From Pseudonocardia sp. CNS-004 (GTDB lineage Bacteria; Actinomycetota; Actinomycetes; Mycobacteriales; Pseudonocardiaceae): a stretch of DNA of 64,000 nucleotides. The notes beneath the pieces are model-generated. The model ran no database searches, was not told the origin of the DNA, and was given only the letters and a program-made list of their open reading frames with translations. Shown in pieces: positions 1-64,000 of this stretch. A program made the position numbers and the translations under genes. The stretch is from contig MKJV01000044.1 in the NCBI GenBank assembly GCA_001942185.1, forward strand, positions 96,868 through 160,867. The letters run 5' to 3'. The stretch's first letter is position 1. Each line of letters starts with the position of its first letter.

Positions 1-611
1 GTGTCCCCCAGTGCCCGCATGCCGGCCTGTACCCACAGCGTGGAGGCCAGTCCCGCGGCGAAGGCCAGGCCCAGCAGGAGCGGCCCTGCGGTGGACCGCT
101 CGATCCTGTCGATCATCCCGTAGCGGACCAGTGCCGAACCCAGCAGGAACAGGCCGGCGATCAGCAGAGGGCCACCTCCGCCGATCACCGCCACCGTCAC
201 GAACACGGGGGAGAGGACGGCCGCGGCCCACCGCGGCAGCCAGCTCGAGGGCAGCAGGACCAGCATGCCGATGAGGGCGTACCTGTTCAGGATCTCGCCC
301 GGCCACAGCAGCATGTGCACGAGGCCGACCGCGAGCAGCGCCAGAAGCCGGCGCAGCAGGACCAGCCGTGGGCGGGAGACGCGGCCCGCCGCGGAGTCCA
401 GCAGCAATGAGAACCCGATGCCGAACAGCAGGGAGAAGAGCGGGAGCCCGAGCCAGGGGTCCCAGTCGCCCATGGGCTGGGTGAGGACGGCGGAGCCGCC
501 GTCCGCTATCAGCTGGATGTTGGCGAGCAGGATCTCGCACAGCGCGAACCCGCGCAGCACGTCGAGTGCGACGAGACGCGGCCGACCAGATCGGAGATCA
601 TCAGGAGACAC
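1..611 (-). CDS. DUF418-family integral membrane protein, N-terminal part
   Basis: Read on the minus strand from a GTG at 611, the frame stays open to the window edge, so only about 200 N-terminal residues are present. It opens with PRLVALDVLRGFALCEILL, the first-helix signature of DUF418/YeiB-like membrane proteins, followed by further hydrophobic stretches (SLLFGIGFSLLL, LLALLAVGLVHMLLW). The family has multiple membrane helices and no settled function. The start is uncertain because there is no strong ribosome binding site before the GTG. The gene points away from infC, so it is probably unrelated to the translation operon. Confidence 0.75.
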   Translation of the reverse strand, partial: MSPDDLRSGRPRLVALDVLRGFALCEILLANIQLIADGGSAVLTQPMGDWDPWLGLPLFSLLFGIGFSLLLDSAAGRVSRPRLVLLRRLLALLAVGLVHMLLWPGEILNRYALIGMLVLLPSSWLPRWAAAVLSPVFVTVAVIGGGGPLLIAGLFLLGSALVRYGMIDRIERSTAGPLLLGLAFAAGLASTLWVQAGMRALGD

Positions 612-949
612 CTGATGAGCGTGTGGGACCGGTCCGCCGACGACACCTGGCCGGACGCCCGGTTCCTGCCCGGCATCGTCGTACTTTCGGCCAGTCCGCG
701 TGACGGCGTATGGTGCCGGCTCGGCGGGTGCCGGGGCCAGACCGGCAGCGGCGGACGCACCTGGTACCCTCCGGAATGCGACCACCCTGTCGTGCGTTGT
801 TCAACACGTCAGGGCGACAAGCGGAGCCCCGCTCCCACCCGCCATCTCGAAGATGTCCGGGTCCGGTCCGCCGGTGAGCCACAGGCTCGTCCGGTGTATC
901 ACGGGTCTTCGCTCCGTCGCGCCCTACGACGCCGATACGAGGAGACCCC
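612..949 (+). promoter_or_regulatory. Upstream region and candidate structured leader of infC
   Basis: These 338 bases have no convincing gene. They lie between the divergent DUF418 gene and infC. Near the infC end there are two possible hairpins: CCTGTCGTG at 786-794 pairs with CACGTCAGG at 805-813 (one T-T mismatch), and AGCGG at 820-824 pairs with CCGCT at 829-833. A structured 5' leader before infC-rpmI-rplT would fit the known autoregulation of this operon in other bacteria, but no named RNA family was identified here. Confidence 0.4.
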
Positions 950-952
950 ATC
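940..952 (+). promoter_or_regulatory. Shine-Dalgarno plus non-canonical AUC start of infC
   Basis: AGGAG at 940-944 sits five bases before ATC at 950-952. No standard start codon is placed behind this ribosome binding site in the infC frame, while the residues after ATC match the usual N-terminus of IF-3. IF-3 rejects AUU/AUC starts, so the codon itself is expected to make translation sensitive to the IF-3 level. The role is inferred from the E. coli precedent. Confidence 0.75.
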
Positions 953-1522
953 AGCACAGAGACGCGCATCAACGACCGCATCCGCGTTCCCGAGGTCCGC
1001 CTGGTCGGACCGAACGGGGAACAGGTCGGCATCGTGCGCATCGAGGACGCCCTGCGGCTCGCGCAGGAGGCCGAGCTCGACCTCGTCGAGGTCGCCGCTC
1101 AGGCCCGCCCACCGGTCTGCAAGCTCATGGACTACGGGAAGTTCAAGTACGAGAGCGCGCAGAAGGCCAGGGAGTCCCGCCGCAACCAGCAGCTCACCAC
1201 GATCAAGGAGCAGAAGCTCCGGCCGAAGATCGACACCCACGACTACGAGACCAAGAAGCGCAACGTCGTGCGCTTCCTCGAGGGTGGCAACAAGGTCAAG
1301 GTCACGATCATGTTCCGCGGTCGCGAGCAGTCCCGGCCCGAGCTGGGCTTCCGGCTGCTCCAGCGTCTTGCAGAGGACGTGGCGGAGCTGGGTACGGTCG
1401 AGGCCGCACCCAAGCAGGACGGGCGGAACATGACGATGGTGATCGCTCCGAACAAGAAGCCGGCAGCTCGCCCGCGCGCCACCGCCCCCGCCGCGGGGTC
1501 GGCAGAGGCGCCGCAGGCCTGA
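950..1522 (+). CDS. infC: Translation initiation factor IF-3
   Basis: IF-3 binds the 30S subunit, keeps it apart from 50S and favours correct start codons and initiator tRNA. The 190-residue product shows the family N-domain ([16 protein letters not shown], linker rich in Lys) and C-domain ([28 protein letters not shown]). The reading frame begins at ATC (950-952), five bases after AGGAG at 940-944, giving the conserved actinobacterial start [12 protein letters not shown]; there is no ATG, GTG or TTG between the frame's upstream limit and the conserved sequence. An AUC/AUU start is the known device by which IF-3 represses its own mRNA. First gene of infC-rpmI-rplT-tsnR-pheST. Confidence 0.95.
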
Positions 1523-1597
1523 CGGCTCCACGGAACGCCCGGTACGACAAGCTCGATGCCCCTGCCCCCGGGGGTGTCAACGGTGAACGGAACTGTC

Positions 1598-1792
1598 ATG
1601 CCCAAGAACAAGACCCACAGCGGGATCGCCAAGCGGATCAAGATCACCGGTCGCGGCAAGCTGCTGCGCCAGCAGACCGGCCTTCGCCACCGCCTCGAGG
1701 TCAAGTCGAGCAAGGAGACGCGCGACCTGTCCGGCGTCGTGCCGGTGAACAAGGCCGACGTCAAGCGCGTCAAGAAGATGCTCGGCCGCTGA
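1598..1792 (+). CDS. rpmI: 50S ribosomal protein L35
   Basis: A 64-residue, very basic ribosomal protein: MPKNKTHSGIAKR at the N-terminus and KADVKRVKKMLGR at the C-terminus are characteristic of bacterial L35. The ATG at 1598 is chosen over an in-frame ATG at 1556 because the family starts with MPKxKTH and the length matches. It lies 75 bases after infC and 84 before rplT, in the classical infC-rpmI-rplT order. No frame problem is seen. Confidence 0.97.
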   Translation: MPKNKTHSGIAKRIKITGRGKLLRQQTGLRHRLEVKSSKETRDLSGVVPVNKADVKRVKKMLGR

Positions 1793-1876
1793 CGGCCTGC
1801 GCGTCGTCACCGACCTCCCCTCCCGCCTGACCGGCGCGGCCAACCCGCCGCCGGCCCGACACGAAGGAACACCCTC

Positions 1877-2254
1877 ATGGCACGCGTGAAGCGCGCGGTC
1901 AACGCTCAGAAGAAGCGCCGCACCACCCTCGAGCTGGCCAGCGGCTACCGCGGGCAGCGGTCGCGCCTGTACCGCAAGGCGAAGGAGCAGATGCTCCACT
2001 CGCTGAACTACGCCTACCGCGACCGGCGCGCCAAGAAGGGCGACTTCCGGCAGCTGTGGATCACCCGCATCAACGCTGCCGCCCGCGCCAACGGCATGAC
2101 CTACAACCGCTTCATCCAGGGCCTCAAGGCCGCGGGTGTCGAGGTCGACCGCAAGAACCTGTCGGAGATCGCCATCAGCGACCCGGCCGCGTTCACCGCG
2201 CTCGTCGAGCTCGCCCGCGCCAACGTGCCCTCGCAGAACGGGAGCGCCGCCTGA
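1877..2254 (+). CDS. rplT: 50S ribosomal protein L20
   Basis: A 125-residue basic protein with the L20 N-terminus [15 protein letters not shown], the conserved [17 protein letters not shown] segment and the helical core [21 protein letters not shown]20 binds 23S rRNA early in 50S assembly and in several bacteria represses its own operon. The start ATG follows a GAAGGAA ribosome binding site. The stop codon overlaps the beginning of the next gene, so the rRNA methyltransferase is probably co-translated with it. Confidence 0.97.
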
Positions 2255-3107
2255 GCGCTCAGGCACCCGCCGAACCGCCCGGCACCGAACGCACCCCGCG
2301 CGTCGTCGCAGCCCGCAAGCTGCTGCGGCGCGCGGGCCGTGATCGGGCCGGGCGGTTCCTCGTGGAGGGGGCGCAGGCCGTCCGCGAGGCCGTCCGGTAC
2401 GCCCGGGTGCGCGAGCTGTTCGTCACGGACGGGGCCGCCGACCGGCACCCCGATCTCGTCGCGGCGGCCGCGGGCGCGGGAGCCCGGATCAGCCCGGTGA
2501 CCGACCGGGCCGCCGAATCGCTGGCCGACACCGTCACCCCGCAGGGCCTCGTCGCGGTGTGCGACCTGCTCGACGTCCCGGTCGCCGCCGCGCTGGGCGA
2601 GCGCCCGTCGCTGGTGGCGGTGTGCGCCGGCATCACCGACCCGGGCAACGCCGGCACCGTGATCCGGGTGGCCGACGCCGTGGGCGCCGACTCCGTGCTG
2701 CTGGCGGGCGACACCGTCGACCCGCACAACGGCAAGGCGGTGCGCGCCTCCACCGGCAGCGTCTTCCACCTGCCGCTGGCCCGCGACCGCGACGCGGCGC
2801 CGTGCTGGAGGCGTGCGCCGCCGCCGGGCTCACCCTGCTCGCCGCGGATGCGGCGGGCGAGCTGGACCTGCACGCACCGGCCGCCCGGCCGGTGCTCGCC
2901 GGGCCGGTGGCCTGGGTCTTCGGCGGGGAGGCGCACGGTGTCCCCGCCGAACTCGCGGCGCGCGCCGACCACCGCGTCCGCATCCCGATCCACGGCCGCG
3001 CGGAGAGCCTGAACCTGGCCACCGCCGCGGCGGTGTGCCTGTACGCAACGGTCGCCGTCCGGGGCCGCGCCTCGCGAATTCGAGACGAGAACGCGCCGAC
3101 CTGCTGA
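2251..3107 (+). CDS. SPOUT-family RNA 2'-O-methyltransferase (TsnR/TrmH type), frameshifted
   Basis: Methylates a ribose in rRNA or tRNA with S-adenosylmethionine. The N-terminal substrate-binding part ([20 protein letters not shown]) is followed by the trefoil-knot SPOUT motifs: [26 protein letters not shown] and [13 protein letters not shown]. The frame changes near 2798, where GCGGCGCC lacks one G for the protein to continue as [11 protein letters not shown]; this looks like a sequence error. No ATG, GTG or TTG precedes the conserved N-terminus; the only start-like codon is a CTG at 2251 overlapping the rplT TGA, so the start is tentative. It sits between rplT and pheS, as in many actinobacteria. 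Confidence 0.85.
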
Positions 3108-6751
<3,644 letters not shown>

Positions 6752-6961
6752 TGGTCGCCGTTGATCGGCGAGTCGTTGTCGGCGGTGATCAGCAGTACCG
6801 CACGGTGGCGGCGGTGACGGTGACGTACTGCCCGTCGCGTCCGAGGCTGCTCCGAAAGGGTGGACAGTAGGCCCCGGACGGCGGCAGCTCCCGTCCGCGG
6901 TGTATCAGCACGAGCCGAACGCTCCTCGGTCCCATCGACGTACCGTCGGGGGGAGAGCTCG

Positions 6962-8382
6962 ATGAGCAGGAGCGTCGTGGTCGTGGGTGGCAGCGCCGCG
7001 GGATCGCTGTCGGCGTTGATGCTGGCTCGCGCCGGACATGACGTCGTCGTCGTGGAGCGGGACGATCTCGCACCCGCGGGGAGCGTCGAGGAAGCGGCGG
7101 CCGGTGCGTTCCGCGCATCGGCGCCGCAGATCGTGCAGCCGCACGCGGTGCTCGCCGCATGCCGGGAGATCATGCGCGAGCGGCTGCCCGACGTGTACAA
7201 GAACCTGCTCGACGCAGGCGTCCTCGAAGCGCCGCTGGTGAGCCAGATGCCGCCGGGCATCACCGACCGCGGCGCGCTGCCGGGCGACGAGCCGTTCACC
7301 CTGGTCATGACCCGCCGCGCCACCGTGGACTGGGTGCTCGCACGGGCCGCGTCCGCCGAGCCGGGGGTGCGGCTGCGGTACCGGACGCCGGTGGTCGGGC
7401 TCGTCGCGGACCCGGGCGACCCGCCCAGGGTGCGCGGGGTGCGCACGCCGGACGGCGAGCTGACCGCCGATCTGGTCGTGGATGCCACCGGGCGGCGAAC
7501 ACCGGTCGACCGATGGCTCGACGCATCGGTGCCCGCTCCAGCGACCTGGCACTCGCCGAGTGCGGGCTGGCCTACTACAGCCGCCAGTACCGGGTGCGCG
7601 ACACCGCACCGCCCGGCCCGCTGACCACCCGCGTCGTGATGGGCCTCGACGAGTTCGTCGCGGGGATCTGGGGCGGGGACAACGGCACGATGCAGATCGC
7701 GGTCGCGCCCCTGGCCACCGACCGGCGCTTCACCCCCGCGCGCCGCCCCGAGGTGTTCACCGGGGTGCTGCGAACGGTGCCGCTCTTCGCCGCGTGGCTC
7801 GACGCGCTCGATCCGATCACCGACGTGCACGTCATGGGCGGGCTGCACAACACGCTCCGCCGCCTCGTCGTGGACGGCGCGCCGGTGGCACCCGGTCTGC
7901 ACGCCGTCGGCGACGCCGTCTGCACCACGAATCCCACCTTCGCGCGTGGGCTGAGCATGGCGGCACGCGGCGCCGCCGACCTCACCGACGCCGTCATCGC
8001 CCATCCCGACGACCCGCACGCGCAGTCCCTTGCGGTGGACCGCGCCGTCACCGAGCACCTCGCCCCGTGGTACGCCGACCAGGCGGCCAACGACGCCGCA
8101 TGGGTGGCCATGCTCCGCCATGTCGTGGAGGGTGCGCCGGCGCCGCCGAGCCCTCCAGCGGGTCGGCTCGTGTTCGGCCAGCTCCGCGCGGCCGCGCAGC
8201 TCGATGCGGTCGCGTTCCGCGCCCTCTGGCGGGTGATGGGCATGGTCGGCACGCCCGCCGACGTCTACGACGACCCCGACCTCGTCGCACGGGTCCGCGC
8301 CGTGCTCGGTGCCGGACCACCGCCGCGACCACCCCAGCCCACGCGCGCGGAACTGGAGGCCGCGCTCGCCGGCGGCGGTTGA
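6962..8382 (+). CDS. FAD-dependent oxidoreductase, frameshifted
   Basis: A flavoprotein monooxygenase/halogenase-like protein of about 473 residues. The N-terminus VVVVGGSAAGSLSALMLA followed by VVVVERDD is the Rossmann fold that binds the ADP part of FAD; ADLVVDATGRRTPVDRWL and APGLHAVGDAVCTTNPTFARG are the second and third FAD motifs of the geranylgeranyl reductase/aromatic hydroxylase group. The substrate is unknown. At 7524 a C appears to be missing (LDA then IGARSSDLALAECG). The start ATG follows GGGGGGAG. It stands alone between pheT and the convergent GntR gene, only 13 bases from the latter's end. Confidence 0.8.
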
Positions 8383-8395
8383 GGAGGCGCCCCGG

Positions 8396-9141
8396 TCAGC
8401 TGGTGTGGTGGGTGGCGGTGGTGGCGGCGAAGAGGTTGCGCTGCACCTCGGCGCGGTACCCGGCCAGCGCGTTGTCCACGTGCCGGTGCATCGCCGACTC
8501 CGCCGCCTCGGGGGCCCCGTCGGCGACGGCGGCGGCGACGGCCTGGTGCTCGGCGGCGCCTCGACGCATCCCGGCGCCGGGCTCGACGCCGAGCCCGACC
8601 GTCAGCACCCGTCGTTTCAGCGCCGTGACCGTCTCCACGATGGAGGCCAGGAACGTGTTGTGCGCAGCCTCCGCGAGCGCCTGGTGGAACTGCTCGTCCG
8701 CCTCGGCGAACGCCGCCGGGTCGTCGCGGTGGGCGGCGGTGAGGGTCTGTTCTGCGAGCTCCCGCAGCGCGCGGACCTGCAGCGGGGTCGCCCGTTGGGC
8801 GGCCAGCGCCGCCGTCTGCCCTTCGACCGTCCGGCGGCACTCGAACAGCATCTCGACGTGTTCGAGGTTCTCGACGAGGAGGCCGCCCCAGACCTCCGGC
8901 GGTAGCCGGTCCTCCGGCCGGTCCACGAAGATCCCCGCACGTTTGCGGACGGTGAGGTGGCCGCGCGCGCACAGCAGCTTGACGGCCTCGCGCGCCACCG
9001 TGTGGCTCACCCCGAGGTCGGCGGCGAGCTGCTTCTCGGTCGCAGCCGGTCGCCGGGGCTCATGCCGGCCGCGCGGATGTGCTCGAGTATCCGCTCCGCG
9101 GCGATCTGGTAGCCCGGGCGATAGGCCCGCTCATCGGTCAC
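8396..9141 (-). CDS. GntR-family regulator, FadR subfamily (FCD domain), frameshifted
   Basis: About 248 residues. The N-terminal winged helix (YQIAAERILEHIRAAGMSPGDRL, then LAADLGVSHTVAREAVKLL and LTVRKRAGIFV) is followed by an all-helical FCD ligand domain (RRTVEGQTAALAAQ, ADEQFHQALAEAAHN, MHRHVDNALAGYR). Such proteins sense sugar acids, fatty acids or organic acids. Near 9042 one C is missing so the helix-turn-helix is split between frames (PTEKQ expected). GTG at 9141 is the start. It is divergent from the enolase/sugar ABC operon, with two AT-rich palindromes between, so it is the likely repressor of that operon. Confidence 0.82.
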
Positions 9142-9195
9142 GTCCTGCCCCCACCGTCCCTCGACTGCCCTCGATCCTCCCGCGCCGGAAGTTTG

Positions 9196-9261
9196 ATAGC
9201 AACTATTGACCCCTCAGAGGAGTCCGATCTAGCCTTCGCGGGATTCTTAGTTAGTAACTAA
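9196..9261. promoter_or_regulatory. Two palindromic candidate GntR operators in a divergent promoter
   Basis: In the 193-base gap between gntR and the dehydratase gene, a perfect inverted repeat TTAGTTA-G-TAACTAA spans 9247-9261 and a shorter one, ATAG-CAA-CTAT, spans 9196-9206. The AT content is strikingly higher than in the surroundings. The first matches the GT...AC pattern recognised by FadR-type GntR proteins. Assignment to the neighbouring regulator is an inference from position. Confidence 0.6.
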
Positions 9262-9334
9262 TGGCCGCGGATCAAGGAAGACCGCATGGGCTCAGACCCG
9301 TCGGGATGCCTGCGGCTCGACCCGAGGAGACGAC

Positions 9335-10525
9335 GTGGTTGCCGTCACCGGCGTGACGACCAGAGTGTTCCAGCTTCCCTACCGGCGCCCGATCGGCGAC
9401 GCCAACGACCCCGTCGGGCGCAGCCGGGCCACGGTCCTGGCGGTGCAGCTGGAGACCGACGAGGGCCTCACCGGCCTCAGCGTCGGGAACCCGGCGGCCC
9501 GCCAGACCGTCGTCGAGTTCGCGGAGATGCTGAAGGGGGAGGACCCCGCGGGCGTCCGCGGGCTGTGGCAGCGGATGGCCGACCGCGCCTTCAAGGGTGG
9601 CGTCGAGGGGGTCGTCAAGGAAGCCATCTGTCACCTCGACGTCGCGCTGTGGGACCTCAAGGCCAAGGCGAACGGCGAGCCGCTGTGGAAGACCCTCGGC
9701 GCCTCGAACGGTCAGGTACTGGCGTACGCGAGCGGGATCGACATGCCGCTGCCGGACGAGGAGATCACCGCGTTCTACGGGCGGATGGCCGACCTCGGGA
9801 TCACCCTGGGCAAGCTGAAGGTGGGCCGCGACCTCGAGGCCGACCTGCGGCGGATCGAGCTGATGCGCCAGGCCATGAGCAAGGACGGGCGCACGGCCCG
9901 GATCGCCATCGACGCCAACGAGTACTGGTCGCCGAAGGAGGCCGTGCGGTACGTCCGCGAGGTCGAGAAGGCCTTCGACCTGGACTGGTGCGAGGAGCCG
10001 ACGCGGCGGTGGGACGTGCGCGGCCTCCGTGCGGTCTCCCGCCAGATCGGCACCGCCGTCGCCACGGGCGAGAACCTGAACGGCACGTGGGACTTCCTCC
10101 CACTGGTCCACGGCGAGGCCGTCGACATCGTGCAGGTGGGCCAGTACACGAGCGGCATCACCGGGGCGCTGCAGGTCGCCGAGCTCGCGGCGGCCTACGA
10201 GCTGCCGGTGGCCACCATGAACTGCCCCGGCGACTTCATGGCGCACATCGGCACGGTCATGCCGCAGCACCTGGGTGTGGAGCTGGTCTGGCCGGGGTGG
10301 GACGCGATCGTCGAGAACCACCAGGTCGTCGCCGACGGCTGGATCGCCCTGAGCGACCGGCCCGGCCACGGCATGGAGCTACGCGCGGACGCGGCGCGGT
10401 ACGAGGTGGACGAGCTCCCGTTCGGGGCGATGGTGTCCACGCAGGGGCGCCGCCGCAAGCATTCCTGGTCCGACCACGTCGAGCCGGGTTCACCGGCCGC
10501 GGCCGCGACGGCGGGGAGGGCGTGA
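9335..10525 (+). CDS. Enolase-superfamily dehydratase (mandelate racemase / muconate lactonizing type)
   Basis: A 396-residue protein of the MR/MLE group, whose members abstract an alpha proton from a carboxylate and usually dehydrate sugar acids. The capping domain (residues 1-120) includes a family-typical KEAICHLDVALWDLKAKA. The barrel carries KLKVGRD near residue 165 (candidate K-x-K base), IDANEYW (first metal ligand), WCEEPT (second) and ATGENL (third). The exact substrate cannot be read. GTG at 9335 follows GAGGAG. It is the first gene of an operon with an ABC sugar importer whose start lies 2 bases downstream, so it probably processes the imported compound. Confidence 0.85.
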   Translation: MVAVTGVTTRVFQLPYRRPIGDANDPVGRSRATVLAVQLETDEGLTGLSVGNPAARQTVVEFAEMLKGEDPAGVRGLWQRMADRAFKGGVEGVVKEAICHLDVALWDLKAKANGEPLWKTLGASNGQVLAYASGIDMPLPDEEITAFYGRMADLGITLGKLKVGRDLEADLRRIELMRQAMSKDGRTARIAIDANEYWSPKEAVRYVREVEKAFDLDWCEEPTRRWDVRGLRAVSRQIGTAVATGENLNGTWDFLPLVHGEAVDIVQVGQYTSGITGALQVAELAAAYELPVATMNCPGDFMAHIGTVMPQHLGVELVWPGWDAIVENHQVVADGWIALSDRPGHGMELRADAARYEVDELPFGAMVSTQGRRRKHSWSDHVEPGSPAAAATAGRA

Positions 10526-10527
10526 CG

Positions 10528-11832
10528 ATGGCTGCCTCGACGACGAGCATCAGCCGGCGCACCTTGCTGCGCGGAGCGGGACTCGCCGCGGCCGGCACCG
10601 CGCTGAGCGCCTGCATCCCCGGGCCGGGAACGGGCAGCACGGGCTCGTCCGGCGGTTCGCAGAAGCTGCGGCTGCGCTACTGGGCGTGGGTCGACGACCC
10701 GACGTCCCGGGTGCTGAACGACCTGGCCGACCGGTTCAACGAGAACCACCCGTCGATCGAGGTCGACGTGGAGCTGATGCCGGCGAGCGCCGTGTACGAG
10801 CGGCTGCTGGCCGCGATCAACGCGGGCGACCCGCCGGACGCCTCGGCGATCCACGTCAACAACGTCGCCGACGTCGCCGCGATGGGCGCGCTGCACCCGC
10901 TCGACCAGTACTTCGACGCGCTGCCGGACAAGGACGACTTCGTCCCCACCGCGGTGCTGGGCTCCCGCCTCGGCGACGAGAGCGCCCCGCTGCACACGAT
11001 GCCGTGGTACGGACTGGTGAGCTACCTGTACTACCGGCCCGACTGGTTCCGGGCCGCGGGGCTGTCCGAGCCGCGGACGACCGACGACTTCGTGGCGGCC
11101 TGCCGCGCCATCACCGACCCGGCCGCCGGCCGGTACGGGTACGGGTTGCGCGGCGCCACCCACGGCCACATCCACTACTTCATCTGGCTGGCGTCACTCG
11201 GCGGCCTGGACGCGGTGCGGGGAGCCGACGGCGCCCCGGTCTTCCAGCGGCCCGAGCACATCGCGGGCACCGACTGGTTCCTCGACCTCGCGCGCACGCA
11301 CCGGGTCGTGCCGCCCACCGCGTCGGGCGACGGGTTCGAGCAGCTGATGAACAACATGAAGGCCGGGGTGACCGGCACCGCCATCCACCACATCAAGTCG
11401 TCGGAGACGCTCGTCTCGACGCTGGGTGCGGAGAACATCCGGGCGGTCCCGATGCCCGTCGGGCCGTCCGGGCGGCGGTGGACCGAGTTCGGGCCCAGCA
11501 TGAACGCGGTCTACGCGGGCGGCCAGGACCCCGACGCCGCCTGGGAGTGGGTGAACTACCTGGCCTCCCCGGAGGCGATGCGGATCTTCTGCACGGAGGA
11601 CGGCGGGCTGCCGGTGCGGCAGTCGGTCGGTGCCGACCCGTACTTCCAGGAGAACCCGTTCGCGAAGGTGTCGATCGACAGCCTCCCCGACGCGTACCTC
11701 ATCCCGTTCACCGAGCGTCCGGGGTACGCGCGGCTGGCCGAGCAGACCTGGCCGCAGCTCACCCAGCCCGCCCTGTCCGGGGAGATGCCCAGCGCGGAGT
11801 TCGCCGGCCACCTGGCCGAGGATGTGCGGTAG
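10528..11832 (+). CDS. Extracellular solute-binding lipoprotein, family 1 (sugar ABC importer)
   Basis: A 434-residue binding protein. It starts with a twin-arginine signal (ISRRTLLRGAGLAAAG) ending in a lipobox LSAC, so it is exported folded and lipid-anchored. The mature part matches MalE-like proteins (RYWAWVDDPTSRVLNDLADRFNENHP; AWEWVNYLASPEAM near the end). The ATG is 2 bases after the dehydratase stop and the next gene, a permease, begins 3 bases after its own stop, so transcription is shared. The ligand is unknown; a sugar acid or a glycoside would fit the neighbours. Confidence 0.9.
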   Translation: MAASTTSISRRTLLRGAGLAAAGTALSACIPGPGTGSTGSSGGSQKLRLRYWAWVDDPTSRVLNDLADRFNENHPSIEVDVELMPASAVYERLLAAINAGDPPDASAIHVNNVADVAAMGALHPLDQYFDALPDKDDFVPTAVLGSRLGDESAPLHTMPWYGLVSYLYYRPDWFRAAGLSEPRTTDDFVAACRAITDPAAGRYGYGLRGATHGHIHYFIWLASLGGLDAVRGADGAPVFQRPEHIAGTDWFLDLARTHRVVPPTASGDGFEQLMNNMKAGVTGTAIHHIKSSETLVSTLGAENIRAVPMPVGPSGRRWTEFGPSMNAVYAGGQDPDAAWEWVNYLASPEAMRIFCTEDGGLPVRQSVGADPYFQENPFAKVSIDSLPDAYLIPFTERPGYARLAEQTWPQLTQPALSGEMPSAEFAGHLAEDVR

Positions 11833-11835
11833 ACC

Positions 11836-12786
11836 GTGAGTGCTGGTGCAACCGCCGACGTGGCGCGCCGCCAGGCGGGCCCCCCACCGGCCACGCCGGT
11901 GCGGCGGGCCCGCCGCCGGCCACGCGATCTCCTGCTCCCGTACCTGCTGCTGCTCCCGGCCTGCGGTGTGGTGGCGCTGGTCGTGGCCTTCCCGATCGCC
12001 CAGTCGATCGGTTACAGCCTGCACCACTACAACCTGCGCGAGCCGGACAACGTCTACTTCTCCGGCCTGGACAACTACGTCCGGGCGCTGACCGACGAGA
12101 TGTTCTGGCGCGCGCTGCGGGCCACCGCGATCTGGGTCGGGGCGGTGCTGCCGATCCAGTTCGTGGTCGGCATGGCGATCGCGGTGCTGATGAACCGCGC
12201 GTTCCCCGGACGCCTCGTGCTGCGCGCGTCCGTCCTGCTGCCGTGGGTGATCCCGAGCGCCGTGGTGGCGCTGCTGTGGCGCTGGCTGCTCGACGGCAAC
12301 CTCGGCGTCGTCAACGACCTGCTGATCCGGGTCGGCCTCATCGACACGGGCGTCCCGTGGCTGAACGACCCGAGCACCGCCATGGCCGTCGTCGTGCTCG
12401 CGATGACCTGGCACGGCATGCCGTTCTTCGCGTTGATGCTGCTGGCGGCCCTGCAGGCGGTGCCGGCGGAGATGTACGAGGCGGCCCACCTCGACGGTGC
12501 CTCGGCCCTGCAGCGGTTCCGCTACATCACCTGGCCCAGCATCATCGACACGATCCGCACGACGACGCTCCTGCGGATCATCTGGCTCGCGAACTCGATC
12601 GAGATCATCTGGATCATGACGGCCGGTGGGCCGAACTTCGCGACGACGACCCTCCCGGTGGTCACGTTCTTCGAGGCCGTGCGCGGGCTCGACTTCGGGT
12701 ACGCGTCGGCGGTCAGCGTGCTGCTCGCACTGATCCTGCTGGTCGTCGTGCACCTCTACATCCGGCAGATGCGGAAGGACGACTGA
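11836..12786 (+). CDS. Sugar ABC transporter permease (MalF type)
   Basis: A 316-residue inner-membrane permease. After a short basic N-terminus (RRARRRPRDLLLPYLLLLPA) it has six predicted membrane helices and the ABC-importer EAA loop (EMYEAAHLDGASALQRFRYITWP), the contact site for the ATPase. It lies 3 bases after the binding-protein gene and 2 bases before the second permease. GTG start. No ATPase gene is in this operon; a shared MsiK-like ATPase encoded elsewhere is typical of actinobacteria. Confidence 0.92.
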   Translation: MSAGATADVARRQAGPPPATPVRRARRRPRDLLLPYLLLLPACGVVALVVAFPIAQSIGYSLHHYNLREPDNVYFSGLDNYVRALTDEMFWRALRATAIWVGAVLPIQFVVGMAIAVLMNRAFPGRLVLRASVLLPWVIPSAVVALLWRWLLDGNLGVVNDLLIRVGLIDTGVPWLNDPSTAMAVVVLAMTWHGMPFFALMLLAALQAVPAEMYEAAHLDGASALQRFRYITWPSIIDTIRTTTLLRIIWLANSIEIIWIMTAGGPNFATTTLPVVTFFEAVRGLDFGYASAVSVLLALILLVVVHLYIRQMRKDD

Positions 12787-12788
12787 CC

Positions 12789-13640
12789 ATGGCAACAGCT
12801 CTCCCGGCCGCCGCCGCCCGCAGGCGCCGCAGCGTGTTCGTGATCTGGCTGCTCGCGGTCCCGGTCATCCTGCTGTCCATCGGGCCGTTCCTGTGGCTGC
12901 TGAAGACGTCTCTCGTGCCCGAGTCGCGCATCTTCGTGCGCCCGCTGGAGTACCTCCCGTCGACCGTGACGCTCGAGAACTTCGTGATGCTCTTCGAGCG
13001 GATGAACTTCTTCGGCTACTTCGCCAACAGCTTCATCGTCGCGATCGGCAGCACGGTGCTCGGCCTGATCATCTCCATGTCGTCGAGCTACGCGTTCGCC
13101 CGGTTCCGCTTCCGCGGCAGGCGCTTCTTCATGACGCTGTTCCTCGTCATCCCGATGTTCCCGACGGTGCTGATCCTCATCCCGATCTACGACATCATGC
13201 GGGTCACCGGCCTGCTGAACACCTACGCATCGCTGATCGTCGCGTACAGCAGCTTCACGATCCCGTTCGCGGTCTGGATGATGACCGGCTACTTCGCGGC
13301 CCTGCCGGTCGAGATGGAGGAGGCCGCCCGCGTGGACGGCTGCAGCCGGCTGGGCGCCTTCGTGCGGGTGCTGCTGCCGACGGCCGTCCCCGGGATCTCG
13401 GCGACGGCGCTCTACATCTTCATCGTGTCGTGGAACGAGTACACGTTCGCGGCGATGCTCGCGCAGGACGAGGCGGTGCGCACGCTCCCGGTGGCGCTGC
13501 AGTTCTTCATCACGGAGTTCACGGTGAACTGGGGTCTGCTCGCCGCGGGTGGCGTGATCGTCTCGCTGCCGGTGATCCTGCTGTTCGTCGTCCTGCAGCG
13601 GCAGCTGATCGCCGGCCTGACCGCGGGGGCGGTGAAGTAG
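12789..13640 (+). CDS. Sugar ABC transporter permease (MalG type)
   Basis: A 283-residue permease that pairs with the preceding one. The N-terminal helix and the periplasmic LKTSLVPESRIF segment are typical of MalG-like subunits, and the EAA loop MEEAARVDGCSRLGAFVRVLLP lies about 90 residues from the C-terminus. It ends the operon and runs tail-to-tail into a TSUP transporter gene 9 bases away. The reading frame is intact, like the other four genes of this unit apart from the regulator. Confidence 0.92.
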   Translation: MATALPAAAARRRRSVFVIWLLAVPVILLSIGPFLWLLKTSLVPESRIFVRPLEYLPSTVTLENFVMLFERMNFFGYFANSFIVAIGSTVLGLIISMSSSYAFARFRFRGRRFFMTLFLVIPMFPTVLILIPIYDIMRVTGLLNTYASLIVAYSSFTIPFAVWMMTGYFAALPVEMEEAARVDGCSRLGAFVRVLLPTAVPGISATALYIFIVSWNEYTFAAMLAQDEAVRTLPVALQFFITEFTVNWGLLAAGGVIVSLPVILLFVVLQRQLIAGLTAGAVK

Positions 13641-13649
13641 CGGTGCCGG

Positions 13650-14409
13650 CTACCCGCGCAGGAAGTAGAGGACGGTCATGGTGACGGCGATGGCCAGCAC
13701 GACGGCGCGCAGCAGCCGGGCCGGGAGCCTGCGGCCGATGTGCGCACCGGCGACACCCCCGGCCAGCGCACCGACCAGCATGGCGCCCGGCAGCAACGGT
13801 GCGTCCAGCACGTCGGACGCGAACAGGAACAGCAGCGTCGCGGCGATGTAGACGGCGGCGACCTGCGTGACCCGCATCGGGTTGCTCCTGGCCGGGTCGA
13901 GGCCGACCCCGATGGTCCACACGGCGAGCATGAGGATGCCGACCGCGCCGCCGAAGTACCCGCCGTAGATCGCGAGCGTGAACTGCCCGACGAGCAGCGC
14001 CCGCGAGCTCATCCCGATGGGCCGGCCCAGCGCGGTGCTCACCGCGTTCAGGCGCGGCGGCCGAAGGCCAGCACGACGGTGGCGAATGCGAGGAGCCACG
14101 GCACAGCCGCGTCGAACGACGCGGACGGCAGCGTGAGCAACAGGACCGCGCCGACGGCGCCGCCGCCCACGCTGGCCACCGTCAGCGCCTGGTGGAGGTC
14201 GACCCGACCGGCTCCAGATCCCGGCGGTACACCCACGTGCTGGCCACGGAGCCGGGGACGAGCGCGACGGTCGCCGCCGCGTTGGCGGTGACGGGAGGCA
14301 GCCCGGCGGCGACGAGCGCCGGCAGCGCGACGAACGTGCCACCGCCGCCGACCGCGTTCAGGGCACCGGCGGCGACGCCGGCGAGCAGCACGAGCACCAG
14401 CGCGGTCAC
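13650..14409 (-). CDS. TSUP-family (TauE/SafE) membrane transporter, two frameshifts
   Basis: Sulfite/organosulfonate exporter family, about 253 residues. The GTG at 14409 starts VTALVLVLLAGVAAGALNAVGGGG, the family signature helix with the AGxxNAxxGGG turn, followed by TANAAATVALVPGSVAS; the C-terminal half contains LVGQFTLAIYGGYFGGAVGILM, the internal repeat of that turn. The frame changes near 14200 and again near 14055, each time compatible with one missing base. Members export sulfite, sulfoacetate or related anions; the substrate here is unknown. Convergent with the sugar permease gene and divergent from the LysR gene, which may control it. Confidence 0.82.
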
Positions 14410-14492
14410 GGGTCGAGGATCACCCGCCCGCCGGGAGCTCCACAATGCGCGATCCCCGTACCCAGCATCAGGCGCAGGCTTAGGCTGGGAGG

Positions 14493-15389
14493 ATGCGGTA
14501 CGACCTGGACGACCTGCGGCTCTTCCTGCATGTCGTGGCAGAGGGCTCGATCACGGCGGGTGCGCGGCGGATGCACCTCAGTCTGCCTTCGGCGAGCGCG
14601 CGGGTACGAGCCCTCGAACACCATGCGGGTGTGGAGCTGCTCGTCCGCGGGCGTCGCGGGGTGCGGCCCACTCCGGCGGGTACGACGCTGACCCGCCACG
14701 CGCGTGACGTCCTGACCCACGCCGCGCGCCTCGAGGGCGCCGTCGGCAGCTACCGGCGCAGCCCGGCCGCTCCGCTGACGCTGCTGTCGGGTGGTGCCGC
14801 GATGTACTGGCTCGTGCCGCAGGCGCTCGTCACCTTCCTGCGCGAGCGCCCGGACGTCGACGTCGAGGTCCACGAGAGCCGCAGCACGCACACGCTGCGG
14901 ATGCTCGCGGACGGCGCGGCCGACCTGGGCGTGGTGATCGACAACGAGGAGGGTGTCCGGGACGTCGACACCGAGCCGCTCTGCGACGGGTCGATCGTGG
15001 TGGTCGGGCAGGCCGGGGGGATACTCGCGGGCCGCACCTCGCTGACCTACGGCGAGGTGGCCGAGCACCCGATGGTCGGGCTCGACGCGCAGTCGTCGCT
15101 GCGGCGCTGGATCGAGAAGCGCCTCGGCCCGCACGCGCCCGCGGTGCGCTTCCGCACCACCGTCGCCGACATCGGCGTACTCGTCGCGCTCGCGGCGGCC
15201 GGCGTCGGGCTGGCGCTCGTGCCGCGCCGGGCCGTCGACGGCGACCGCAGGCTGGACGTGTGCGCGCTGGAGGATGGGTGGGCCCGCCGGGAACACTTGC
15301 TGGCCTGGGGAGCGGGGGACCGGAACCCGGCGGCGACGGTGCTGGCCGAGCACCTCAGGGCTGCGGCGGTGGCCTACCCGCCGGGGTGA
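14493..15389 (+). CDS. LysR-family transcriptional regulator
   Basis: A 298-residue protein: N-terminal winged helix (MRYDLDDLRLFLHVVAEGSITAGARRMHLSLPS in the first 35 residues; ALEHHAGVELLVR; RPTPAGTTLTRHA) and a periplasmic-binding-like effector domain (SIVVVGQAGGILAG, VGLALVPRRAV). LysR proteins usually control a divergent gene; here that is the TSUP transporter, 83 bases away, so it may respond to a sulfur-containing or other organic anion. This link is inferred from position. ATG at 14493, intact frame. Confidence 0.9.
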   Translation: MRYDLDDLRLFLHVVAEGSITAGARRMHLSLPSASARVRALEHHAGVELLVRGRRGVRPTPAGTTLTRHARDVLTHAARLEGAVGSYRRSPAAPLTLLSGGAAMYWLVPQALVTFLRERPDVDVEVHESRSTHTLRMLADGAADLGVVIDNEEGVRDVDTEPLCDGSIVVVGQAGGILAGRTSLTYGEVAEHPMVGLDAQSSLRRWIEKRLGPHAPAVRFRTTVADIGVLVALAAAGVGLALVPRRAVDGDRRLDVCALEDGWARREHLLAWGAGDRNPAATVLAEHLRAAAVAYPPG

Positions 15390-15403
15390 GGGACAGTTAC
15401 ACT

Positions 15404-15437
15404 GTGTACGCTGTACACCACAGATAGTACAACGTAC
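15404..15437. promoter_or_regulatory. Candidate TetR operator and promoter before the TetR gene
   Basis: The 69 bases between lysR and tetR are AT-rich. They contain the perfect inverted repeat GTGTAC-GCT-GTACAC at 15404-15418 and, 8 bases further, GTAC-AAC-GTAC at 15427-15437. Paired GTAC palindromes ahead of a tetR gene are a typical autoregulatory arrangement. That the adjacent protein binds them is inferred. Confidence 0.55.
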
Positions 15438-15458
15438 CCAATTTTAGGATCTCGGGCA

Positions 15459-16234
15459 ATGTCACCACATGACACGGCTGATCGGCCGGACGGCGGCGCC
15501 GCCGTCCGGCGCAGCCTGCAGCTGATGTGGGGCGGCGCACCCGAGCCGACCCGCGGCCCGAAGCCGGGTCTCTCGGTCGCGTCGATCGTGCGGGCCGCGA
15601 TCGACCTCGCCGACGCCGAGGGGCTCGTCGCGCTGTCCATGCGGCGCATCGCGGGCGCGCTCGGCGTCGGCGCCATGTCGCTCTACCGCTACGTCCCCGG
15701 CAAGTCGGAGCTCGTGGACCTCATGGTCGACGAGGTCTACAGCGAGGACCTCGCGGCCCCCGAGACCGTCGAGGGTGGCTGGCGGCAGCGGCTGGAGGCG
15801 TGCGGGCGCCAGGAATGGGCGCTCTACCTGCGGCACCCCTGGATGCTGCAGATCGCTCACGGGCGTCCGATGCTCGGCCCCAACTCCATGCGGTCCACCG
15901 ACATCGCCCTGCGGGCGATCGACGAGGTCGGCCTCACCGAGGAGGAGATGCTCGGCGCCGTCGTCATGCTCAGCTCGTTCGTCGCGGGCCTGGCGAAGAC
16001 CACCATCGAGGCGATGCAGGCGGCCGACCGCACCGGCATCAGCGACGAGGAGTGGTGGGAGATCCAGTCCGAGTACGTCGGGCCGCCGTGGTGGCGGGGG
16101 AGCTGCCGATGCTCACGAAGGTCGGCGAGGCAGGCGCGTTCAACTCGATGTTCGACCACTTCGAGTTCGGCCTCCAACGCGTGCTGGACGGTCTCGGGGT
16201 GTTGATCGAGCACCGGCGGCAGGCCGAAGGCTAG
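15459..16234 (+). CDS. TetR-family regulator with tetracycline-repressor-like C-terminal domain, frameshifted
   Basis: About 258 residues. A GC-rich linker precedes the helix-turn-helix (SIVRAAIDLADAEGLVALSMRRIAGAL, GVGAMSLYRYVPGKSELVDLM), the pattern of TetR proteins of the TetR_C_1 group. The C-terminal domain continues to FEFGLQRVLDGLGVLIEHR after a frame change near 16095 inside a G-rich run, so the annotation across that point is a repair. Groups of this kind often repress efflux or redox genes. It may regulate itself through the GTAC palindromes directly upstream and possibly the DoxX gene downstream. Confidence 0.85.
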
Positions 16235-16413
16235 TTCTGCGGGACCCGTCTGCTGGTCAAGCCGGAGGTCTGATGGTCGTGATCGGCCGCCTGGTGCCGG
16301 GGCGGCCGGATGTGGCCGTGGACGCGCGACCCGGCGATCATGCAGCCCGGCTGGAGCCGGCCACGCACTTCGTCGCGCTCCCCGACCGGGGATCACACCG
16401 CGCCATCACAAAG

Positions 16414-16454
16414 GCTCACCTAAGATGAACGCGCAACTGTTCAACGCTCACCTA
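16414..16454 (+). promoter_or_regulatory. Direct repeats GCTCACCTA ahead of the DoxX gene
   Basis: GCTCACCTA occurs at 16414-16422 and again at 16446-16454, 32 bases apart (about three helical turns), just before the ribosome binding site GAGGAG at 16459-16464. Two identical half-sites on the same face suggest a regulator that binds as a dimer or tetramer. The regulator is unknown. A DtxR/IdeR box was considered and rejected. Confidence 0.35.
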
Positions 16455-16472
16455 CATCGAGGAGTCGTTGCC

Positions 16473-16907
16473 GTGATCCGTACGCTGCCCCCCTCCGTCC
16501 GGGACGGCGCACTGCTGGTGGCCCGCCTGCTGCTCGGCGTCGTCCTCATCGCGCACGGTTGGCAGAAGGTCGTCACCAACGGTCTGGGCGCCACCACCGA
16601 GGCCTTCACCGGCATGGGCGTCCCGGTCGCCCCCGTCTCCGCGGCGTACGCCGGGATCGTCGAGCTGGTCGGTGGCGCGCTGCTCCTGGTCGGTGCGGGC
16701 ACGGCCGTCGTGGGCGTCCTCGTGGTGCTGGACATGCTGGGCGCTGCGCTGATCGTCCACATCGGGAACGGCGTCATGGCCTCCGACGGTGGCTGGGAGC
16801 TCGTCGGTGTGATCGGCGCGGCGGCCCTGCTGCTCGCCGCGGTCGGCGCGGGCCGCTACAGCGTGGACCACGCACTCGCCACCCGTCGCACTCCCGCAGC
16901 GGTCTGA
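16473..16907 (+). CDS. DoxX-family membrane protein
   Basis: A 144-residue protein with four hydrophobic segments. It begins VIRTLPPSVRDGALLVARLLLGVVLIAHGWQKV in its first 34 residues, the DoxX signature with the HGxxK motif, followed by GMGVPVAPVSAAYAGIVELVGG. DoxX proteins are linked to quinone or thiosulfate oxidation and, in mycobacteria, to a membrane oxidoreductase complex with superoxide dismutase and SseA. GTG at 16473 is chosen because GAGGAG lies 8 bases ahead; an ATG at 16425 has no ribosome binding site. Convergent with the next gene, separated by a hairpin. Confidence 0.85.
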   Translation: MIRTLPPSVRDGALLVARLLLGVVLIAHGWQKVVTNGLGATTEAFTGMGVPVAPVSAAYAGIVELVGGALLLVGAGTAVVGVLVVLDMLGAALIVHIGNGVMASDGGWELVGVIGAAALLLAAVGAGRYSVDHALATRRTPAAV

Positions 16908-16916
16908 GTTCGGCGA

Positions 16917-16945
16917 GGGGCCGGGCTGCGACGCAACCCGGCCCC
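16917..16945. terminator. Bidirectional terminator hairpin
   Basis: GGGGCCGGG (16917-16925) and CCCGGCCCC (16937-16945) form a perfect 9-bp stem with an 11-base loop, extended on the outside by GTTCG/CGAAC. It lies between the convergent DoxX and SAF-dehydrogenase genes. No T run follows, as is usual in GC-rich actinobacteria. Confidence 0.65.
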
Positions 16946-16957
16946 TGTCGAACCCGC

Positions 16958-18239
16958 TCAGCTGAAGAGCTTCTCCTGCTCCTCGCGGAGCTGGTCCACC
17001 AGGCGGTCGGGGGGCAGCGTCACGTCGGCGTAGGTGAGGGCCTCGTCCTTCGCCACGTCGCGGGTGAGCACGCACCCCTCGGCCAGACCCATCGGCAGGA
17101 GGCTCTCCGACCGGGTGACCGGGGTGGACTCGGCCACGCCGTAGGTGTCGTAGCCGCCGAGCCCGTCGAGGGTGTGGCCGGCCTTCATGGCCTGCTTCGC
17201 CGTGGCGATGACGTCCACCTGCGGGCCGCGGGCGGGGCGAGGGCGGCGTCGGCGAAGTCGACCGCGCGCACCACCGAGTTGGGCACCTCGAAGTGGCACA
17301 GGTGGTAGGGCGTGTAGAAGCTGTACAGCGGGCCTTCGCCCAGCTTGTACAGGTTCAGGTAGTGGCGCTGCTTCGGGTCGTCGTGGGTGCCGAGCACGAA
17401 CACGCCGGGGCTCGGCTTCGACTTCACCACGTAGTCGACGATGCCGCCCTTCTCGCGCAGCTCGTCGACGTCGTAGCGGCCGGTGAGCTCGTCGACGTGG
17501 CCCTCGTGGTCCCAGCCGTTCATGCCGCGCTTCGGCACGGTGAGCCCGAACGCGTTGGCCACGATCGCCTGCTCGAAGGAGATCTTGGTGCCGTCGGCGA
17601 AGCTCGTGACCATGTACGGGTCCTGGCCCCACTTCTCGGCGAACGCCTTCTGGGTGGTGGGGGTGCGGTACTCGTCCTGGAGACCCTTGATGTTGCCCGC
17701 CACGAGCGGGGTGACGCCCAGGCCCTTGACGAACCGCAGCAGGTTGGCCTGCACGCCGGGCTGGTCGCCGTCGCACCCGGTGAGCACCACGCCTGCCGCG
17801 CGCGCCCGGTGGGCGAGCAGCGGGCCGACGGTGCCGTCGAGCTCGGCGTTCATCGTGACGACCGGCAGGCCGCGGTCGATGGCGGCAACGGTGACCCGGG
17901 CGCGAACTCGACCGCGCCGGTGACGTCGACGACGCAGTCCAGGTGGACGGCCTTGAGCAGCTCGAACGCGTCCTCGAGGACGGCGGGGGTGCCCTTCTCG
18001 ATGGCGACGTCGAGCTGGTCGGCGTTCTCCACGCGGACCGGCTCGACCCCGGCCTCGGCGTAGGCGCGCTCGGCGTTGGCAAGGGTGCGGTTGGCGACAG
18101 CGACCAGCTGCATGCCGGGCACCGAGTTGATGATCTGGTTGGCCAGGCCGCGCCCCATGAAGCCGGCGCCGATCATGCCGACGCGGATCGGGCGGTTCTC
18201 GGCCTCGCGGCGGGCGAGCGCGGTGTCGAGGATCAGCAT
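16958..18239 (-). CDS. NAD(P)-dependent dehydrogenase with C-terminal SAF domain (COG4091-like), two frameshifts
   Basis: About 427 residues, resembling predicted homoserine-dehydrogenase-like proteins that carry an antifreeze/SAF domain. The N-terminal Rossmann fold reads RPIRVGMIGAGFMGRGLANQI; the middle contains VVLTGCDGDQPGVQANL, WGQDPYMVTSFADGTKISFEQA and GPLYSFYTPYHLCHFEVP; the C-terminal SAF part reads LAEGCVLTRDVAKDEALTYADV. Frame changes near 17897 and 17236 each look like one missing base. The ATG at 18239 shares one base with the stop of the epimerase gene upstream, so the two are translationally coupled. Substrate unknown; a sugar-derived aldehyde or acid is plausible. Confidence 0.8.
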
Positions 18240-18787
18240 CAGCGGGCCTCCACCGAGACCTCGGAGAGCAGCGGCCACGCCGCGTCCTTCTGCGAGATGA
18301 CCGCCGGCGGGACCGGCCACTCGACGCCGATCGCCGGGTCGTCCCACCGCAGGCCGCGCTCGGCGCCCGGGGTGTACGCGGTGGAGACCTGGTACATGAC
18401 CTCGGCCTTGTCGGTGAGCGTGATGTAGGCGTGCGCGAAGTTGCGCGGCACGTACATCGCGGTGCGGTTGTCCTCGGTGAGCTCGGCGCCGAACCACTTC
18501 AGGTAGGTGGGCGACTCCGGGCGCAGGTCGACGATCACGTCCCAGATCGCGCCCCGGTAGCAGCGGATGAACTTCGTCTCCGCGTTCGGCTCCAGCTGGT
18601 AGTGGAACCCGCGCAGCGTGCCCGCCTTGTGGTTGAACGAGATGTTCGCCTGCTCGACGAGCGGTTCGAGGCCGGCGTCGATGAACTCCTGACGGCAGAA
18701 GGCGCGGGCGAAGAAGCCGCGGTCGTCCTCCAGGAGCTTCAGGTCGACCAGTGCCGAGCCGGGGAGCGGAGTGGTGTGGATCTGCAT
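18239..18787 (-). CDS. dTDP-4-dehydrorhamnose 3,5-epimerase-like cupin protein
   Basis: A 182-residue RmlC-family cupin that epimerises or isomerises nucleotide-linked keto-sugars. Family landmarks: LLEDDRGFFARAFCRQEF, LRGFHYQ with the catalytic His, YRGAIWDVIVDLRPESPTY, and VPRNFAHAYITL. No rmlA, rmlB or rmlD gene is nearby, so this is not a complete rhamnose cluster. The stop TGA and the ATG of the following dehydrogenase overlap (TGATG), showing a two-gene operon. It could act on a deoxysugar for a cell-surface polymer or be a paralogue with another substrate. Confidence 0.85.
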   Translation of the reverse strand: MQIHTTPLPGSALVDLKLLEDDRGFFARAFCRQEFIDAGLEPLVEQANISFNHKAGTLRGFHYQLEPNAETKFIRCYRGAIWDVIVDLRPESPTYLKWFGAELTEDNRTAMYVPRNFAHAYITLTDKAEVMYQVSTAYTPGAERGLRWDDPAIGVEWPVPPAVISQKDAAWPLLSEVSVEAR

Positions 18788-19002
18788 GTCGGAGGGCTCG
18801 TCCTGTTCCTCGCGTCGGAATCGTCAGGTCAGCTCAGAGCCGCGATGCTAGCTGCCCGTCCCGGCTCGCCCGCCACGGTGGGGTGGTACCGCCGGTCGCC
18901 GGCGACCCGGCCATCGAGATCTGCGACCCGGGTGCCGGGGGTCGGCGCCCGGCATCCGCGCTCGGCGGAACCCCCTTTGGCGTGGAGCGGGTTCGGGCCA
19001 CC

Positions 19003-19637
19003 ATGGAGGCCATGGCTGCATCGACACCGCCGTCGTGGGCGACCGGCGCCAGGCCCAACGCCCTCTTCGCGCTGCCGGCCGGTCGGATCGGCCGCATGGG
19101 CGGGCGGTTCATGCGGCTGCTCAACCGTGGGCAGCAGCGGGAGGTGCTCGGCCTGCTGGGCCCGGTCGAGGGCCGTGCGGTGCTGGAGGTCGGGCACGGG
19201 CCGGGGGCGCTGCTCGGTCTGCTCGCCGCCCGCGGCGCCGCGCACGTCGTCGGCGTGGACTCGTCGCCCGACATGCGGGCCCTCGCCGTGCGGGCGCTGG
19301 CGGACCGGATCGCGTCCGGGCAGGTGGAGATCCGCCAGGGGGACGCAGCGGCGACCGGCCTGCCCGACGCCGCGGTGGACCTGGTGGTCTCGGTCAACAA
19401 CGTCGCGATCTGGCCCGACCTCGATGCCGGCATCACCGAGCTGCGGCGCGTGCTGCGGCCGGGCGGGCGGCTCGTGCTGAGCTGGCACGGCGGGGAGCGG
19501 CCGAATCGGATCGGCCGCGAGCTGTTGCTGCCGGAGGAGACGCTGACCCGGATCGAGCGGGCCGTCGCGAACCACTTCGCGACCGTCGAGCGCACGCTGA
19601 CCCGGCGCTGCACGGTGTTCGCGCCCGGGTGTCGTGA
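19003..19637 (+). CDS. Class I SAM-dependent methyltransferase, probably frameshifted at the 3' end
   Basis: About 211 residues. Motif I is VLEVGHGPGALLGLLAARG, followed by VVGVDSSPDM (motif II), AAVDLVVSVNNVAIWPDL (motif IV) and LRRVLRPGGRLVLSWHGG (motif VI), the layout of a UbiE/Methyltransf_11 enzyme. The substrate is unknown. The frame runs on past the expected end; a one-base shift near 19622 brings a natural stop at 19637 (ending ARVS). ATGs at 19003 and 19012 are both possible. Divergent from the epimerase gene. Confidence 0.75.
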
Positions 19638-19741
19638 CCGCGACCGATCCCGCCGTCTCGACGAGCCCGGTCCGGATCCGGGCGGCGGGCCCGCCGTGTC
19701 GCGCCCCGGCCCGGTAGGCCGTGCTCGGCATACTCGCCCCC

Positions 19742-21547
19742 GTGCCGCGCGCCCGCCCGACCATCGCCCTGGCCGCCGTGCTCGGCGTGCTGCTCACCAC
19801 GGCAGGCTGTGGCCTCTTCTCCGGGCCCGGCCCGCAGGACACCGCCGCGGCGTTCCTCGCCGCGTGGTCGACGGGGGACGACGCACGCGCCGCCTCCCTC
19901 ACCGAGACCCGGCCCAGGCGGGTGAGCTGCTCGCCGGCACCCGGGAGGCGCTCGACCCGGACGGGCTCACCGCCACGCTCGGCCAGGTCCGCACCGACGC
20001 CGACGGTGCCACCGCGGCCGTCGACGTCACCTGGCAGCTGGGCCCGCACCGCAGCTGGCAGTACCTCGGCGAGCTGGAGCTGCGTGCCGCCCCCGACACG
20101 GAGGAGGCTGGCGGGTGCACTGGCGCCCACCGTCGTGCACCCCGACCTCGCGGCCGGGCAGCGGCTCGCGGTGCGCACCGATGCGCCCACGCCTGCGCCA
20201 GTGGTCGACCGGGGCGGTGCGCCGCTGCTCGAGGCCACCCCGGTCGTGGCGGTGCTGCTGGACCGGCGCGCCACGGGCGACCTCCCGGCGGTCACCGGCG
20301 CACTCGCCGCGGCGCTCTCCCAGTTCGACCCGCGGATCACGCAGCAGTCCATCACCGACGGCTCCGCGCGCACCCCCGACGGGCGCGCCTACACGGTGGC
20401 GGTGCTGCGCGAGACCGACTACGCCCAGGTCAAGCCCGCCATCCACCAGCTGCCCGGGGTCCGCTTCACCAGGTCGGAACGCCTGCTCGCGCCCAACTCC
20501 GACTTCGGCCGCCAGGTGCTCCCCGGCGTCCGCGAGGAGACCGTCGAGCAGTTGGAGGGCGTGCCGGGCTGGTCGGTCTCGGTCCTCGACGCCAGCGGCA
20601 GCAGCGTCCGCACGCTCGCCGAGCAGGCGCCGCAGCCGGGCAACACGGTCCCCGTCGGGATGGACCGCGCGATCCAGTCCGCCGCGGAGGACGCCGTCGA
20701 GCCGGTCGTGCAGCAGGCCATGCTCGTGGCGGTCTCGGCGTCCACCGGCGACGTGCTCGCCGTGGCGCAGAACCCCGCAGCCGACGCCGAGGGCCCGCTC
20801 GCGCTCACCGGCCGCTACCCGCCCGGATCCACGTTCAAGGTGGCCACGGCCATCGCTGCGCTGGCCGAGGACGGCGTCACCGGCGACACCCCCGTGCAGT
20901 GCCCGGCCACCACGGTGATCGGCGGGCGCCTCGTGCCCAACGCCGGCCGGTTCGACCTGGGCACGGTGCCGCTGCGCACGGCGTTCGCCCACTCGTGCAA
21001 CACCACGTTCGCGCAGCTCGCGGTGCAGCTCGAGCCCGGCGCCCTGCCGGCAGCCGCGCTGCAGCTCGGGATCGGCGCCGACTACACCGTGCCCGGCGTG
21101 GCCACCATCACGGGCTCGGTGCCGGCCTCCACCGACGAGGTGCTGCGGGCCGAGAACGGGTTCGGGCAGGGGCAGGTGCTCACCAGCCCGTTCGGTGTCG
21201 CGCTGGCCGCCGCGGTTGTGGCCCGGGGCGGCCCGGTCGTGCCCCAGCTCATCCGCGGCCGCCCCACCGGGGTCGCCGTCCCCGCCGCGGCGCCCGACCC
21301 GGCGGCGCTGGAACAGCTGAGGTCGATGATGCGCGCGGTCGTCACGGAGGGCACCGCCACCGCGCTCGCGGGCCTCGGCGAGGTCTACGGCAAGACCGGC
21401 ACCGCGGAGTTCACCGGCGACGGCCGGGCACACGGCTGGTTCATGGGCTACCGGGGCGACGTGGCGTTCGCCGTGCTGGTCGTGGACGGTGCGTCCTCCG
21501 CACCCGCCGTGCAGGTCGCGCAACGGTTCCTGGGCGCGATCGGCTGA
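19742..21547 (+). CDS. Penicillin-binding lipoprotein (class B transpeptidase, NTF2-like N-domain), two frameshifts
   Basis: About 602 residues. The signal peptide ends in a lipobox (LLTTAGC). An NTF2-like domain (AAAFLAAWSTGDDARAASLTE, then LDPDGLTATLGQVRTDADG) resembles the N-domain of PBP2a/PbpLipo. The transpeptidase domain carries PPGSTFKVATA (SxxK), AHSCNTTFAQL (SxN) and YGKTGTAEFTG (KTG), so the active site looks complete. It cross-links peptidoglycan outside the membrane. Frames change near 19912 and 20108, consistent with missing bases. Its closeness to DUF3054 and map matches the mycobacterial PbpLipo neighbourhood. Confidence 0.9.
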   Translation: MPRARPTIALAAVLGVLLTTAGCGLFSGPGPQDTAAAFLAAWSTGDDARAASLTETRPRRVSCSPAPGRRSTRTGSPPRSARSAPTPTVPPRPSTSPGSWARTAAGSTSASWSCVPPPTRRRLAGALAPTVVHPDLAAGQRLAVRTDAPTPAPVVDRGGAPLLEATPVVAVLLDRRATGDLPAVTGALAAALSQFDPRITQQSITDGSARTPDGRAYTVAVLRETDYAQVKPAIHQLPGVRFTRSERLLAPNSDFGRQVLPGVREETVEQLEGVPGWSVSVLDASGSSVRTLAEQAPQPGNTVPVGMDRAIQSAAEDAVEPVVQQAMLVAVSASTGDVLAVAQNPAADAEGPLALTGRYPPGSTFKVATAIAALAEDGVTGDTPVQCPATTVIGGRLVPNAGRFDLGTVPLRTAFAHSCNTTFAQLAVQLEPGALPAAALQLGIGADYTVPGVATITGSVPASTDEVLRAENGFGQGQVLTSPFGVALAAAVVARGGPVVPQLIRGRPTGVAVPAAAPDPAALEQLRSMMRAVVTEGTATALAGLGEVYGKTGTAEFTGDGRAHGWFMGYRGDVAFAVLVVDGASSAPAVQVAQRFLGAIG

Positions 21548-21589
21548 TTCGCGGGTCGGGGGTTGCCACGGCGGTTTACGCTGGACGGC

Positions 21590-21969
21590 ATGTCGCCCCG
21601 GCGGATCCCCGCGCTCGCGATCGTGGCAGACCTCGTCGCCGTCGTGGTGTTCGCCGCCATCGGCCGCATGAGCCACTCCGAGCCCGACAACCTGCTCGGC
21701 CTGCTCGCCACTGCTGCACCCTTCCTGCTCGGCGTGCTGGCGATGTGGGCCACCCCGGTCGTGCGTGCCCAGCCGGTCGGCCTGTGGGCGGCGCTCACGG
21801 TCTGGACCGGCACCGTCGTCATCGGGCTGCTGGTGCGGGCCGGCTTCACCTGGAGCCTGCCGTTGAGCTTCGCCGTGGTCACGGCCGTCTCCCTGGCCGT
21901 GTTGATGCTGGGCTGGCGGGCGTCTCGGCCGTCGTGTCCGTGCGGGTGCGGCAGCGCGCGCTGCAGTAG
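21590..21969 (+). CDS. DUF3054 membrane protein, frameshift near the end
   Basis: A small four-helix membrane protein of about 126 residues. The DUF3054 signature is visible: [51 protein letters not shown] and [12 protein letters not shown]. Function unknown. The natural end seems to be in another frame ([13 protein letters not shown], stop at 21969) after one missing base near 21919; without that the protein would gain an unlikely Cys/Pro tail to 21994. It lies between the penicillin-binding protein and map genes. Confidence 0.8.
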
Positions 21970-22004
21970 CGGCCCGGACCCCGGGCCTGCATAGACTGGG
22001 TGCC

Positions 22005-22860
22005 ATGCCCGCCCGCACGCTGCTCACCCCCGGCACCGTCTCGCCCACCCGGCCCGTCCCGGCACACATCGAGCGGCCGGAGTACGTCGGCAGGAAGCGC
22101 CCCGAGCGCAACAACGACCCGTGGGTGCAGACACCCGAGGTGATCGAGCGCATGCGGGTGGCCGGGAAGATCGCGGCGCAGGCCCTCGAGGTGGGCGGCG
22201 AGGCGGTGGTGCCGGGCGCACCACCGACGAGGTCGACCGCGCGGTGCACGAGTTCCTCGTGGCCCACGACGCTACCCGTCCACCCTGGGCTACAAGGGCT
22301 TCCCCAAGTCGTGCTGCACCAGCCTCAACGAGGTGATCTGCCACGGCATCCCCGACTCCACGGTGATCCAGGACGGCGACATCGTCAACATCGACGTCAC
22401 CGCGTTCATCGGCGGCGTCCACGGCGACACCAACGGCACGTTCCTCGCCGGGAACGTGAGCGAGGAGGACCGCCTCCTCGTCGAGCGCACCCGCGAGGCC
22501 ACGATGCGGGCGATCAAGGCGGTGCGCCCCGGCCGGGAGCTCAACGTCGTCGGCCGCGTGATCGAGTCCTACGCCAAGCGGTTCGGCTACGGCGTGGTCC
22601 GCGACTTCACCGGCCACGGCATCGGCCGCGCCTTCCACAGCGGCCTGGTCGTCCTGCACTACGACGAGCCGAGCGTCGACACCGTGCTGGAGACGGGAAT
22701 GACGTTCACGATCGAGCCGATGATCACGCTCGGCACCATCGACTACGACATCTGGGACGACGGCTGGACGGTCGTCACCAAGGACCGCGCCCGCACGGCG
22801 CAGTTCGAGCACACGGTGCTGGTCACGGCGGACGGGGTGGAGATCCTCACGCTGCCCTGA
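22005..22860 (+). CDS. map: Methionine aminopeptidase type I, two frameshifts
   Basis: Removes initiator methionine from nascent proteins. About 286 residues with an N-terminal SH3-binding-like extension ([26 protein letters not shown]), as in actinobacterial MapB. Metal ligands are seen in [22 protein letters not shown] (two Asp), GHGIGRAFH (His), TFTIEPMI (Glu) and QFEHTVLV (Glu). [14 protein letters not shown] is the conserved substrate loop. One base seems missing near 22218 (between VVPG and TTDEVDRAV) and one near 22271. Downstream, the signal peptidase gene converges. Confidence 0.93.
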
Positions 22861-22875
22861 CCCGATCCGGAACGG

Positions 22876-23616
22876 TCAGCGGATCTCGCCGATGCGGTCG
22901 AAGGGCCAGAGGATGAACCGGGCCTCGCCGATCACCTGCGAAACCGGGACCGGGCCGTTGCCCTCGGCGCGGGAGTCGACGGAGTCGTTGCGGCTGTCAC
23001 CCATCAGCCAGAGCTCGCCGTCGGGCACGTGGACCGGCCCGAACTCGGCCTGCCGCAGCGGACCGGCCTCGGGGAGGAAGTAGAGGAACGGCTCGTCGAC
23101 GCCGACACCGTCGACGAGGATCCGGTTGCGTTCGTCGCAGCAGGCCACGGTCTGCCCGCCGACGGCGATCACGCGCTTGACGTAGTCGGTCTCGTCCGCG
23201 GTGTGGGAGGTTATCCCCACGAGCGCGAGCAGTTGCGCCACGGCGTCGAGGACCGGGTTGCCGCTGCCGGACGGGACCTCCAGCTCGCTGTTGGTCCAGC
23301 TGTCCGGGACGGCGAACACCACGACGTCACCCGGCGCCGGGTCCCTGAGCCGGTAGGTCAGCTTGTCGACCAGCACGCGGTCGTTGTCGCAGCCGGCGCA
23401 GCCGTGCAACGTCCGCTCCATCGAACCGGACGGGATGACGTAGATCCGCGCGACGAAGACCGGGATGAGCGCCAGCACCAGGAGCGCGACGAGGAGGAGC
23501 ACAGGTCCGCGCCGGATCCGCCGTCCCGTGCGCTTCTCCGCCTGCACGGCCTGCTCATCGGGACGGGTGTCGACCACGTCGCCGTCTCCCACCTCGCGGA
23601 TTGGCCTACCGAACAC
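22876..23616 (-). CDS. lepB: Type I signal peptidase
   Basis: A 246-residue membrane protease that cleaves Sec/Tat signal peptides outside the membrane. One N-terminal membrane helix ([22 protein letters not shown]) precedes the catalytic Ser motif [12 protein letters not shown]; the general-base Lys is in [12 protein letters not shown]; box E is [16 protein letters not shown] and a CC motif may form disulfides. GTG at 23616 has GAGGAGAG seven bases ahead. It is the last gene after a run of tiny secreted proteins on the same strand, with a strong hairpin in the 66-base gap; it could serve those proteins specifically or be the general housekeeping enzyme. Confidence 0.93.
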
Positions 23617-23635
23617 GGATGCTCTCCTCGTCGAA

Positions 23636-23674
23636 CGGGCGACCCGGCGCGGCGCACCGCGTCCGGGTCGCCCG
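23636..23674 (-). terminator. 12-bp hairpin between the small secreted genes and lepB
   Basis: CGGGCGACCCGG (23636-23647) and CCGGGTCGCCCG (23663-23674) pair perfectly around a 15-base loop. It sits just after the stop of the fourth small secreted gene and before lepB, so it may end the small-protein mRNA, attenuate read-through into lepB, or protect the upstream mRNA from decay. Confidence 0.6.
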
Positions 23675-23682
23675 GGGGTGGA

Positions 23683-23918
23683 TCAGTCGTCGACGGCCGC
23701 ACCACCGGCGCCGTCCGCGCCGTCGGACGCCGTGCACTGGATGACGAAGTCTCCTGCACCGGCGGGAGCCAGCGGCAGGTGGAGGTGGCGGAACCCGACC
23801 GGCCGGACGGACCGTCCTGGTTCTTCGGGTCGCCGGCCTGGGCCGCGCCGCCGAACAGCGGCACCGCCACGGCCGCCGCGGCGACCGCGGCTGCGATGCC
23901 CGACACGGAGCGCTTCAC
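23683..23918 (-). CDS. Small secreted collagen-like Cys-pair protein, paralogue 3 (frameshifted)
   Basis: About 78 residues. The Sec signal peptide (KRSVSGIAAAVAAAAVAVPL, then FGGAAQA) is followed by G at the likely cleavage site. The mature part repeats the cluster's architecture: Gly-X-Y triplets (GPS GRS GSA), Cys, a 13-residue loop with PLAPAGAGDF, QC, then triplets (GAD GAG GAA) and an acidic end. One C is missing near 23790 between the first Cys and the loop; the repaired frame ends at the TGA shown. GTG at 23918 is preceded by GGGAGG. It is 35 bases after paralogue 4 and 66 before lepB. No known family is recognised. Confidence 0.72.
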
Positions 23919-23953
23919 GAGGCGCCTCCCTTCTGGAGCCCGACGTGCGACCT

Positions 23954-24216
23954 TCACCGCTGCGCTCCCGTCGCGCCGTCGGCGCCGTCCTCGCCCACCA
24001 CGTTGCAGATGGGCGCGTTCATCGGAGGCAGGTAGGTCGAGGTACAGGTGACGTCCTGGCCGTCCTCGCCGGGCGTGCCGACGCGGTCGGGTTCGTCCCC
24101 GGCCTGGGCCAGGCCGGCCGAGGCCGCGAACCGGCCGCGGCCAGAACCGTCACCGCAACGACGCCGGCGGACCGGCGAAAGGGGCGCCTGTTGTTCGCAG
24201 ACCTAATCATTGTCAT
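23954..24216 (-). CDS. Small secreted collagen-like Cys-pair protein, paralogue 4 (frameshifted)
   Basis: About 87 residues. Basic N-terminus (SANNRRPFRRSAG), hydrophobic core and A-Q-A/G cleavage site. The mature protein shows the clearest collagen-like triplets of the cluster: GTP GED GQD before the first Cys, a 12-residue loop (TSTYLPPMNAPI) to the second Cys, then GED GAD GAT GAQ to the end. One base is missing near 24134 in the signal-peptide region, so the first 30 residues are a repair. Its ATG is 3 bases after the stop of paralogue 2, a tight operon. Too short for a collagen triple helix to be assumed; function unknown. Confidence 0.7.
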
Positions 24217-24219
24217 GGC

Positions 24220-24492
24220 TCAGTAATCGGCGCCGGCGCCGCCGGTGCCGCCCGTGCCGCCGGTCGCATTGCACTGTGAAACGTCGCCGCCCTCGCCGAG
24301 GATGCCGAGCGAGATGCCGATCGGGATCAGGCACTGTGAATTGGCGGCGCCGCCCGACCCGCCCGAGCCTCCCGTGTTCTCCGGGTGACCGTTCCCGTAG
24401 CCGCCCGCGAGTGCGGCGCCGCCGAACAGGGGCGATCCGATGATTGCGAATGCTAAGACCGCGGTCGCGGACTTGCGTACGAAAGTGCGCAT
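24220..24492 (-). CDS. Small secreted collagen-like Cys-pair protein, paralogue 2
   Basis: A 90-residue protein with intact frame. Signal peptide MRTFVRKSATAVLAFAIIGS, then PLFGGAALA/GGYG. The mature part has GGS GGS GGA triplets, the motif NSQC, a 19-residue loop starting LIPIGISLG and ending GGDVSQ, the second Cys, and a tail of GGT GGT GGA GAD ending in Tyr. It is closely related to paralogue 1 along its whole length, so the two arose by duplication. It is separated from paralogue 1 by 272 bases holding a terminator and probably a promoter, and precedes paralogue 4 by 3 bases. Confidence 0.8.
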   Translation of the reverse strand: MRTFVRKSATAVLAFAIIGSPLFGGAALAGGYGNGHPENTGGSGGSGGAANSQCLIPIGISLGILGEGGDVSQCNATGGTGGTGGAGADY

Positions 24493-24701
24493 TCTCCGGT
24501 TGATTCCTTTCCATGCTCCGGCAGTCCGCTCCGGCCTACCGAGATCGGACGTGAAGATGCCCGGCCGCGACGCCCCGTCCGCACCGAACGTTCGATGAGG
24601 CCGGTGATCGGGCCGGGCCGGTGGCCCCGGGGTCCGGAACCGTGCCGCGACGACGCCGTGACGACCGACCGGTCCTCCGCGCCGGCGAGCGCTACCCTGA
24701 C
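24493..24701 (-). promoter_or_regulatory. Upstream region of the paralogue 2-4-3 operon
   Basis: No gene is visible in these bases. They lie between the terminator hairpin of paralogue 1 and the ATG of paralogue 2, with a purine-rich GGAAAGGAATCAACCGGAGA just before the ATG as ribosome binding site. A separate promoter for the downstream three genes is expected here because of the terminator; no clear -35/-10 pair could be assigned. Confidence 0.35.
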
Positions 24702-24742
24702 GGTGGTGCAGGCCCCCGACGAGCCCGGGGGCCTGCACCACC
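24702..24742 (-). terminator. Perfect 16-bp terminator hairpin after paralogue 1
   Basis: GGTGGTGCAGGCCCCC (24702-24717) and GGGGGCCTGCACCACC (24727-24742) form an unbroken 16-bp stem with a 9-base loop. On the minus strand it starts 22 bases after the stop of paralogue 1. It is the strongest simple hairpin I found in the window and should end or stabilise the transcript of paralogue 1. Confidence 0.75.
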
Positions 24743-24764
24743 ATTTACGCAGGTGAGACAGGTG

Positions 24765-25031
24765 TCAGTAGTCGGCCCCGGTGCCGCCGGCGCCACCCGC
24801 GCCGCCGCCCGCGTTGCACTGCGAGACGTCGCCGCCCTGGCCGACCAGCGCGCCGAGCGAGACGCCGACCGGGATCAGGCACTGGGAGGTCGCGGCGCCG
24901 CCGGCCCCGCCGGCGCCGCCGGTATTGTCGACGTGACCGTGGCCTCCTGCCATTGCTGTGCCGCCGAACAACGCCGCTCCGGTCAGTGCAAATGCAGCTG
25001 CCACGGACGCGACTCGGGTCTTGCGAAGCAT
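24765..25031 (-). CDS. Small secreted collagen-like Cys-pair protein, paralogue 1
   Basis: An 88-residue protein, intact. Signal peptide MLRKTRVASVAAAFALTGA, then ALFGGTAMA/GGHGH. The mature part carries GGA GGA GGA triplets, TSQC, a 20-residue loop (LIPVGVSLG ... GQGGDVSQ), the second Cys, and GGA GGA GGT GAD ending in Tyr. ATG at 25031 has a full AAGGAGG ribosome binding site 6-7 bases ahead, predicting strong expression, and a strong hairpin follows the stop. It is divergent from a MacAB-like exporter operon 385 bases away. I recognise no family; the two-Cys loop is reminiscent of chaplins or rodlins but the sequence does not match them. Confidence 0.82.
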   Translation of the reverse strand: MLRKTRVASVAAAFALTGAALFGGTAMAGGHGHVDNTGGAGGAGGAATSQCLIPVGVSLGALVGQGGDVSQCNAGGGAGGAGGTGADY

Positions 25032-25416
25032 CTTGTCCTCCTTGTACCGCCGGAACGCCGCTCGTTCCGTGCAATGCAAATGAGTAGTCGCCTCTCCTGG
25101 CCCTGTCTAGTCGTGAGGCACGCTCGTTCGCCCATCCCACTCGGACGGGTTGGCCCGGATGATTCCGAACACGAGCAGTGATGATCTAGTGGCCCGCCGG
25201 GGACCGCCGGCGGACTGGGTCACATACGTGTGATTCACCGGGCGGGGGGGCGGTCGTAATGCTCATAGGATGAATTGGTGTGCGCAGAGTGTTCGTTCGG
25301 ACCGCCGTCGACTCGCCCGAGTGAACCGGTGGCGAATGACGTAACGGCGCCTGACGGTATTCGTTGCTCCACCGTCCACGGACGGCACGGGGGTGCTCCC
25401 GTGCGCCTGATGAGGG
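25032..25416. promoter_or_regulatory. Divergent regulatory region between the small secreted genes and the ABC exporter
   Basis: No convincing gene in 385 bases. Composition is more AT-rich around 25255-25290 than nearby, likely promoter DNA for the exporter operon. A short palindrome CACA-TACG-TGTG lies near 25222-25233. Shared regulation of the two divergent operons is possible but not shown by the sequence. Confidence 0.4.
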
Positions 25417-26151
25417 GTGAGCCGCAGTTCGATGATCAAGCTCGAAGGTGTCGGTAAGAGTTACCGGGCCGGGGAGGCGGAGGTTCGCGCGCTCCGGGAC
25501 GTCGAGCTCACGGTCGACGACGGCGACTTCGTGGCGATCATGGGTCCGTCCGGCTCCGGCAAGAGCACGATGATGAACATCCTCGGGTGCCTCGACGTCC
25601 CGAGCGAGGGCCGCTACCTGCTCGACGGGATCGACGTGTCGGGGATGAGCGACGACGAGCTCGCCGCGATCCGCAACGGCAAGATCGGTCTGGTCTTCCA
25701 GTCGTACAACCTGCTGCCGCGCACGACCGCGCTCGCGAACGTCGAGCTGCCGCTGGTGTACGGCAACCAGCGGGCGCGCCGGAGCCGGGCCATGCGGGCG
25801 CTGGAGGAGGTCGGGCTCGCCGACCGCGCCTCCCACCTGCCCAACCAGCTCTCCGGCGGGCAGCAGCAGCGGGTGGCGATCGCCCGCGCGCTCGTGACCC
25901 GGCCGACGATGATCCTGGCCGACGAGCCGACCGGGAACCTCGACACCGAGGCCAGCTGCGAGATCGCCGAGATGCTGAGGCGGCTCTCCGCGGCGGGCCG
26001 GACGGTCGTGCTCATCACGCACGAGGAGGAGATCGCCGCCTACGCCCGCCGCGTGGTGCGGCTGCGCGACGGCCGGATCGTGAGCGACACCCGCAGGGGC
26101 CTCCCCGACGATGTCACCCAGGAGATCCAACGTGCGGGGGCAGACGCATGA
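25417..26151 (+). CDS. ABC transporter ATPase (MacB/LolD type)
   Basis: A 244-residue ATPase with Walker [14 protein letters not shown]-loop [10 protein letters not shown], signature [15 protein letters not shown], Walker [13 protein letters not shown] and switch His in LITHEEE. It belongs to the MacB/FtsE-like group that powers substrate extrusion from the membrane outer face. GTG at 25417 is used; an ATG at 25432 is an alternative. Its stop overlaps the permease start (ATGA). With the two following genes it forms a complete MacAB-like exporter unit. Confidence 0.93.
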
Positions 26152-27371
26152 CTCTCCGTCTGGCGTTCGTCATGGCGTGGCGCGGTCTGCGGGCCAACCG
26201 GCTGCGCTCGTTGCTGACGATGCTCGGGATCATGATCGGCGTTGCCGCCGTGATCCTGCTCGTCGCGCTCGGCAACGGCACGTCTGCGCGGTTGAACTCG
26301 CAGCTGGAGGCACTGGGCACGAACCTGATCGGCGTCTTCCAGGCCCGGGGCAGCGTGTCGGAGGGTGGGCAGAGCCAGCCCCTGACCGACCGGGACGTCG
26401 AGGCGTTGCGCGACTCGAACGAGGCGCCGCGGTTCGTCACGGTGACCCCGGTCAAGCAGGCGAGTGCGGTGTTGAAGGGGCAGTACGGTACCTGGCGCAC
26501 CAGCATCGTCGGGTCGTCGCAGGACTACCCGGCCGCCCTCAACCGCACGATCGACGTCGGGAAGTTCTTCTCCGAGTCCCAGGTGAAGACTCGCGCCCGC
26601 GTGGTGGTGCTCGGCCCCCAGCCGGTGCGGGAGATCTTCGGGGGGATCCCGGCGGCCGCGCTCGGTCAGCAGGTGCGCATCGGGTCGCAGACGTTCGAGG
26701 TCACGGGCGTGCTGGAGCCCAACGGGCAGCAGGACGACGTCGCGGTCATGCCGATCACGGCAGCGCGCACCTACCTGGTCGACGGCGGTGCCGACGACCG
26801 GGTCGACCAGCTCGTCGTGCAGGCCACCGGCCAGGACGCCGTGCCGGCGGCGATGGCCAAGGTCGAGCGGGTCCTCATGGACTCCCACCGGATCGACGAC
26901 CCCACCCAGAAGGACTTCGAGGTCCGCTCGAACCTCGACCTGCTCGAGCAGTACGGCGAGGTCACCGCGGTCTTCACGGTGTTCCTCGCGTCCATCGCGG
27001 CGATCGCGCTGCTGGTCGGCGGGATCGGCGTCATGAACATCATGCTCGTCACGGTCACCGAGCGGACCCGTGAGATCGGCCTGCGCAAGGCGCTCGGTGC
27101 GCGGCGGCGGACCGTGCTCGAGCAGTTCCTCGTGGAGTCGACCGTGCTCTCGGGCATCGGCGGGTCGGTCGGTGTCGTCCTCGGTGTGGGGCTGTGCCTG
27201 CTCGGGGAACGGTTCGGCGCCGCGTTCGGCGACTTCGCCCCACCCCAGCTGTCCCTCCCGTCGGTGCTGCTCGCGTTCACGGTGAGCCTCTGCATCGGCC
27301 TGTTCTTCGGCGCCTACCCCGCCAAGCGCGCCGCCCGACTCCGCCCCATCGAAGCGCTGAGGTACGAATGA
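26148..27371 (+). CDS. MacB-like ABC permease (FtsX domain)
   Basis: A 407-residue permease. One N-terminal helix (LLTMLGIMIGVAAVILLVALG) precedes a MacB periplasmic-core-like extracellular domain (residues 50-260), then three C-terminal helices with the FtsX motif (VGGIGVMNIMLVTVTERTREIGLRKALGARR in about residues 295-325) and the ending AAYPAKRAARLRPIEALRYE-like segment. Such transporters work by mechanotransmission and move peptides, lipoproteins or antibiotics. Overlaps the ATPase gene and the adaptor gene by 4 bases each. Confidence 0.93.
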   Translation: MTLRLAFVMAWRGLRANRLRSLLTMLGIMIGVAAVILLVALGNGTSARLNSQLEALGTNLIGVFQARGSVSEGGQSQPLTDRDVEALRDSNEAPRFVTVTPVKQASAVLKGQYGTWRTSIVGSSQDYPAALNRTIDVGKFFSESQVKTRARVVVLGPQPVREIFGGIPAAALGQQVRIGSQTFEVTGVLEPNGQQDDVAVMPITAARTYLVDGGADDRVDQLVVQATGQDAVPAAMAKVERVLMDSHRIDDPTQKDFEVRSNLDLLEQYGEVTAVFTVFLASIAAIALLVGGIGVMNIMLVTVTERTREIGLRKALGARRRTVLEQFLVESTVLSGIGGSVGVVLGVGLCLLGERFGAAFGDFAPPQLSLPSVLLAFTVSLCIGLFFGAYPAKRAARLRPIEALRYE

Positions 27372-28905
27372 CCACCCGAACCACTGCGCACCGCCTCGCG
27401 GCCGTGGCACTCGTGCTGCTGCTCGCCGGGTGCAGCAGCGCCGAGTCCGAGCCGCTGGCGGTGAAGGTGACCCGCACGAGCGTGACGTCGACCGTCACCG
27501 CCACCGGTTCCCTGCAGGCCATCACCGAGCAGAACCTCGGGTTCCCCGAGGGCGGCAAGCTCGTGGCCGTGGACGTCGCCGTCGGGCAGCAGGTCGAGGC
27601 GGGGCAGATCCTGGCCCGGCTCGACGACTTCGCTGCCCAGCGCGACCTCACGTCCGCCGAGGCGCAGCTGGCGCAGGAACGGGCGGCACTGGCCCGGGTC
27701 CGGGGCGGCAACCAGGTGGACGCCGCGGAGGACGACGCCGCGCGGGCCAAGGAGGTCCTGGCGGCCACGAAGAAGCGCGCCGACGCGATCGACGACGCCA
27801 ACGCCGCGGCCGTCGAGGAGGCGCGCAAGCAGCTCGAGCTCGATGAGGAGGTGCTGCGCGACACCAGGTCCCGGACCCGTGCGGACCGGCGTTCCTGCAC
27901 GTCGGAGGACCGCAGGGACGCCGAGCGCGACGAGGGCGAGGACGAGTCGATCTTCGAGTTCTCCGGGGACTCCCAGTCCGAGGACTGCGAGGTCGCCGCG
28001 GAGAAGGAGACCGAGGTCGAGCAGGCGGAGCGCCAGGTCCGCGCCAGCGAGGCGGCCCTCGAAGAGGCCGAGAACCAGCGGCGCGTCGACCGGGCCGCCC
28101 AGGACGTGGAGATCGAGAGCGCCCGGCGCGACCTGTCGGCGGCGAAGAACGCCGCCGAGGCGCCCGCGGGGACCGCCCCCACGACATCGACGAGCAGGCC
28201 GCGATCGTCGCGCAGCTCCAGGTCGACCTGGACAGGGCGCGGCGCGCCGTGGAGGACACGGTCCTGCGCGCGCCCGTCGCGGGCAAGGTCGCGAGCATCA
28301 ACGGTGTGGTCGGCGAGTTCGTCGGCGGCGGCTCGGGCACCACACCGCTCGCGCCCGGCGGCACCGTCCCACTGCCCGAGCTGGGCTCGTCCGTCTCGGC
28401 GGGAGAGCAGGGCGGCGGCGAGAACGAGCGGCCCGGCGGCACCTCGTTCATCGTGCTCGGCGACGTGCAGAGCTTCCAGATCGTCGCACCGTTCGCCGAG
28501 ACCGACGCGGCGCTCATCCAGCCGAACCAGGAGGTCGAGGTCACGTTCGACGCGATCCCCGACCTCACCCGCTCCGGCCGGATCGCCAGCATCGCGCCCA
28601 GCGGCACCGACATCCGGGGCGTCACCAGCTACTACGGCGTGATCGTCCTGAGCGAGCTCGACCCCCGGCTCAGGGACGGCCTGACGGCATCGGCCAACGT
28701 CGTCGTGGACCACCGCGACGACACCCTCACCGTGCCGAACGCCGCGCTCATGCAGAGCGGGGGCAGCGGCACGGTGACGGTGGTCGAACCCGACGGCTCG
28801 CAGCGGCAGGTCCAGGTCGAGCTCGGCCTCGCGGGCGACAGCGCCACCCAGGTCGTCGCCGGGCTGAGGGAGGGGCAGCAGGTCCTCGTCGCGCCCGGGG
28901 GGTGA
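27368..28905 (+). CDS. MacA/HlyD-like periplasmic adaptor lipoprotein, frameshifted
   Basis: About 513 residues. Signal peptide with lipobox LLLAGC, a lipoyl-like half (GSLQAITEQNLGFPEGGKL), a long charged helical hairpin (residues 90-275, rich in Ala/Glu/Arg, a likely coiled coil), then the second lipoyl half (EDTVLRAPVAGKVASING), a beta-barrel and a membrane-proximal domain. Near 28172 one base is missing; the repaired frame reads DIDEQAAIVAQLQVDLDRARRA. It should form the extracytoplasmic conduit of the exporter. An acidic insert with four Cys (near residues 170-220) is unusual for the family. Confidence 0.88.
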
Positions 28906-28913
28906 GGGCCCGC

Positions 28914-29785
28914 TCAGTCCGCCCGGTTGGCGGCCCGGTACTCGCTCGGGCTGCACCCGTGCACCGTGCGGAACTGCCGGGAGAAGTAGAAGCGTCCGGG
29001 TAGCCGACGGCGTCGGCGATGTCCCCGATGTCGCGCGACGACGTGATCAGCAGCTCCCGGGCGCGGGCCATCCGCAGCCGCTTCGTGTACTCGACGACCC
29101 CACCGCCCGTCGCCGCGCGGAACAGTGCCGAGAAGTGCGACGGTGACAGGCCCGCGGTGCGGGCGAGGTCGGCCACGCTGAGCGGTTTGGCGAAGTTGCG
29201 GCGCAGGTGGTCCTGGGCCTGGCGCACCGGCTCGGTCCGCTGCGGTCCGCCTGCGACGACGTCGGCGGCCAGCTGGGCGAGCAACGTCCACCCGGCCGCG
29301 GCGGCCGAGATCAGGCTGGGGAACGTCTCGTCGCGCTCGAAGCTGGCGATGGCGTCGTCGATCGTCGCGACCGCACGGTAGGTGTCGTGGAGCTCGACGA
29401 GGGCCTCCTGCCCGTCCGGTGCGATGACCGACAGCAACCCGGGTACCTGGGATCCTGCCGCGTGCAGCCACCAGATCGTCCATGGGCGGTGCGGCTCGGC
29501 GAGGTAGACGTGGGGTCGGCCCGGCGGCAGCACGAGAGCGTGGCCCGGCCCGACGACCGTGGTGCGACCGCCGGTCTCGCAGCGGCCGTACCCGTCGACG
29601 CAGACGATGACGATCGCCTCCGGAGCGCCTTCGTCCCGACGTCGGCCGTGGTTCGCCGCACGCGGGAAGTAGCCGGCGTCGGTGACGAGCATCCCGGACG
29701 TCGGGAGCCTGCGCAGGGCCGACGCGACGAGCGGACGGGGGAGCACCCGCAGCCGCTGGCCGGGGAAGCCGTGGGGGAGCAGCAC
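28914..29785 (-). CDS. AraC-family transcriptional regulator, frameshifted
   Basis: About 291 residues. The N-terminal cupin effector domain (VVGPGHALVLPPGRPHVYLAE) is followed by two helix-turn-helix motifs: VADLARTAGLSPSHFSALFR and DIGDIADAVGYPD...FYFSRQFRTVHGCSPSEYR. One base is missing near 28996 between the two parts of the second motif. GTG at 29785 is the start. Divergent by 91 bases from the DUF5107/glycosidase/sugar importer operon, so it very probably activates that operon in response to its sugar. Confidence 0.88.
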
Positions 29786-29876
29786 CCGCCCACTGTAGGT
29801 CGGACCGTCGAATCGTCCAGGTTTCCCGGCGCTTCGCCCATACCGCCCGCGGTGCCCCGCTTCGTAGCGTCGCGGT

Positions 29877-32800
29877 GTGCTCGACCGGGATTCCCTGACG
29901 CTGCCGGACCGGCCCGCCGCGCTGGCGGACGCGGGGTGGCGGCCTGGCGGGAGCCGGTGACGATCGACAGCTACCTGCCCGAGCGGCCGGACCGCTACCC
30001 GGCCTACCTGGACCGCCGCGTCTACCAGGGGTCCTCGGGCCGGGTGTACCCGCTGCCGTTCCACGACCGGATCAGCCCGGTGGCCGTCGCCCACGAGTGG
30101 GACGCCGTGCACCTGGAGAACCGCTGGGTGCGGCTGATGGTGCTGCCCGAGCTGGGCGGACGCATCCACGTCGGTCACGACCGCAGCGCGGGCCACGACT
30201 TCTTCTACCGCAACCGGGTGATCAAGCCCGCGCTCGTGGGGCTGGCCGGGCCGTGGATCGCGGGCGGCGTGGAGTTCAACTGGCCCCAGCACCACCGCCC
30301 CGCGACGTTCCTGCCCACCGACGTCGAGATCGAGCGCGAGCCCGACGGCGCGGTGACCGTCTGGTGCTCCGACCACGACCCGTTCGCCCGCATGAAGGGG
30401 ATGCACGGGATCCGGCTGCGGCCCGACCGCGCCACCGTCGAGGTCCGGGCCCGGCTCTACAACCGCAGCGAGACCACTCAGACGTTCCTGTGGTGGGCGA
30501 ACGTCGCCGCGCGGGTCCACGACGACTACCAGTCGTTCTTCCCCCGCGACGTGCGCGTCGTCGCCGACCACGCCAAGCGGGCGGTCACCGCGTTCCCGGC
30601 GGCCGACTGCCCCTACTACGGGATCGACTACGCGGCCCGGCACGAGCACGGCGGCGACCGGCTCGACTGGTACCGCAACATCCCGGTCCCGACCTCGTAC
30701 ATGTGCAGCAGCCGCGAAGGCTTCTTCGGCGGCTACGACCACGCCGCGCGGGCCGGGTTCGTGCATGTCGCCGATCCGCACACGGCGGTGGGCAAGAAGC
30801 AGTGGACGTGGGGCAACTCGCCGTTCGGTCACGCGTGGGACCGCAACCTCGGCGACGACGGCGCCGCGTACGTCGAGCTGATGGCGGGCGTCTTCACCGA
30901 CAACCAGCCCGACTTCGCGTTCATCGCGCCCGGCGAGACGAAGGTGTTCTCGCAGTTCTGGTACCCGATCCAGGAGATCGGTCCGGTGCACGCGGCCACC
31001 GTCGACGCGGCGGTGCGGGTGGACGTCGAGCCCGGCGCCGTGCTGGTCGGGCTCGCGGTCACCGCGGAGCGGCCCGGCTGCCGGATCCTCCTGGAGGACG
31101 ACCGCGGTGCGGTGCTGGCCGAGGTGGCCGCGGACGCCGCGCCGGGCGCGCCGCACCGGACCCGGATCGCCGCGGACGTGCCGGACCGCCTCCTGCTGCG
31201 GGTGCTGCACGGGGACGCCGAGCTGGTTGCCTGGGACTCCCACGTGCCCGCCGCGCCGGACGTCGCCCCGGCCACCGAGCCCCCGGCGCCGCCGGACGTG
31301 GAGTCGACCGAGGAGCTCGCGCTGATCGGCACCCACCTGGAGCAGTACCGGCACGCCACACGCTCGCCGGAGCCGTACTGGCGCGAGGCCCTGCGCCGCG
31401 ACCCCGGCCACGTGGCGAGCAGCGTCGGGTTGGCCGGACGGGCGTACCGGCGGGCGGAGTACGCCGAGGCCGAGGCGCTGCTGACCCGAGCGGTCGACCG
31501 GTCGACCACCTGGAACGCCCACCCGGCCGACACCACCGCGCTCTACCTGTCGGGGCTCGTGCTGGAGCGGCGCGGCCGCCCCGGGGAGGCGTACGCCCGG
31601 TTCGCCGCCGCGTCGTGGGCGCGGGCGTGGCGGGCGCCCGCCGGCTACCGGATGGCCCGCATCGACGCCGCCGCAGGCCGGGACGCCGACGCGCTGCACC
31701 GGCTGGCCGACGTCCGGCGCGTCGAGCCGGAGCACCTGCAGGCCCGCGCCCTCACGGCCCTGTTGTTGCGCCGCACCGGCCGTGCCGCGGAAGCGGCCGA
31801 GCTGCTGCGGGACACGCTCGCGCTCGACCCGCTCGACTGGTGGAGCCGCGACCTGGCCGGTCTCCCGCTCACCACCGACGCGCAGACCTGCCTCGACGTC
31901 GCGCTCGAGTACGCGGCGTCGGCGAGACCGGGTCGGCGCTGCGCGTGCTCGACATCGCCGAGGAACGCGAAGCGCATCGCCCGCCCGGGCAGACCGCGGC
32001 CGGCCCACTGATCGCCTACCACCGCTCCGCCCTGGCCGTGAGTGCTGACGAGTGCTCCAGCACCCGTTTCCACTCACGGCCTCTGACCTGGTGTTTTCCG
32101 TCCCGCCTCGAGGACGTCGCCGTTCTGGAGCGCGCGGATCCGGCCGACGCCCGCGCACTCGCGCTACTCGGGCACTGGCGGTACTCCGTCGGTCGCGCCG
32201 GCGACGCGATCGCGGCGTGGCGGGCGAGCGCCGCGATCGCGTCGTCCGACCCCGTGGTGTGGCGCAACCTCGGCCTGGCCGCCTGGAACGACCTCGGCGA
32301 CGCCGACGAGGCGCGCGCCGCGTACGACCGAGCGCTCGCCGTCGCCGGGGACGACGCCCGGCTCGTCCTCGAGAGCGACCAGCTCGACGCCCGCCGTGGC
32401 GTGCCGCCGCGGGAGCGGCTCGACCGGCTCCTGGACGCGCGCGGTCTCGTCGAGACCCGTGACGACGCGGTCGTCGCGCTGGCACACCTGCTGCTCACCG
32501 CCGGGCGGTTGGAGGAGGCCAGGGCGTTGCTGCTCGGCCGCGCGTTCCAGCCGTGGGAGGGCGGCGAGGGCGAGGTGTTGCGGGCGTGGGACCGGCTGTG
32601 CCGGCTGGCGGCGGCCCGGCCCGGTGGGAGCGCCGTGGCGGCGATCGACGCCGCGCTGGACCCGCCAAGATCGCTCGGCGAGGCCCGCCACCCGCTGGCC
32701 AGCATCGCGGCGATGCAGCTGTTGCGCGGGGACGCGCTCGCCGCTGCGGGGGACGAGGACGCCGCGCGCGCCGCGTGGGAGCTCGCCGCCCGCGACGGCG

Positions 32801-33176
32801 ACTTCCTCGCGATGTCCGCCGAGCCGCACTCCGAGGCCACGTACCACTCCGTGCTCGCACTGCGCCGCCTCGGCCGCGGCGACGCGGCCGGGCGGCGGAC
32901 CGAGTCGCTGCGTGCGTGGGTCGACGGGCTGGACGCCGCGCCGGTCTCCGTCGACTACTTCGCGACGTCGCTGCCCTCGATGCTGCTGTTCGCCGAGGAC
33001 CCGGCGGCGGCGCGCAGGCGGCGCGTGGCGTTCCTGCGCGCACAGCTCGATGTCCTCGACGGGGCGCCCGAGCGGGCCCGCGAGCGCCTCGACGCCCTGC
33101 TCCACGACGACCCGCACCACCTCGACGCGCTGGAGCTCGCCGGCGCCTGCACCCCCTCCTGGAGGACGCGCGATGA
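29877..33176 (+). CDS. DUF5107 protein with TPR repeats, three frameshifts
   Basis: About 1,100 residues. The N-terminal DUF5107 domain (residues 20-420) is a galactose-mutarotase-like fold: RVYQGSSGRVYPLPF, VLPELGGRIHVGHDR, GGVEFNWPQHHRP, WCSDHDPFARMKGMHGI. The rest is TPR-like helices (SVGLAGRAYRRAEYAEAEALL, VWRNLGLAAWNDLGDADEARAAY, FQPWEGGEGEVLRAW). Family members sit in glycan-utilisation operons; their reaction is not established. Frames change near 29934, 31917 and 33148; with repair the stop TGA overlaps the hydrolase ATG (ATGA). A 48-base palindrome lies inside the gene at 32034-32081. First gene of the operon under the divergent AraC regulator. Confidence 0.85.
32034..32081. repeat. 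REP-like palindrome inside the DUF5107 gene
   Basis: GGCCGTGAGTG (32034-32044) pairs perfectly with CACTCACGGCC (32071-32081). Inside it a second hairpin forms from GTGCT and AGCAC at 32052-32063. The encoded residues (SADECSSTRFHSR) look unlike the helical repeats around them, suggesting that an intergenic-type palindromic element has entered the gene in frame. Confidence 0.5.
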
Positions 33177-34423
33177 CCCCCGACCGCCTGACGATCACCC
33201 TCTGGGACTTCTCCTGGTACGTGCGGACCGGGCCGGGGGAGCCGTTCGAGGACCTCGACACCGCGTTCGCCGAGGCCGTCGAGCGCGGCTACAACACGGT
33301 GCGGATCTGCGCGATGCCGTTCCTGCTCTTCGGATCCGGGCTCGACACCTCCGCCCTCCGGCTGGAGCGCCTCGGCGGGGAGTACGCGCAGGGCATGCGC
33401 TGGTACGACGTGAAGGAGCCGACCACGATCGACGCCCGCGTGCACCTGCTGGAGCTGTTCCGCGCGGCGCGCCGCCACGACTGCCATGTGATCGTCTCGT
33501 CGTGGGAGTACCAGCAGAGCTCCGCGTTCGGTGCGGAGTCCGACTGGTGGGACGCGCTGCGCGCGGTGCCGCCCGCGGAGCGCCCCGAGCGGCTCGCCGC
33601 GGCCCTCGCGGACCTGATGGACCTGCTGATCGCCGAGGGCCTCGACGACCGCGTGGCGTTCACCGAGATCCACAACGAGGTGCAGGTCGGGCACCTGGCG
33701 GAGGGGATGCGCCGCGAGGAGTCCGTGGTCGAGCTGCGGCCGCTGCTGGAGAAGGCCGTCGACGTGTTCAAGGCGCGCCACCCCGACCGGCCGTGCACCG
33801 TCAACTACGGCGGCGTACCGCACGCGAGCATGCGCGGCATCCCGGAGAACATCGACGTGCTGGTCGTGCACCCCTACGTCTACGGGGTGCTGGGCGCGCT
33901 GATCGAGGAGTTCGGGCTCCGCGGCACGGTCGAGGACTTCCCACAGGAGGCCGCGGCCGCGCTGCTGCGCCCCGACGCGCCTCCCGTCGCGGAGTGGACG
34001 GTGCCTGCCGAGCACCGCTGGCGCCTGGACGCCACGATCGTCCGGGCGGCCGAGGTCTACGTCCACGACTGGGCCGACCCGGAGGCGTTCGACCGCTGGC
34101 TCTACGACCACTACGGCGAGCACCGCGTCGCGATGGACGAGAAGCTGCGGCTCTGGCTCGACGTCGCCGCCGACTGGGCGGCCGCGCACGGCGTGCCGCT
34201 CGTCCTCGGCGAGGGCTGGGTGGGCTACACGCCGCTGCACGGGATGTTCGAGGAGGGCCCCGTCGGCGCGCAGATCTGCCGCGACGCCGTGCGCTACGCG
34301 CGTGAGCGCGATGCCTGGGGCACCGTCGTCTGTTCGAACGCCGCCCCCCAGCACCCGATGTGGGCCGACATCGCCCTCCAGCAGGAGTGCAACGCGCTCT
34401 TCACCACTGGATCACGGAGGTAA
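33173..34423 (+). CDS. Cellulase-like glycoside hydrolase
   Basis: A 416-residue cytoplasmic protein without signal peptide. It resembles clan GH-A barrel enzymes of the cellulase-like family: TLWDFSWYVRTGPGEPFED, NTVRICAMPFLLFG, the likely acid/base in FTEIHNEVQVGH and the likely nucleophile in PLVLGEGWVGYTP. It would act on oligosaccharides brought in by the importer encoded downstream. ATG overlaps the DUF5107 stop, and the binding-protein gene starts 3 bases after its stop. The precise sugar is unknown. Confidence 0.83.
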   Translation: MTPDRLTITLWDFSWYVRTGPGEPFEDLDTAFAEAVERGYNTVRICAMPFLLFGSGLDTSALRLERLGGEYAQGMRWYDVKEPTTIDARVHLLELFRAARRHDCHVIVSSWEYQQSSAFGAESDWWDALRAVPPAERPERLAAALADLMDLLIAEGLDDRVAFTEIHNEVQVGHLAEGMRREESVVELRPLLEKAVDVFKARHPDRPCTVNYGGVPHASMRGIPENIDVLVVHPYVYGVLGALIEEFGLRGTVEDFPQEAAAALLRPDAPPVAEWTVPAEHRWRLDATIVRAAEVYVHDWADPEAFDRWLYDHYGEHRVAMDEKLRLWLDVAADWAAAHGVPLVLGEGWVGYTPLHGMFEEGPVGAQICRDAVRYARERDAWGTVVCSNAAPQHPMWADIALQQECNALFTTGSRR

Positions 34424-34426
34424 GTC

Positions 34427-35719
34427 ATGACAGCAACGGAGCTGTCCCGTCGCCGTTTCCTGCTCGGGGCCACCAGCCTCGGCAGCCTGCCGCTACTGGC
34501 GTCCTGCGTCGGGTCCGGTGGTGGGGAGGCAGGCGCCGGCCAGGCGTCGGCCACGGTCACCCTGCAGTCCTCGGTGCAGGACACCGGGCCGAAGGCGGCG
34601 CTGGAGAAGATCGTGGCCGCGTACGGCGGCGCCGGTTCACCGGTGACGATGAACTCGGTGGCCACCGAGCAGTTCCGGGCGCAGCTGTCGACGTACCTGT
34701 CGTCGGCGACGCCGCCGGACGTGCTCACCTGGTACGCCGGGTCGGTCGCGAACTCCTACGCCGCCGAGGGCCTGCTGCTCGACGTCTCCGACATGTGGAC
34801 GGGCGACGGCGCGTGCGCCGGGTTCTCCGACGCGCTGCGCTCGCTGTCGACGTCGGCAGGTGGCCAGGCGATCTTCGTGCCGACCACCTACTACTGGTGG
34901 TCGGTCTTCTACAAGAAATCCGCGTTCGCCTCATGGGGCATCGAGCCGCCGACCACGTGGGACGGGTTCATCGCGCTCTGCGACCAGCTGAAGGCGCGCG
35001 GGATCCACCCGCTCACCAACGGGATCGGCACCACGCCGTGGATGGCGGCGGGCTGGTTCGACTACCTGAACCTGCGGATCAACGGCGCCGACTACCACCG
35101 CGCGCTGCTGGCGGGGGAGCGGTCCTTCACCGACCCGGAGGTGGTGGCGGTGATGGAGCAGTACGCCCGGCTGATCCCGTACTTCCACCCGAACCAGACC
35201 TCGTGGGACAACCAGCAAGCGGTGACGCCGATGGTCAACAACGAGGCGGCGATGTACCTGGTGGGCGCGTTCGCCACCCAGTACTTCCCGGAGGACCAGC
35301 GCGACGACCTGGACTTCTTCTCCGTGCCGACGATCGACCCCGCCGTGCCGAGCGCCGAGGAGGCACCGACGGACGGCTACTTCGCCGCGGCCCGCACCGA
35401 CAACCCGGACGGTGCGAAGGCGCTGCTGTCCCACCTCGCGTCACCGCAGGTGCAGCAGGAGTACATCACCACGTCCGGCACGTCGAACCTGCCGACGTCA
35501 CCGCAGGTCGACACCTCCCAGTTCGCGCCGATCGTGCAGAAGGGCATCGAGCTGCTCAACTCCACATCGGAGATCACGCAGTTCTTCAACCGCGACTCCA
35601 GCGACGCCCTGCAGACCACGGCCGACACCGCCCTCACCCGGTTCCTCGCCGACCCCTCGGACATCCCGGCGCAGCTGCGGGACTGGCAGGCGGCCGCCGA
35701 GCAGGTCTTCTCGTCGTGA
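34427..35719 (+). CDS. Extracellular solute-binding lipoprotein of a sugar ABC importer
   Basis: A 430-residue family 1 binding protein. Twin-arginine signal (LSRRRFLLGATSLGSLPLL) ending in lipobox LASC. The mature part includes TPPDVLTWYAGSVANSYAAEG, YYWWSVFYKKSAFASWGIEPP and NEAAMYLVGAFATQYF, typical of oligosaccharide binders. A GGAGG ribosome binding site precedes the ATG. The stop overlaps the GTG of the permease (GTGA). Ligand expected to be the substrate of the upstream hydrolase. Confidence 0.92.
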   Translation: MTATELSRRRFLLGATSLGSLPLLASCVGSGGGEAGAGQASATVTLQSSVQDTGPKAALEKIVAAYGGAGSPVTMNSVATEQFRAQLSTYLSSATPPDVLTWYAGSVANSYAAEGLLLDVSDMWTGDGACAGFSDALRSLSTSAGGQAIFVPTTYYWWSVFYKKSAFASWGIEPPTTWDGFIALCDQLKARGIHPLTNGIGTTPWMAAGWFDYLNLRINGADYHRALLAGERSFTDPEVVAVMEQYARLIPYFHPNQTSWDNQQAVTPMVNNEAAMYLVGAFATQYFPEDQRDDLDFFSVPTIDPAVPSAEEAPTDGYFAAARTDNPDGAKALLSHLASPQVQQEYITTSGTSNLPTSPQVDTSQFAPIVQKGIELLNSTSEITQFFNRDSSDALQTTADTALTRFLADPSDIPAQLRDWQAAAEQVFSS

Positions 35720-36641
35720 CCGCGGTGCAGGACGCCCCCGTGCGGACGGGCGCCCCGCCGCGGCATGGCAGGCGCCGGCGGCGCGTGCCGCCGCTGGTGT
35801 GGGCGTTCCTGCTGCTGCCGCTGGCCGTCGAGCTGTTCTGGGTGTTCTGGCCCGCGATGAACAGCTTCTCGCTGTCGTTCACCGAGTGGAACGGTGTCGG
35901 CGCGGCGACGCCGGTCGGCTGGGAGAACTACGAGCGCATGCTCGCCGACCCGGTCTTCGCCACTGCCTTCCGCAACAACGTGATCTGGGTGATCGGGTTC
36001 GGCGGGCTGTCGGTCGTGGGTGGGCTCGCGCTCGCCGTGGCGCTCAACCGCCCCGGCCGCGGCGTCGGGATCTACCGCAGCGCGATCTACCTCCCGATGG
36101 TCATCTCCCTCGCCGTGACCGGGCTGCTCTGGCGGGTGATGTACCAGCCGGGCGGCCCGATCGACTCCGGGCTGGGCGCGATCGGGCTCGGCTCGCTGCA
36201 GCAGCAGTGGCTCGCCAACCCCGACACCGCGCTCTACGCCGTGCTGATCGCGGCCGTGTGGCGGCAGGTCGGCTACATCATGGTGCTCTACCTCGCCGGT
36301 CTGAAGGGCTGCGACCCGACGCTCGAGGAGGCCGCGGCCGTCGACGGCGCCACCGCGTGGCAGCGGTTCTGGCGCGTGGTCATGCCGCAGCTGCGCGGCG
36401 TCAACACGGTGGTCTTCGCCGTCACGGTGATCGACTCGCTGCGCACCTTCGACATCGTGTGGGCGATGACCCGCGGCGGGCCCTACAACACCACGCAGCT
36501 GCTCTCGACCTACATGTTCCAGCAGGGCTTCACGCTGGTGAACCTCGGCTACGGCTCCGCGCTCGCGTGGTGATCTTCCTGCTGGCGATCGCGTTCATCA
36601 TCACCTACCTGGTGCGCCAGGCCAGGACGGAGGAGGGCTGA
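35716..36641 (+). CDS. Sugar ABC transporter permease (MalF type), frameshifted
   Basis: About 308 residues with six predicted helices. Basic N-terminus, then VPPLVWAFLLLPLAVELFWVFWPA; the EAA loop is TLEEAAAVDGATAWQRFWRVVMP; the ending is FLLAIAFIITYLVRQARTEEG. Near 36566 one base is missing (GSALAVVIFLLA expected); uncorrected, the frame stops at 36572. It overlaps the binding-protein gene and is followed one base after its stop by the second permease. Confidence 0.9.
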
Positions 36642-36642
36642 C

Positions 36643-37464
36643 ATGCGCACCGCGAGATCGCCCTGGTTCCACGCGGTCATGATCCCGTTCACGCTGCTGT
36701 GGCTGGCGCCGATCATCTTCGTGGTGCTCGTCGCGCTGCGCGACTTCGACGACATCGCCGCCCGCGGCCTCGGCGCCCTGCCCGCGGGCCTGACTCTCGA
36801 GGGGTTCGCCACGGCGCTCGCGGGCGGCAAGGTGGCCACCGCGCTGGCGAACAGCGCGGTTGTGACGGTCTGCGCCGTGGTGGCGTCGCTGGCGCTCGCC
36901 GCGCTCGCCGCCTACGCCCTGTCCCGCCACCGCATCCCGGCGCGGCGCACGATCCTGCTCGTGATGCTCGCCGGGAACCTGCTGCCGCCGCAGATCCTGC
37001 TCATCCCGGTGTCCCGCATCACCCAGAGCCTCGGGATCTACGACACCCTGTTCGCGCTGGTCGTGGTGCAGGTCGGGTTCGGGCTCGGGTTCTACACGTT
37101 CGTGCTGCACGGGTTCATGCGCGCGCTGCCGACCGAGGTGTTCGAGGCCGCGCTGCTCGACGGGTCCGGCGCGGGGCGCACGTTCTGGAGCATCGTGCTG
37201 CCGCTGTGCCGGCCGGCGCTGGCCGCGCTCGCGGCGCTCGCGACCACCTGGATCTACAACGACCTGATCTGGGCGATGACCGTGCTCCAGACCGACACCA
37301 GGTTCCCGATCACCGCGGCCCTGCTCAACCTGCAGGGCGGCTACTCGAACTCGTGGAACGTGATCGCCGCGGGCTCGCTCGTGGCGGCCGTGCCGACGGC
37401 GATCGTGTTCTTCGTGTTCCAGAAGCAGTTCGTCTCGGGGCTCCTGGTCGGGGCGAACAAGTGA
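36643..37464 (+). CDS. Sugar ABC transporter permease (MalG type)
   Basis: A 273-residue permease, intact. N-terminal helix HAVMIPFTLLWLAPIIFVVL, MalG-like domain, and EAA loop TEVFEAALLDGSGAGRTFWSIVLP. Last gene of the AraC-controlled operon. As in the other sugar operon of this window, no ATPase gene is included, so both importers must borrow one from elsewhere. Convergent with the SRPBCC gene 9 bases downstream. Confidence 0.92.
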   Translation: MRTARSPWFHAVMIPFTLLWLAPIIFVVLVALRDFDDIAARGLGALPAGLTLEGFATALAGGKVATALANSAVVTVCAVVASLALAALAAYALSRHRIPARRTILLVMLAGNLLPPQILLIPVSRITQSLGIYDTLFALVVVQVGFGLGFYTFVLHGFMRALPTEVFEAALLDGSGAGRTFWSIVLPLCRPALAALAALATTWIYNDLIWAMTVLQTDTRFPITAALLNLQGGYSNSWNVIAAGSLVAAVPTAIVFFVFQKQFVSGLLVGANK

Positions 37465-37473
37465 CCCGGTCGT

Positions 37474-37938
37474 TCAGACCGCGGGCGAGGAGAAGATCTC
37501 GCGGAGCCTGCGCAGGGTGTCCCTGATCGACTTCGCGTTGCCCTTCGGGAAGCCGAGCAGCTCCATCCCCTTCGCCACCGGCGAGCCGCCGTAGTCGAAC
37601 GTCTCGGTGATGCGGGTGCCGCCGGGGACGCCTTCGAGCTCGTAACGCCAGATCGCCTTGGCGGAGTGGCACCAGCCGATCCGGCGATCAGGCTCGAACT
37701 CCACCACCCGGTTCGTGATCCGGTACGGCAGCATGATCTTCATGTTCATGCCGAACCGGTCGCCGAGGGCGAGCCGCTGCGGCCCGGACACCGCCCCGCG
37801 CAGCGTGCCGGAGCCGTCGAACTCGTGGTGCCGGTGCGGGTTCGCGAGTAGCGCGAACACCTCCTGCGGCGGCGCGGACACCACGGTCGAGGCCGTGACG
37901 GTGCGTCCGACGATGTTCGCGTGCTCGTCGCCGGTCAT
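37474..37938 (-). CDS. SRPBCC-family protein (polyketide cyclase/dehydrase-like)
   Basis: A 154-residue protein with the START-like helix-grip fold: TVSAPPQEVFALLANPHRHHEFDGSG-type N-terminus (residues 15-45), then RIGWCHSAKAIWRYELEGVPGGTRITETFDYGG. Such proteins bind hydrophobic ligands; the actinobacterial ones near catabolic genes rarely have a defined role. ATG at 37938, intact frame. No clear partner among its neighbours. Confidence 0.8.
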   Translation of the reverse strand: MTGDEHANIVGRTVTASTVVSAPPQEVFALLANPHRHHEFDGSGTLRGAVSGPQRLALGDRFGMNMKIMLPYRITNRVVEFEPDRRIGWCHSAKAIWRYELEGVPGGTRITETFDYGGSPVAKGMELLGFPKGNAKSIRDTLRRLREIFSSPAV

Positions 37939-38020
37939 GCGCCCGGCTGCCGGGAGGTCGTGGAGGTCATGCGGGGGAGTGTTCCGGTCGCGCGGATCCC
38001 GGCGGCGCCCGGGCCGGCCG

Positions 38021-38767
38021 TCAGCGGCGGACGAGGGCGAACACACCCCAGCCCAGGTACTCACGCTGGTAGCGCACGTGCCGCAGGGGCGCGGTGTCGA
38101 GCTCGGCGCGCATCTCCCCGGCCAGCTCGTCGTCGGGGTTGGCGTCGAGCCACTGCCGGATCGCGAGCCACTGCGCGGCCGCGTACCGGTCCCAGCCGTC
38201 CTGGTCGGCCAGCACCATCTCGACCAGGTCCCACCCGAGGCCGCCGAAGCTCTCGACGAGCTCCGGGAGCGAGCCGACGTCGTCCTTGCGGCGCACGTGG
38301 CAGCCCTCGACGGTGGCGCGGTCCGGCGGGTCGAGACGCCAGTACACCTCGCCGACCAGGGCCATTCCCCCGGGGCGCAGGCTGCGTCCGAGGAGCTCGA
38401 GGGTGCCGGCCGTGCCCTCGCCGATCCAGGTGGCGCCCACGCACGCGGCGACGTCGACGGGCTCCTCGGCGACGTAGCCGGCGGCGTCCGCATTGACGAA
38501 CTCGGCCCGGTCGGACACGTCCAGCTCCACGGCCCGGTCCCGAGCGGCGGCCACGAACGTCGCGCTGATGTCGACGCCGACACCGGTGACCCCGTGGTCA
38601 CGGGCCCAGGTGCAGAGCATCTCACCCTTGCCGCAACAGAGGTCGAGCATGCGGGTTCCGGGTGGCATGCGGAGCGCCGCACCCAGCGTGGCGAGCTTCT
38701 CGGGGGTGATCGGGTTGAGGATCCGGTGGTTGCTCTCGCGGATGAGGAAGCTGCGGGGTAGCTCCAC
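38021..38767 (-). CDS. Class I SAM-dependent methyltransferase
   Basis: A 248-residue enzyme. SAM-binding motif I RMLDLCCGKGEMLCTWA, GVTGVGVDISATFVAAA (motif II), VDVAACVGATWIGEG and LLGRSLRPGGMALVGEVYW (motif VI). Substrate unknown. GTG at 38767 is chosen because the frame upstream lacks family similarity and AGGAGG lies about 11 bases ahead; the spacing is long, so the start is uncertain. Same strand as, and 82 bases upstream of, the SRPBCC gene. Confidence 0.8.
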   Translation of the reverse strand: MELPRSFLIRESNHRILNPITPEKLATLGAALRMPPGTRMLDLCCGKGEMLCTWARDHGVTGVGVDISATFVAAARDRAVELDVSDRAEFVNADAAGYVAEEPVDVAACVGATWIGEGTAGTLELLGRSLRPGGMALVGEVYWRLDPPDRATVEGCHVRRKDDVGSLPELVESFGGLGWDLVEMVLADQDGWDRYAAAQWLAIRQWLDANPDDELAGEMRAELDTAPLRHVRYQREYLGWGVFALVRR

Positions 38768-38923
38768 GGCCGGGACCGCCTCCTGGTCGTCGACGCACCT
38801 GCACCGGCGACGGTAGGCAACCGGTGCCCTGTCGGCCACGCCTTTTCCGACGCCCGTGGGAGCGGGGTCACACCGGGCCGGGTGAGAGGATCGGGATCCC
38901 CGAGCGACCCGGAGGAGAACGCC

Positions 38924-39715
38924 GTGACGCAGGACCGACCGCTGTCGGCGTGGCAGAAGCTGCGCCTGACGTTCACCCGGCGGTGGCGGGACTCGGGTTT
39001 CTGGTACGGCGTGGCGATCGCGCTGATCTGGCCGTTCGCCATGTTCGGCACCCGGATCGCGTGGCGGGGCGGCGAGTACATCCCGCGCACGGGCGGTGCC
39101 CTGCTCGCGATCAACCACGTCTCGTTCTCCGACCCGATCTTCGACGTGGCGTTCACGATCTGCCACGGGCGGATGCCCAGGTTCCTCGCGAAGTCCGAGC
39201 TGTGGGAGATGCCGGTCGTGAAATGGGTGCTCGGCGGCGGCCGGCACATCCCGGTGTACCGCGCCTCGATCCGTGCGACGGACGCCTTCCGCGACGCCAT
39301 CGCGGCCATCGAGCGCGGCGAGATCGTGGCCTTCTACCCGGAAGGCACCTACACGGCCGACCCGGACGGCTGGCCGATGAAGGCCAAGAACGGGATCGGC
39401 CGGATCGCCCTGCTCACCGGCGCGCCCGTCATCCCGGTGGCGAACTGGGGCACCCAGGACGTCCTGCCCCCGGGCAGCGGGCGGCCGCAGCTGTTCCGCC
39501 GGCGGCGGGTCACGGTCGTCGCGGGCCCGCCGGTCGACCTGTCGGCCTGGCTGGGTGGGCCGCGCACCCGCACCGCGCTCGACGGCGCCACCAACGCGAT
39601 CATGGACGACGTCACGCGGCTGGTGGCGGACATCCGGGGGGAGACCCCGCCGGCGGCGGCGGTGGACCCCGCCAAGCGGGAGGAACCCCAGAAGGACGAG
39701 CGTCCGGCGAGCTGA
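38924..39715 (+). CDS. 1-acyl-sn-glycerol-3-phosphate acyltransferase-like protein
   Basis: A 263-residue PlsC-family enzyme, which adds the second acyl chain in phospholipid synthesis. The catalytic H-x4-D is in INHVSFSD near residue 75; later motifs are FLAKSELWEMP, VYRASI, VAFYPEGTYT and APVIPVANWGTQ. A hydrophobic segment (YGVAIALIWPFAMFG) precedes the active site. GTG at 38924 has GGAGGAG seven bases ahead and is preferred to an upstream ATG at 38882. Divergent from the methyltransferase gene. Confidence 0.9.
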   Translation: MTQDRPLSAWQKLRLTFTRRWRDSGFWYGVAIALIWPFAMFGTRIAWRGGEYIPRTGGALLAINHVSFSDPIFDVAFTICHGRMPRFLAKSELWEMPVVKWVLGGGRHIPVYRASIRATDAFRDAIAAIERGEIVAFYPEGTYTADPDGWPMKAKNGIGRIALLTGAPVIPVANWGTQDVLPPGSGRPQLFRRRRVTVVAGPPVDLSAWLGGPRTRTALDGATNAIMDDVTRLVADIRGETPPAAAVDPAKREEPQKDERPAS

Positions 39716-39738
39716 GCGCGGCCCGAGGCTCGTAGATC

Positions 39739-39959
39739 ATGGGCATGACTTCCGCGGAACTGGCCCGGGAGAGCCCGGCGGCGGGGACGCTCCGAGTGTG
39801 GTCCTCGAGCGCGTCCTCGTCCGCCAGGCGGGAGTCAGCACCCTGGCGCAGGCGCGCGACTGCGGCATCTCCGCCGACACGGGGCGGCGCCGCGTGCGGG
39901 CCGGAGCCTGGCGGCAGCTGCACCCGTGCGGAGGTGGATGGCAGCTGGGACCTGCATGA
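39739..39959 (+). pseudogene. Remnant of an AbiEi-type antitoxin / DUF559-family gene
   Basis: The translation VVLERVLVRQAGVSTLAQA, then RDCGISADTGRRRVRAGAWRQLHP, is the N-terminal winged helix typical of type IV antitoxin-like (AbiEi) proteins that normally run on for 200-300 residues. Here it is lost after about 45 residues and a stop at 39957-39959 follows at once. The ATG-proximal part (MTSAELARESPAAGT) is in another frame. No toxin partner is present, so this is a relic truncated against the methyltransferase gene. Confidence 0.6.
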
Positions 39960-40779
39960 TCACCCCCGCCGCCCCACAGCCATGAGGTGCGGGGAGGCCC
40001 CCAGCAGGCCGGGCTCCGCCTCCAGCCGCCGGATCGTGGCCAGCAGGGCCTCGCGGCGCGCGGGTCGTCCAGCAGCGCGCCCGCGTCACCCGCCGCGCCG
40101 ATGCCTTCGACGGCCAGCACCTCCACCTCGGCGAACCCGGCCGCCGTGACCTCGGCCCGCAGCTGGTCGGGGTGGTGGAAGTAGGCGAGCGTGAACCACT
40201 CGGGCCGTCCCGCGGGGTCGGGGTTGCGGTGGACGCCGTCGGTGAGGTCGCCGTCGACGATCGCGGCGAACGCGGGGTCGGCGAGGTAACCGTCGCGGAC
40301 GCCGTCCAGCGCGGAGGCGAACCGCGAGATCGCCGCGGCCAGGAGCACGCCGCCGGGGCGCAGCACCCGCCGGGCCTCGGCGAGGGACGCGGCCCGGTCG
40401 CGTCGTCGACCAGGTGGTAGAGCGGGCCCAGCATGAGCACCGCGTCGGCGCTGCCGTCGGGATGCGGCAGCGCCCGGGCGTCGCCCACCTCGGCGGACGC
40501 GAGTGGCGCCGCCGCAGCGGCCGACGCCGCGCGGGCGGAATCGATGCGCCGCGCGACCGGGTCGACCAGGTGCACCGCGTGGCCCGCGGCGGCCAGCGGC
40601 AGCGCATACGCCCCCTCCGCGCCGCCGACGTCGAGCACGACGGACGGCGGTGCGGGCAGGAACCGGTGGAGCAGCTCGCGGGTGCGCTCGGCTTCCAGCC
40701 GCCCCCACGTGGCGAGCCGGTCGCGCTCCACACCGACGTCGTAGTGCTCCTGGATCGCGGCATCGAGCTGGTACATCAC
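39960..40779 (-). CDS. Class I SAM-dependent methyltransferase, two frameshifts
   Basis: About 274 residues. N-terminus IQEHYDVGVERDRLATWGRLE, motif I VVLDVGGAEGAYALPLAAAGH, VHLVDPVARRID, DGSADAVLMLGPLYHLVD, and LAEARRVLRPGGVLLAAAISRFAS. The C-terminus ALLATIRRLEAEPGLLGASP is conserved in this group of actinobacterial methyltransferases. Frame changes near 40402 and 40062 look like single missing bases. Substrate unknown. Its stop abuts the AbiEi remnant. Confidence 0.82.
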
Positions 40780-40822
40780 GCGCGGACGTTAACCCGCCGC
40801 GCCGCGGGTCGGCACGGGGGTT

Positions 40823-41767
40823 TCAGGCCTCGCGGGCCAGCCTCGCCAGCCGCCGCTGCGTGGGCCAGCGCACCGAGCGGGCCCAGCCCAGCTTCTCGAA
40901 CGCCCAGATCACGCGTGCCGAGATGTCGACCTGCCCGCGCTGGACGCCGTGGCGGGCGCAGGTGGGGTCGGCGTGGTGCAGGTTGTGCCAGGACTCACCG
41001 AACGACAGGACGGCGAGCGGCCAGACGTTGCGGGAGTGGTCGCGGGCGGCGAACGGCTGGTCGCCGATCATGTGGCAGATCGAGTTGATCGACCAGGTGA
41101 CGTGGTGCAGCAGCCCGACGCGCACCAGGCCCGCCCAGAAGAGCGCGGTGAGCGCCCCCCACCACGACCAGGAGAGCAGCCCGCCCAGCGCGGCCGGCAC
41201 GAGCAGCGTGAGGGCCGACCAGAGCCCGAAGAGCCGGTCGATGCGGCGGATGTCGGTGTCGGCGAGCAGGTCGGGCGTGAAGCGCTCGCGGTTGGTGAGG
41301 TCGCGCTCGAACAGCCAGCCGGTGTGCGCGTGCCAGAAGCCCCTGGCCAGCGCGACCGGCCCGGTGCCGAACAGCCACGGCGAGTGCGGGTCGCCCTCCT
41401 TGTCGGAGAACGCGTGGTGGCGGCGGTGGTCGGCGACCCACGTGATGACCGGGCCCTGCATGGCGAGGCTGCCGGCGAGCGCCAGCGCGATGCGCAGCGG
41501 CCGCTTCGCCTTGAAGGAGCCGTGCGTGAAGTAGCGGTGGAACCCGACGGTGATGCCGAGCCCGCTCGCGACGTAGAACACCGCGGCGATCGCGACGTCG
41601 ATCCAGGTGAGACCCCAGCCCCAGGCGAAGGGGATCGTGGCGACGAGCGCCAGCAGGGGGAGGATCACGAAGACGTAGACGCCGATCTGTGGCCCCAGGC
41701 CACGCCGCCCGTCGAGTATCGGACGGGCCCCGCCCGCCGTTCGGGTCGGAGTGTCGGCAACCGTCAT
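40823..41767 (-). CDS. Delta9 acyl-CoA / fatty-acid desaturase
   Basis: A 314-residue integral membrane di-iron enzyme that introduces a cis double bond into acyl chains. The three histidine boxes are complete: HRYFTH, HRRHH and ESWHNLHH. Four hydrophobic segments flank them. ATG at 41767 is preferred over 41773 because GAGGAG lies seven bases before it and only one before the other. An inverted repeat TAAGG-8-CCTTA lies in the promoter at 41789-41806. Intact frame. Confidence 0.93.
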   Translation of the reverse strand: MTVADTPTRTAGGARPILDGRRGLGPQIGVYVFVILPLLALVATIPFAWGWGLTWIDVAIAAVFYVASGLGITVGFHRYFTHGSFKAKRPLRIALALAGSLAMQGPVITWVADHRRHHAFSDKEGDPHSPWLFGTGPVALARGFWHAHTGWLFERDLTNRERFTPDLLADTDIRRIDRLFGLWSALTLLVPAALGGLLSWSWWGALTALFWAGLVRVGLLHHVTWSINSICHMIGDQPFAARDHSRNVWPLAVLSFGESWHNLHHADPTCARHGVQRGQVDISARVIWAFEKLGWARSVRWPTQRRLARLAREA

Positions 41768-41788
41768 GGGCATGCTCCTCGTGACTCG

Positions 41789-41806
41789 TAAGGAAGGGTC
41801 ACCTTA
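41789..41806. promoter_or_regulatory. Inverted repeat in the desaturase promoter
   Basis: TAAGG (41789-41793) and CCTTA (41802-41806) flank an 8-base spacer, 22 bases before the start codon. It could be the operator of a desaturase regulator. The arms are short and the match to any known box is poor. Confidence 0.3.
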
Positions 41807-41824
41807 GCTGCTCGGACGGTTCGG

Positions 41825-43197
41825 CTACAGGTCGAGACCGAGCAGTGCGTTCTCCACCACTTCCGGCAACCCCGGGTGGATCCAGTACTGGCCGGTGGCC
41901 ATCTCCCGCGCACCCAGGCCGAACGACATCGCCTGGATGAGCGGCTGGATGACCGTGGACGCCTGTGCACCCATCACGTGGCTCCGAGGATGCGCCCGCT
42001 CCCGCGCTCGGCGATCACCTTGCAGAACCCGGTGGTGTCCTCCATCGCCCAGCCGTAGGCGACGTCGCCGTACTCCTGCACGGCTGTGGTGACGTCGAGC
42101 CCCTCGGCGTGGCAGTCGGCCTCGGTGCGCCCCACGGCGGCGATCTGCGGGTCGGTGAAGATCGCCGACGGGACGAACCGGTGGTCGGAGTGCCGCGGCG
42201 CCTCCGGGTGCAGCAGGTTGTGCGCCACCACCTTCGCCTCGTGGTTGGCCACGTGCTTGAGCTGGTAGCGGGAGCTGACGTCGCCGAGGGCGAAGATCCC
42301 GTCGACCACGGTGCACTGCTGGTCGTCGACCACGATCCGGCCGTCGGCGTGGGTGGTGACGCCGGCGCGGTCCAGGTCGAGGCGGTCGCCGTTGGGACGC
42401 CTGCCGGTGGCGACGAGGAGCAGGTCGCCGTTCACGGTCGAGCCGTCGGACAGCTCCAGCGTGACGTCCCCGCGGCTCCCGCGCACGCGCGTGACCTCGT
42501 GGCCCAGGCGCACGTCCCACTTCTTCTGCGCGGCCTCGGTGAACCGCTCGCAGAGCGTCAGGTCCTGGCCGCGCAGCAGGCTGCTGCGCCCGACGATCGT
42601 CACCCGCGTGCCCAGGGCCGCGAAGACGTGCGCGAACTCGGCGCCGATGAAGCCGCCGCCGAGGATCACCAGGTGTTCGGGGACCGCGTCGATCCGCATG
42701 ATCGTGTCGGACGTCTCGTAGGGCACGCCCGAATCCGTGACGACGTCGGGGATCACCGGCCGGCTCCCGGCGGCGAGCACGACCCGGTCGGCGGTGAACG
42801 CGTCGGTGCCGGAGCCGTCGGTGCGGGCGACGGCGAACTCCTTCGGCCCGGTGAAGCGGGCGTGGCCCTCGTAGACGGTGACGTTGGGGCTGCGGTCCAC
42901 CCGGTACTCCCGCCCGCCCTCCGAGATCGGGTCGATCCGGCCGAAGACGCGGTCGCGGATGTCGGTCCAGCGCACCTTGTCCACGGTGGCGTCGATGCCG
43001 TAGCGCCCGGCGTGCCGGACGGCCTGCGCGACGTCGGCGGCGTAGACGTACATCTTCGTGGGGATGCAGCCGACGTTCAGGCAGGTGCCGCCGAAGACAC
43101 CGTGCTCGACGAGCGCGACGTCCAGGTGCGCGAAGCGCTCGTCGACGATCGAGTTGCCGGATCCGGTGCCGATGACGGCGAGGTCGTGGTGGCGCAC
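41825..43197 (-). CDS. mtr: Mycothione reductase, frameshifted
   Basis: NADPH-dependent FAD enzyme of about 457 residues that reduces the disulfide of mycothiol, the actinobacterial glutathione substitute. N-terminal FAD motif [13 protein letters not shown], redox-active CLNVGC in [16 protein letters not shown](P) motif [24 protein letters not shown] motif [14 protein letters not shown] and the C-terminal active-site His region [18 protein letters not shown]. At 41980 a CCC run is short by one C (LGAHVMGAQ expected). GTG at 43197. Presence of this enzyme confirms actinobacterial origin. Confidence 0.93.
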
Positions 43198-43206
43198 AGC
43201 CCAACG

Positions 43207-44025
43207 CTACGTGCCCGTCTGCGAGAAGTGGTGCCGGTCCACCGGGGACCTCCAGCGCCCGCCCCACGTCCAGCCGATCCGCTCGAACGCCGCGACCACC
43301 GGCCCGCCGTCGACGATCATCCCGGGCAGGTCGCGGTCGCGGTCCAGGTAGGCGGAGGCGAGCTCGGGCAGCACGAGGTCGCCCTTGCTGTAGGGGTTCT
43401 GGAACGGGTTCACGTCCACGGCGAGCCCGAGTGCGTGCGCCGACCAGCGCGTGAGCCCGGTGGCGGGCCTGCACACGAACGCGGTGGTGTTGTTGTCGTC
43501 ACCGGTGGGGGGCGCGGTGAGCTCGGCCGCCTCGACGACGCGCATCTCCTCGATCGGGAACCCGGTGGCGAACAGGTCACCGAACGCGGCCACGACGTCG
43601 TCGGCCACGTCGGCGGCCACGATCAACTCGCCGGTGTGCACGCCGCCGTCGAAGCCGTGGAACGCGACGGTCAGGTACCGCAGGCCCTCCGGTGGCACGG
43701 GGCAGCCCGGCTTCCACGTCGACCGGGCGAGCACGGTCTCGGGCACGGGCCCGACGGTGGCGGCGAACCTCCCGTCCGCGGGCGGCGGGAGGACGTCGCG
43801 GGTGGGGAACCGGCGGTCGACCAGGTCGGGCGGGGTGGGCTGGGCGACGCCGTAGCCGTCGGGGCGAAGGGGGAGCGGGGGACGTTCGGACGTCGCCATC
43901 GACACCGACACCGCCGCCGATGCGGGCGAGCAGGCCAGCGCGAGCGCGGCGGCCGTCAGCACGGCAACGATCACGGGTCGGCGCACCCGGGGAGCGTTGC
44001 ACGGTGAGGTCGCCGCGGCGCTCAC
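43207..44025 (-). CDS. Secreted M15-family peptidase (D-alanyl-D-alanine carboxypeptidase-like)
   Basis: A 272-residue exported protein. Signal peptide [23 protein letters not shown]. The C-terminal zinc peptidase domain carries [18 protein letters not shown] (zinc His and Asp) and PVDRHHFSQ (third ligand), as in VanY/peptidoglycan-endopeptidase-like M15 enzymes. It probably trims peptidoglycan stems. GTG at 44025, intact; it lies 9 bases before the mtr start on the same strand, so the two are likely co-transcribed although functionally unrelated. Confidence 0.85.
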
Positions 44026-44123
44026 CCGATCTGGTACGCATACCGGATGAGCGAGCTTGCGAGCGAATCATGTCGCGGTGCCCGCGCGAAGCGCGAGGTA
44101 CAGCCATCAGCGAGCGTCTGCAC

Positions 44124-44582
44124 ATGAGCGGTGACGCGTCGACCGCCACCGTGCACCGCGCGTGGGCGGCGGACCTGGAGGCCTCGGTGCTCTACGAGCT
44201 GCTGCGGTTGCGGGTCGACGTGTTCGTCGTGGAGCAGGCCTGCGCGTACGCCGAACTCGACGGGCGTGACCTCGAGGACGGCGCACGGCACTTCTGGCTG
44301 GGGGGCGACGGGCGGCCGGAGCCCGTGCTCGGCTGCCTCAGGCTGCTGCGGGAGCCGTCGGGCGAGTTCCGGATCGGCAGGCTCTGCACGGCCGGGTCGG
44401 TGCGCGGCCGGGGCCTCGGGCGGCAGCTGATGGAGGCCGCGCTGGCCGAGGTCGGCGACCGCGTGTGCGTGCTCGACGCGCAGGAGCACCTCGCGGGCTT
44501 CTACCGGGGGTTCGGCTTCGGGCAGGTCGGCGAGTCCTACGACTGGGACGGTGTGCCGCACGTCCCGATGCGCAGGGGCTGA
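44124..44582 (+). CDS. GNAT-family N-acetyltransferase (ElaA-like)
   Basis: A 152-residue GNAT protein. ELLRLRVDVFVVEQACAYAELDGRDLED is the ElaA hallmark at the N-terminus; the acetyl-CoA loop is GRLCTAGSVRGRGLGRQLMEAAL and the end reads VLDAQEHLAGFYRGFGFGQVGE. Substrate unknown. ATG at 44124 is used; the upstream part of the frame overlaps a repeated sequence motif and is unlikely to be coding. Divergent from the M15 gene. Confidence 0.88.
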   Translation: MSGDASTATVHRAWAADLEASVLYELLRLRVDVFVVEQACAYAELDGRDLEDGARHFWLGGDGRPEPVLGCLRLLREPSGEFRIGRLCTAGSVRGRGLGRQLMEAALAEVGDRVCVLDAQEHLAGFYRGFGFGQVGESYDWDGVPHVPMRRG

Positions 44583-44685
44583 CCGTCACGATCGCGTGAC
44601 GTCGCGTGAAGCGCGCCGTTGCGGGATACTCGGCAGGGCGCGAGCGGTGTCGAACCAGCGGTGTCGGACGAGTGAGGTGCGAGCG

Positions 44686-45114
44686 ATGAACGACGAGCCG
44701 ACTCGGTCGATGGACGTGCGCTCGCCCGCCTTCGGAAGCGTCGGCCCCGTCGACCCGCACGCCGATCCCGCCACCCAGCCCGGGATGCGTCCCGTCCGTC
44801 CCGAGGGGCCCACCGTGCCGGTGCCGCGGGAGCCGCTCCCGCCGACGGGCGCGGGCCGGCAGGCCGAGCCGGTCACCCGCTCGCGCAGCGGCGGTCTGTG
44901 GGCGGGGATGGTGCTGTCCGCGCTGGTGCTGCTGGTCCTGCTGGTGTTCATCCTGCAGAACAGCGAGCCGGTCCGGATCAACTTCCTGGCCGCGTCGGGC
45001 ACCCTGCCCACCGGCGTGGCCCTGCTGCTCGCCGCCATCGCGGGGCTGTTGCTGGTCGCGATCCCGGGCGGCCTGCGCATCCTGCAGCTGCGCAGGGCCG
45101 CCCGTCGTCGCTGA
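44686..45114 (+). CDS. LapA-family (DUF1049) membrane protein
   Basis: A 142-residue protein: a Pro-rich disordered cytoplasmic N-terminus (residues 1-65) and two membrane helices (LWAGMVLSALVLLVLLVFIL and GVALLLAAIAGLLLVAIPGG) separated by QNSEPVRINFL, the LapA signature. Related proteins assist lipopolysaccharide assembly in Gram-negative bacteria; the actinobacterial role is unknown. ATG at 44686. Followed by a stretch of intergenic repeats. Confidence 0.85.
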   Translation: MNDEPTRSMDVRSPAFGSVGPVDPHADPATQPGMRPVRPEGPTVPVPREPLPPTGAGRQAEPVTRSRSGGLWAGMVLSALVLLVLLVFILQNSEPVRINFLAASGTLPTGVALLLAAIAGLLLVAIPGGLRILQLRRAARRR

Positions 45115-45173
45115 CCCCGGGGTTCTGGACGGGTGCTGCAGAACTCGGCCGGTGGCCGTGGGCGGCCGGTGGC

Positions 45174-45313
45174 TCATGATCGCCGGGAATGGTGTCGGGG
45201 CGACTGATCCGTCGTCGTGCGACCACTGTCGACGATCGACGTGCGCATGATCGGCGGAAGTGGTGCCAGGGCGTCATGTCTGGCGCTCTCGGACCACTTC
45301 CGGTGATCACCCC
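45174..45313. repeat. Cluster of short intergenic repeats
   Basis: Within 283 bases between convergent genes, CATGATCGCCGGGAATGGTG (about 45176) and CATGATCGGCGGAAGTGGTG (about 45247) are similar direct copies, and ACCACTTCCGGTGATCA (about 45294) is an inverted copy of the second. The rest of the gap has no gene. They may act as bidirectional terminator or be REP-like elements. Confidence 0.5.
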
Positions 45314-45397
45314 GCCCGCCGCCGCGAGGGCGCTGTGGCGCCGGTCGGACCGATCATGTCCTGCGACGACTGATCGGTTCGGACCTGCTCGTCCGGG

Positions 45398-46741
45398 CTA
45401 GGAGCGGCCGCCGACCTCGGTCTGCCACGGCGCGAGCTGCCTGCCCGCGGCGATCTCGGTCTCCTTGTTGCTGAGGTTGACCACGACGACGCCGTCGTCG
45501 GAGCGGAACGCCAGCAGGTCGGGGCGGGAGGGGGAGCGGCCGATCTCGACGTCACCCGAGGCCAGCCGCGGCACGAGGAACTGCCAGGCCGCGGTGAGCG
45601 GGAGCGGCCTGCCGCCGTCCTCCTGGGTGGCGTCGGTCCACAGCGCGGCCGAGCCGAGGTCGTGTTCCTGCGGGCCCCACAGGAGCGCACCCGCGGTGCC
45701 CGACTCGGCCATGGCGGCGATGGCGGCGAGGTTCACGGCGGCGTTGACCGGGCTGGCGCCGGTGTCGTCCTCGCCCTCGGGGACCTGGGGGTAGTACTCG
45801 GCCCACCAGATCGGCAGGTCGCTGCGCTGCTGCAGCCACCGGGCCAGGTCTGCGTACTTCTGCGTGCCGGCGACGGGTGAGGGGATGCCCTCGTCGTTGC
45901 GGATCCCGGTGGAGGCGTCGACGGCGAGGAAGTCGGCGCCCACGTTGTTCTGCAGCCAGTAGTCGACCACGTCGAGGGTGCGCTGGTCGGCCGCGCCCCA
46001 CGGGCCGGTCACCTCGGCGGAGGCGTCCTGGGTGCCGGGTTCGAGGCTGATCAGCACGACGTAGGGGCCACCGACCTGCACGTCGGGGCGGACGTCCTTC
46101 ACCGCGCGGTAGACCTGGTTGTACAGCTCGGTGTAGCCCTCGTAGTCCCAGCGGCCCTTGGCGTCGTCCCAGAAGCCCTTGAGCTCGTTCCACACCAGCA
46201 CCCGCTCGATCTGCGGGTAGCGCTTCACGGCCTCCGCGGCGAGCTTGGCGAAGTCGCCGAAGTGCTCCGGCGTCGGCGCCTCCTCGAGCTCGTCCCAGTC
46301 GGTCTCGCCTTCCTCGCCGCCCTTCATCCAGTCGGGCGAGCAGCAGAGCGTGAGCATGCTCTTCTGCCCGGTTTCCTCGGTGATCTTCATGCGCCGGTCG
46401 AGCGTCTCCCAGTCGTACTCACCCGGCTCGGGCTCCGGGTTGTCCGTTCCGAAGCCCATGAGGTGGTGGTTCTGCCAGATCGCGCTGTCAGCGGCGAGGA
46501 TGTCCATCGCCCGCTGGCGGGCCTCGTCGGGGTCGTGCTCGTCGACGCTGTTCTGGGTGTGGGTGATTCCCAGCTCGAGCGGGGCCTCCTGCCCGGTCCA
46601 CGTCCAGTCGCCCTCGAGCTCGATGGGGGGCAGCGACCCGTCCGGCGCGGCGGAAGGTGACCCCGTCGAACCCGTTGAGCAGGCAACCAATGCTGTGGTG
46701 AGCGCCGCCAGCACGGCGACGAATGGGCGGGGAGCGCGCAC
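45398..46741 (-). CDS. Secreted glycoside hydrolase lipoprotein (clan GH-A, GH39-like)
   Basis: A 447-residue exported protein. Signal peptide (RPFVAVLAALTTALVAC) with lipobox. The barrel domain shows SMLTLCCSPDWMKGG, the likely acid/base Glu in VLVWNELKGFW and the likely nucleophile Glu in LPIWWAEYYPQVPEG, as in GH39/GH51-like enzymes; a small beta domain ends the protein. It probably attacks an extracellular or cell-wall glycan. GTG at 46741 is preceded by GAGG. The frame is intact. Downstream of the helicase gene on the same strand, but separated by 130 bases. Confidence 0.78.
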   Translation of the reverse strand: MRAPRPFVAVLAALTTALVACSTGSTGSPSAAPDGSLPPIELEGDWTWTGQEAPLELGITHTQNSVDEHDPDEARQRAMDILAADSAIWQNHHLMGFGTDNPEPEPGEYDWETLDRRMKITEETGQKSMLTLCCSPDWMKGGEEGETDWDELEEAPTPEHFGDFAKLAAEAVKRYPQIERVLVWNELKGFWDDAKGRWDYEGYTELYNQVYRAVKDVRPDVQVGGPYVVLISLEPGTQDASAEVTGPWGAADQRTLDVVDYWLQNNVGADFLAVDASTGIRNDEGIPSPVAGTQKYADLARWLQQRSDLPIWWAEYYPQVPEGEDDTGASPVNAAVNLAAIAAMAESGTAGALLWGPQEHDLGSAALWTDATQEDGGRPLPLTAAWQFLVPRLASGDVEIGRSPSRPDLLAFRSDDGVVVVNLSNKETEIAAGRQLAPWQTEVGGRS

Positions 46742-46871
46742 GAATACCTCAAAGTCCGGTTCGGGAAGATCCGTCTCGAAGGTGGCAGGCGCTCGCTGTG
46801 GGATGGCTGAGAAATCCCGTGTGCAGCGGCTGTTGCGCCCCCCGCCCGGGGTCACATCTTGGTCACGGCCC

Positions 46872-48295
46872 TCACGCGGCAGCCTCGCGGCGGCGCCTGC
46901 CGGGGCGCCCGTTGCCGGGTCGCCTACCACCGCGGCGCGGGGCCTGGGCCTGCCGGGGCGCCTCGACGATCGGCACGCCGGACGGCTGCCGGGCGCCGGT
47001 GATGCGGGCCAGCTCGCCGTCGCCCGCCGCCACGTCCGTCTGCGGGGCACGCACGCCCGCGAGCCGCATCATCCGCTCGACGTCGCGCCGCTCCTCCGGC
47101 GTGACGAGCGTGACGACGGTGCCGGAGTCGCCCGCCCGCGCCGTGCGCCCGGCCCGGTGCAGGTAGTCCTTCGGGTCGGCCGGCGGGTCGACGTGCACGA
47201 CGAGGCTGACGTCGTCGATGTGGATGCCGCGCGCGCCACGTCCGTGGCCACCAGCACCGGCGTGCGGCCTTCCTTGAACTCCGCGATCGCCCGGTTGCGC
47301 GCGTTCTGCGCCTTGCCGCCGTGCAGGGCACCTGCGGCCACGCCCTCCCGGCGCAGCACCTTCACGAGCCGGTCGACGCCGTGCTTGGTGCGGGCGAACA
47401 GGATGGTGCGGCCGTCGCGGGCCGCGACCTCCGTGACGACCCGCGGCTTGGCGGCCCTGTCGACGAGCAGGACGTGGTGGTCCATCGTCGACACCTGGGC
47501 GGTGGCCGAGGCGACGGAGCGCGTGACGGGGTCGGTGAGGTACTGGCGGACCAGCGCGCCCACCTCGCCGTCGAGCGTGGCGGAGAACAGGAGCCGCTGC
47601 CCGTCGGCCGGGGTGAGGTTCAGGATGGCCCTGACCTGGGGCAGGAAGCCCATGTCCGACATGCGGTCGGCCTCGTCGAGCACCGTGACCGAGATCTGGG
47701 AGAGGTCGCAGGTGCGCTGGTTGGTGTGGTCGGTGAGCCGCCCGGGGGTGGCGATGACCAGGTCGACGCCGCGCGACAGCTCCCCCGCCTGCCGGTTGAA
47801 CGACAGCCCGCCCACGATGACCGCGGTCGTGAGGCCGAGCGCCCTGGCGAACGGGGCCAGCGCGTCGTCGACCTGCTGGGCCAGCTCCCGGGTCGGGACC
47901 AGTACGAGCCCGCGCGGCTGCCGCGCGCGCGGCCGGCCCGTCCTGCTCCCGGCGAGCCGGGAGAGCAGCGCGAGACCGAACGCGAGGGTCTTGCCGGAGC
48001 CGGTCTGGCCGCGGCCGAGCAGGTCGCGGCCCGCGAGGGTGTCCGGGAGCGTCGCGGCCTGGATCGGGAATGGCTCGGCGAAGCCGCCCGCGGCGAGCGC
48101 GCCGACGACGGGTTCGGGCAGGCCGAGCTCGGCGAACGAGGGCATGCCCGACTCGGGGACGGTCCACAGCACCTCGACGGGTGCGGCGGGGGTGAGCGGC
48201 GGCCGCTGCTGCGGCCTGCGGGATCGGCCGCGCGGGGAGCGGGAGCGGCCGCGGTTCGCCGAGTCGTGGGCACGGCGAGGGGACGGGGAAGACAA
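46872..48295 (-). CDS. DEAD-box ATP-dependent RNA helicase, frameshifted
   Basis: About 475 residues. Q-motif ([19 protein letters not shown]), Walker [17 protein letters not shown] (Ia), TPGRL (Ib), DEAD variant LDEADRM (II), SATLDGE (III), [12 protein letters not shown] (IV), [13 protein letters not shown] (V) and [10 protein letters not shown] (VI). The N-terminus and C-terminus are basic and disordered, typical for RNA binding. At 47232 one G is missing between motif V halves. Such helicases remodel rRNA or mRNA. ATG at 48295. Confidence 0.92.
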
Positions 48296-48479
48296 GAACT
48301 ACCTCCGGGACGTGGCACGTCGCGCGGAGAAAGCAGCGCCGGGCGGCGGCTGGGATCTCGGGGACGAGCCCGGGCGCATACCTACGCCCTGACGAGTACT
48401 GCGGGGTGCGCCTCCTGGGCCGTACCGGGCCGGGCGCCTCGACGATCAGTCTACCCGGCCCGGCACCGCCCGTTCGGTG

Positions 48480-49441
48480 CTACTGCTGCGACGCCCGGCC
48501 GCCACCGGGCATTCCCACCTCCACCCGCAGCTCCTCGAGCAGGTCGTCGGGTGTGCCGGCCCGTGCCGGCAGCCCGCGAGCGGTGAACCACTCGCCGATC
48601 CGCCGCACGTCGCGGGCGAGGAACTCGGGGCCCTGCGGGTTGCCCACGACATCCACGACCTGCGGAAGGTCGATCAGGACCAGCCGCCCGTCGTGCACCA
48701 GCAGGTTGTAGGCGGACAGGTCGCCGTGGGTCAGCCCGTGGCGGGCCAGCCCGAGCAGGGCGTCGACGAGCTGGTGCCAGAGATCACACAGCTCGTCCTC
48801 GTCGGGGCGCAGCTGGGCGAGGCGTGGGGCGGCCGTGCCGTCGTCGGTGCCGAGGAACTCCAGCAGTAGCTCGGTGCCGCTGCACTGCACCGGGTAGGGC
48901 ACCGCGACACCCTCGGCCCAGAGCCGGGACAGCGCGGCGAACTCCGCGCTCGCCCACTGCCCGGCCAGCAGGTCGCGGCCGAAGGCGGTGCGGCCGGCCA
49001 TCGCCCGCATCTCCCGGGACCGGCGCACCCGCCTGCCCTCCAGGTAGCCGGCGTCGCGGTGGAACATGCGGTGCTCGGAGGACCGGTAGCGCTTCGCGGC
49101 CATCAGGGTGCGCCGCTCGGTGCCCGGCACGGCGCGCTCGACGAGGTGGACGTCGGCCTCCTTGCCGGTCTTGATCACGCCGAGCTCGGTGTCGACGGCG
49201 GCGTGTTCGGTGATCACCCAGTCCGGGCGGGGAACCGGACCGTGCTCGGCGCCGTCCCACGTGGACCAGCGGTCGCCCTCGGGCGGGCCGTCGGGGTCCA
49301 CGCCGAGCCGCTCGTCGAGATCGGACAGGTCGGGCTCCGGTGCCGGGAGCGTGCGGGGGCGTCGTCGTCGAATCGACGACGACGGCGGGGCTTGCGGGAA
49401 GAACCGGTGTACAACTCGGCGTACGACTCGTAGTCGTGCAA
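48480..49441 (-). CDS. RIO1-family serine kinase / ATPase, frameshifted
   Basis: About 320 residues. N-terminus HDYESYAELYTGSSRKPRRR, then DTELGVIKTGKEADVHLVER (ATP loop), LMAAKRYR (Lys), LLEFLGTDDG, catalytic loop HGLTHGDLSAYNLLV with Asp and Asn, and VLIDLPQVVD (metal-binding Asp). RIO proteins act in small-subunit maturation in archaea and eukaryotes; the bacterial role is open. One base missing near 49348 joins DDDAP to RTLPAPEPDLSDLDE. The start is taken as TTG at 49441; this is uncertain. Lies 184 bases upstream-to-downstream of the helicase gene on the same strand. Confidence 0.85.
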
Positions 49442-49622
49442 CGCGGGGCTCCAGGGGGAGTGTGCGCCCCGCGGAACGTCGTCAGCGCGGGGCGGGGATC
49501 GGACGAGGACGTGCCACGTCACGGACAGGCCTAGCCATGCGGCACCTCCTCGACGATCACGCCGGAACCCGGCGACCTGGTACGGGCACCCTGCCGGATC
49601 CCGGCGGCCCGCCTCAACCCAT

Positions 49623-50369
49623 TTACGCGGCGATCACGATCTCCAGGGCGTTGCCCTTCCGCTCCACGCGCATCCTCGCCCGGCGGGCCACCGCCGCGAC
49701 GCCCGCCGCGTCCGTCGGCTCGGCGCGGGTGCTCGCGAGCACGCGGGCCAGCCTGCCCTTGTGCGCCTTGTTGAAGTGGCTCACGACGCTGCGGCTGCCG
49801 TCGGGCCGCTCGGCCAGGACGTTCACCGTGACCGCGCCCGGCACGCGGCCCAGCGCGGCGTACGAGCCCGAGCGCAGGTCGACCACCAGCTCGGCGGCGG
49901 CGACTGCGGCCAGCTCGGGCTCGAGCACCGGCTTCCAGCGCGACGCCAGTGTGCCGCCCCCGGGGAGCGCCGAACCCGCAGACAGGCGGTAGGCGGGCAC
50001 CGGGTCGTCGGCGCGCAACAGCCCGAACAGCGCCGACCCGACGGCGAGGCGGGCCCGCGCCCGCCCGGCCGCCGTCCCGCGCAGCGACCCGGCATCGAGT
50101 GCGTCGTAGAGCACACCGGTGTAGCGGTGTAGCGCGGGCAGGGTGGGAGCGCTCCACAGCGCGGCGTTGCGGGCGACCTCGGCGTCCTGCGCCGGGGACA
50201 GGCCGAGCGCCGCGCGGCTGGCCGCGGGGTCGGCGGCCAGGTCGACGAGCTCCTCGACGAGCGCCTTGCGCACCGCGTCCAGCGAGGGGTGCGACAGCGC
50301 GTCGAGGAGCAGCGGCGGGCCGTCACCGCCGTCGCGCTTGGTCTCCGACGGGGGCAGCAGGACGAGCAC
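49623..50369 (-). CDS. yaaA: Peroxide stress protein YaaA (DUF328)
   Basis: A 248-residue protein of the YaaA/UPF0246 family, which lowers free iron and oxidative damage in E. coli. It starts VLVLLPPSETKRDGG and contains ALHRYTGVLYDALDA, VLEPELAAVAAAELVVDLRS and the conserved basic motif SHFNKAHKGRLAR. GTG at 50369. Intact. Divergent from metX with 87 bases between them; no riboswitch was recognised in that gap. Confidence 0.9.
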   Translation of the reverse strand: MLVLLPPSETKRDGGDGPPLLLDALSHPSLDAVRKALVEELVDLAADPAASRAALGLSPAQDAEVARNAALWSAPTLPALHRYTGVLYDALDAGSLRGTAAGRARARLAVGSALFGLLRADDPVPAYRLSAGSALPGGGTLASRWKPVLEPELAAVAAAELVVDLRSGSYAALGRVPGAVTVNVLAERPDGSRSVVSHFNKAHKGRLARVLASTRAEPTDAAGVAAVARRARMRVERKGNALEIVIAA

Positions 50370-50456
50370 GTGAGGGAGCCTATGTTGTGCAGCCGAAGAC
50401 CCGCGGATTACCGTCCTCGGCGTGGTCGGGCACGCAACGGTTCTGCTGGCGGGCCC

Positions 50457-51598
50457 GTGACCGCACTCGACACCGACCTCCCTCCCGCCACCGGGGCGTG
50501 GCGCGACGGTGACGACCCCGGCCGCCGGCGGTGGGTCACGCTGCCCCGACCGCTGCAGCTGGAGGCCGGTGGCACGCTCCCCGCGCCCGGATCGCCTACG
50601 AGACGTGGGGCACCCTCGACGCGGACGCCTCCAACGCCGTGCTGGTGCTGCACGCGCTCACCGGCGACAGCCACGTGACCGGCCCGGCCGGTCCCGGCCA
50701 CCCCACGGCGGGCTGGTGGGACACGCTGATCGGGCCGGGCCGCGCGCTCGACCCGGCACGCTGGTTCGTGGTGGCCCCGAACATCGTGGGCGGCTGCCAG
50801 GGCAGCACCGGCCCGGCGTCGCCCGCCCCGGACGGGCGGCCGTGGGGCAGCCGCTTCCCGCTCGTCACCGCGCGCGACTCGGTGCGGGCCGAGACGGTGC
50901 TCGCCGATGAGCTCGGCGTGGACGCGTGGGCGCTCGTCATCGGCGGCTCCATGGGCGGCATGCGGGCACTCGAGTGGGCGGCCGTCGAGCCGGACCGCGT
51001 GACCCGCCTGTGCCTGCTCGCCTCCCCGGCCGCCACCACGGCCGACCAGATCGGCTGGGCCGCCCCGCAGCTCGCCGCGATCCGCGACGACCCCGGCTGG
51101 CGCGGCGGCGACTACCACGACGCACCTCCCGGTGACGGCCCGCACCGCGGTCTCGGGGTGGCCCGCCGCATCGCGCACCTCAGCTACCGCAGCGCCTTCG
51201 AGCTCGGCGAGCGCTTCGCCCGCGACCCCCAGGACGGCGAGGACCCGTGGCGGGGCGGCCGCTACGCGGTGGAGTCCTACCTGGACCACCACGCCCGCAA
51301 GCTCGTGCGCCGCTTCGACGCCATGTCCTACGTGCGGCTCACGGAGCTGATGAACGCCCACGACGTGGGCCGCGACCGCGGCGGGGTGGAGGCCGCGCTC
51401 GCCCGTGTGACGGCGCGGACCCTCGTGGCCGGGGTGAGCTCCGACCGCCTCTACCCACCCGAGCAGCAGGCGCGGCTCGCCGCCGGCATCCCCCGCTCCG
51501 GGCCGGTGCGCACGATCGACTCCCCGTACGGCCACGACGGCTTCCTCATCGAGACCGCCGCTGTGAGCGCGCTCGTCACGGAGCTGCTGGCGAGCTGA
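50457..51598 (+). CDS. metX: Homoserine O-acetyltransferase, frameshifted
   Basis: Transfers acetyl from acetyl-CoA to homoserine, the first step of methionine synthesis. An alpha/beta hydrolase of about 380 residues: IAYETWGTLDADASNAVLVLHALTGDSH near the N-terminus, nucleophile Ser in VIGGSMGGMRALEWA, the lid region, Asp in AGVSSDRLYPP and His in IDSPYGHDGFLIE. One base is missing near 50581 (LPARARIAYE expected). GTG at 50457. No metY or metA neighbour. Its last 23 bases overlap the convergent VOC gene. Confidence 0.93.
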
Positions 51599-51962
51599 CC
51601 TCCTCCTGCTCCCCGACGCAGAACTCGTTGCCCTCGGGGTCGGTGAGGGTGATCCAGGAGAACACCGACGGGTCACCGCGCTCCCCGAGCACGGTGGCCC
51701 CGAGCTGCACCAGCCGCTCCACCTCGGCCTGCCGCCCACCCGCGGGCGCGCCCAGGTCGAGGTGCAGGCGGTTCTTGCCCGACCGCGGCTCCGGCACGAG
51801 CTGGAAGGCCAGCAGCGGCCCGCCCTGCGGGGGCGGCGCCAGCATCACGAACGCGTCCTCGAAGTTCTGCGCCACGGTGGTGCCGAGGGCCGCGGTCCAG
51901 AACCCGGACAGCGACACCGGGTCCGCGCAGTCGACCGTGACCATGCCGATGGAGAGTGCCAT
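51576..51962 (-). CDS. VOC-family (glyoxalase/bleomycin-resistance-like) protein
   Basis: A 128-residue protein with one VOC unit: MVTVDCADPVSLSGFWTAAL at the start, AFQLVPEPRSGKNRLHLDLGAP in the middle and VFSWITLTDPEGNEFCVGE at the end. Metal site residues are only partly recognisable. Could be a dioxygenase-like, isomerase or resistance protein. ATG at 51962. Its 3' end overlaps the end of metX by 23 bases in antisense. Confidence 0.83.
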   Translation of the reverse strand: MALSIGMVTVDCADPVSLSGFWTAALGTTVAQNFEDAFVMLAPPPQGGPLLAFQLVPEPRSGKNRLHLDLGAPAGGRQAEVERLVQLGATVLGERGDPSVFSWITLTDPEGNEFCVGEQEEVSSPAAP

Positions 51963-52249
51963 GGCCCGGGACGGTAACGAGGCGACCCGACAGAACCGGA
52001 CTTGCGCCCGCGCGGCCTGTCTCCGACGCGAGGGCCGTCGGCGGGGCATCGGCCGATACCCGGTGCGGGAGTAGGGCAAGGTCGTCCCGAACGGGTCGGC
52101 TGTGGGCCGGCCTCCGGTGACGCCGCGCACCGTGCGGGGGCCGCCCTCACCCGTGCGGCCCATCGCGGGCATGATCATCGCCACGGACGCCCGTGCAGCC
52201 CGCGGGCATGCCGTCGCGGGGCGGGCCGGGGGTGCGGGAGGATCAGCCC

Positions 52250-52936
52250 GTGCCCGATCGTCCCTACGTGTTGCTGTCGGCCGCGATGTCGGTGGACGGC
52301 CACATCGACGACACCGGTCCCACTCCGCTGTTGCTGTCCGACGACGCCGACCTCGACCGGGTCGACGAGGTGCGGGCGGGGGTCGACGCGATCCTCGTCG
52401 GGGCCACCACGCTGCGCCGCGACGACCCGCGGCTGAACGTGCGTTCCGCGGAACGCACGGCCGCGCGCGTCGCCGAGGGGCGTCCCGCGGCACCGCTGAA
52501 GGTCACGGTCACCGGATCGGGGGATCTCGACCCGGCGGCGCGCTTCTTCACCACCGGCCCCGGACCGAAGCTCGTCTACGCCGCCACGGCGGGTGTGGGC
52601 GCGGCCCGGAAGGCGGTCGGCGCGGTGGCGGATGTGGTCGACGCGGGGGAGCCGCTCGACCCGCACGGGCTGCTCGCCGACCTCGCGGGGCGCGGTGTCA
52701 CCCGGCTGATGGTGGAGGGCGGCACCGCGATGCACACGCTGTTCCTCACCTCAGGCGTCGCCGACGAGCTGCAGCTGGTCGTCGCCCCGTTCTTCGTGGG
52801 GGACGACCGGGCGCCGCGGTTCGTGGGGCCGGGGCGCTTCCCGCACGACGCGGTGCATCGGATGCGCCTCGCGGAGGCCCGCCCGATCGGTGACCTCGTG
52901 CTGCTGCGCTACCTGCTGGGTGGTGCCCGTGCCTGA
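52250..52936 (+). CDS. RibD C-terminal-domain reductase (pyrimidine reductase family)
   Basis: A 228-residue dihydrofolate-reductase-like protein. PYVLLSAAMSVDGHIDDTGP, VRAGVDAILVGATTLRRDDPRL and GVTRLMVEGGTAMHTLFL are the RibD_C signature motifs of 5-amino-6-(5-phosphoribosylamino)uracil reductase. GTG at 52250 has GGGAGG 8 bases ahead. The following deaminase-like gene overlaps its end by 8 bases, so together they rebuild the two activities of a fused RibD as separate polypeptides. A riboflavin or a modified-pyrimidine role is possible. Confidence 0.88.
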   Translation: MPDRPYVLLSAAMSVDGHIDDTGPTPLLLSDDADLDRVDEVRAGVDAILVGATTLRRDDPRLNVRSAERTAARVAEGRPAAPLKVTVTGSGDLDPAARFFTTGPGPKLVYAATAGVGAARKAVGAVADVVDAGEPLDPHGLLADLAGRGVTRLMVEGGTAMHTLFLTSGVADELQLVVAPFFVGDDRAPRFVGPGRFPHDAVHRMRLAEARPIGDLVLLRYLLGGARA

Positions 52937-53376
52937 CGATCGTGAGCTGCTCGCGCGCGCCGTCGGGCTCGCGCTGCGGTGCCCGCCGTCGCAGACCGCG
53001 TTCTCGGTGGGCGCGCTGGTCGTCGACGGCGATGGCGAGGTGCTCGCGGAGGGCTGGTCGCGCCGCCGGGACCCGCACGACCACGCGGAGGAGTCGGCGC
53101 TCGCCGACCTGGGCCCGGGCTGGCGTGCCCCGCCCGGCACCACTGTGTACAGCTCCCTCGAGCCCTGCAGCGCCCGCTCCTCGCACCCGCTGACGTGTAC
53201 GGACCTGATCCTGCTGCCGGTGTCGACCGGGTGGTGTTCGCGTGGCGGGAGCCGGGCCTGTTCGTCGACGGCCGGGGCGCGAGCTGCTCGCGGCCGGGGG
53301 TGTGGAGGTGGTGGAGCTGCCGGAGCTGGCCGCGGCCGCCCGTACACCGAACGCCCACCTGCTCGGAACGCGCTGA
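52929..53376 (+). CDS. Deaminase-domain protein (RibD N-domain like), two frameshifts
   Basis: About 149 residues of the cytidine/deoxycytidylate deaminase fold. Zinc site: PHDHAEESALADLG (His and catalytic Glu) and SLEPCSARSSHPLTC (two Cys). The middle reads AAGVDRVVFAWREPGLFVDGRG and the end ELLAAGGVEVVELPELAAAAR, matching RibD deaminase domains. One base is missing near 53213 and another near 53277. GTG at 52929 overlaps the reductase stop. Probably the partner of the upstream reductase. Confidence 0.82.
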
Positions 53377-53394
53377 GCGCTGCCCGGGGGCCGT

Positions 53395-53460
53395 CACACA
53401 CGGACCGTGGTGCCGGCACACGAACTGCAGTTCCCGTGCCGGCACCACTGTTGGTGTGTG
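53395..53460. repeat. 66-base nearly perfect palindrome before proS
   Basis: The arms 53395-53419 and 53436-53460 match at 22 of 25 positions, including an unbroken 13-bp GTGGTGCCGGCAC, and the loop itself contains the palindrome GAACTGCAGTTC. It sits between the deaminase gene and proS, 71 bases before the proS start. It may end transcription of the rib-like pair or be a REP-like element. Confidence 0.65.
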
Positions 53461-53530
53461 ACCGCTCGGTGGCGGTCCGCAGCGGTGACCGGCGGGAGCG
53501 GGCCGCCCGGGCGTCGCTACCCTTTCCCAG

Positions 53531-55281
53531 GTGTTGACCCGGATGTCGTCGCTGTTCCTGCGGACCCTGCGCGAGGACCCGGCCGACGCGGAGGTACCGA
53601 GCCACAAGCTGCTCGTCCGCGCCGGCTACGTCCGCCGCGTCGCGCCGGGGATCTACTCCTGGCTGCCGCTGGGCCTGCGCGTGCTGCGCAACATCGAGCG
53701 GGTGGTGCGCGAGGAGATGGACGCCATCGGGGCGCAGGAGATCCACTTCCCGGCGTTGCTGCCGCGCGAGCCCTACGAGGCCACCGGCCGTTGGACCGAG
53801 TACGGCCCCAACCTGTTCCGGCTCAAGGACCGGCGTGGCGGGGACTACCTGCTCGGCCCCACGCACGAGGAGCTGTTCACCCAGGTGGTCAAGGGCGAGT
53901 ACTCGTCCTACAAGGACTACCCGGTGATGCTCTACCAGATCCAGAACAAGTACCGGGACGAGGCGCGGCCCCGCGCGGGCATCCTGCGCGGGCGCGAGTT
54001 CCTGATGAAGGACTCGTACTCGTTCGACCTCACCGACGACGGCCTCGCCGAGTCCTACCGGCTGCACCGCGACGCCTACGTGCGGATCTTCGACCGGCTC
54101 GGCCTCGAGTACGTGGTCGTGAAGGCCACCTCGGGCGCGATGGGCGGTTCGGCGTCCGAGGAGTTCCTCGCGGTGGCGCCGACGGGCGAGGACACCTACG
54201 TGCGCAGCCCCGGCGGCTACGCGGCCAACGTGGAGGCGGTCACGACGCCCGCGCCGCAGGCCCGCCCGCTCGACGGCCTGCCCGCCGCGCAGGCGCACCA
54301 CACGCCCGACACCCCGACGATCGAGTCGCTCGTCGCCTTCTTGAACGAGAAGGCGGGACTGGGGCGCACCTTCACCGCGGCCGACACGCTGAAGAACGTG
54401 CTGGTCAAGAGCAGGCTCCCGGGCAAGGACGAGTGGACGCTGCTCGCGTCGGCGTGCCGGGCGATCGCGAGGTCGACATGAAGCGGCTGGAGGCGGCGCT
54501 CGAACCGGCCGAGGTCGCGATGCTCGACGAGTCCGACTTCGCGGCGAACCCGTTCCTCGTCAAGGGTTACATCGGGCCGGCCGCGCTGGCCGCCAACGGT
54601 GTGCGCTACCTCGTCGACCCGCGCATCGTGACCGGCACCGCGTGGGTGACGGGTGCCGACAAGCCCGACCACCACGTCGTCGACCTGGTGTGCGGCCGCG
54701 ACTTCACCCCCGACGGCACGATCGAGGCTGCCGAGGTGCGCGAGGGCGACCCCGCCCCCGACGGGTCCGGGCCGCTCGAGGCGGCCCGCGGCATCGAGAT
54801 CGGGCACGTCTTCCAGCTCGGCCGCAAGTACGCCGACGCGGCGCAGCTGGACGCGCTCGGCGCCGACGGCAAGCCGGTGCGGATCACGATGGGCTCCTAC
54901 GGCATCGGTGTCTCCCGGCTGGTGGGGGCGATCGCCGAGCAGAGCCACGACGGGTCGGGCCTGATCTGGCCGCGCACCGTGGCACCCGCGGACGTGCACG
55001 TCGTGGTCGCCGGCAAGTCCGAGGAGATCGCGGCGGGCGGGGAGCGGCTGGCCGCCGACCTCGACGCCGCGGGGCTGCGTGTTCTCCTCGACGACCGCAA
55101 GGCGACACCGGGCGTCAAGTTCGCCGATGCCGAGCTGATCGGTGTGCCGACGATCGTCGTGGTCGGGCGGGGCCTCGCGAACGGCGTCGTCGAGGTGAAG
55201 GACCGCCGCAGCGGTGAACGGCAGGAGATCGCGGTCGAGTCCGCGGTCGCGCACCTCGTCGAGGTGACAGGCGCGCGCTGA
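53531..55281 (+). CDS. proS: Proline--tRNA ligase, frameshifted
   Basis: Bacterial-type ProRS of about 583 residues that charges tRNA-Pro and edits Ala-tRNA-Pro. Class II motif 1 ([22 protein letters not shown]), motif 2 ([30 protein letters not shown] spread over about 30 residues), the inserted editing domain ([26 protein letters not shown]), motif 3 ([19 protein letters not shown]) and the C-terminal anticodon-binding domain ([18 protein letters not shown]). One base is missing near 54452, just before [17 protein letters not shown] at 53531. Confidence 0.94.
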
Positions 55282-55553
55282 CCTGCACCTGCTGAGCGGC
55301 GACCGGTCTGGTCGGGCATCACCCGTTCGTGGTCGACTTGGCCGGTGCAATGGTGGCGCGTGGCCGGTTACCCATCGGGCTCGCCCCATCACCACCTGCA
55401 ACGACGGTGGTGCGGCGGCAACCGTGGAACACCCGCCCCGTACCGTTCTCCTCGATCGTCTGCAGTACTGCACGACCGTGACCGTCACCTGGCCGGTGGC
55501 GGACTGGCCGTCCCGCCGGTCCGCCCGCGGCCGCTGCGGGGGAGGTAGACCCA
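55282..55553. other. Intergenic gap without recognisable gene
   Basis: These 272 bases between proS and the FHA gene hold no open frame with credible similarity. GGGGGAGG near its right end is the ribosome binding site of the FHA gene. A promoter is expected but was not identified. Confidence 0.5.
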
Positions 55554-57735
55554 GTGGACTTCGACGCGCTGCGCGCCGCAGTCGTGCCCGGTGCCGGTGT
55601 CGTGGCGCGCTGGCCCGGCGTGGTCTGCGTCGCCGAGTGCGCCGACCGGCAGGTCATGCGCCAGCTCCTCGACGTGTGTGCCACCGCGGCGGGCGCCGAG
55701 CCCGGCCGCCTGCTCGCACGCAGGCTCGCGATGTGGCTGGGCGGCGCCGACGCACCCGGTGACGGCCTGCGTTTCGGCACCGTGGCCGTCACCGGTGGCG
55801 ACGCGCGCTCCGGCGGGCAGCGCGGCGAGCAGTGGGCCGTGTTCCTCTACGGGTCGGTCGGGCTCGTCGTGCCGGACCGGCAGGTGGCGCTGTCCGGTGC
55901 CCAGTCGGTGGCGTGGACCGACCGGCTGTTGCCGCGCCCCGACGCGCCCGTCGTGCTCGCCCTCGAGGGCGGCCCGATCCCACCCGGCCTCGTCGACGGC
56001 GTGCACGACCTGCGGGTCGGCGTCGTGCCCGGCGCCGGTGCCGTCCTCGTGCCGAGCGGCGACCGCGGGTCGGGCGACCTCGCGGACGAGCCGGCACGCA
56101 CCCGCCAGGCCGAGCCCCGGTGGAGCGAGGCGGGCGGTGGCGACCGCTCGTGGAGCCCCGAGCCCGCACCTGCCGCCACCGAGGACGGCTTCTACTCCGG
56201 TGACGGCGCCGGCAACGGCCTGCCGTCGCGGGGCGGTCTCGGGGCCATCGACAGCTACCACCCGGGCGACGCGGGCGCGAGCGTCCTTCCGGCCGGGCCC
56301 ACCTGCGGCCGGTGCCGTCGGGGTCGAACGGGGTCGCCACCGCGGGTGGGCGTCGCGCCGCGGCGCGGTGAGCGACCTCAGCCGCACGGCCGACCGTGAT
56401 CACGACCACGACCGTGATCGTGATCACGACCAGGCCGCCGCTCCGGTCGATGACAGCCCGGTCGACACCCCCGACCGCCCCGAAGAGCGGCGGGAGCCGG
56501 AGCTGCCCACGCGTGGGATCGGCGACGATCACGTCCACGACGATGGCCGCAACGGCGCTCGCACCAACGGCGCCCGCAGCAACGGCGATCGCACGAACGG
56601 TGATCGCAGCAACGGTGATCGCAGCAACGGTGATCGCACGAACGGTGCCCGCACCAACGGCGCGGTCAACGGCGCCTCGTACGACCTGCTCGGCGGCCCG
56701 GAGGCACCGGCCCAGGAGCCGGAGCGCAGCCCGTGGAGCGACGAGCGCGACCGTGATTCGGGTCGCCCCGACCGGATCGAGGGCTGGTTCGCCAGCGGCA
56801 CGGACGGGGGCACCGAGGCCGGTATGGGCGCGGTGGGCCCGCCCGACCGGCGCAGGCGCCGGCACCGGCTGCCCGACGACGACGTGATCGCCGTGAACGG
56901 AGCCACCAACGGATCGACGAACGGCGCCGTGAACGGTGCCCTCGACGGCCAGACCGACGTGGCCCCGGCCGATCTCGGGGAAGGCGCCGACGAGCGCGGG
57001 GCCGACGACTTCGCGCCGATCGACCTGGGGTCCGACGAGGCGGCGTTCGGGTCCGACAGCACGCCCGCCGTGGAGGAGACGCGGATCGTCGCGGGTCCGG
57101 TCGTCGAGCCCGCCACCCCGCCGGTCGGGGAGGACGACGGCTCCGGCGACGGCACCCCGCGGCTGGGGGTCCCGGCCCAGGAGGCCGCGCCGGAGGCGGA
57201 GCAGGTCCACCCGCTCGCCGACGCCGGGCCCGCGGGCGACGACCCGCCGCACACCACGGCGCTGCGGTCGGAACGGATCCTCGGCGCCGCGCCCGACGAG
57301 CCGGAGCGCCAGTCCCTCGACGACGGCGTGGACACCAGCGGGCTGGTCGTCGAGGGCCGGTCGGAGGATGCGCCCCAGCGACCGCCCGTCGGCCTGCTCG
57401 TGTTCGACGACGGCGCCACCTACACCGTCGACGCCGAGTACCTGATGGGGCGGATGCCGGAGGCCGACCCGCGGGTCGCCTCCGGTGCGCTGCGCTCGCT
57501 CGCGCTCGAGGACACCTCGGGGGCGGTGTCGCGGGTCCACGCGCAGATCGTCGTGAACGGCTGGGAGGCGCTGCTGGTCGACGTCGGCTCCCGCAACGGC
57601 ACGTTCGTGTCGCCGCCGGGGGAGCAGGGCTGGACCCAGCTCCCCGCCGGGGAGACCCACCTGCTGGTGCCGGGCACGCGGGTGCGGATCGGGGGTCGTA
57701 GCTTCCAGTTCGAGGCGCCGTCCGGGGCGCGGTAG
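55554..57735 (+). CDS. FHA-domain protein with low-complexity linker, frameshifted
   Basis: About 727 residues. An N-terminal globular domain (residues 1-160: RAAVVPGAGVVARWPGVVCVAE, GLRFGTVAVTGGDARSGG) of unknown family is followed by a long acidic, Asn/Gly/Asp-rich linker and a C-terminal FHA domain: YLMGRMPEADPRV, SRVHAQIVVNGWEALLVDVGSRNGTFVSPPG. FHA domains bind phosphothreonine. Frame changes occur near 56300 and probably 56370. A 15-bp minisatellite encodes the central linker. The pseudokinase gene follows by 24 bases, suggesting a joint signalling or scaffold role. Confidence 0.83.
56551..56655 (+). repeat. Seven-unit 15-bp minisatellite in the FHA gene
   Basis: Seven consecutive 15-base units from 56551 to 56655, each of the form AACGG(C/T)G(C/A)(T/C)CGCA(C/G)(C/G), encode NGAR(T/S) or NGDR(T/S). 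Two shorter Asn-Gly units follow, and a second Asn-Gly-rich stretch occurs near 56895-56950. All units keep the frame, so copy-number change would only alter linker length. Confidence 0.85.
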
Positions 57736-57759
57736 TCGGAGCGAGAGGAGGACGCCGGG

Positions 57760-58746
57760 TTGGATGCCACCCCGACGCCGGTGGTCCCCGCCGGCGGTTC
57801 GCCACGGGACTCGGCGGCCCAGCTCCCCGCTCGATGCACGGGCGAACAGCCCGAGTCCAGCCCGGTGCGAGCGCTGACCGCAGGCACGCCCAGCCAGAAG
57901 CCGGCTCCACCGGTACCGCCGACGGACCTTCGGCCCGAACCGCCAGCTCCCGCGTCGCTCTCCGACTTCGAGGTGCTCGGCCTGCTGGGTGCGGGCCCGC
58001 ACGGGCGCTGCTACCTCGCCCGGCCGCCCGGCGGTGACGGCGGGTTCGTCGCGGTGAAGGTGTTCACCGAGCGCGTCAGCGAGCCGGCGTTCAACCGTGC
58101 CGTACGGGAGCTGCGTGCCGCGGCGGCCGTACCGTCGCCGCACGTCACGGGCGTGCTCGACGCGTTGCTGGGCGAGAACTTCGCGTACGCGATGCCCCAC
58201 TTCCCGCTCGGCGGGCTCGCCGATCCCGCGTACCCGCCTGCCAGGGCGGAGGTGCTCTGGGCGCTCGAGCACGCCGCCCGCGGCGCGCACGCGCTGCACG
58301 AGGCCGGGATCGTCCACGGCGGGATCCACCCGGGCAACGTCCTGCTGGTCGAGGAGGCCGACGGCACGGTGGGCGGGCGGCTGTCCGAGCCGGACCTGTC
58401 GCGGGTGCTGAATCCCGGTGCGGTGGTGCCGGGGGCGGGCCGGGGCGCGTCGCTGGCGTTCCGCGACCCGGATCTGCTGGCGGGGGCGGAGCCGTCCCGG
58501 CGTACGGAGGTGTGGGCGCTGGGCGCCACGATCCACCGCGTCCTCGCGGGAGCGGGCCTGTTCGGGGAGCTGCCGGGCCACCCGCTCGGCGCGATCCGCG
58601 AGCTGCGCCTCGCCCGTCCGCAGGTGCACTCCGGCCTGGCGCGGGCGGAGGCCGCGCTGGTGCACGACTGCATCAGCGACGGCCCCGACCGCCTCCGCAC
58701 CGCCGCCGAGGTGGCCGACCGCCTCGCCGCCCTCCGCCGCGGCTGA
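57760..58746 (+). CDS. Serine/threonine pseudokinase-like protein
   Basis: A 328-residue protein: a Pro-rich leader (residues 1-65), then a kinase fold with glycine loop FEVLGLLGAGPHGRCYLA and ATP-binding Lys in FVAVKVF. The catalytic loop reads IVHGGIHPGNVLL, so the HRD Asp is absent, and the DFG position reads SEPDLSRV. APE-like LAFRDPDLLAG and EVWALGATIHRVLAG follow. Lys is kept but catalysis should be lost. TTG at 57760 has AGGAGG 8 bases ahead. Downstream of the FHA protein gene, a likely partner. Confidence 0.8.
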   Translation: MDATPTPVVPAGGSPRDSAAQLPARCTGEQPESSPVRALTAGTPSQKPAPPVPPTDLRPEPPAPASLSDFEVLGLLGAGPHGRCYLARPPGGDGGFVAVKVFTERVSEPAFNRAVRELRAAAAVPSPHVTGVLDALLGENFAYAMPHFPLGGLADPAYPPARAEVLWALEHAARGAHALHEAGIVHGGIHPGNVLLVEEADGTVGGRLSEPDLSRVLNPGAVVPGAGRGASLAFRDPDLLAGAEPSRRTEVWALGATIHRVLAGAGLFGELPGHPLGAIRELRLARPQVHSGLARAEAALVHDCISDGPDRLRTAAEVADRLAALRRG

Positions 58747-58800
58747 TCCCCGCCGGCCCCGACCCGAGCCGCCCGAAGAGCCCGACCCCCCGCACCCGGA

Positions 58801-58886
58801 GCGCGACTCGGGTGCACTCACACCCCGACTCGCGGGGTGGGGCGTCCCCGTTCCGCGAGTCGCGCGCTCGGTGCGGGTGAGTCGGG
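58801..58886. repeat. CGACTCG palindromic element, copy A
   Basis: The sequence carries two CGACTCG motifs on the left and two CGAGTCG-like motifs on the right. CGACTCGCGG (58826-58835) pairs with CCGCGAGTCG (58853-58862). It lies between the convergent ends of the pseudokinase and yjbQ genes. It matches copy B at 60347-60434 in layout and much of its sequence. Confidence 0.65.
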
Positions 58887-58887
58887 G

Positions 58888-59298
58888 TCAGCCCGGGAGG
58901 TAGGAGAGGCGGACGGAGCGCAGCGGGTTGTCGCCGTTCGTGTCGACGAGGCACACCGACTGCCACGTGCCCAGCGCCGGGCTCCCGTCCAGCACCGGCA
59001 CGGACATCGACGGCGCCACGAGCGCGGGCAGCACGTGGTCGCGGCCGTGGCCGGGGCTGCCGTGGCGGTGGGCCCACCGGTCGTCGGCGGGGAGCAGGTC
59101 GTGCAGGGCGGCGAGGAGGTCGGTGTCGCTCCCGGCGCCCGTCTCGATCACCGCGAGGCCCGCGGTGGCGTGCGGCACCCACACGTTGAGCAGGCCGTCG
59201 CGGGCACCCGTCGCACGCAGGAACGCGGCGATCTCGTCGGTGAGGTCGACGACGGACTCGCGGCCGCCGGTCCGGATCTCGATCAGCTTGCTGTCCAC
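58888..59298 (-). CDS. YjbQ family protein (UPF0047, secondary thiamine-phosphate synthase type)
   Basis: A 136-residue protein. VVDLTDEIAAFLRATGARDGLLNVWVPHATAGLAV in the first half and HDLLPADDRWAHRHGSPGHGRDHVLPALVAPSMSVPVLDG in the second are the UPF0047 hallmarks, including several conserved His that may bind metal. In E. coli YjbQ has weak thiamine phosphate synthase activity; the true role is unknown. GTG at 59298, only 18 bases from the divergent aminotransferase start. Confidence 0.9.
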   Translation of the reverse strand: MDSKLIEIRTGGRESVVDLTDEIAAFLRATGARDGLLNVWVPHATAGLAVIETGAGSDTDLLAALHDLLPADDRWAHRHGSPGHGRDHVLPALVAPSMSVPVLDGSPALGTWQSVCLVDTNGDNPLRSVRLSYLPG

Positions 59299-59316
59299 GC
59301 CCGTAGTGTCCCCCGG

Positions 59317-60332
59317 GTGCGCATGTGTTTCGGTGAGGAGTTCGACGTTCCGGACGGCTATCTGAACACGGCCAGCATCGGCATCCCGTCGGTGAGCGCC
59401 GCGGACGCGGTGGCGGATGCGGTCGCCGGCTGGCGGACGGGTGCCGGGCGGCCGGGGGAGTACGACGAGCCGGTGATGCGGGCGAGGGAGGCTTTCGCGG
59501 ATCTGGTCGGGGTCGGCGCGACCGCGTGACGATCGGGCATGCGGCGTCGGCCCTGTTCGGGCTGGTCGCGGCCGCGCTGCTCGCCGGCACGGGTGCTCGT
59601 CGCGGCGGGGGAGTTCACGAGTGTGACGTGGCCGTTCGCGGCGCAGGCCGCCCGCGGGGTCACGGTCACGGAGGTGGAGCTCGGGCAGGTGGGGTTGCGG
59701 GCCGCGGAGTTCGACCTGGTCGCGGTGAGCACGGTCCAGTCCGCGGATGGCCGGCTCGTCGATCTGGACGCCCTGCGCGCGGCGGCAGCGGCCGGCACGA
59801 GTGTGGTTCTCGACGCGACGCAGTCCCTGGGCTGGCTCGACGCCGACCTGTCCTGGGCCGACGCGGTGGTGGCCGCGGGGTACAAGTGGCTGCTCAGCCG
59901 CGCGGGGTGGCGTGGATGGCGATCCGGCCCGAGCTGGCGGCCGTCCCGTCCGCGGCCGGCTGGTACGCGAGCGCGGACCGTTGGGCGGACGTCTACGGCC
60001 TCCCGATGTCGCTGGCGCCGGACGCGCGGTCGCTCGACACGTCGCCCGCCTGGTACTGCCAGGTCGGCGCGGCGGCGGCGCTGCCGTGGCTGGCCGGTCT
60101 CGACCGGGCCGCGGTGCACGCACACTGCGTGGGCCTCGCCGACGCGTTCCGGGAGGGCCTGGGGATGGAGCCGGGTGGCTCGGCGATCGTGTCGGTGCGT
60201 CGCGAGGGCGCGCGCGAGCGGCTCGCCGCGGCCGGTGTCGTGAGCGCGGCCAGGGCAGGCGGTGCGCGCCTGGCGTTCCACCTCTACAACACCGAAGCCG
60301 ACGTCGCCCGCGCGCTGGACGCCCTTGTGTGA
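59317..60332 (+). CDS. Aminotransferase class V (PLP-dependent), three frameshifts
   Basis: About 339 residues, similar to cysteine-desulfurase/kynureninase-like enzymes of actinobacteria. FDVPDGYLNTASIGIPS opens the protein; VVLDATQSLGWLDADL holds the PLP-contacting Asp and AGYKWLLS the Schiff-base Lys; the end reads ARLAFHLYNTEADVARALDAL. Frame changes near 59525, 59590 and 59898 each look like a missing base; with three in 1 kb a genuine pseudogene cannot be fully excluded. GTG at 59317 or ATG at 59323. Confidence 0.78.
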
Positions 60333-60346
60333 GCCCTGCACCGACA

Positions 60347-60434
60347 GCGCGACTCGGCTGCACTCCGGGCGCGACTCGCGGGACGGGGGTGTCCCGACAC
60401 CCGCGAGTCGCGCTACGAGTGCGCGCGAGTCGGG
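60347..60434. repeat. CGACTCG palindromic element, copy B
   Basis: GCGCGACTCGCGGG (60369-60382) pairs perfectly with CCCGCGAGTCGCGC (60400-60413), a 14-bp stem with 17-base loop, and a second, outer CGACTCG/CGAGTCG pair flanks it. It lies between the convergent ends of the aminotransferase and ferritin-like genes, like copy A between another convergent pair. Confidence 0.7.
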
Positions 60435-60435
60435 C

Positions 60436-60925
60436 TCATCGTGGGGTGTCGGGCTGCCCGGGGAACACCGGGATGGTGGGGGTCTGGCCGGTGGCGGCGC
60501 GCCAGCGCGCGCAACGCAGCGTGCCGGCGCTCAGGGCGTCCAGTGCGGCCAGGCGCAGGTCGCGGTCCGCGGCGCGTTCGACGACGGACCTCCAGGCCGC
60601 GAGCGCGTCGGTCTCGGCGACGATCGCGAGCCGGGCGGCAGACGGGGCGTCGGTGACCGGGGTGGGTGTGGCGTACGCGGGCTGTGCGGACACGGCCGGG
60701 GCGCCAGCTGGGTGAGGGTCTGTTCGACCTGGCCGCGCAGCTCCCGGTGGGCGCTCTCGTCCTCGCGGGCCCGGACGCGTCGGTGCCGGACAGGAACGCG
60801 ACGGCGAGCGCGTAGCACCAGATCGCGGCGTGCTCGGCGGCGAGCGCGTTCTGCAGGGCGGCCACGGCGGTCTCGTCGAACCGCGGGTTCCTGTCCGTCG
60901 GGCTGGTGCCCGTCGGGGTGGTCAC
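60436..60925 (-). CDS. DUF4439 ferritin-like protein, two frameshifts
   Basis: About 163 residues. DETAVAALQNALAAEHAAIWCYALAVAFLSG is the first helix pair with an EHAAIW motif of the ferritin-like DUF4439; then ESAHRELRGQVEQTL and ARLAIVAETDALAAWRSVVER. The frame changes near 60775 and 60705. GTG at 60925 overlaps the stop of the lipoprotein gene upstream. In mycobacteria a similar pair lies next to rimP, from memory. Function unknown. Confidence 0.75.
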
Positions 60926-61403
60926 ACGAGCACCTCCGCGTAGGTGCCGCAGCACGCGGCGACGGATGCGACGAGCCCGACCCGCTCGGCCGGCAGCCCG
61001 AGCGCGGCCTCTCCGGCGGCCCGCCCGGAGGCGAGCACCGCCCGCTGCACCTCCCTGCGTCCGGGCCTGCCGGACGGCGGGGGAGCGGGGGCGGGCGTCG
61101 TGCGGTCGGGGTCCAGGCGGGCGATCTCGGCGTCGAGCGCGGCAGCGTGCTCGGTGCGGGCGTCCACGAGTGGTCGCAGTGCCGTGGCGAGCTCCGGGTC
61201 GGCCGCCACCGCCGCGGCGGCGAGTGCGGCGTCGGCGCGGGCGGCGTCGGCGAGCGCGATCAGCGGGTCCGGCTCGTCGGCGAGCGCGATCAGCGGGTCC
61301 GGCTCGTCGGCACCGGACGCGCGCCCAGCCCGCACCCGGCCACCGCGGGCGGCAGGAGCAGCAGCCCGGCGAGTACCCGCCGCCGACTGACCGATCCCGA
61401 CAA
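60922..61403 (-). CDS. Tat-exported lipoprotein of unknown function, frameshifted
   Basis: About 161 residues. The signal reads SVSRRRVLAGLLLLPPAVAGC, a twin-arginine motif with lipobox. The mature part is Ala-rich and helical (AALAAAAVAADPELATALRPLVDARTEHAAALDAEI) and ends EAALGLPAERVGLVASVAACCGTYAEVLV, suggesting a ferritin-like helical bundle paired with the next protein. One base is missing near 61322. TTG at 61403 is chosen because GGAGAGG precedes it. A perfect 30-bp tandem repeat duplicates DEPDPLIALA. Confidence 0.7.
61251..61310 (-). repeat. Perfect 30-bp tandem duplication
   Basis: Bases 61251-61280 and 61281-61310 are identical. The unit keeps the frame and duplicates the peptide DEPDPLIALA in the Tat lipoprotein just after its lipobox region. 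It is a recent slip-type duplication or an assembly duplication. Confidence 0.85.
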
Positions 61404-61597
61404 GACCTCTCCTCGACCCGTGCGTGGCGACCCCCGCGCGGCCGTCTCGTCCGCCGCGCTCGCCGGCCGCACATCCTGCCAGGCCGCCCGCGAACGCTGC
61501 CGGGCGCCGGGGGTGCACGGGCGGTAACGGCCTGCGGGGGTCCGTTTCGGCGGCGCGATACCCTGACAGACCCACCTCGTACGTAGGAGTAGACGCG

Positions 61598-62122
61598 ATG
61601 CCCTCCCCCCGCCCCGCGCAGGAAGCCGGGCCGCAGCCCGGCGGGCTGCACGGCGTGCTGGCACCCATCGTCGCGGACGCCGGGTTCGAGCTCGACCAGC
61701 TCGACGTCCGGGCCGCGGGCCGCCGCCACACCGTCAAGGTGGTGGTCGACTCCGATGCGGGCGTGGGGTTGGACGACATCGCCGCCGTCTCCCGCGTGAT
61801 CTCGGCCGAGCTGGACCGCCACGAGCACCTGATCGGCGGCTCGTACACGCTGGAGGTCACATCGCCGGGTGTCGACCGCCCCCTCACCGGGCAGCGGCAC
61901 TGGCGGCGGGCACACCTGCGCCAGGTGAAGGTGCGGTTCCACGACGACACGACGATCACCGGGCGGGTCGGTGCCGCAGGCGCGGAGGTCGTCACGCTGC
62001 TCGTGGACGGGAAGCGTCGCGAGGTGCGTTACGCCGACGTGGCCCACGCGGGCGTGCAGGTGGAGTTCCGGCCGGCGCCGGAGCACGAGGTTGCGCTGCT
62101 GCAAGAGGAGGGGACGGCGTGA
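61598..62122 (+). CDS. rimP: Ribosome maturation factor RimP
   Basis: A 174-residue 30S-assembly factor. N-domain: [23 protein letters not shown] and [30 protein letters not shown]; the family signature [15 protein letters not shown]-terminal SH3-like domain [23 protein letters not shown] precedes the ATG. Overlaps nusA by 4 bases (GTGA). The frame is intact. First gene of rimP-nusA-ylxR-infB. Confidence 0.96.
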
Positions 62123-63136
62123 ACGTCGACATCGCGGCGCTGCGCACCATCGAGCGCGAGAAGGACATCCCGTTCGAGACGGTCATCGAGGCCATCGAGA
62201 CGGCACTGCTCACGGCGTACAAGCACACCGACGGCCACCAGCCGCACGCGCGGATCGACATCGACCGCAAGACGGGCGCGGTGCGGGTGCTGGCGCAGGA
62301 GCTGGGCCCCGACGGTGTCGTCGACACCGAGTGGGACGACACCCCCGAGGGGTTCGGGCGGATCGCCGCCACCACCGCGCGGCAGGTGATCGTGCAGCGG
62401 CTGCGCGACGCGGAGCACGAGCGCACCTACGGCGAGTTCGCGGCCAAGGAGGGCGAGGTCGTCGCCGGGGTCATCCAGCGTGACGCGCGCGCCACGCCCG
62501 CGGTGTGGTGATCGTCCAGCTGCAGGGCGGCACCGAGGGGGTGCTGCCGCAGGCGGAGCAGGTGCCCGGCGAGAAGTACGAGCACGGCGAGCGGATCCGC
62601 TGTTACGTCGTGGGCGTCAGCCGGGGAATGCGCGGCACGCAGATCACGTTGAGCCGCACGCATCCCAACCTCGTGCGCAGGTTGTTCGCGCTCGAGGTCC
62701 CCGAGATCGTCGACGGCTCCGTCGAGATCGTCGCGGTGGCGCGGGAGGCGGGCCACCGGTCCAAGATCGCGGTCCGGTCCACCGTGTCCGGCGTCAACCC
62801 GAAGGGCGCGTGCATCGGCCCGGTGGGCGCGCGGGTACGCGGAGTGATGAGCGAGCTGGCCGGAGAGAAGATCGACATCATCGACTGGTCCGAGGACCCG
62901 GCCACGTTCGTCGGCAACGCGCTCTCGCCGTCGAAGGTGGTTTCGGTCACGGTCCTGGACGCCCGCACGAAGACCGCTCGGGTCGTCGTGCCGGACTTCC
63001 AGCTGTCGCTCGCCATCGGCAAGGAAGGCCAGAACGCCCGGTTGGCGGCCCGGCTCACCGGTTGGCGCATCGACATCCGCAGCGACGCCGACCCCCGCGG
63101 GCACTCGACGCGCCCGAGACGGAGTCGGTCGGCTGA
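62119..63136 (+). CDS. nusA: Transcription termination/antitermination factor NusA, frameshifted
   Basis: About 340 residues, the short actinobacterial form without C-terminal repeats. N-domain: [22 protein letters not shown]1 domain: [24 protein letters not shown]1: [22 protein letters not shown] and [18 protein letters not shown]2: [25 protein letters not shown]. It binds RNA polymerase and nut/hairpin RNA. One base missing near 62503 splits the N and S1 parts; another near 63100 would give the end [11 protein letters not shown] (stop 63136) rather than 63143. GTG at 62119. Confidence 0.94.
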
Positions 63137-63264
63137 GACGTAGACCGGTCGGCGACGCGCGAGCAGGTGCACGTGCTGCGCTACACTCCACACCGGCCCA
63201 CCTCCCGGGTCCGGCCCCAGCACGATCGGCCCCCGCACCGGATCAGCGATCCGTCGCGAGACCT

Positions 63265-63566
63265 GTCCGGACGTGCGTCGGTTGCCGCGCCGGGATGTGG
63301 CCGACGGTCTGCTGAGGGTCGTCGCGGTGAACGGGGCGTTGGTCCCGGACCCGCGGCGCAGGTTCCCCGGGCGCGGTGCGTGGCTGCACTTCGCCCCGGA
63401 GTGCCTGGACCGTGCCGAGCGGCGCTCGGCGTTCCCGCGGGCGCTCCGCGTCCCGGGACCGCTGGACCCCGCGGCGGTACGGGGCCACATCGGGGCCGTG
63501 GGAACGAACGGGGCCCGGGAGACACCCAGGTCCGGCACACCAGGAAGCAAGGTCGACCCGTCATGA
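63265..63566 (+). CDS. YlxR-family (DUF448) RNA-binding protein, frameshifted, 5' end unresolved
   Basis: A small basic protein between nusA and infB. VRTCVGCR at 63265-63288 is the family's N-terminal Cys motif; it continues in another frame as RRDVADGLLRVVAVNGALVPDPRRRFPGRGAW and CLDRAERRSAFPRALRV, so one base is missing near 63290. The true start should lie a few codons before VRTCVGCR, but no start codon could be fixed in that frame; a GTG at 63167 in a third frame is possible. YlxR is reported to modulate RNase P or transcription in other species. Confidence 0.78.
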
Positions 63567-63659
63567 GCCAGTCGTGAAGATCGCACCATGAACGTGCTTC
63601 GACACTAGGTTCGAGGTCGAGCGGTGCCGCCGCCCGGCCTCCGGTTAACAAGGAGTGCA

Positions 63660-64000
63660 GTGGCAGGCAAGGCCCGCGTGCACGAGCTCGCCAAGGAGCT
63701 CGGAGTCAGCAGCAAGCAGGTCCTGAGCAAGTTGCAGGATCTCGGGGAGTACGTGAAGTCCCCCTCGTCGACCGTGGAAGCGCCGGTCGCCCGCAAGCTT
63801 CGTGAGTCGCTCGCCGGTGGCGGCGACTCCGGTGGCGGCCGCCGTGGTGGTGGCCGTCCGCGCCCCGGTGGTGGCGCGCCCAGCCCCGGCAGCGTCCCTC
63901 CGCAAGTTGCAGGATCTCGGGGAGTACGTGAAGTCCCCCTCGTCGACCGTGGAAGCGCCGGTCGCCCGCAAGCTTCGTGAGTCGCTCGCCGGTGGCGGCG
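63660..64000 (+). CDS. infB: Translation initiation factor IF-2, N-terminal part, disrupted by a duplication
   Basis: GTG at 63660 has AAGGAG ahead. [51 protein letters not shown] is the IF2_N domain (first 55 residues), followed by the Gly/Arg/Pro-rich linker typical of actinobacterial IF-2. From 63902 the sequence is an exact copy of 63727-63825 placed out of frame, so the frame closes at 63980 and the real linker and GTPase domain are not seen. This is probably an assembly fault at the edge. Last gene of the rimP-nusA operon. Confidence 0.88.
63902..64000 (+). repeat. Exact 99-bp repeat of 63727-63825 at the window end
   Basis: Bases 63902-64000 are identical to 63727-63825, an offset of 175, which is not a multiple of three. 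The copy therefore cannot extend the IF-2 protein and runs to the last base of the window, where the true length is unknown. Confidence 0.9.

Follow-up and report, generated by a model that had tools for sequence, protein, structure and literature searches.

How actinomycetes without chaplins raise aerial hyphae is a question which concerns nearly all of the genus Pseudonocardia, 61 of 62 genomes of which have no match to the chaplin model PF03777. In a review of around 100 genomes, chaplin-like proteins are reported from Streptomyces, from its closest kin and from a handful of others (PMC4255298). In this regard, the window analysed here, a stretch of 64,000 nucleotides from Pseudonocardia sp. 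CNS-004 (genome G000, contig MKJV01000044.1), contains four tandem genes for tiny, apparently secreted proteins, for which a surface, aerial-hypha or signalling role had been put forward in the initial annotation as speculation. The best reading of the locus is that of a non-chaplin developmental surface-protein system, a reading in which both the coat function and the assembly of the peptides are inferred. With a probability of about one half, the products of the four genes help to coat the surface of aerial hyphae or spores, such that they would do a chaplin-type job without being chaplins. The main find is the surroundings of the locus, with a second signal peptidase (LepB2), a transporter and a BldN-type promoter, rather than the peptides alone. 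Since the locus offers candidate coat genes, maturase, exporter and sigma factor, it makes the question of aerial hyphae directly testable in culturable species, P. kunmingensis for example.

The four peptide genes and their family

The genes lie side by side between 23683 and 25031, as follows.

24765..25031, minus strand: gene 1, intact, 88 aa; predicted signal peptide, then two GGX arms on either side of a 20-residue loop that is bounded by two Cys
24220..24492, minus strand: gene 2, intact, 90 aa; plan as gene 1, with a 19-residue loop
23954..24216, minus strand: gene 3, one frame change as sequenced, in the signal-peptide part; 12-residue loop; intact orthologues in G017, G021 and G036
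23683..23918, minus strand: gene 4, one frame change as sequenced, in the loop; intact orthologues in G017, G021 and G036

The initial annotation had described four tandem tiny genes of one architecture, and on re-reading this plan is borne out: a signal-peptide-like start running to A-x-A, a glycine-rich arm, a cysteine, a loop, a second cysteine and a second glycine-rich arm. Genes 1 and 2 are indeed the intact near twins that they had been taken for, being 66% identical with GGX arms in both, and by eye genes 3 and 4 share with them a proline soon after the first cysteine. The loops of genes 1 to 4 are of 20, 19, 12 and 12 residues, that of gene 4 being taken from G017, and across the family the loop ranges from 11 to 29 residues.

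The frame changes in genes 3 and 4 are probably assembly errors, with real decay as the alternative, because the neighbouring map gene (22005-22916) and the MacA-like gene (27368-28905) are frame-broken as well. The map gene is spread over three frames in the window and intact in G017, which suggests base-level errors in the G000 assembly (9.2 Mb, 83% complete). G017, G021 and G036 carry intact, collinear copies of all four peptide genes, with both cysteines and the triplets kept; a loss of the second cysteine and triplets from genes 3 and 4, which the initial annotation had allowed for as evidence against its description, is therefore not what the intact copies contain. Measured against the intact G017 proteins, a single frame of the window covers residues 11-86 of the 86 in gene 3 and residues 1-56 of the 77 in gene 4. 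Moreover, dN/dS lies between 0.06 and 0.61 in all 18 pairwise comparisons of genes 1 to 4, which are thus under purifying selection as coding sequences.

Gene 1 has 56 homologues at E<=0.01, and a profile built from 34 members gives at least 79 matches among the best 7991 candidates, bringing the family to at least 109 proteins. Within the genus, 13 of 62 genomes match this profile at E<=0.01, of which eight are convincing (G000, G002, G014, G017, G021, G036, G051 and G057), with three to six matching places each, two weak places counted. The other five (G005, G012, G030, G052 and G061; E 9e-4 to 8e-3) match the N-terminal part of the profile alone and were dropped, as were single weak matches in G036 (C1) and G057 (C7:90322), and a match in G022 that lies inside a 1786-aa frame. 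When the best 13 candidates per genome were scored, 10 of 390 Pseudonocardiaceae genomes matched at E<=1e-4, among which G264 and G359 belong to other genera, and in a class-wide sample scored in the same way G000 was the one match in 394 genomes, with none in the other 393. Among the genomes searched or named, therefore, the family is essentially one of Pseudonocardia with two further Pseudonocardiaceae genomes, and its presence in just eight of 62 Pseudonocardia genomes means that the genus at large does not require it.

The profile search that had been suggested at the outset accordingly ends in a real protein family without a name, in a conserved, developmental-looking locus. Pfam holds no family over cut-off for its members, PADLOC no family match, and phages and plasmids no match; NCBIfam likewise gives no match for the peptides, a weak negative as a true chaplin also matched nothing there. 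A literature search of limited depth, covering Pseudonocardia chaplins, aerial-surface and secreted proteins with BldN, glycine-rich chaplins and rodlins, and Streptomyces collagen-like proteins, returned no description of it. From their sequences, the members are small, predicted secreted proteins with two cysteines that would form a disulfide. Both cysteines are invariant across 44 aligned sequences, and exactly two remain after the signal cut, as guessed by a simple rule, in 102 of 107 proteins, with no cut found in two more.

In the same 44-sequence alignment, the positions of G-G-x-G-G-x-G-G in each arm are either invariant or conserved to at least 90%. In genes 1 and 2 the arms consist of three to four GGX triplets with two glycines per triplet; in genes 3 and 4 they are nearer to Gly-X-Y and no longer. 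The term 'collagen-like', which had been applied to all four, is thus an overstatement. Indeed, the glycine period within single arms shows no excess over shuffles of the same arm in eight of ten arms (P 0.06-0.65), rising above the shuffles solely in two C-terminal arms of copy 3 (P 0.003-0.004), and with longest runs of three to four triplets per arm a collagen-like identity was rejected. AlphaFold gave no usable model of mature gene 1 (19 sequences; pLDDT 48.7, pTM 0.15), and the best match of a profile search against the PDB was at E 0.23. For the triplets of PGRS proteins a polyglycine-II sandwich has been proposed, in a model where three to four triplets span one polyglycine-II helix (PMC9436101). 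By analogy, a PGRS-type polyglycine-II fold is the nearest structural idea for what the arms here may form, and with two arms per molecule it would need packing between molecules.

The conserved locus and its BldN-type site

The genes on either side of the peptides, with the promoter motif, are these.

22876..23616, minus strand: lepB2, situated 66 bp downstream of gene 4 and encoding a second signal peptidase I (PF10502, TIGR02227)
25340..25366, plus strand: sigma-BldN-type promoter by motif match, CGTAAC-N16-CGTTG, upstream of the transporter ATPase
25417..26151, plus strand: ABC transporter ATPase, divergent from the peptide genes (PF00005); ATG candidate at 25432
26148..27371, plus strand: MacB-type permease (MacB_PCD, FtsX)
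27368..28905, plus strand: MacA/HlyD-like partner, frame-broken as sequenced with five stops; named from HlyD-family genes in the same place in G002 and G051

Peptide genes, a divergent MacB-type transporter (ATPase and permease) and LepB2 on the other side occur together in all eight Pseudonocardia genomes with convincing members, the HlyD-family partner being confirmed in G002 and G051. LepB2 is codirectional with the peptide genes and close to them in the clade of the window (66 bp in the window itself); in G057, G051, G014 and G002 it is convergent, at 0.74, 1.06, 1.19 and 3.6 kb, respectively, from the nearest peptide gene. At E<=1e-20, LepB is matched in 58 of 62 Pseudonocardia genomes, and more than one LepB place is found in 10 of the 62, these being the eight family genomes together with G013 and G052 (Fisher P 1.3e-8, uncorrected for kinship). 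In a LepB tree of 31 rows, in which overall support is moderate, some branches are long and 11 rows fall into no group, the eight locus copies cluster together, away from 12 housekeeping ones, in 98% of 200 bootstrap trees and in 0 of 500 shuffles (support 82/85). As the locus copies form one group, LepB2 has likely been inherited with the locus, and we infer that it acts on the peptides.

Extra LepB-like genes also occur apart from the peptide locus, in G013 and G052 and as further copies in G014 and G002, and no GGX genes were found there; single family genes elsewhere in G002, G014 and G057 stand without LepB2. In G013 (L140:8628-9714), the extra LepB-like gene directly precedes a gene for a 160-aa predicted secreted two-cysteine protein, unlike the GGX family and matching nothing in Pfam or NCBIfam, which is possibly another pair of peptidase and surface protein. 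At L079:1324-4233 in G051, two further predicted secreted cysteine-containing proteins, one of them strongly acidic and neither with a Pfam family over cut-off, are encoded between LepB2 and the GGX genes, and another beyond LepB2.

Three of the eight loci, in G014, G002 and G057, contain an SsgA-like sporulation gene between the peptides and LepB2 (E 1.5e-17, 2.5e-17 and 1.2e-24, respectively), and the other five do not. Each of these three genomes has three to five SsgA genes in all. The three loci may come from one ancestor, so that the arrangement would be conserved synteny and not three independent events.

The published BldN motif is CGTAACN16CGTTGA (PMC2375139). Exact CGTAAC-N16-CGTTG stands upstream of five of the eight transporters (those of the window, G017, G021, G036 and G057), in each case without the last A of the published motif, such that 11 of 12 letters match; the site in G051 has the full letters with a spacing of N17, and those in G014 and G002 are degenerate, with CGTTG kept and, by eye, a weaker upstream box. 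In whole-genome counts, BldN-type sites number 4 in G000 against 0 in a reversed control, and 51 against 6 in 15 chosen genomes (seven with the locus, eight without), that is 55 sites in 16 genomes. Among 34 of these examined as loci, five precede the locus transporter, whereas nine, including one in G000, stand behind a BldN-like gene that has the same orientation. An open gene in the position of rsbN comes next in eight of the nine, the gene in G000 not being open. In the one pair of sigma factor and next gene that was scanned, the sigma factor matches the BldN family best in NCBIfam, with 192 bits against a cut-off of 206, and the gene after it carries DUF5667. In S. venezuelae, rsbN is transcribed from a promoter that depends on BldN (PMC4255298), and hence a BldN promoter is very likely what the motif marks in Pseudonocardia too. 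None of ten close paralogues of the transporter elsewhere has such a site; within the eight loci the sites face the divergent transporter, none being found in the direction of the peptide genes.

Sites of this type also occur before other genes. In G010, a genome without the GGX family, one lies 145 bp upstream of a gene (L202:465-1355) whose 297-aa product is predicted to be secreted, starts with a Gly/His-rich part, contains N/Q-rich repeats and has no Pfam or NCBIfam family; it is another surface-protein candidate. Others precede genes for secreted proteins of L,D-transpeptidase type (L182, L195, L204 and L187), that in G000 (L182) being assigned by a YkuD match at E 6.9e-17 and the rest by eye.

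Two hairpins flank gene 1.

24700..24744, minus strand: RNA hairpin of 20 pairs downstream of gene 1, with z -5.6 in the window and -3.8 in G017; nearly identical in four genomes
25051..25069, minus strand: hairpin in the 5'-UTR of gene 1, with z -3.8 in the window and -3.4 in a second genome

Of the hairpins and strong ribosome-binding sites noted at first, the hairpins stand by these z values, and the ribosome sites are judged by eye alone. The corresponding 5'-UTR pieces from G014 and G057 fall short of significance, with z -0.3 and -1.3. A terminator scan found a T-run terminator at neither hairpin; the 20-pair stem may thus end transcription in another way or protect the message of gene 1. 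A scan for sigma-70 promoters over 22800-25500 found nothing. By eye, an element T(A/G)GACA-N17-TACTC is conserved before gene 1 and may be its promoter. Between transporter and gene 1 there is also a palindrome, TCACA-N4-TGTGA, at 25220-25233, present in three of the four genomes of the clade and altered in G036.

Proposed function of the locus and the rival readings

The sigma-BldN-type promoter, the second signal peptidase and the SsgA-like neighbour together lend indirect support to the role in aerial hyphae that was once speculation. In the mechanism proposed for the coat, the peptides would leave the cell by Sec, and LepB2 would cut their signal peptides during bulk production. The two cysteines would then close a disulfide, fixing the loop and setting the glycine-rich arms side by side, such that the arms of neighbouring molecules could pack, in the manner of polyglycine-II, into a layer. 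The hydrophobic loop of genes 1 and 2 would be a water-repellent or adhesive face, whereas copies 3 and 4, which are more polar, would serve as minor subunits or at interfaces. The MacB-type transporter, which sigma-BldN likely turns on, would help to clear or move peptides outside the membrane. The fullest version of this proposal, a chaplin-free coat in Pseudonocardia of disulfide-hinged peptides with GGX arms interlocked as polyglycine-II layers, served by a private signal peptidase and tied to BldN, is doubtful. If true, actinomycetes would have, in addition to chaplins and rodlins, a third class of protein at their aerial surfaces, and one not built on the amyloid principle. Should the glycine arms assemble, they would make a natural polyglycine-II material of minimal design, hinged by a disulfide.

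Next in order of probability after the coat function, and possible at well below even odds, is that the peptides belong to the extracellular matrix of the substrate mycelium or serve its adhesion, in biofilm or in attachment to soil particles or roots, and are not tied to aerial growth. Such a niche trait fits a family that just 8 of 62 genomes of the genus have, chaplins are described as serving attachment as well (PMC4255298), and a dedicated signal peptidase beside matrix proteins is known in tapA-sipW-tasA (PMC5618241). The BldN-type promoter and the SsgA neighbour, however, point to development. The same promoter and the repeated conserved glycine arms count against secreted antagonistic peptides of the kind of SdpC-like bacteriocins, in which the MacB-type transporter would be self-protection and LepB2 the maturase. 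MacB-type transporters can protect against Sdp-type toxins, and it is sets of small secreted two-cysteine paralogues that adjoin such a transporter here; the peptides nonetheless have no family match, and their dN/dS of 0.06-0.61 is that of purifying selection rather than diversification. This reading is improbable.

The lowest place is taken by true chaplins that have diverged highly, which are likewise improbable. Chaplins were named in the initial annotation as a possible identity and were looked for: PF03777 matches none of the 34 members at E up to 10, in a search where the HMMER filters drop weak matches, and comparison of the family profile with four true chaplins gives a probability of 0.1%, so that by sequence the peptides are not chaplins. 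P0106, a copy-3 orthologue, carries the name 'Small secreted domain DUF320' in its source, yet it too has no PF03777 match. A possible bridge between chaplins and the family is found in G264 (L143:6653-8753), where three GGX-type two-cysteine genes adjoin a chaplin-like one (PF03777 E 0.049, below cut-off) and share with it a signal peptide that is 74% identical, although like signal peptides can come from tandem duplication or fusion. Profile comparison of this trio with the Pseudonocardia family gives a probability of 55% (E 1e-4).

As to chaplins in their own right, PF03777 is matched in one of the 62 Pseudonocardia genomes and not in G000. The tally for Pseudonocardiaceae, 136 of 390 genomes, is not taken at face value since most of the listed matches, including those over the curated cut-off, sit in open frames of about 1000 aa and look to be in the wrong frame, which is a trap for automatic counts of chaplins. 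In the five strong small-frame loci, a chaplin is readable in four (G309, G313, G156 and G034) and not in G093.

Comparison with known systems

With bacterial collagen-like proteins the family shares a glycine at every third position, in genes 3 and 4. Collagen-like proteins as a class have arms of tens of triplets; the arms here have three to four, and are GGX in genes 1 and 2. The PE_PGRS proteins of mycobacteria are alike in their glycine-rich triplets and differ in that the present family has two short arms around a disulfide-type loop and no PE domain, for which there was no match, the PGRS model reaching E 8.4 in one of 34 members. Rodlins are, as the peptides would be, small secreted developmental surface proteins, and obvious rodlins are reported in review from streptomycetes only (PMC4255298).

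The tapA-sipW-tasA system of Bacillus offers the closest likeness for the signal peptidase, in that an extra such enzyme is encoded next to genes for surface or matrix proteins, as in all eight loci here. LepB2, however, is an ordinary bacterial signal peptidase I (TIGR02227) and not of the SipW type; TasA is described as having no cysteines (PMC5618241), whereas the family has two, and with no Pfam family over cut-off the peptides show no homology to TasA or TapA. The chaplins of Streptomyces (PF03777/DUF320, the short ChpD-H) are small, with two cysteines and several paralogues (PMC5618241), and they carry a signal peptide; the family resembles them in each of these respects, the cysteines standing around a loop in both. 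Regulation linked to BldN would be a further likeness, resting for the present locus on the site at the divergent transporter in five of eight loci. There is, however, no sequence relation between the two; the peptides carry glycine-rich arms outside the loop, and their locus has a signal peptidase and a transporter of its own.
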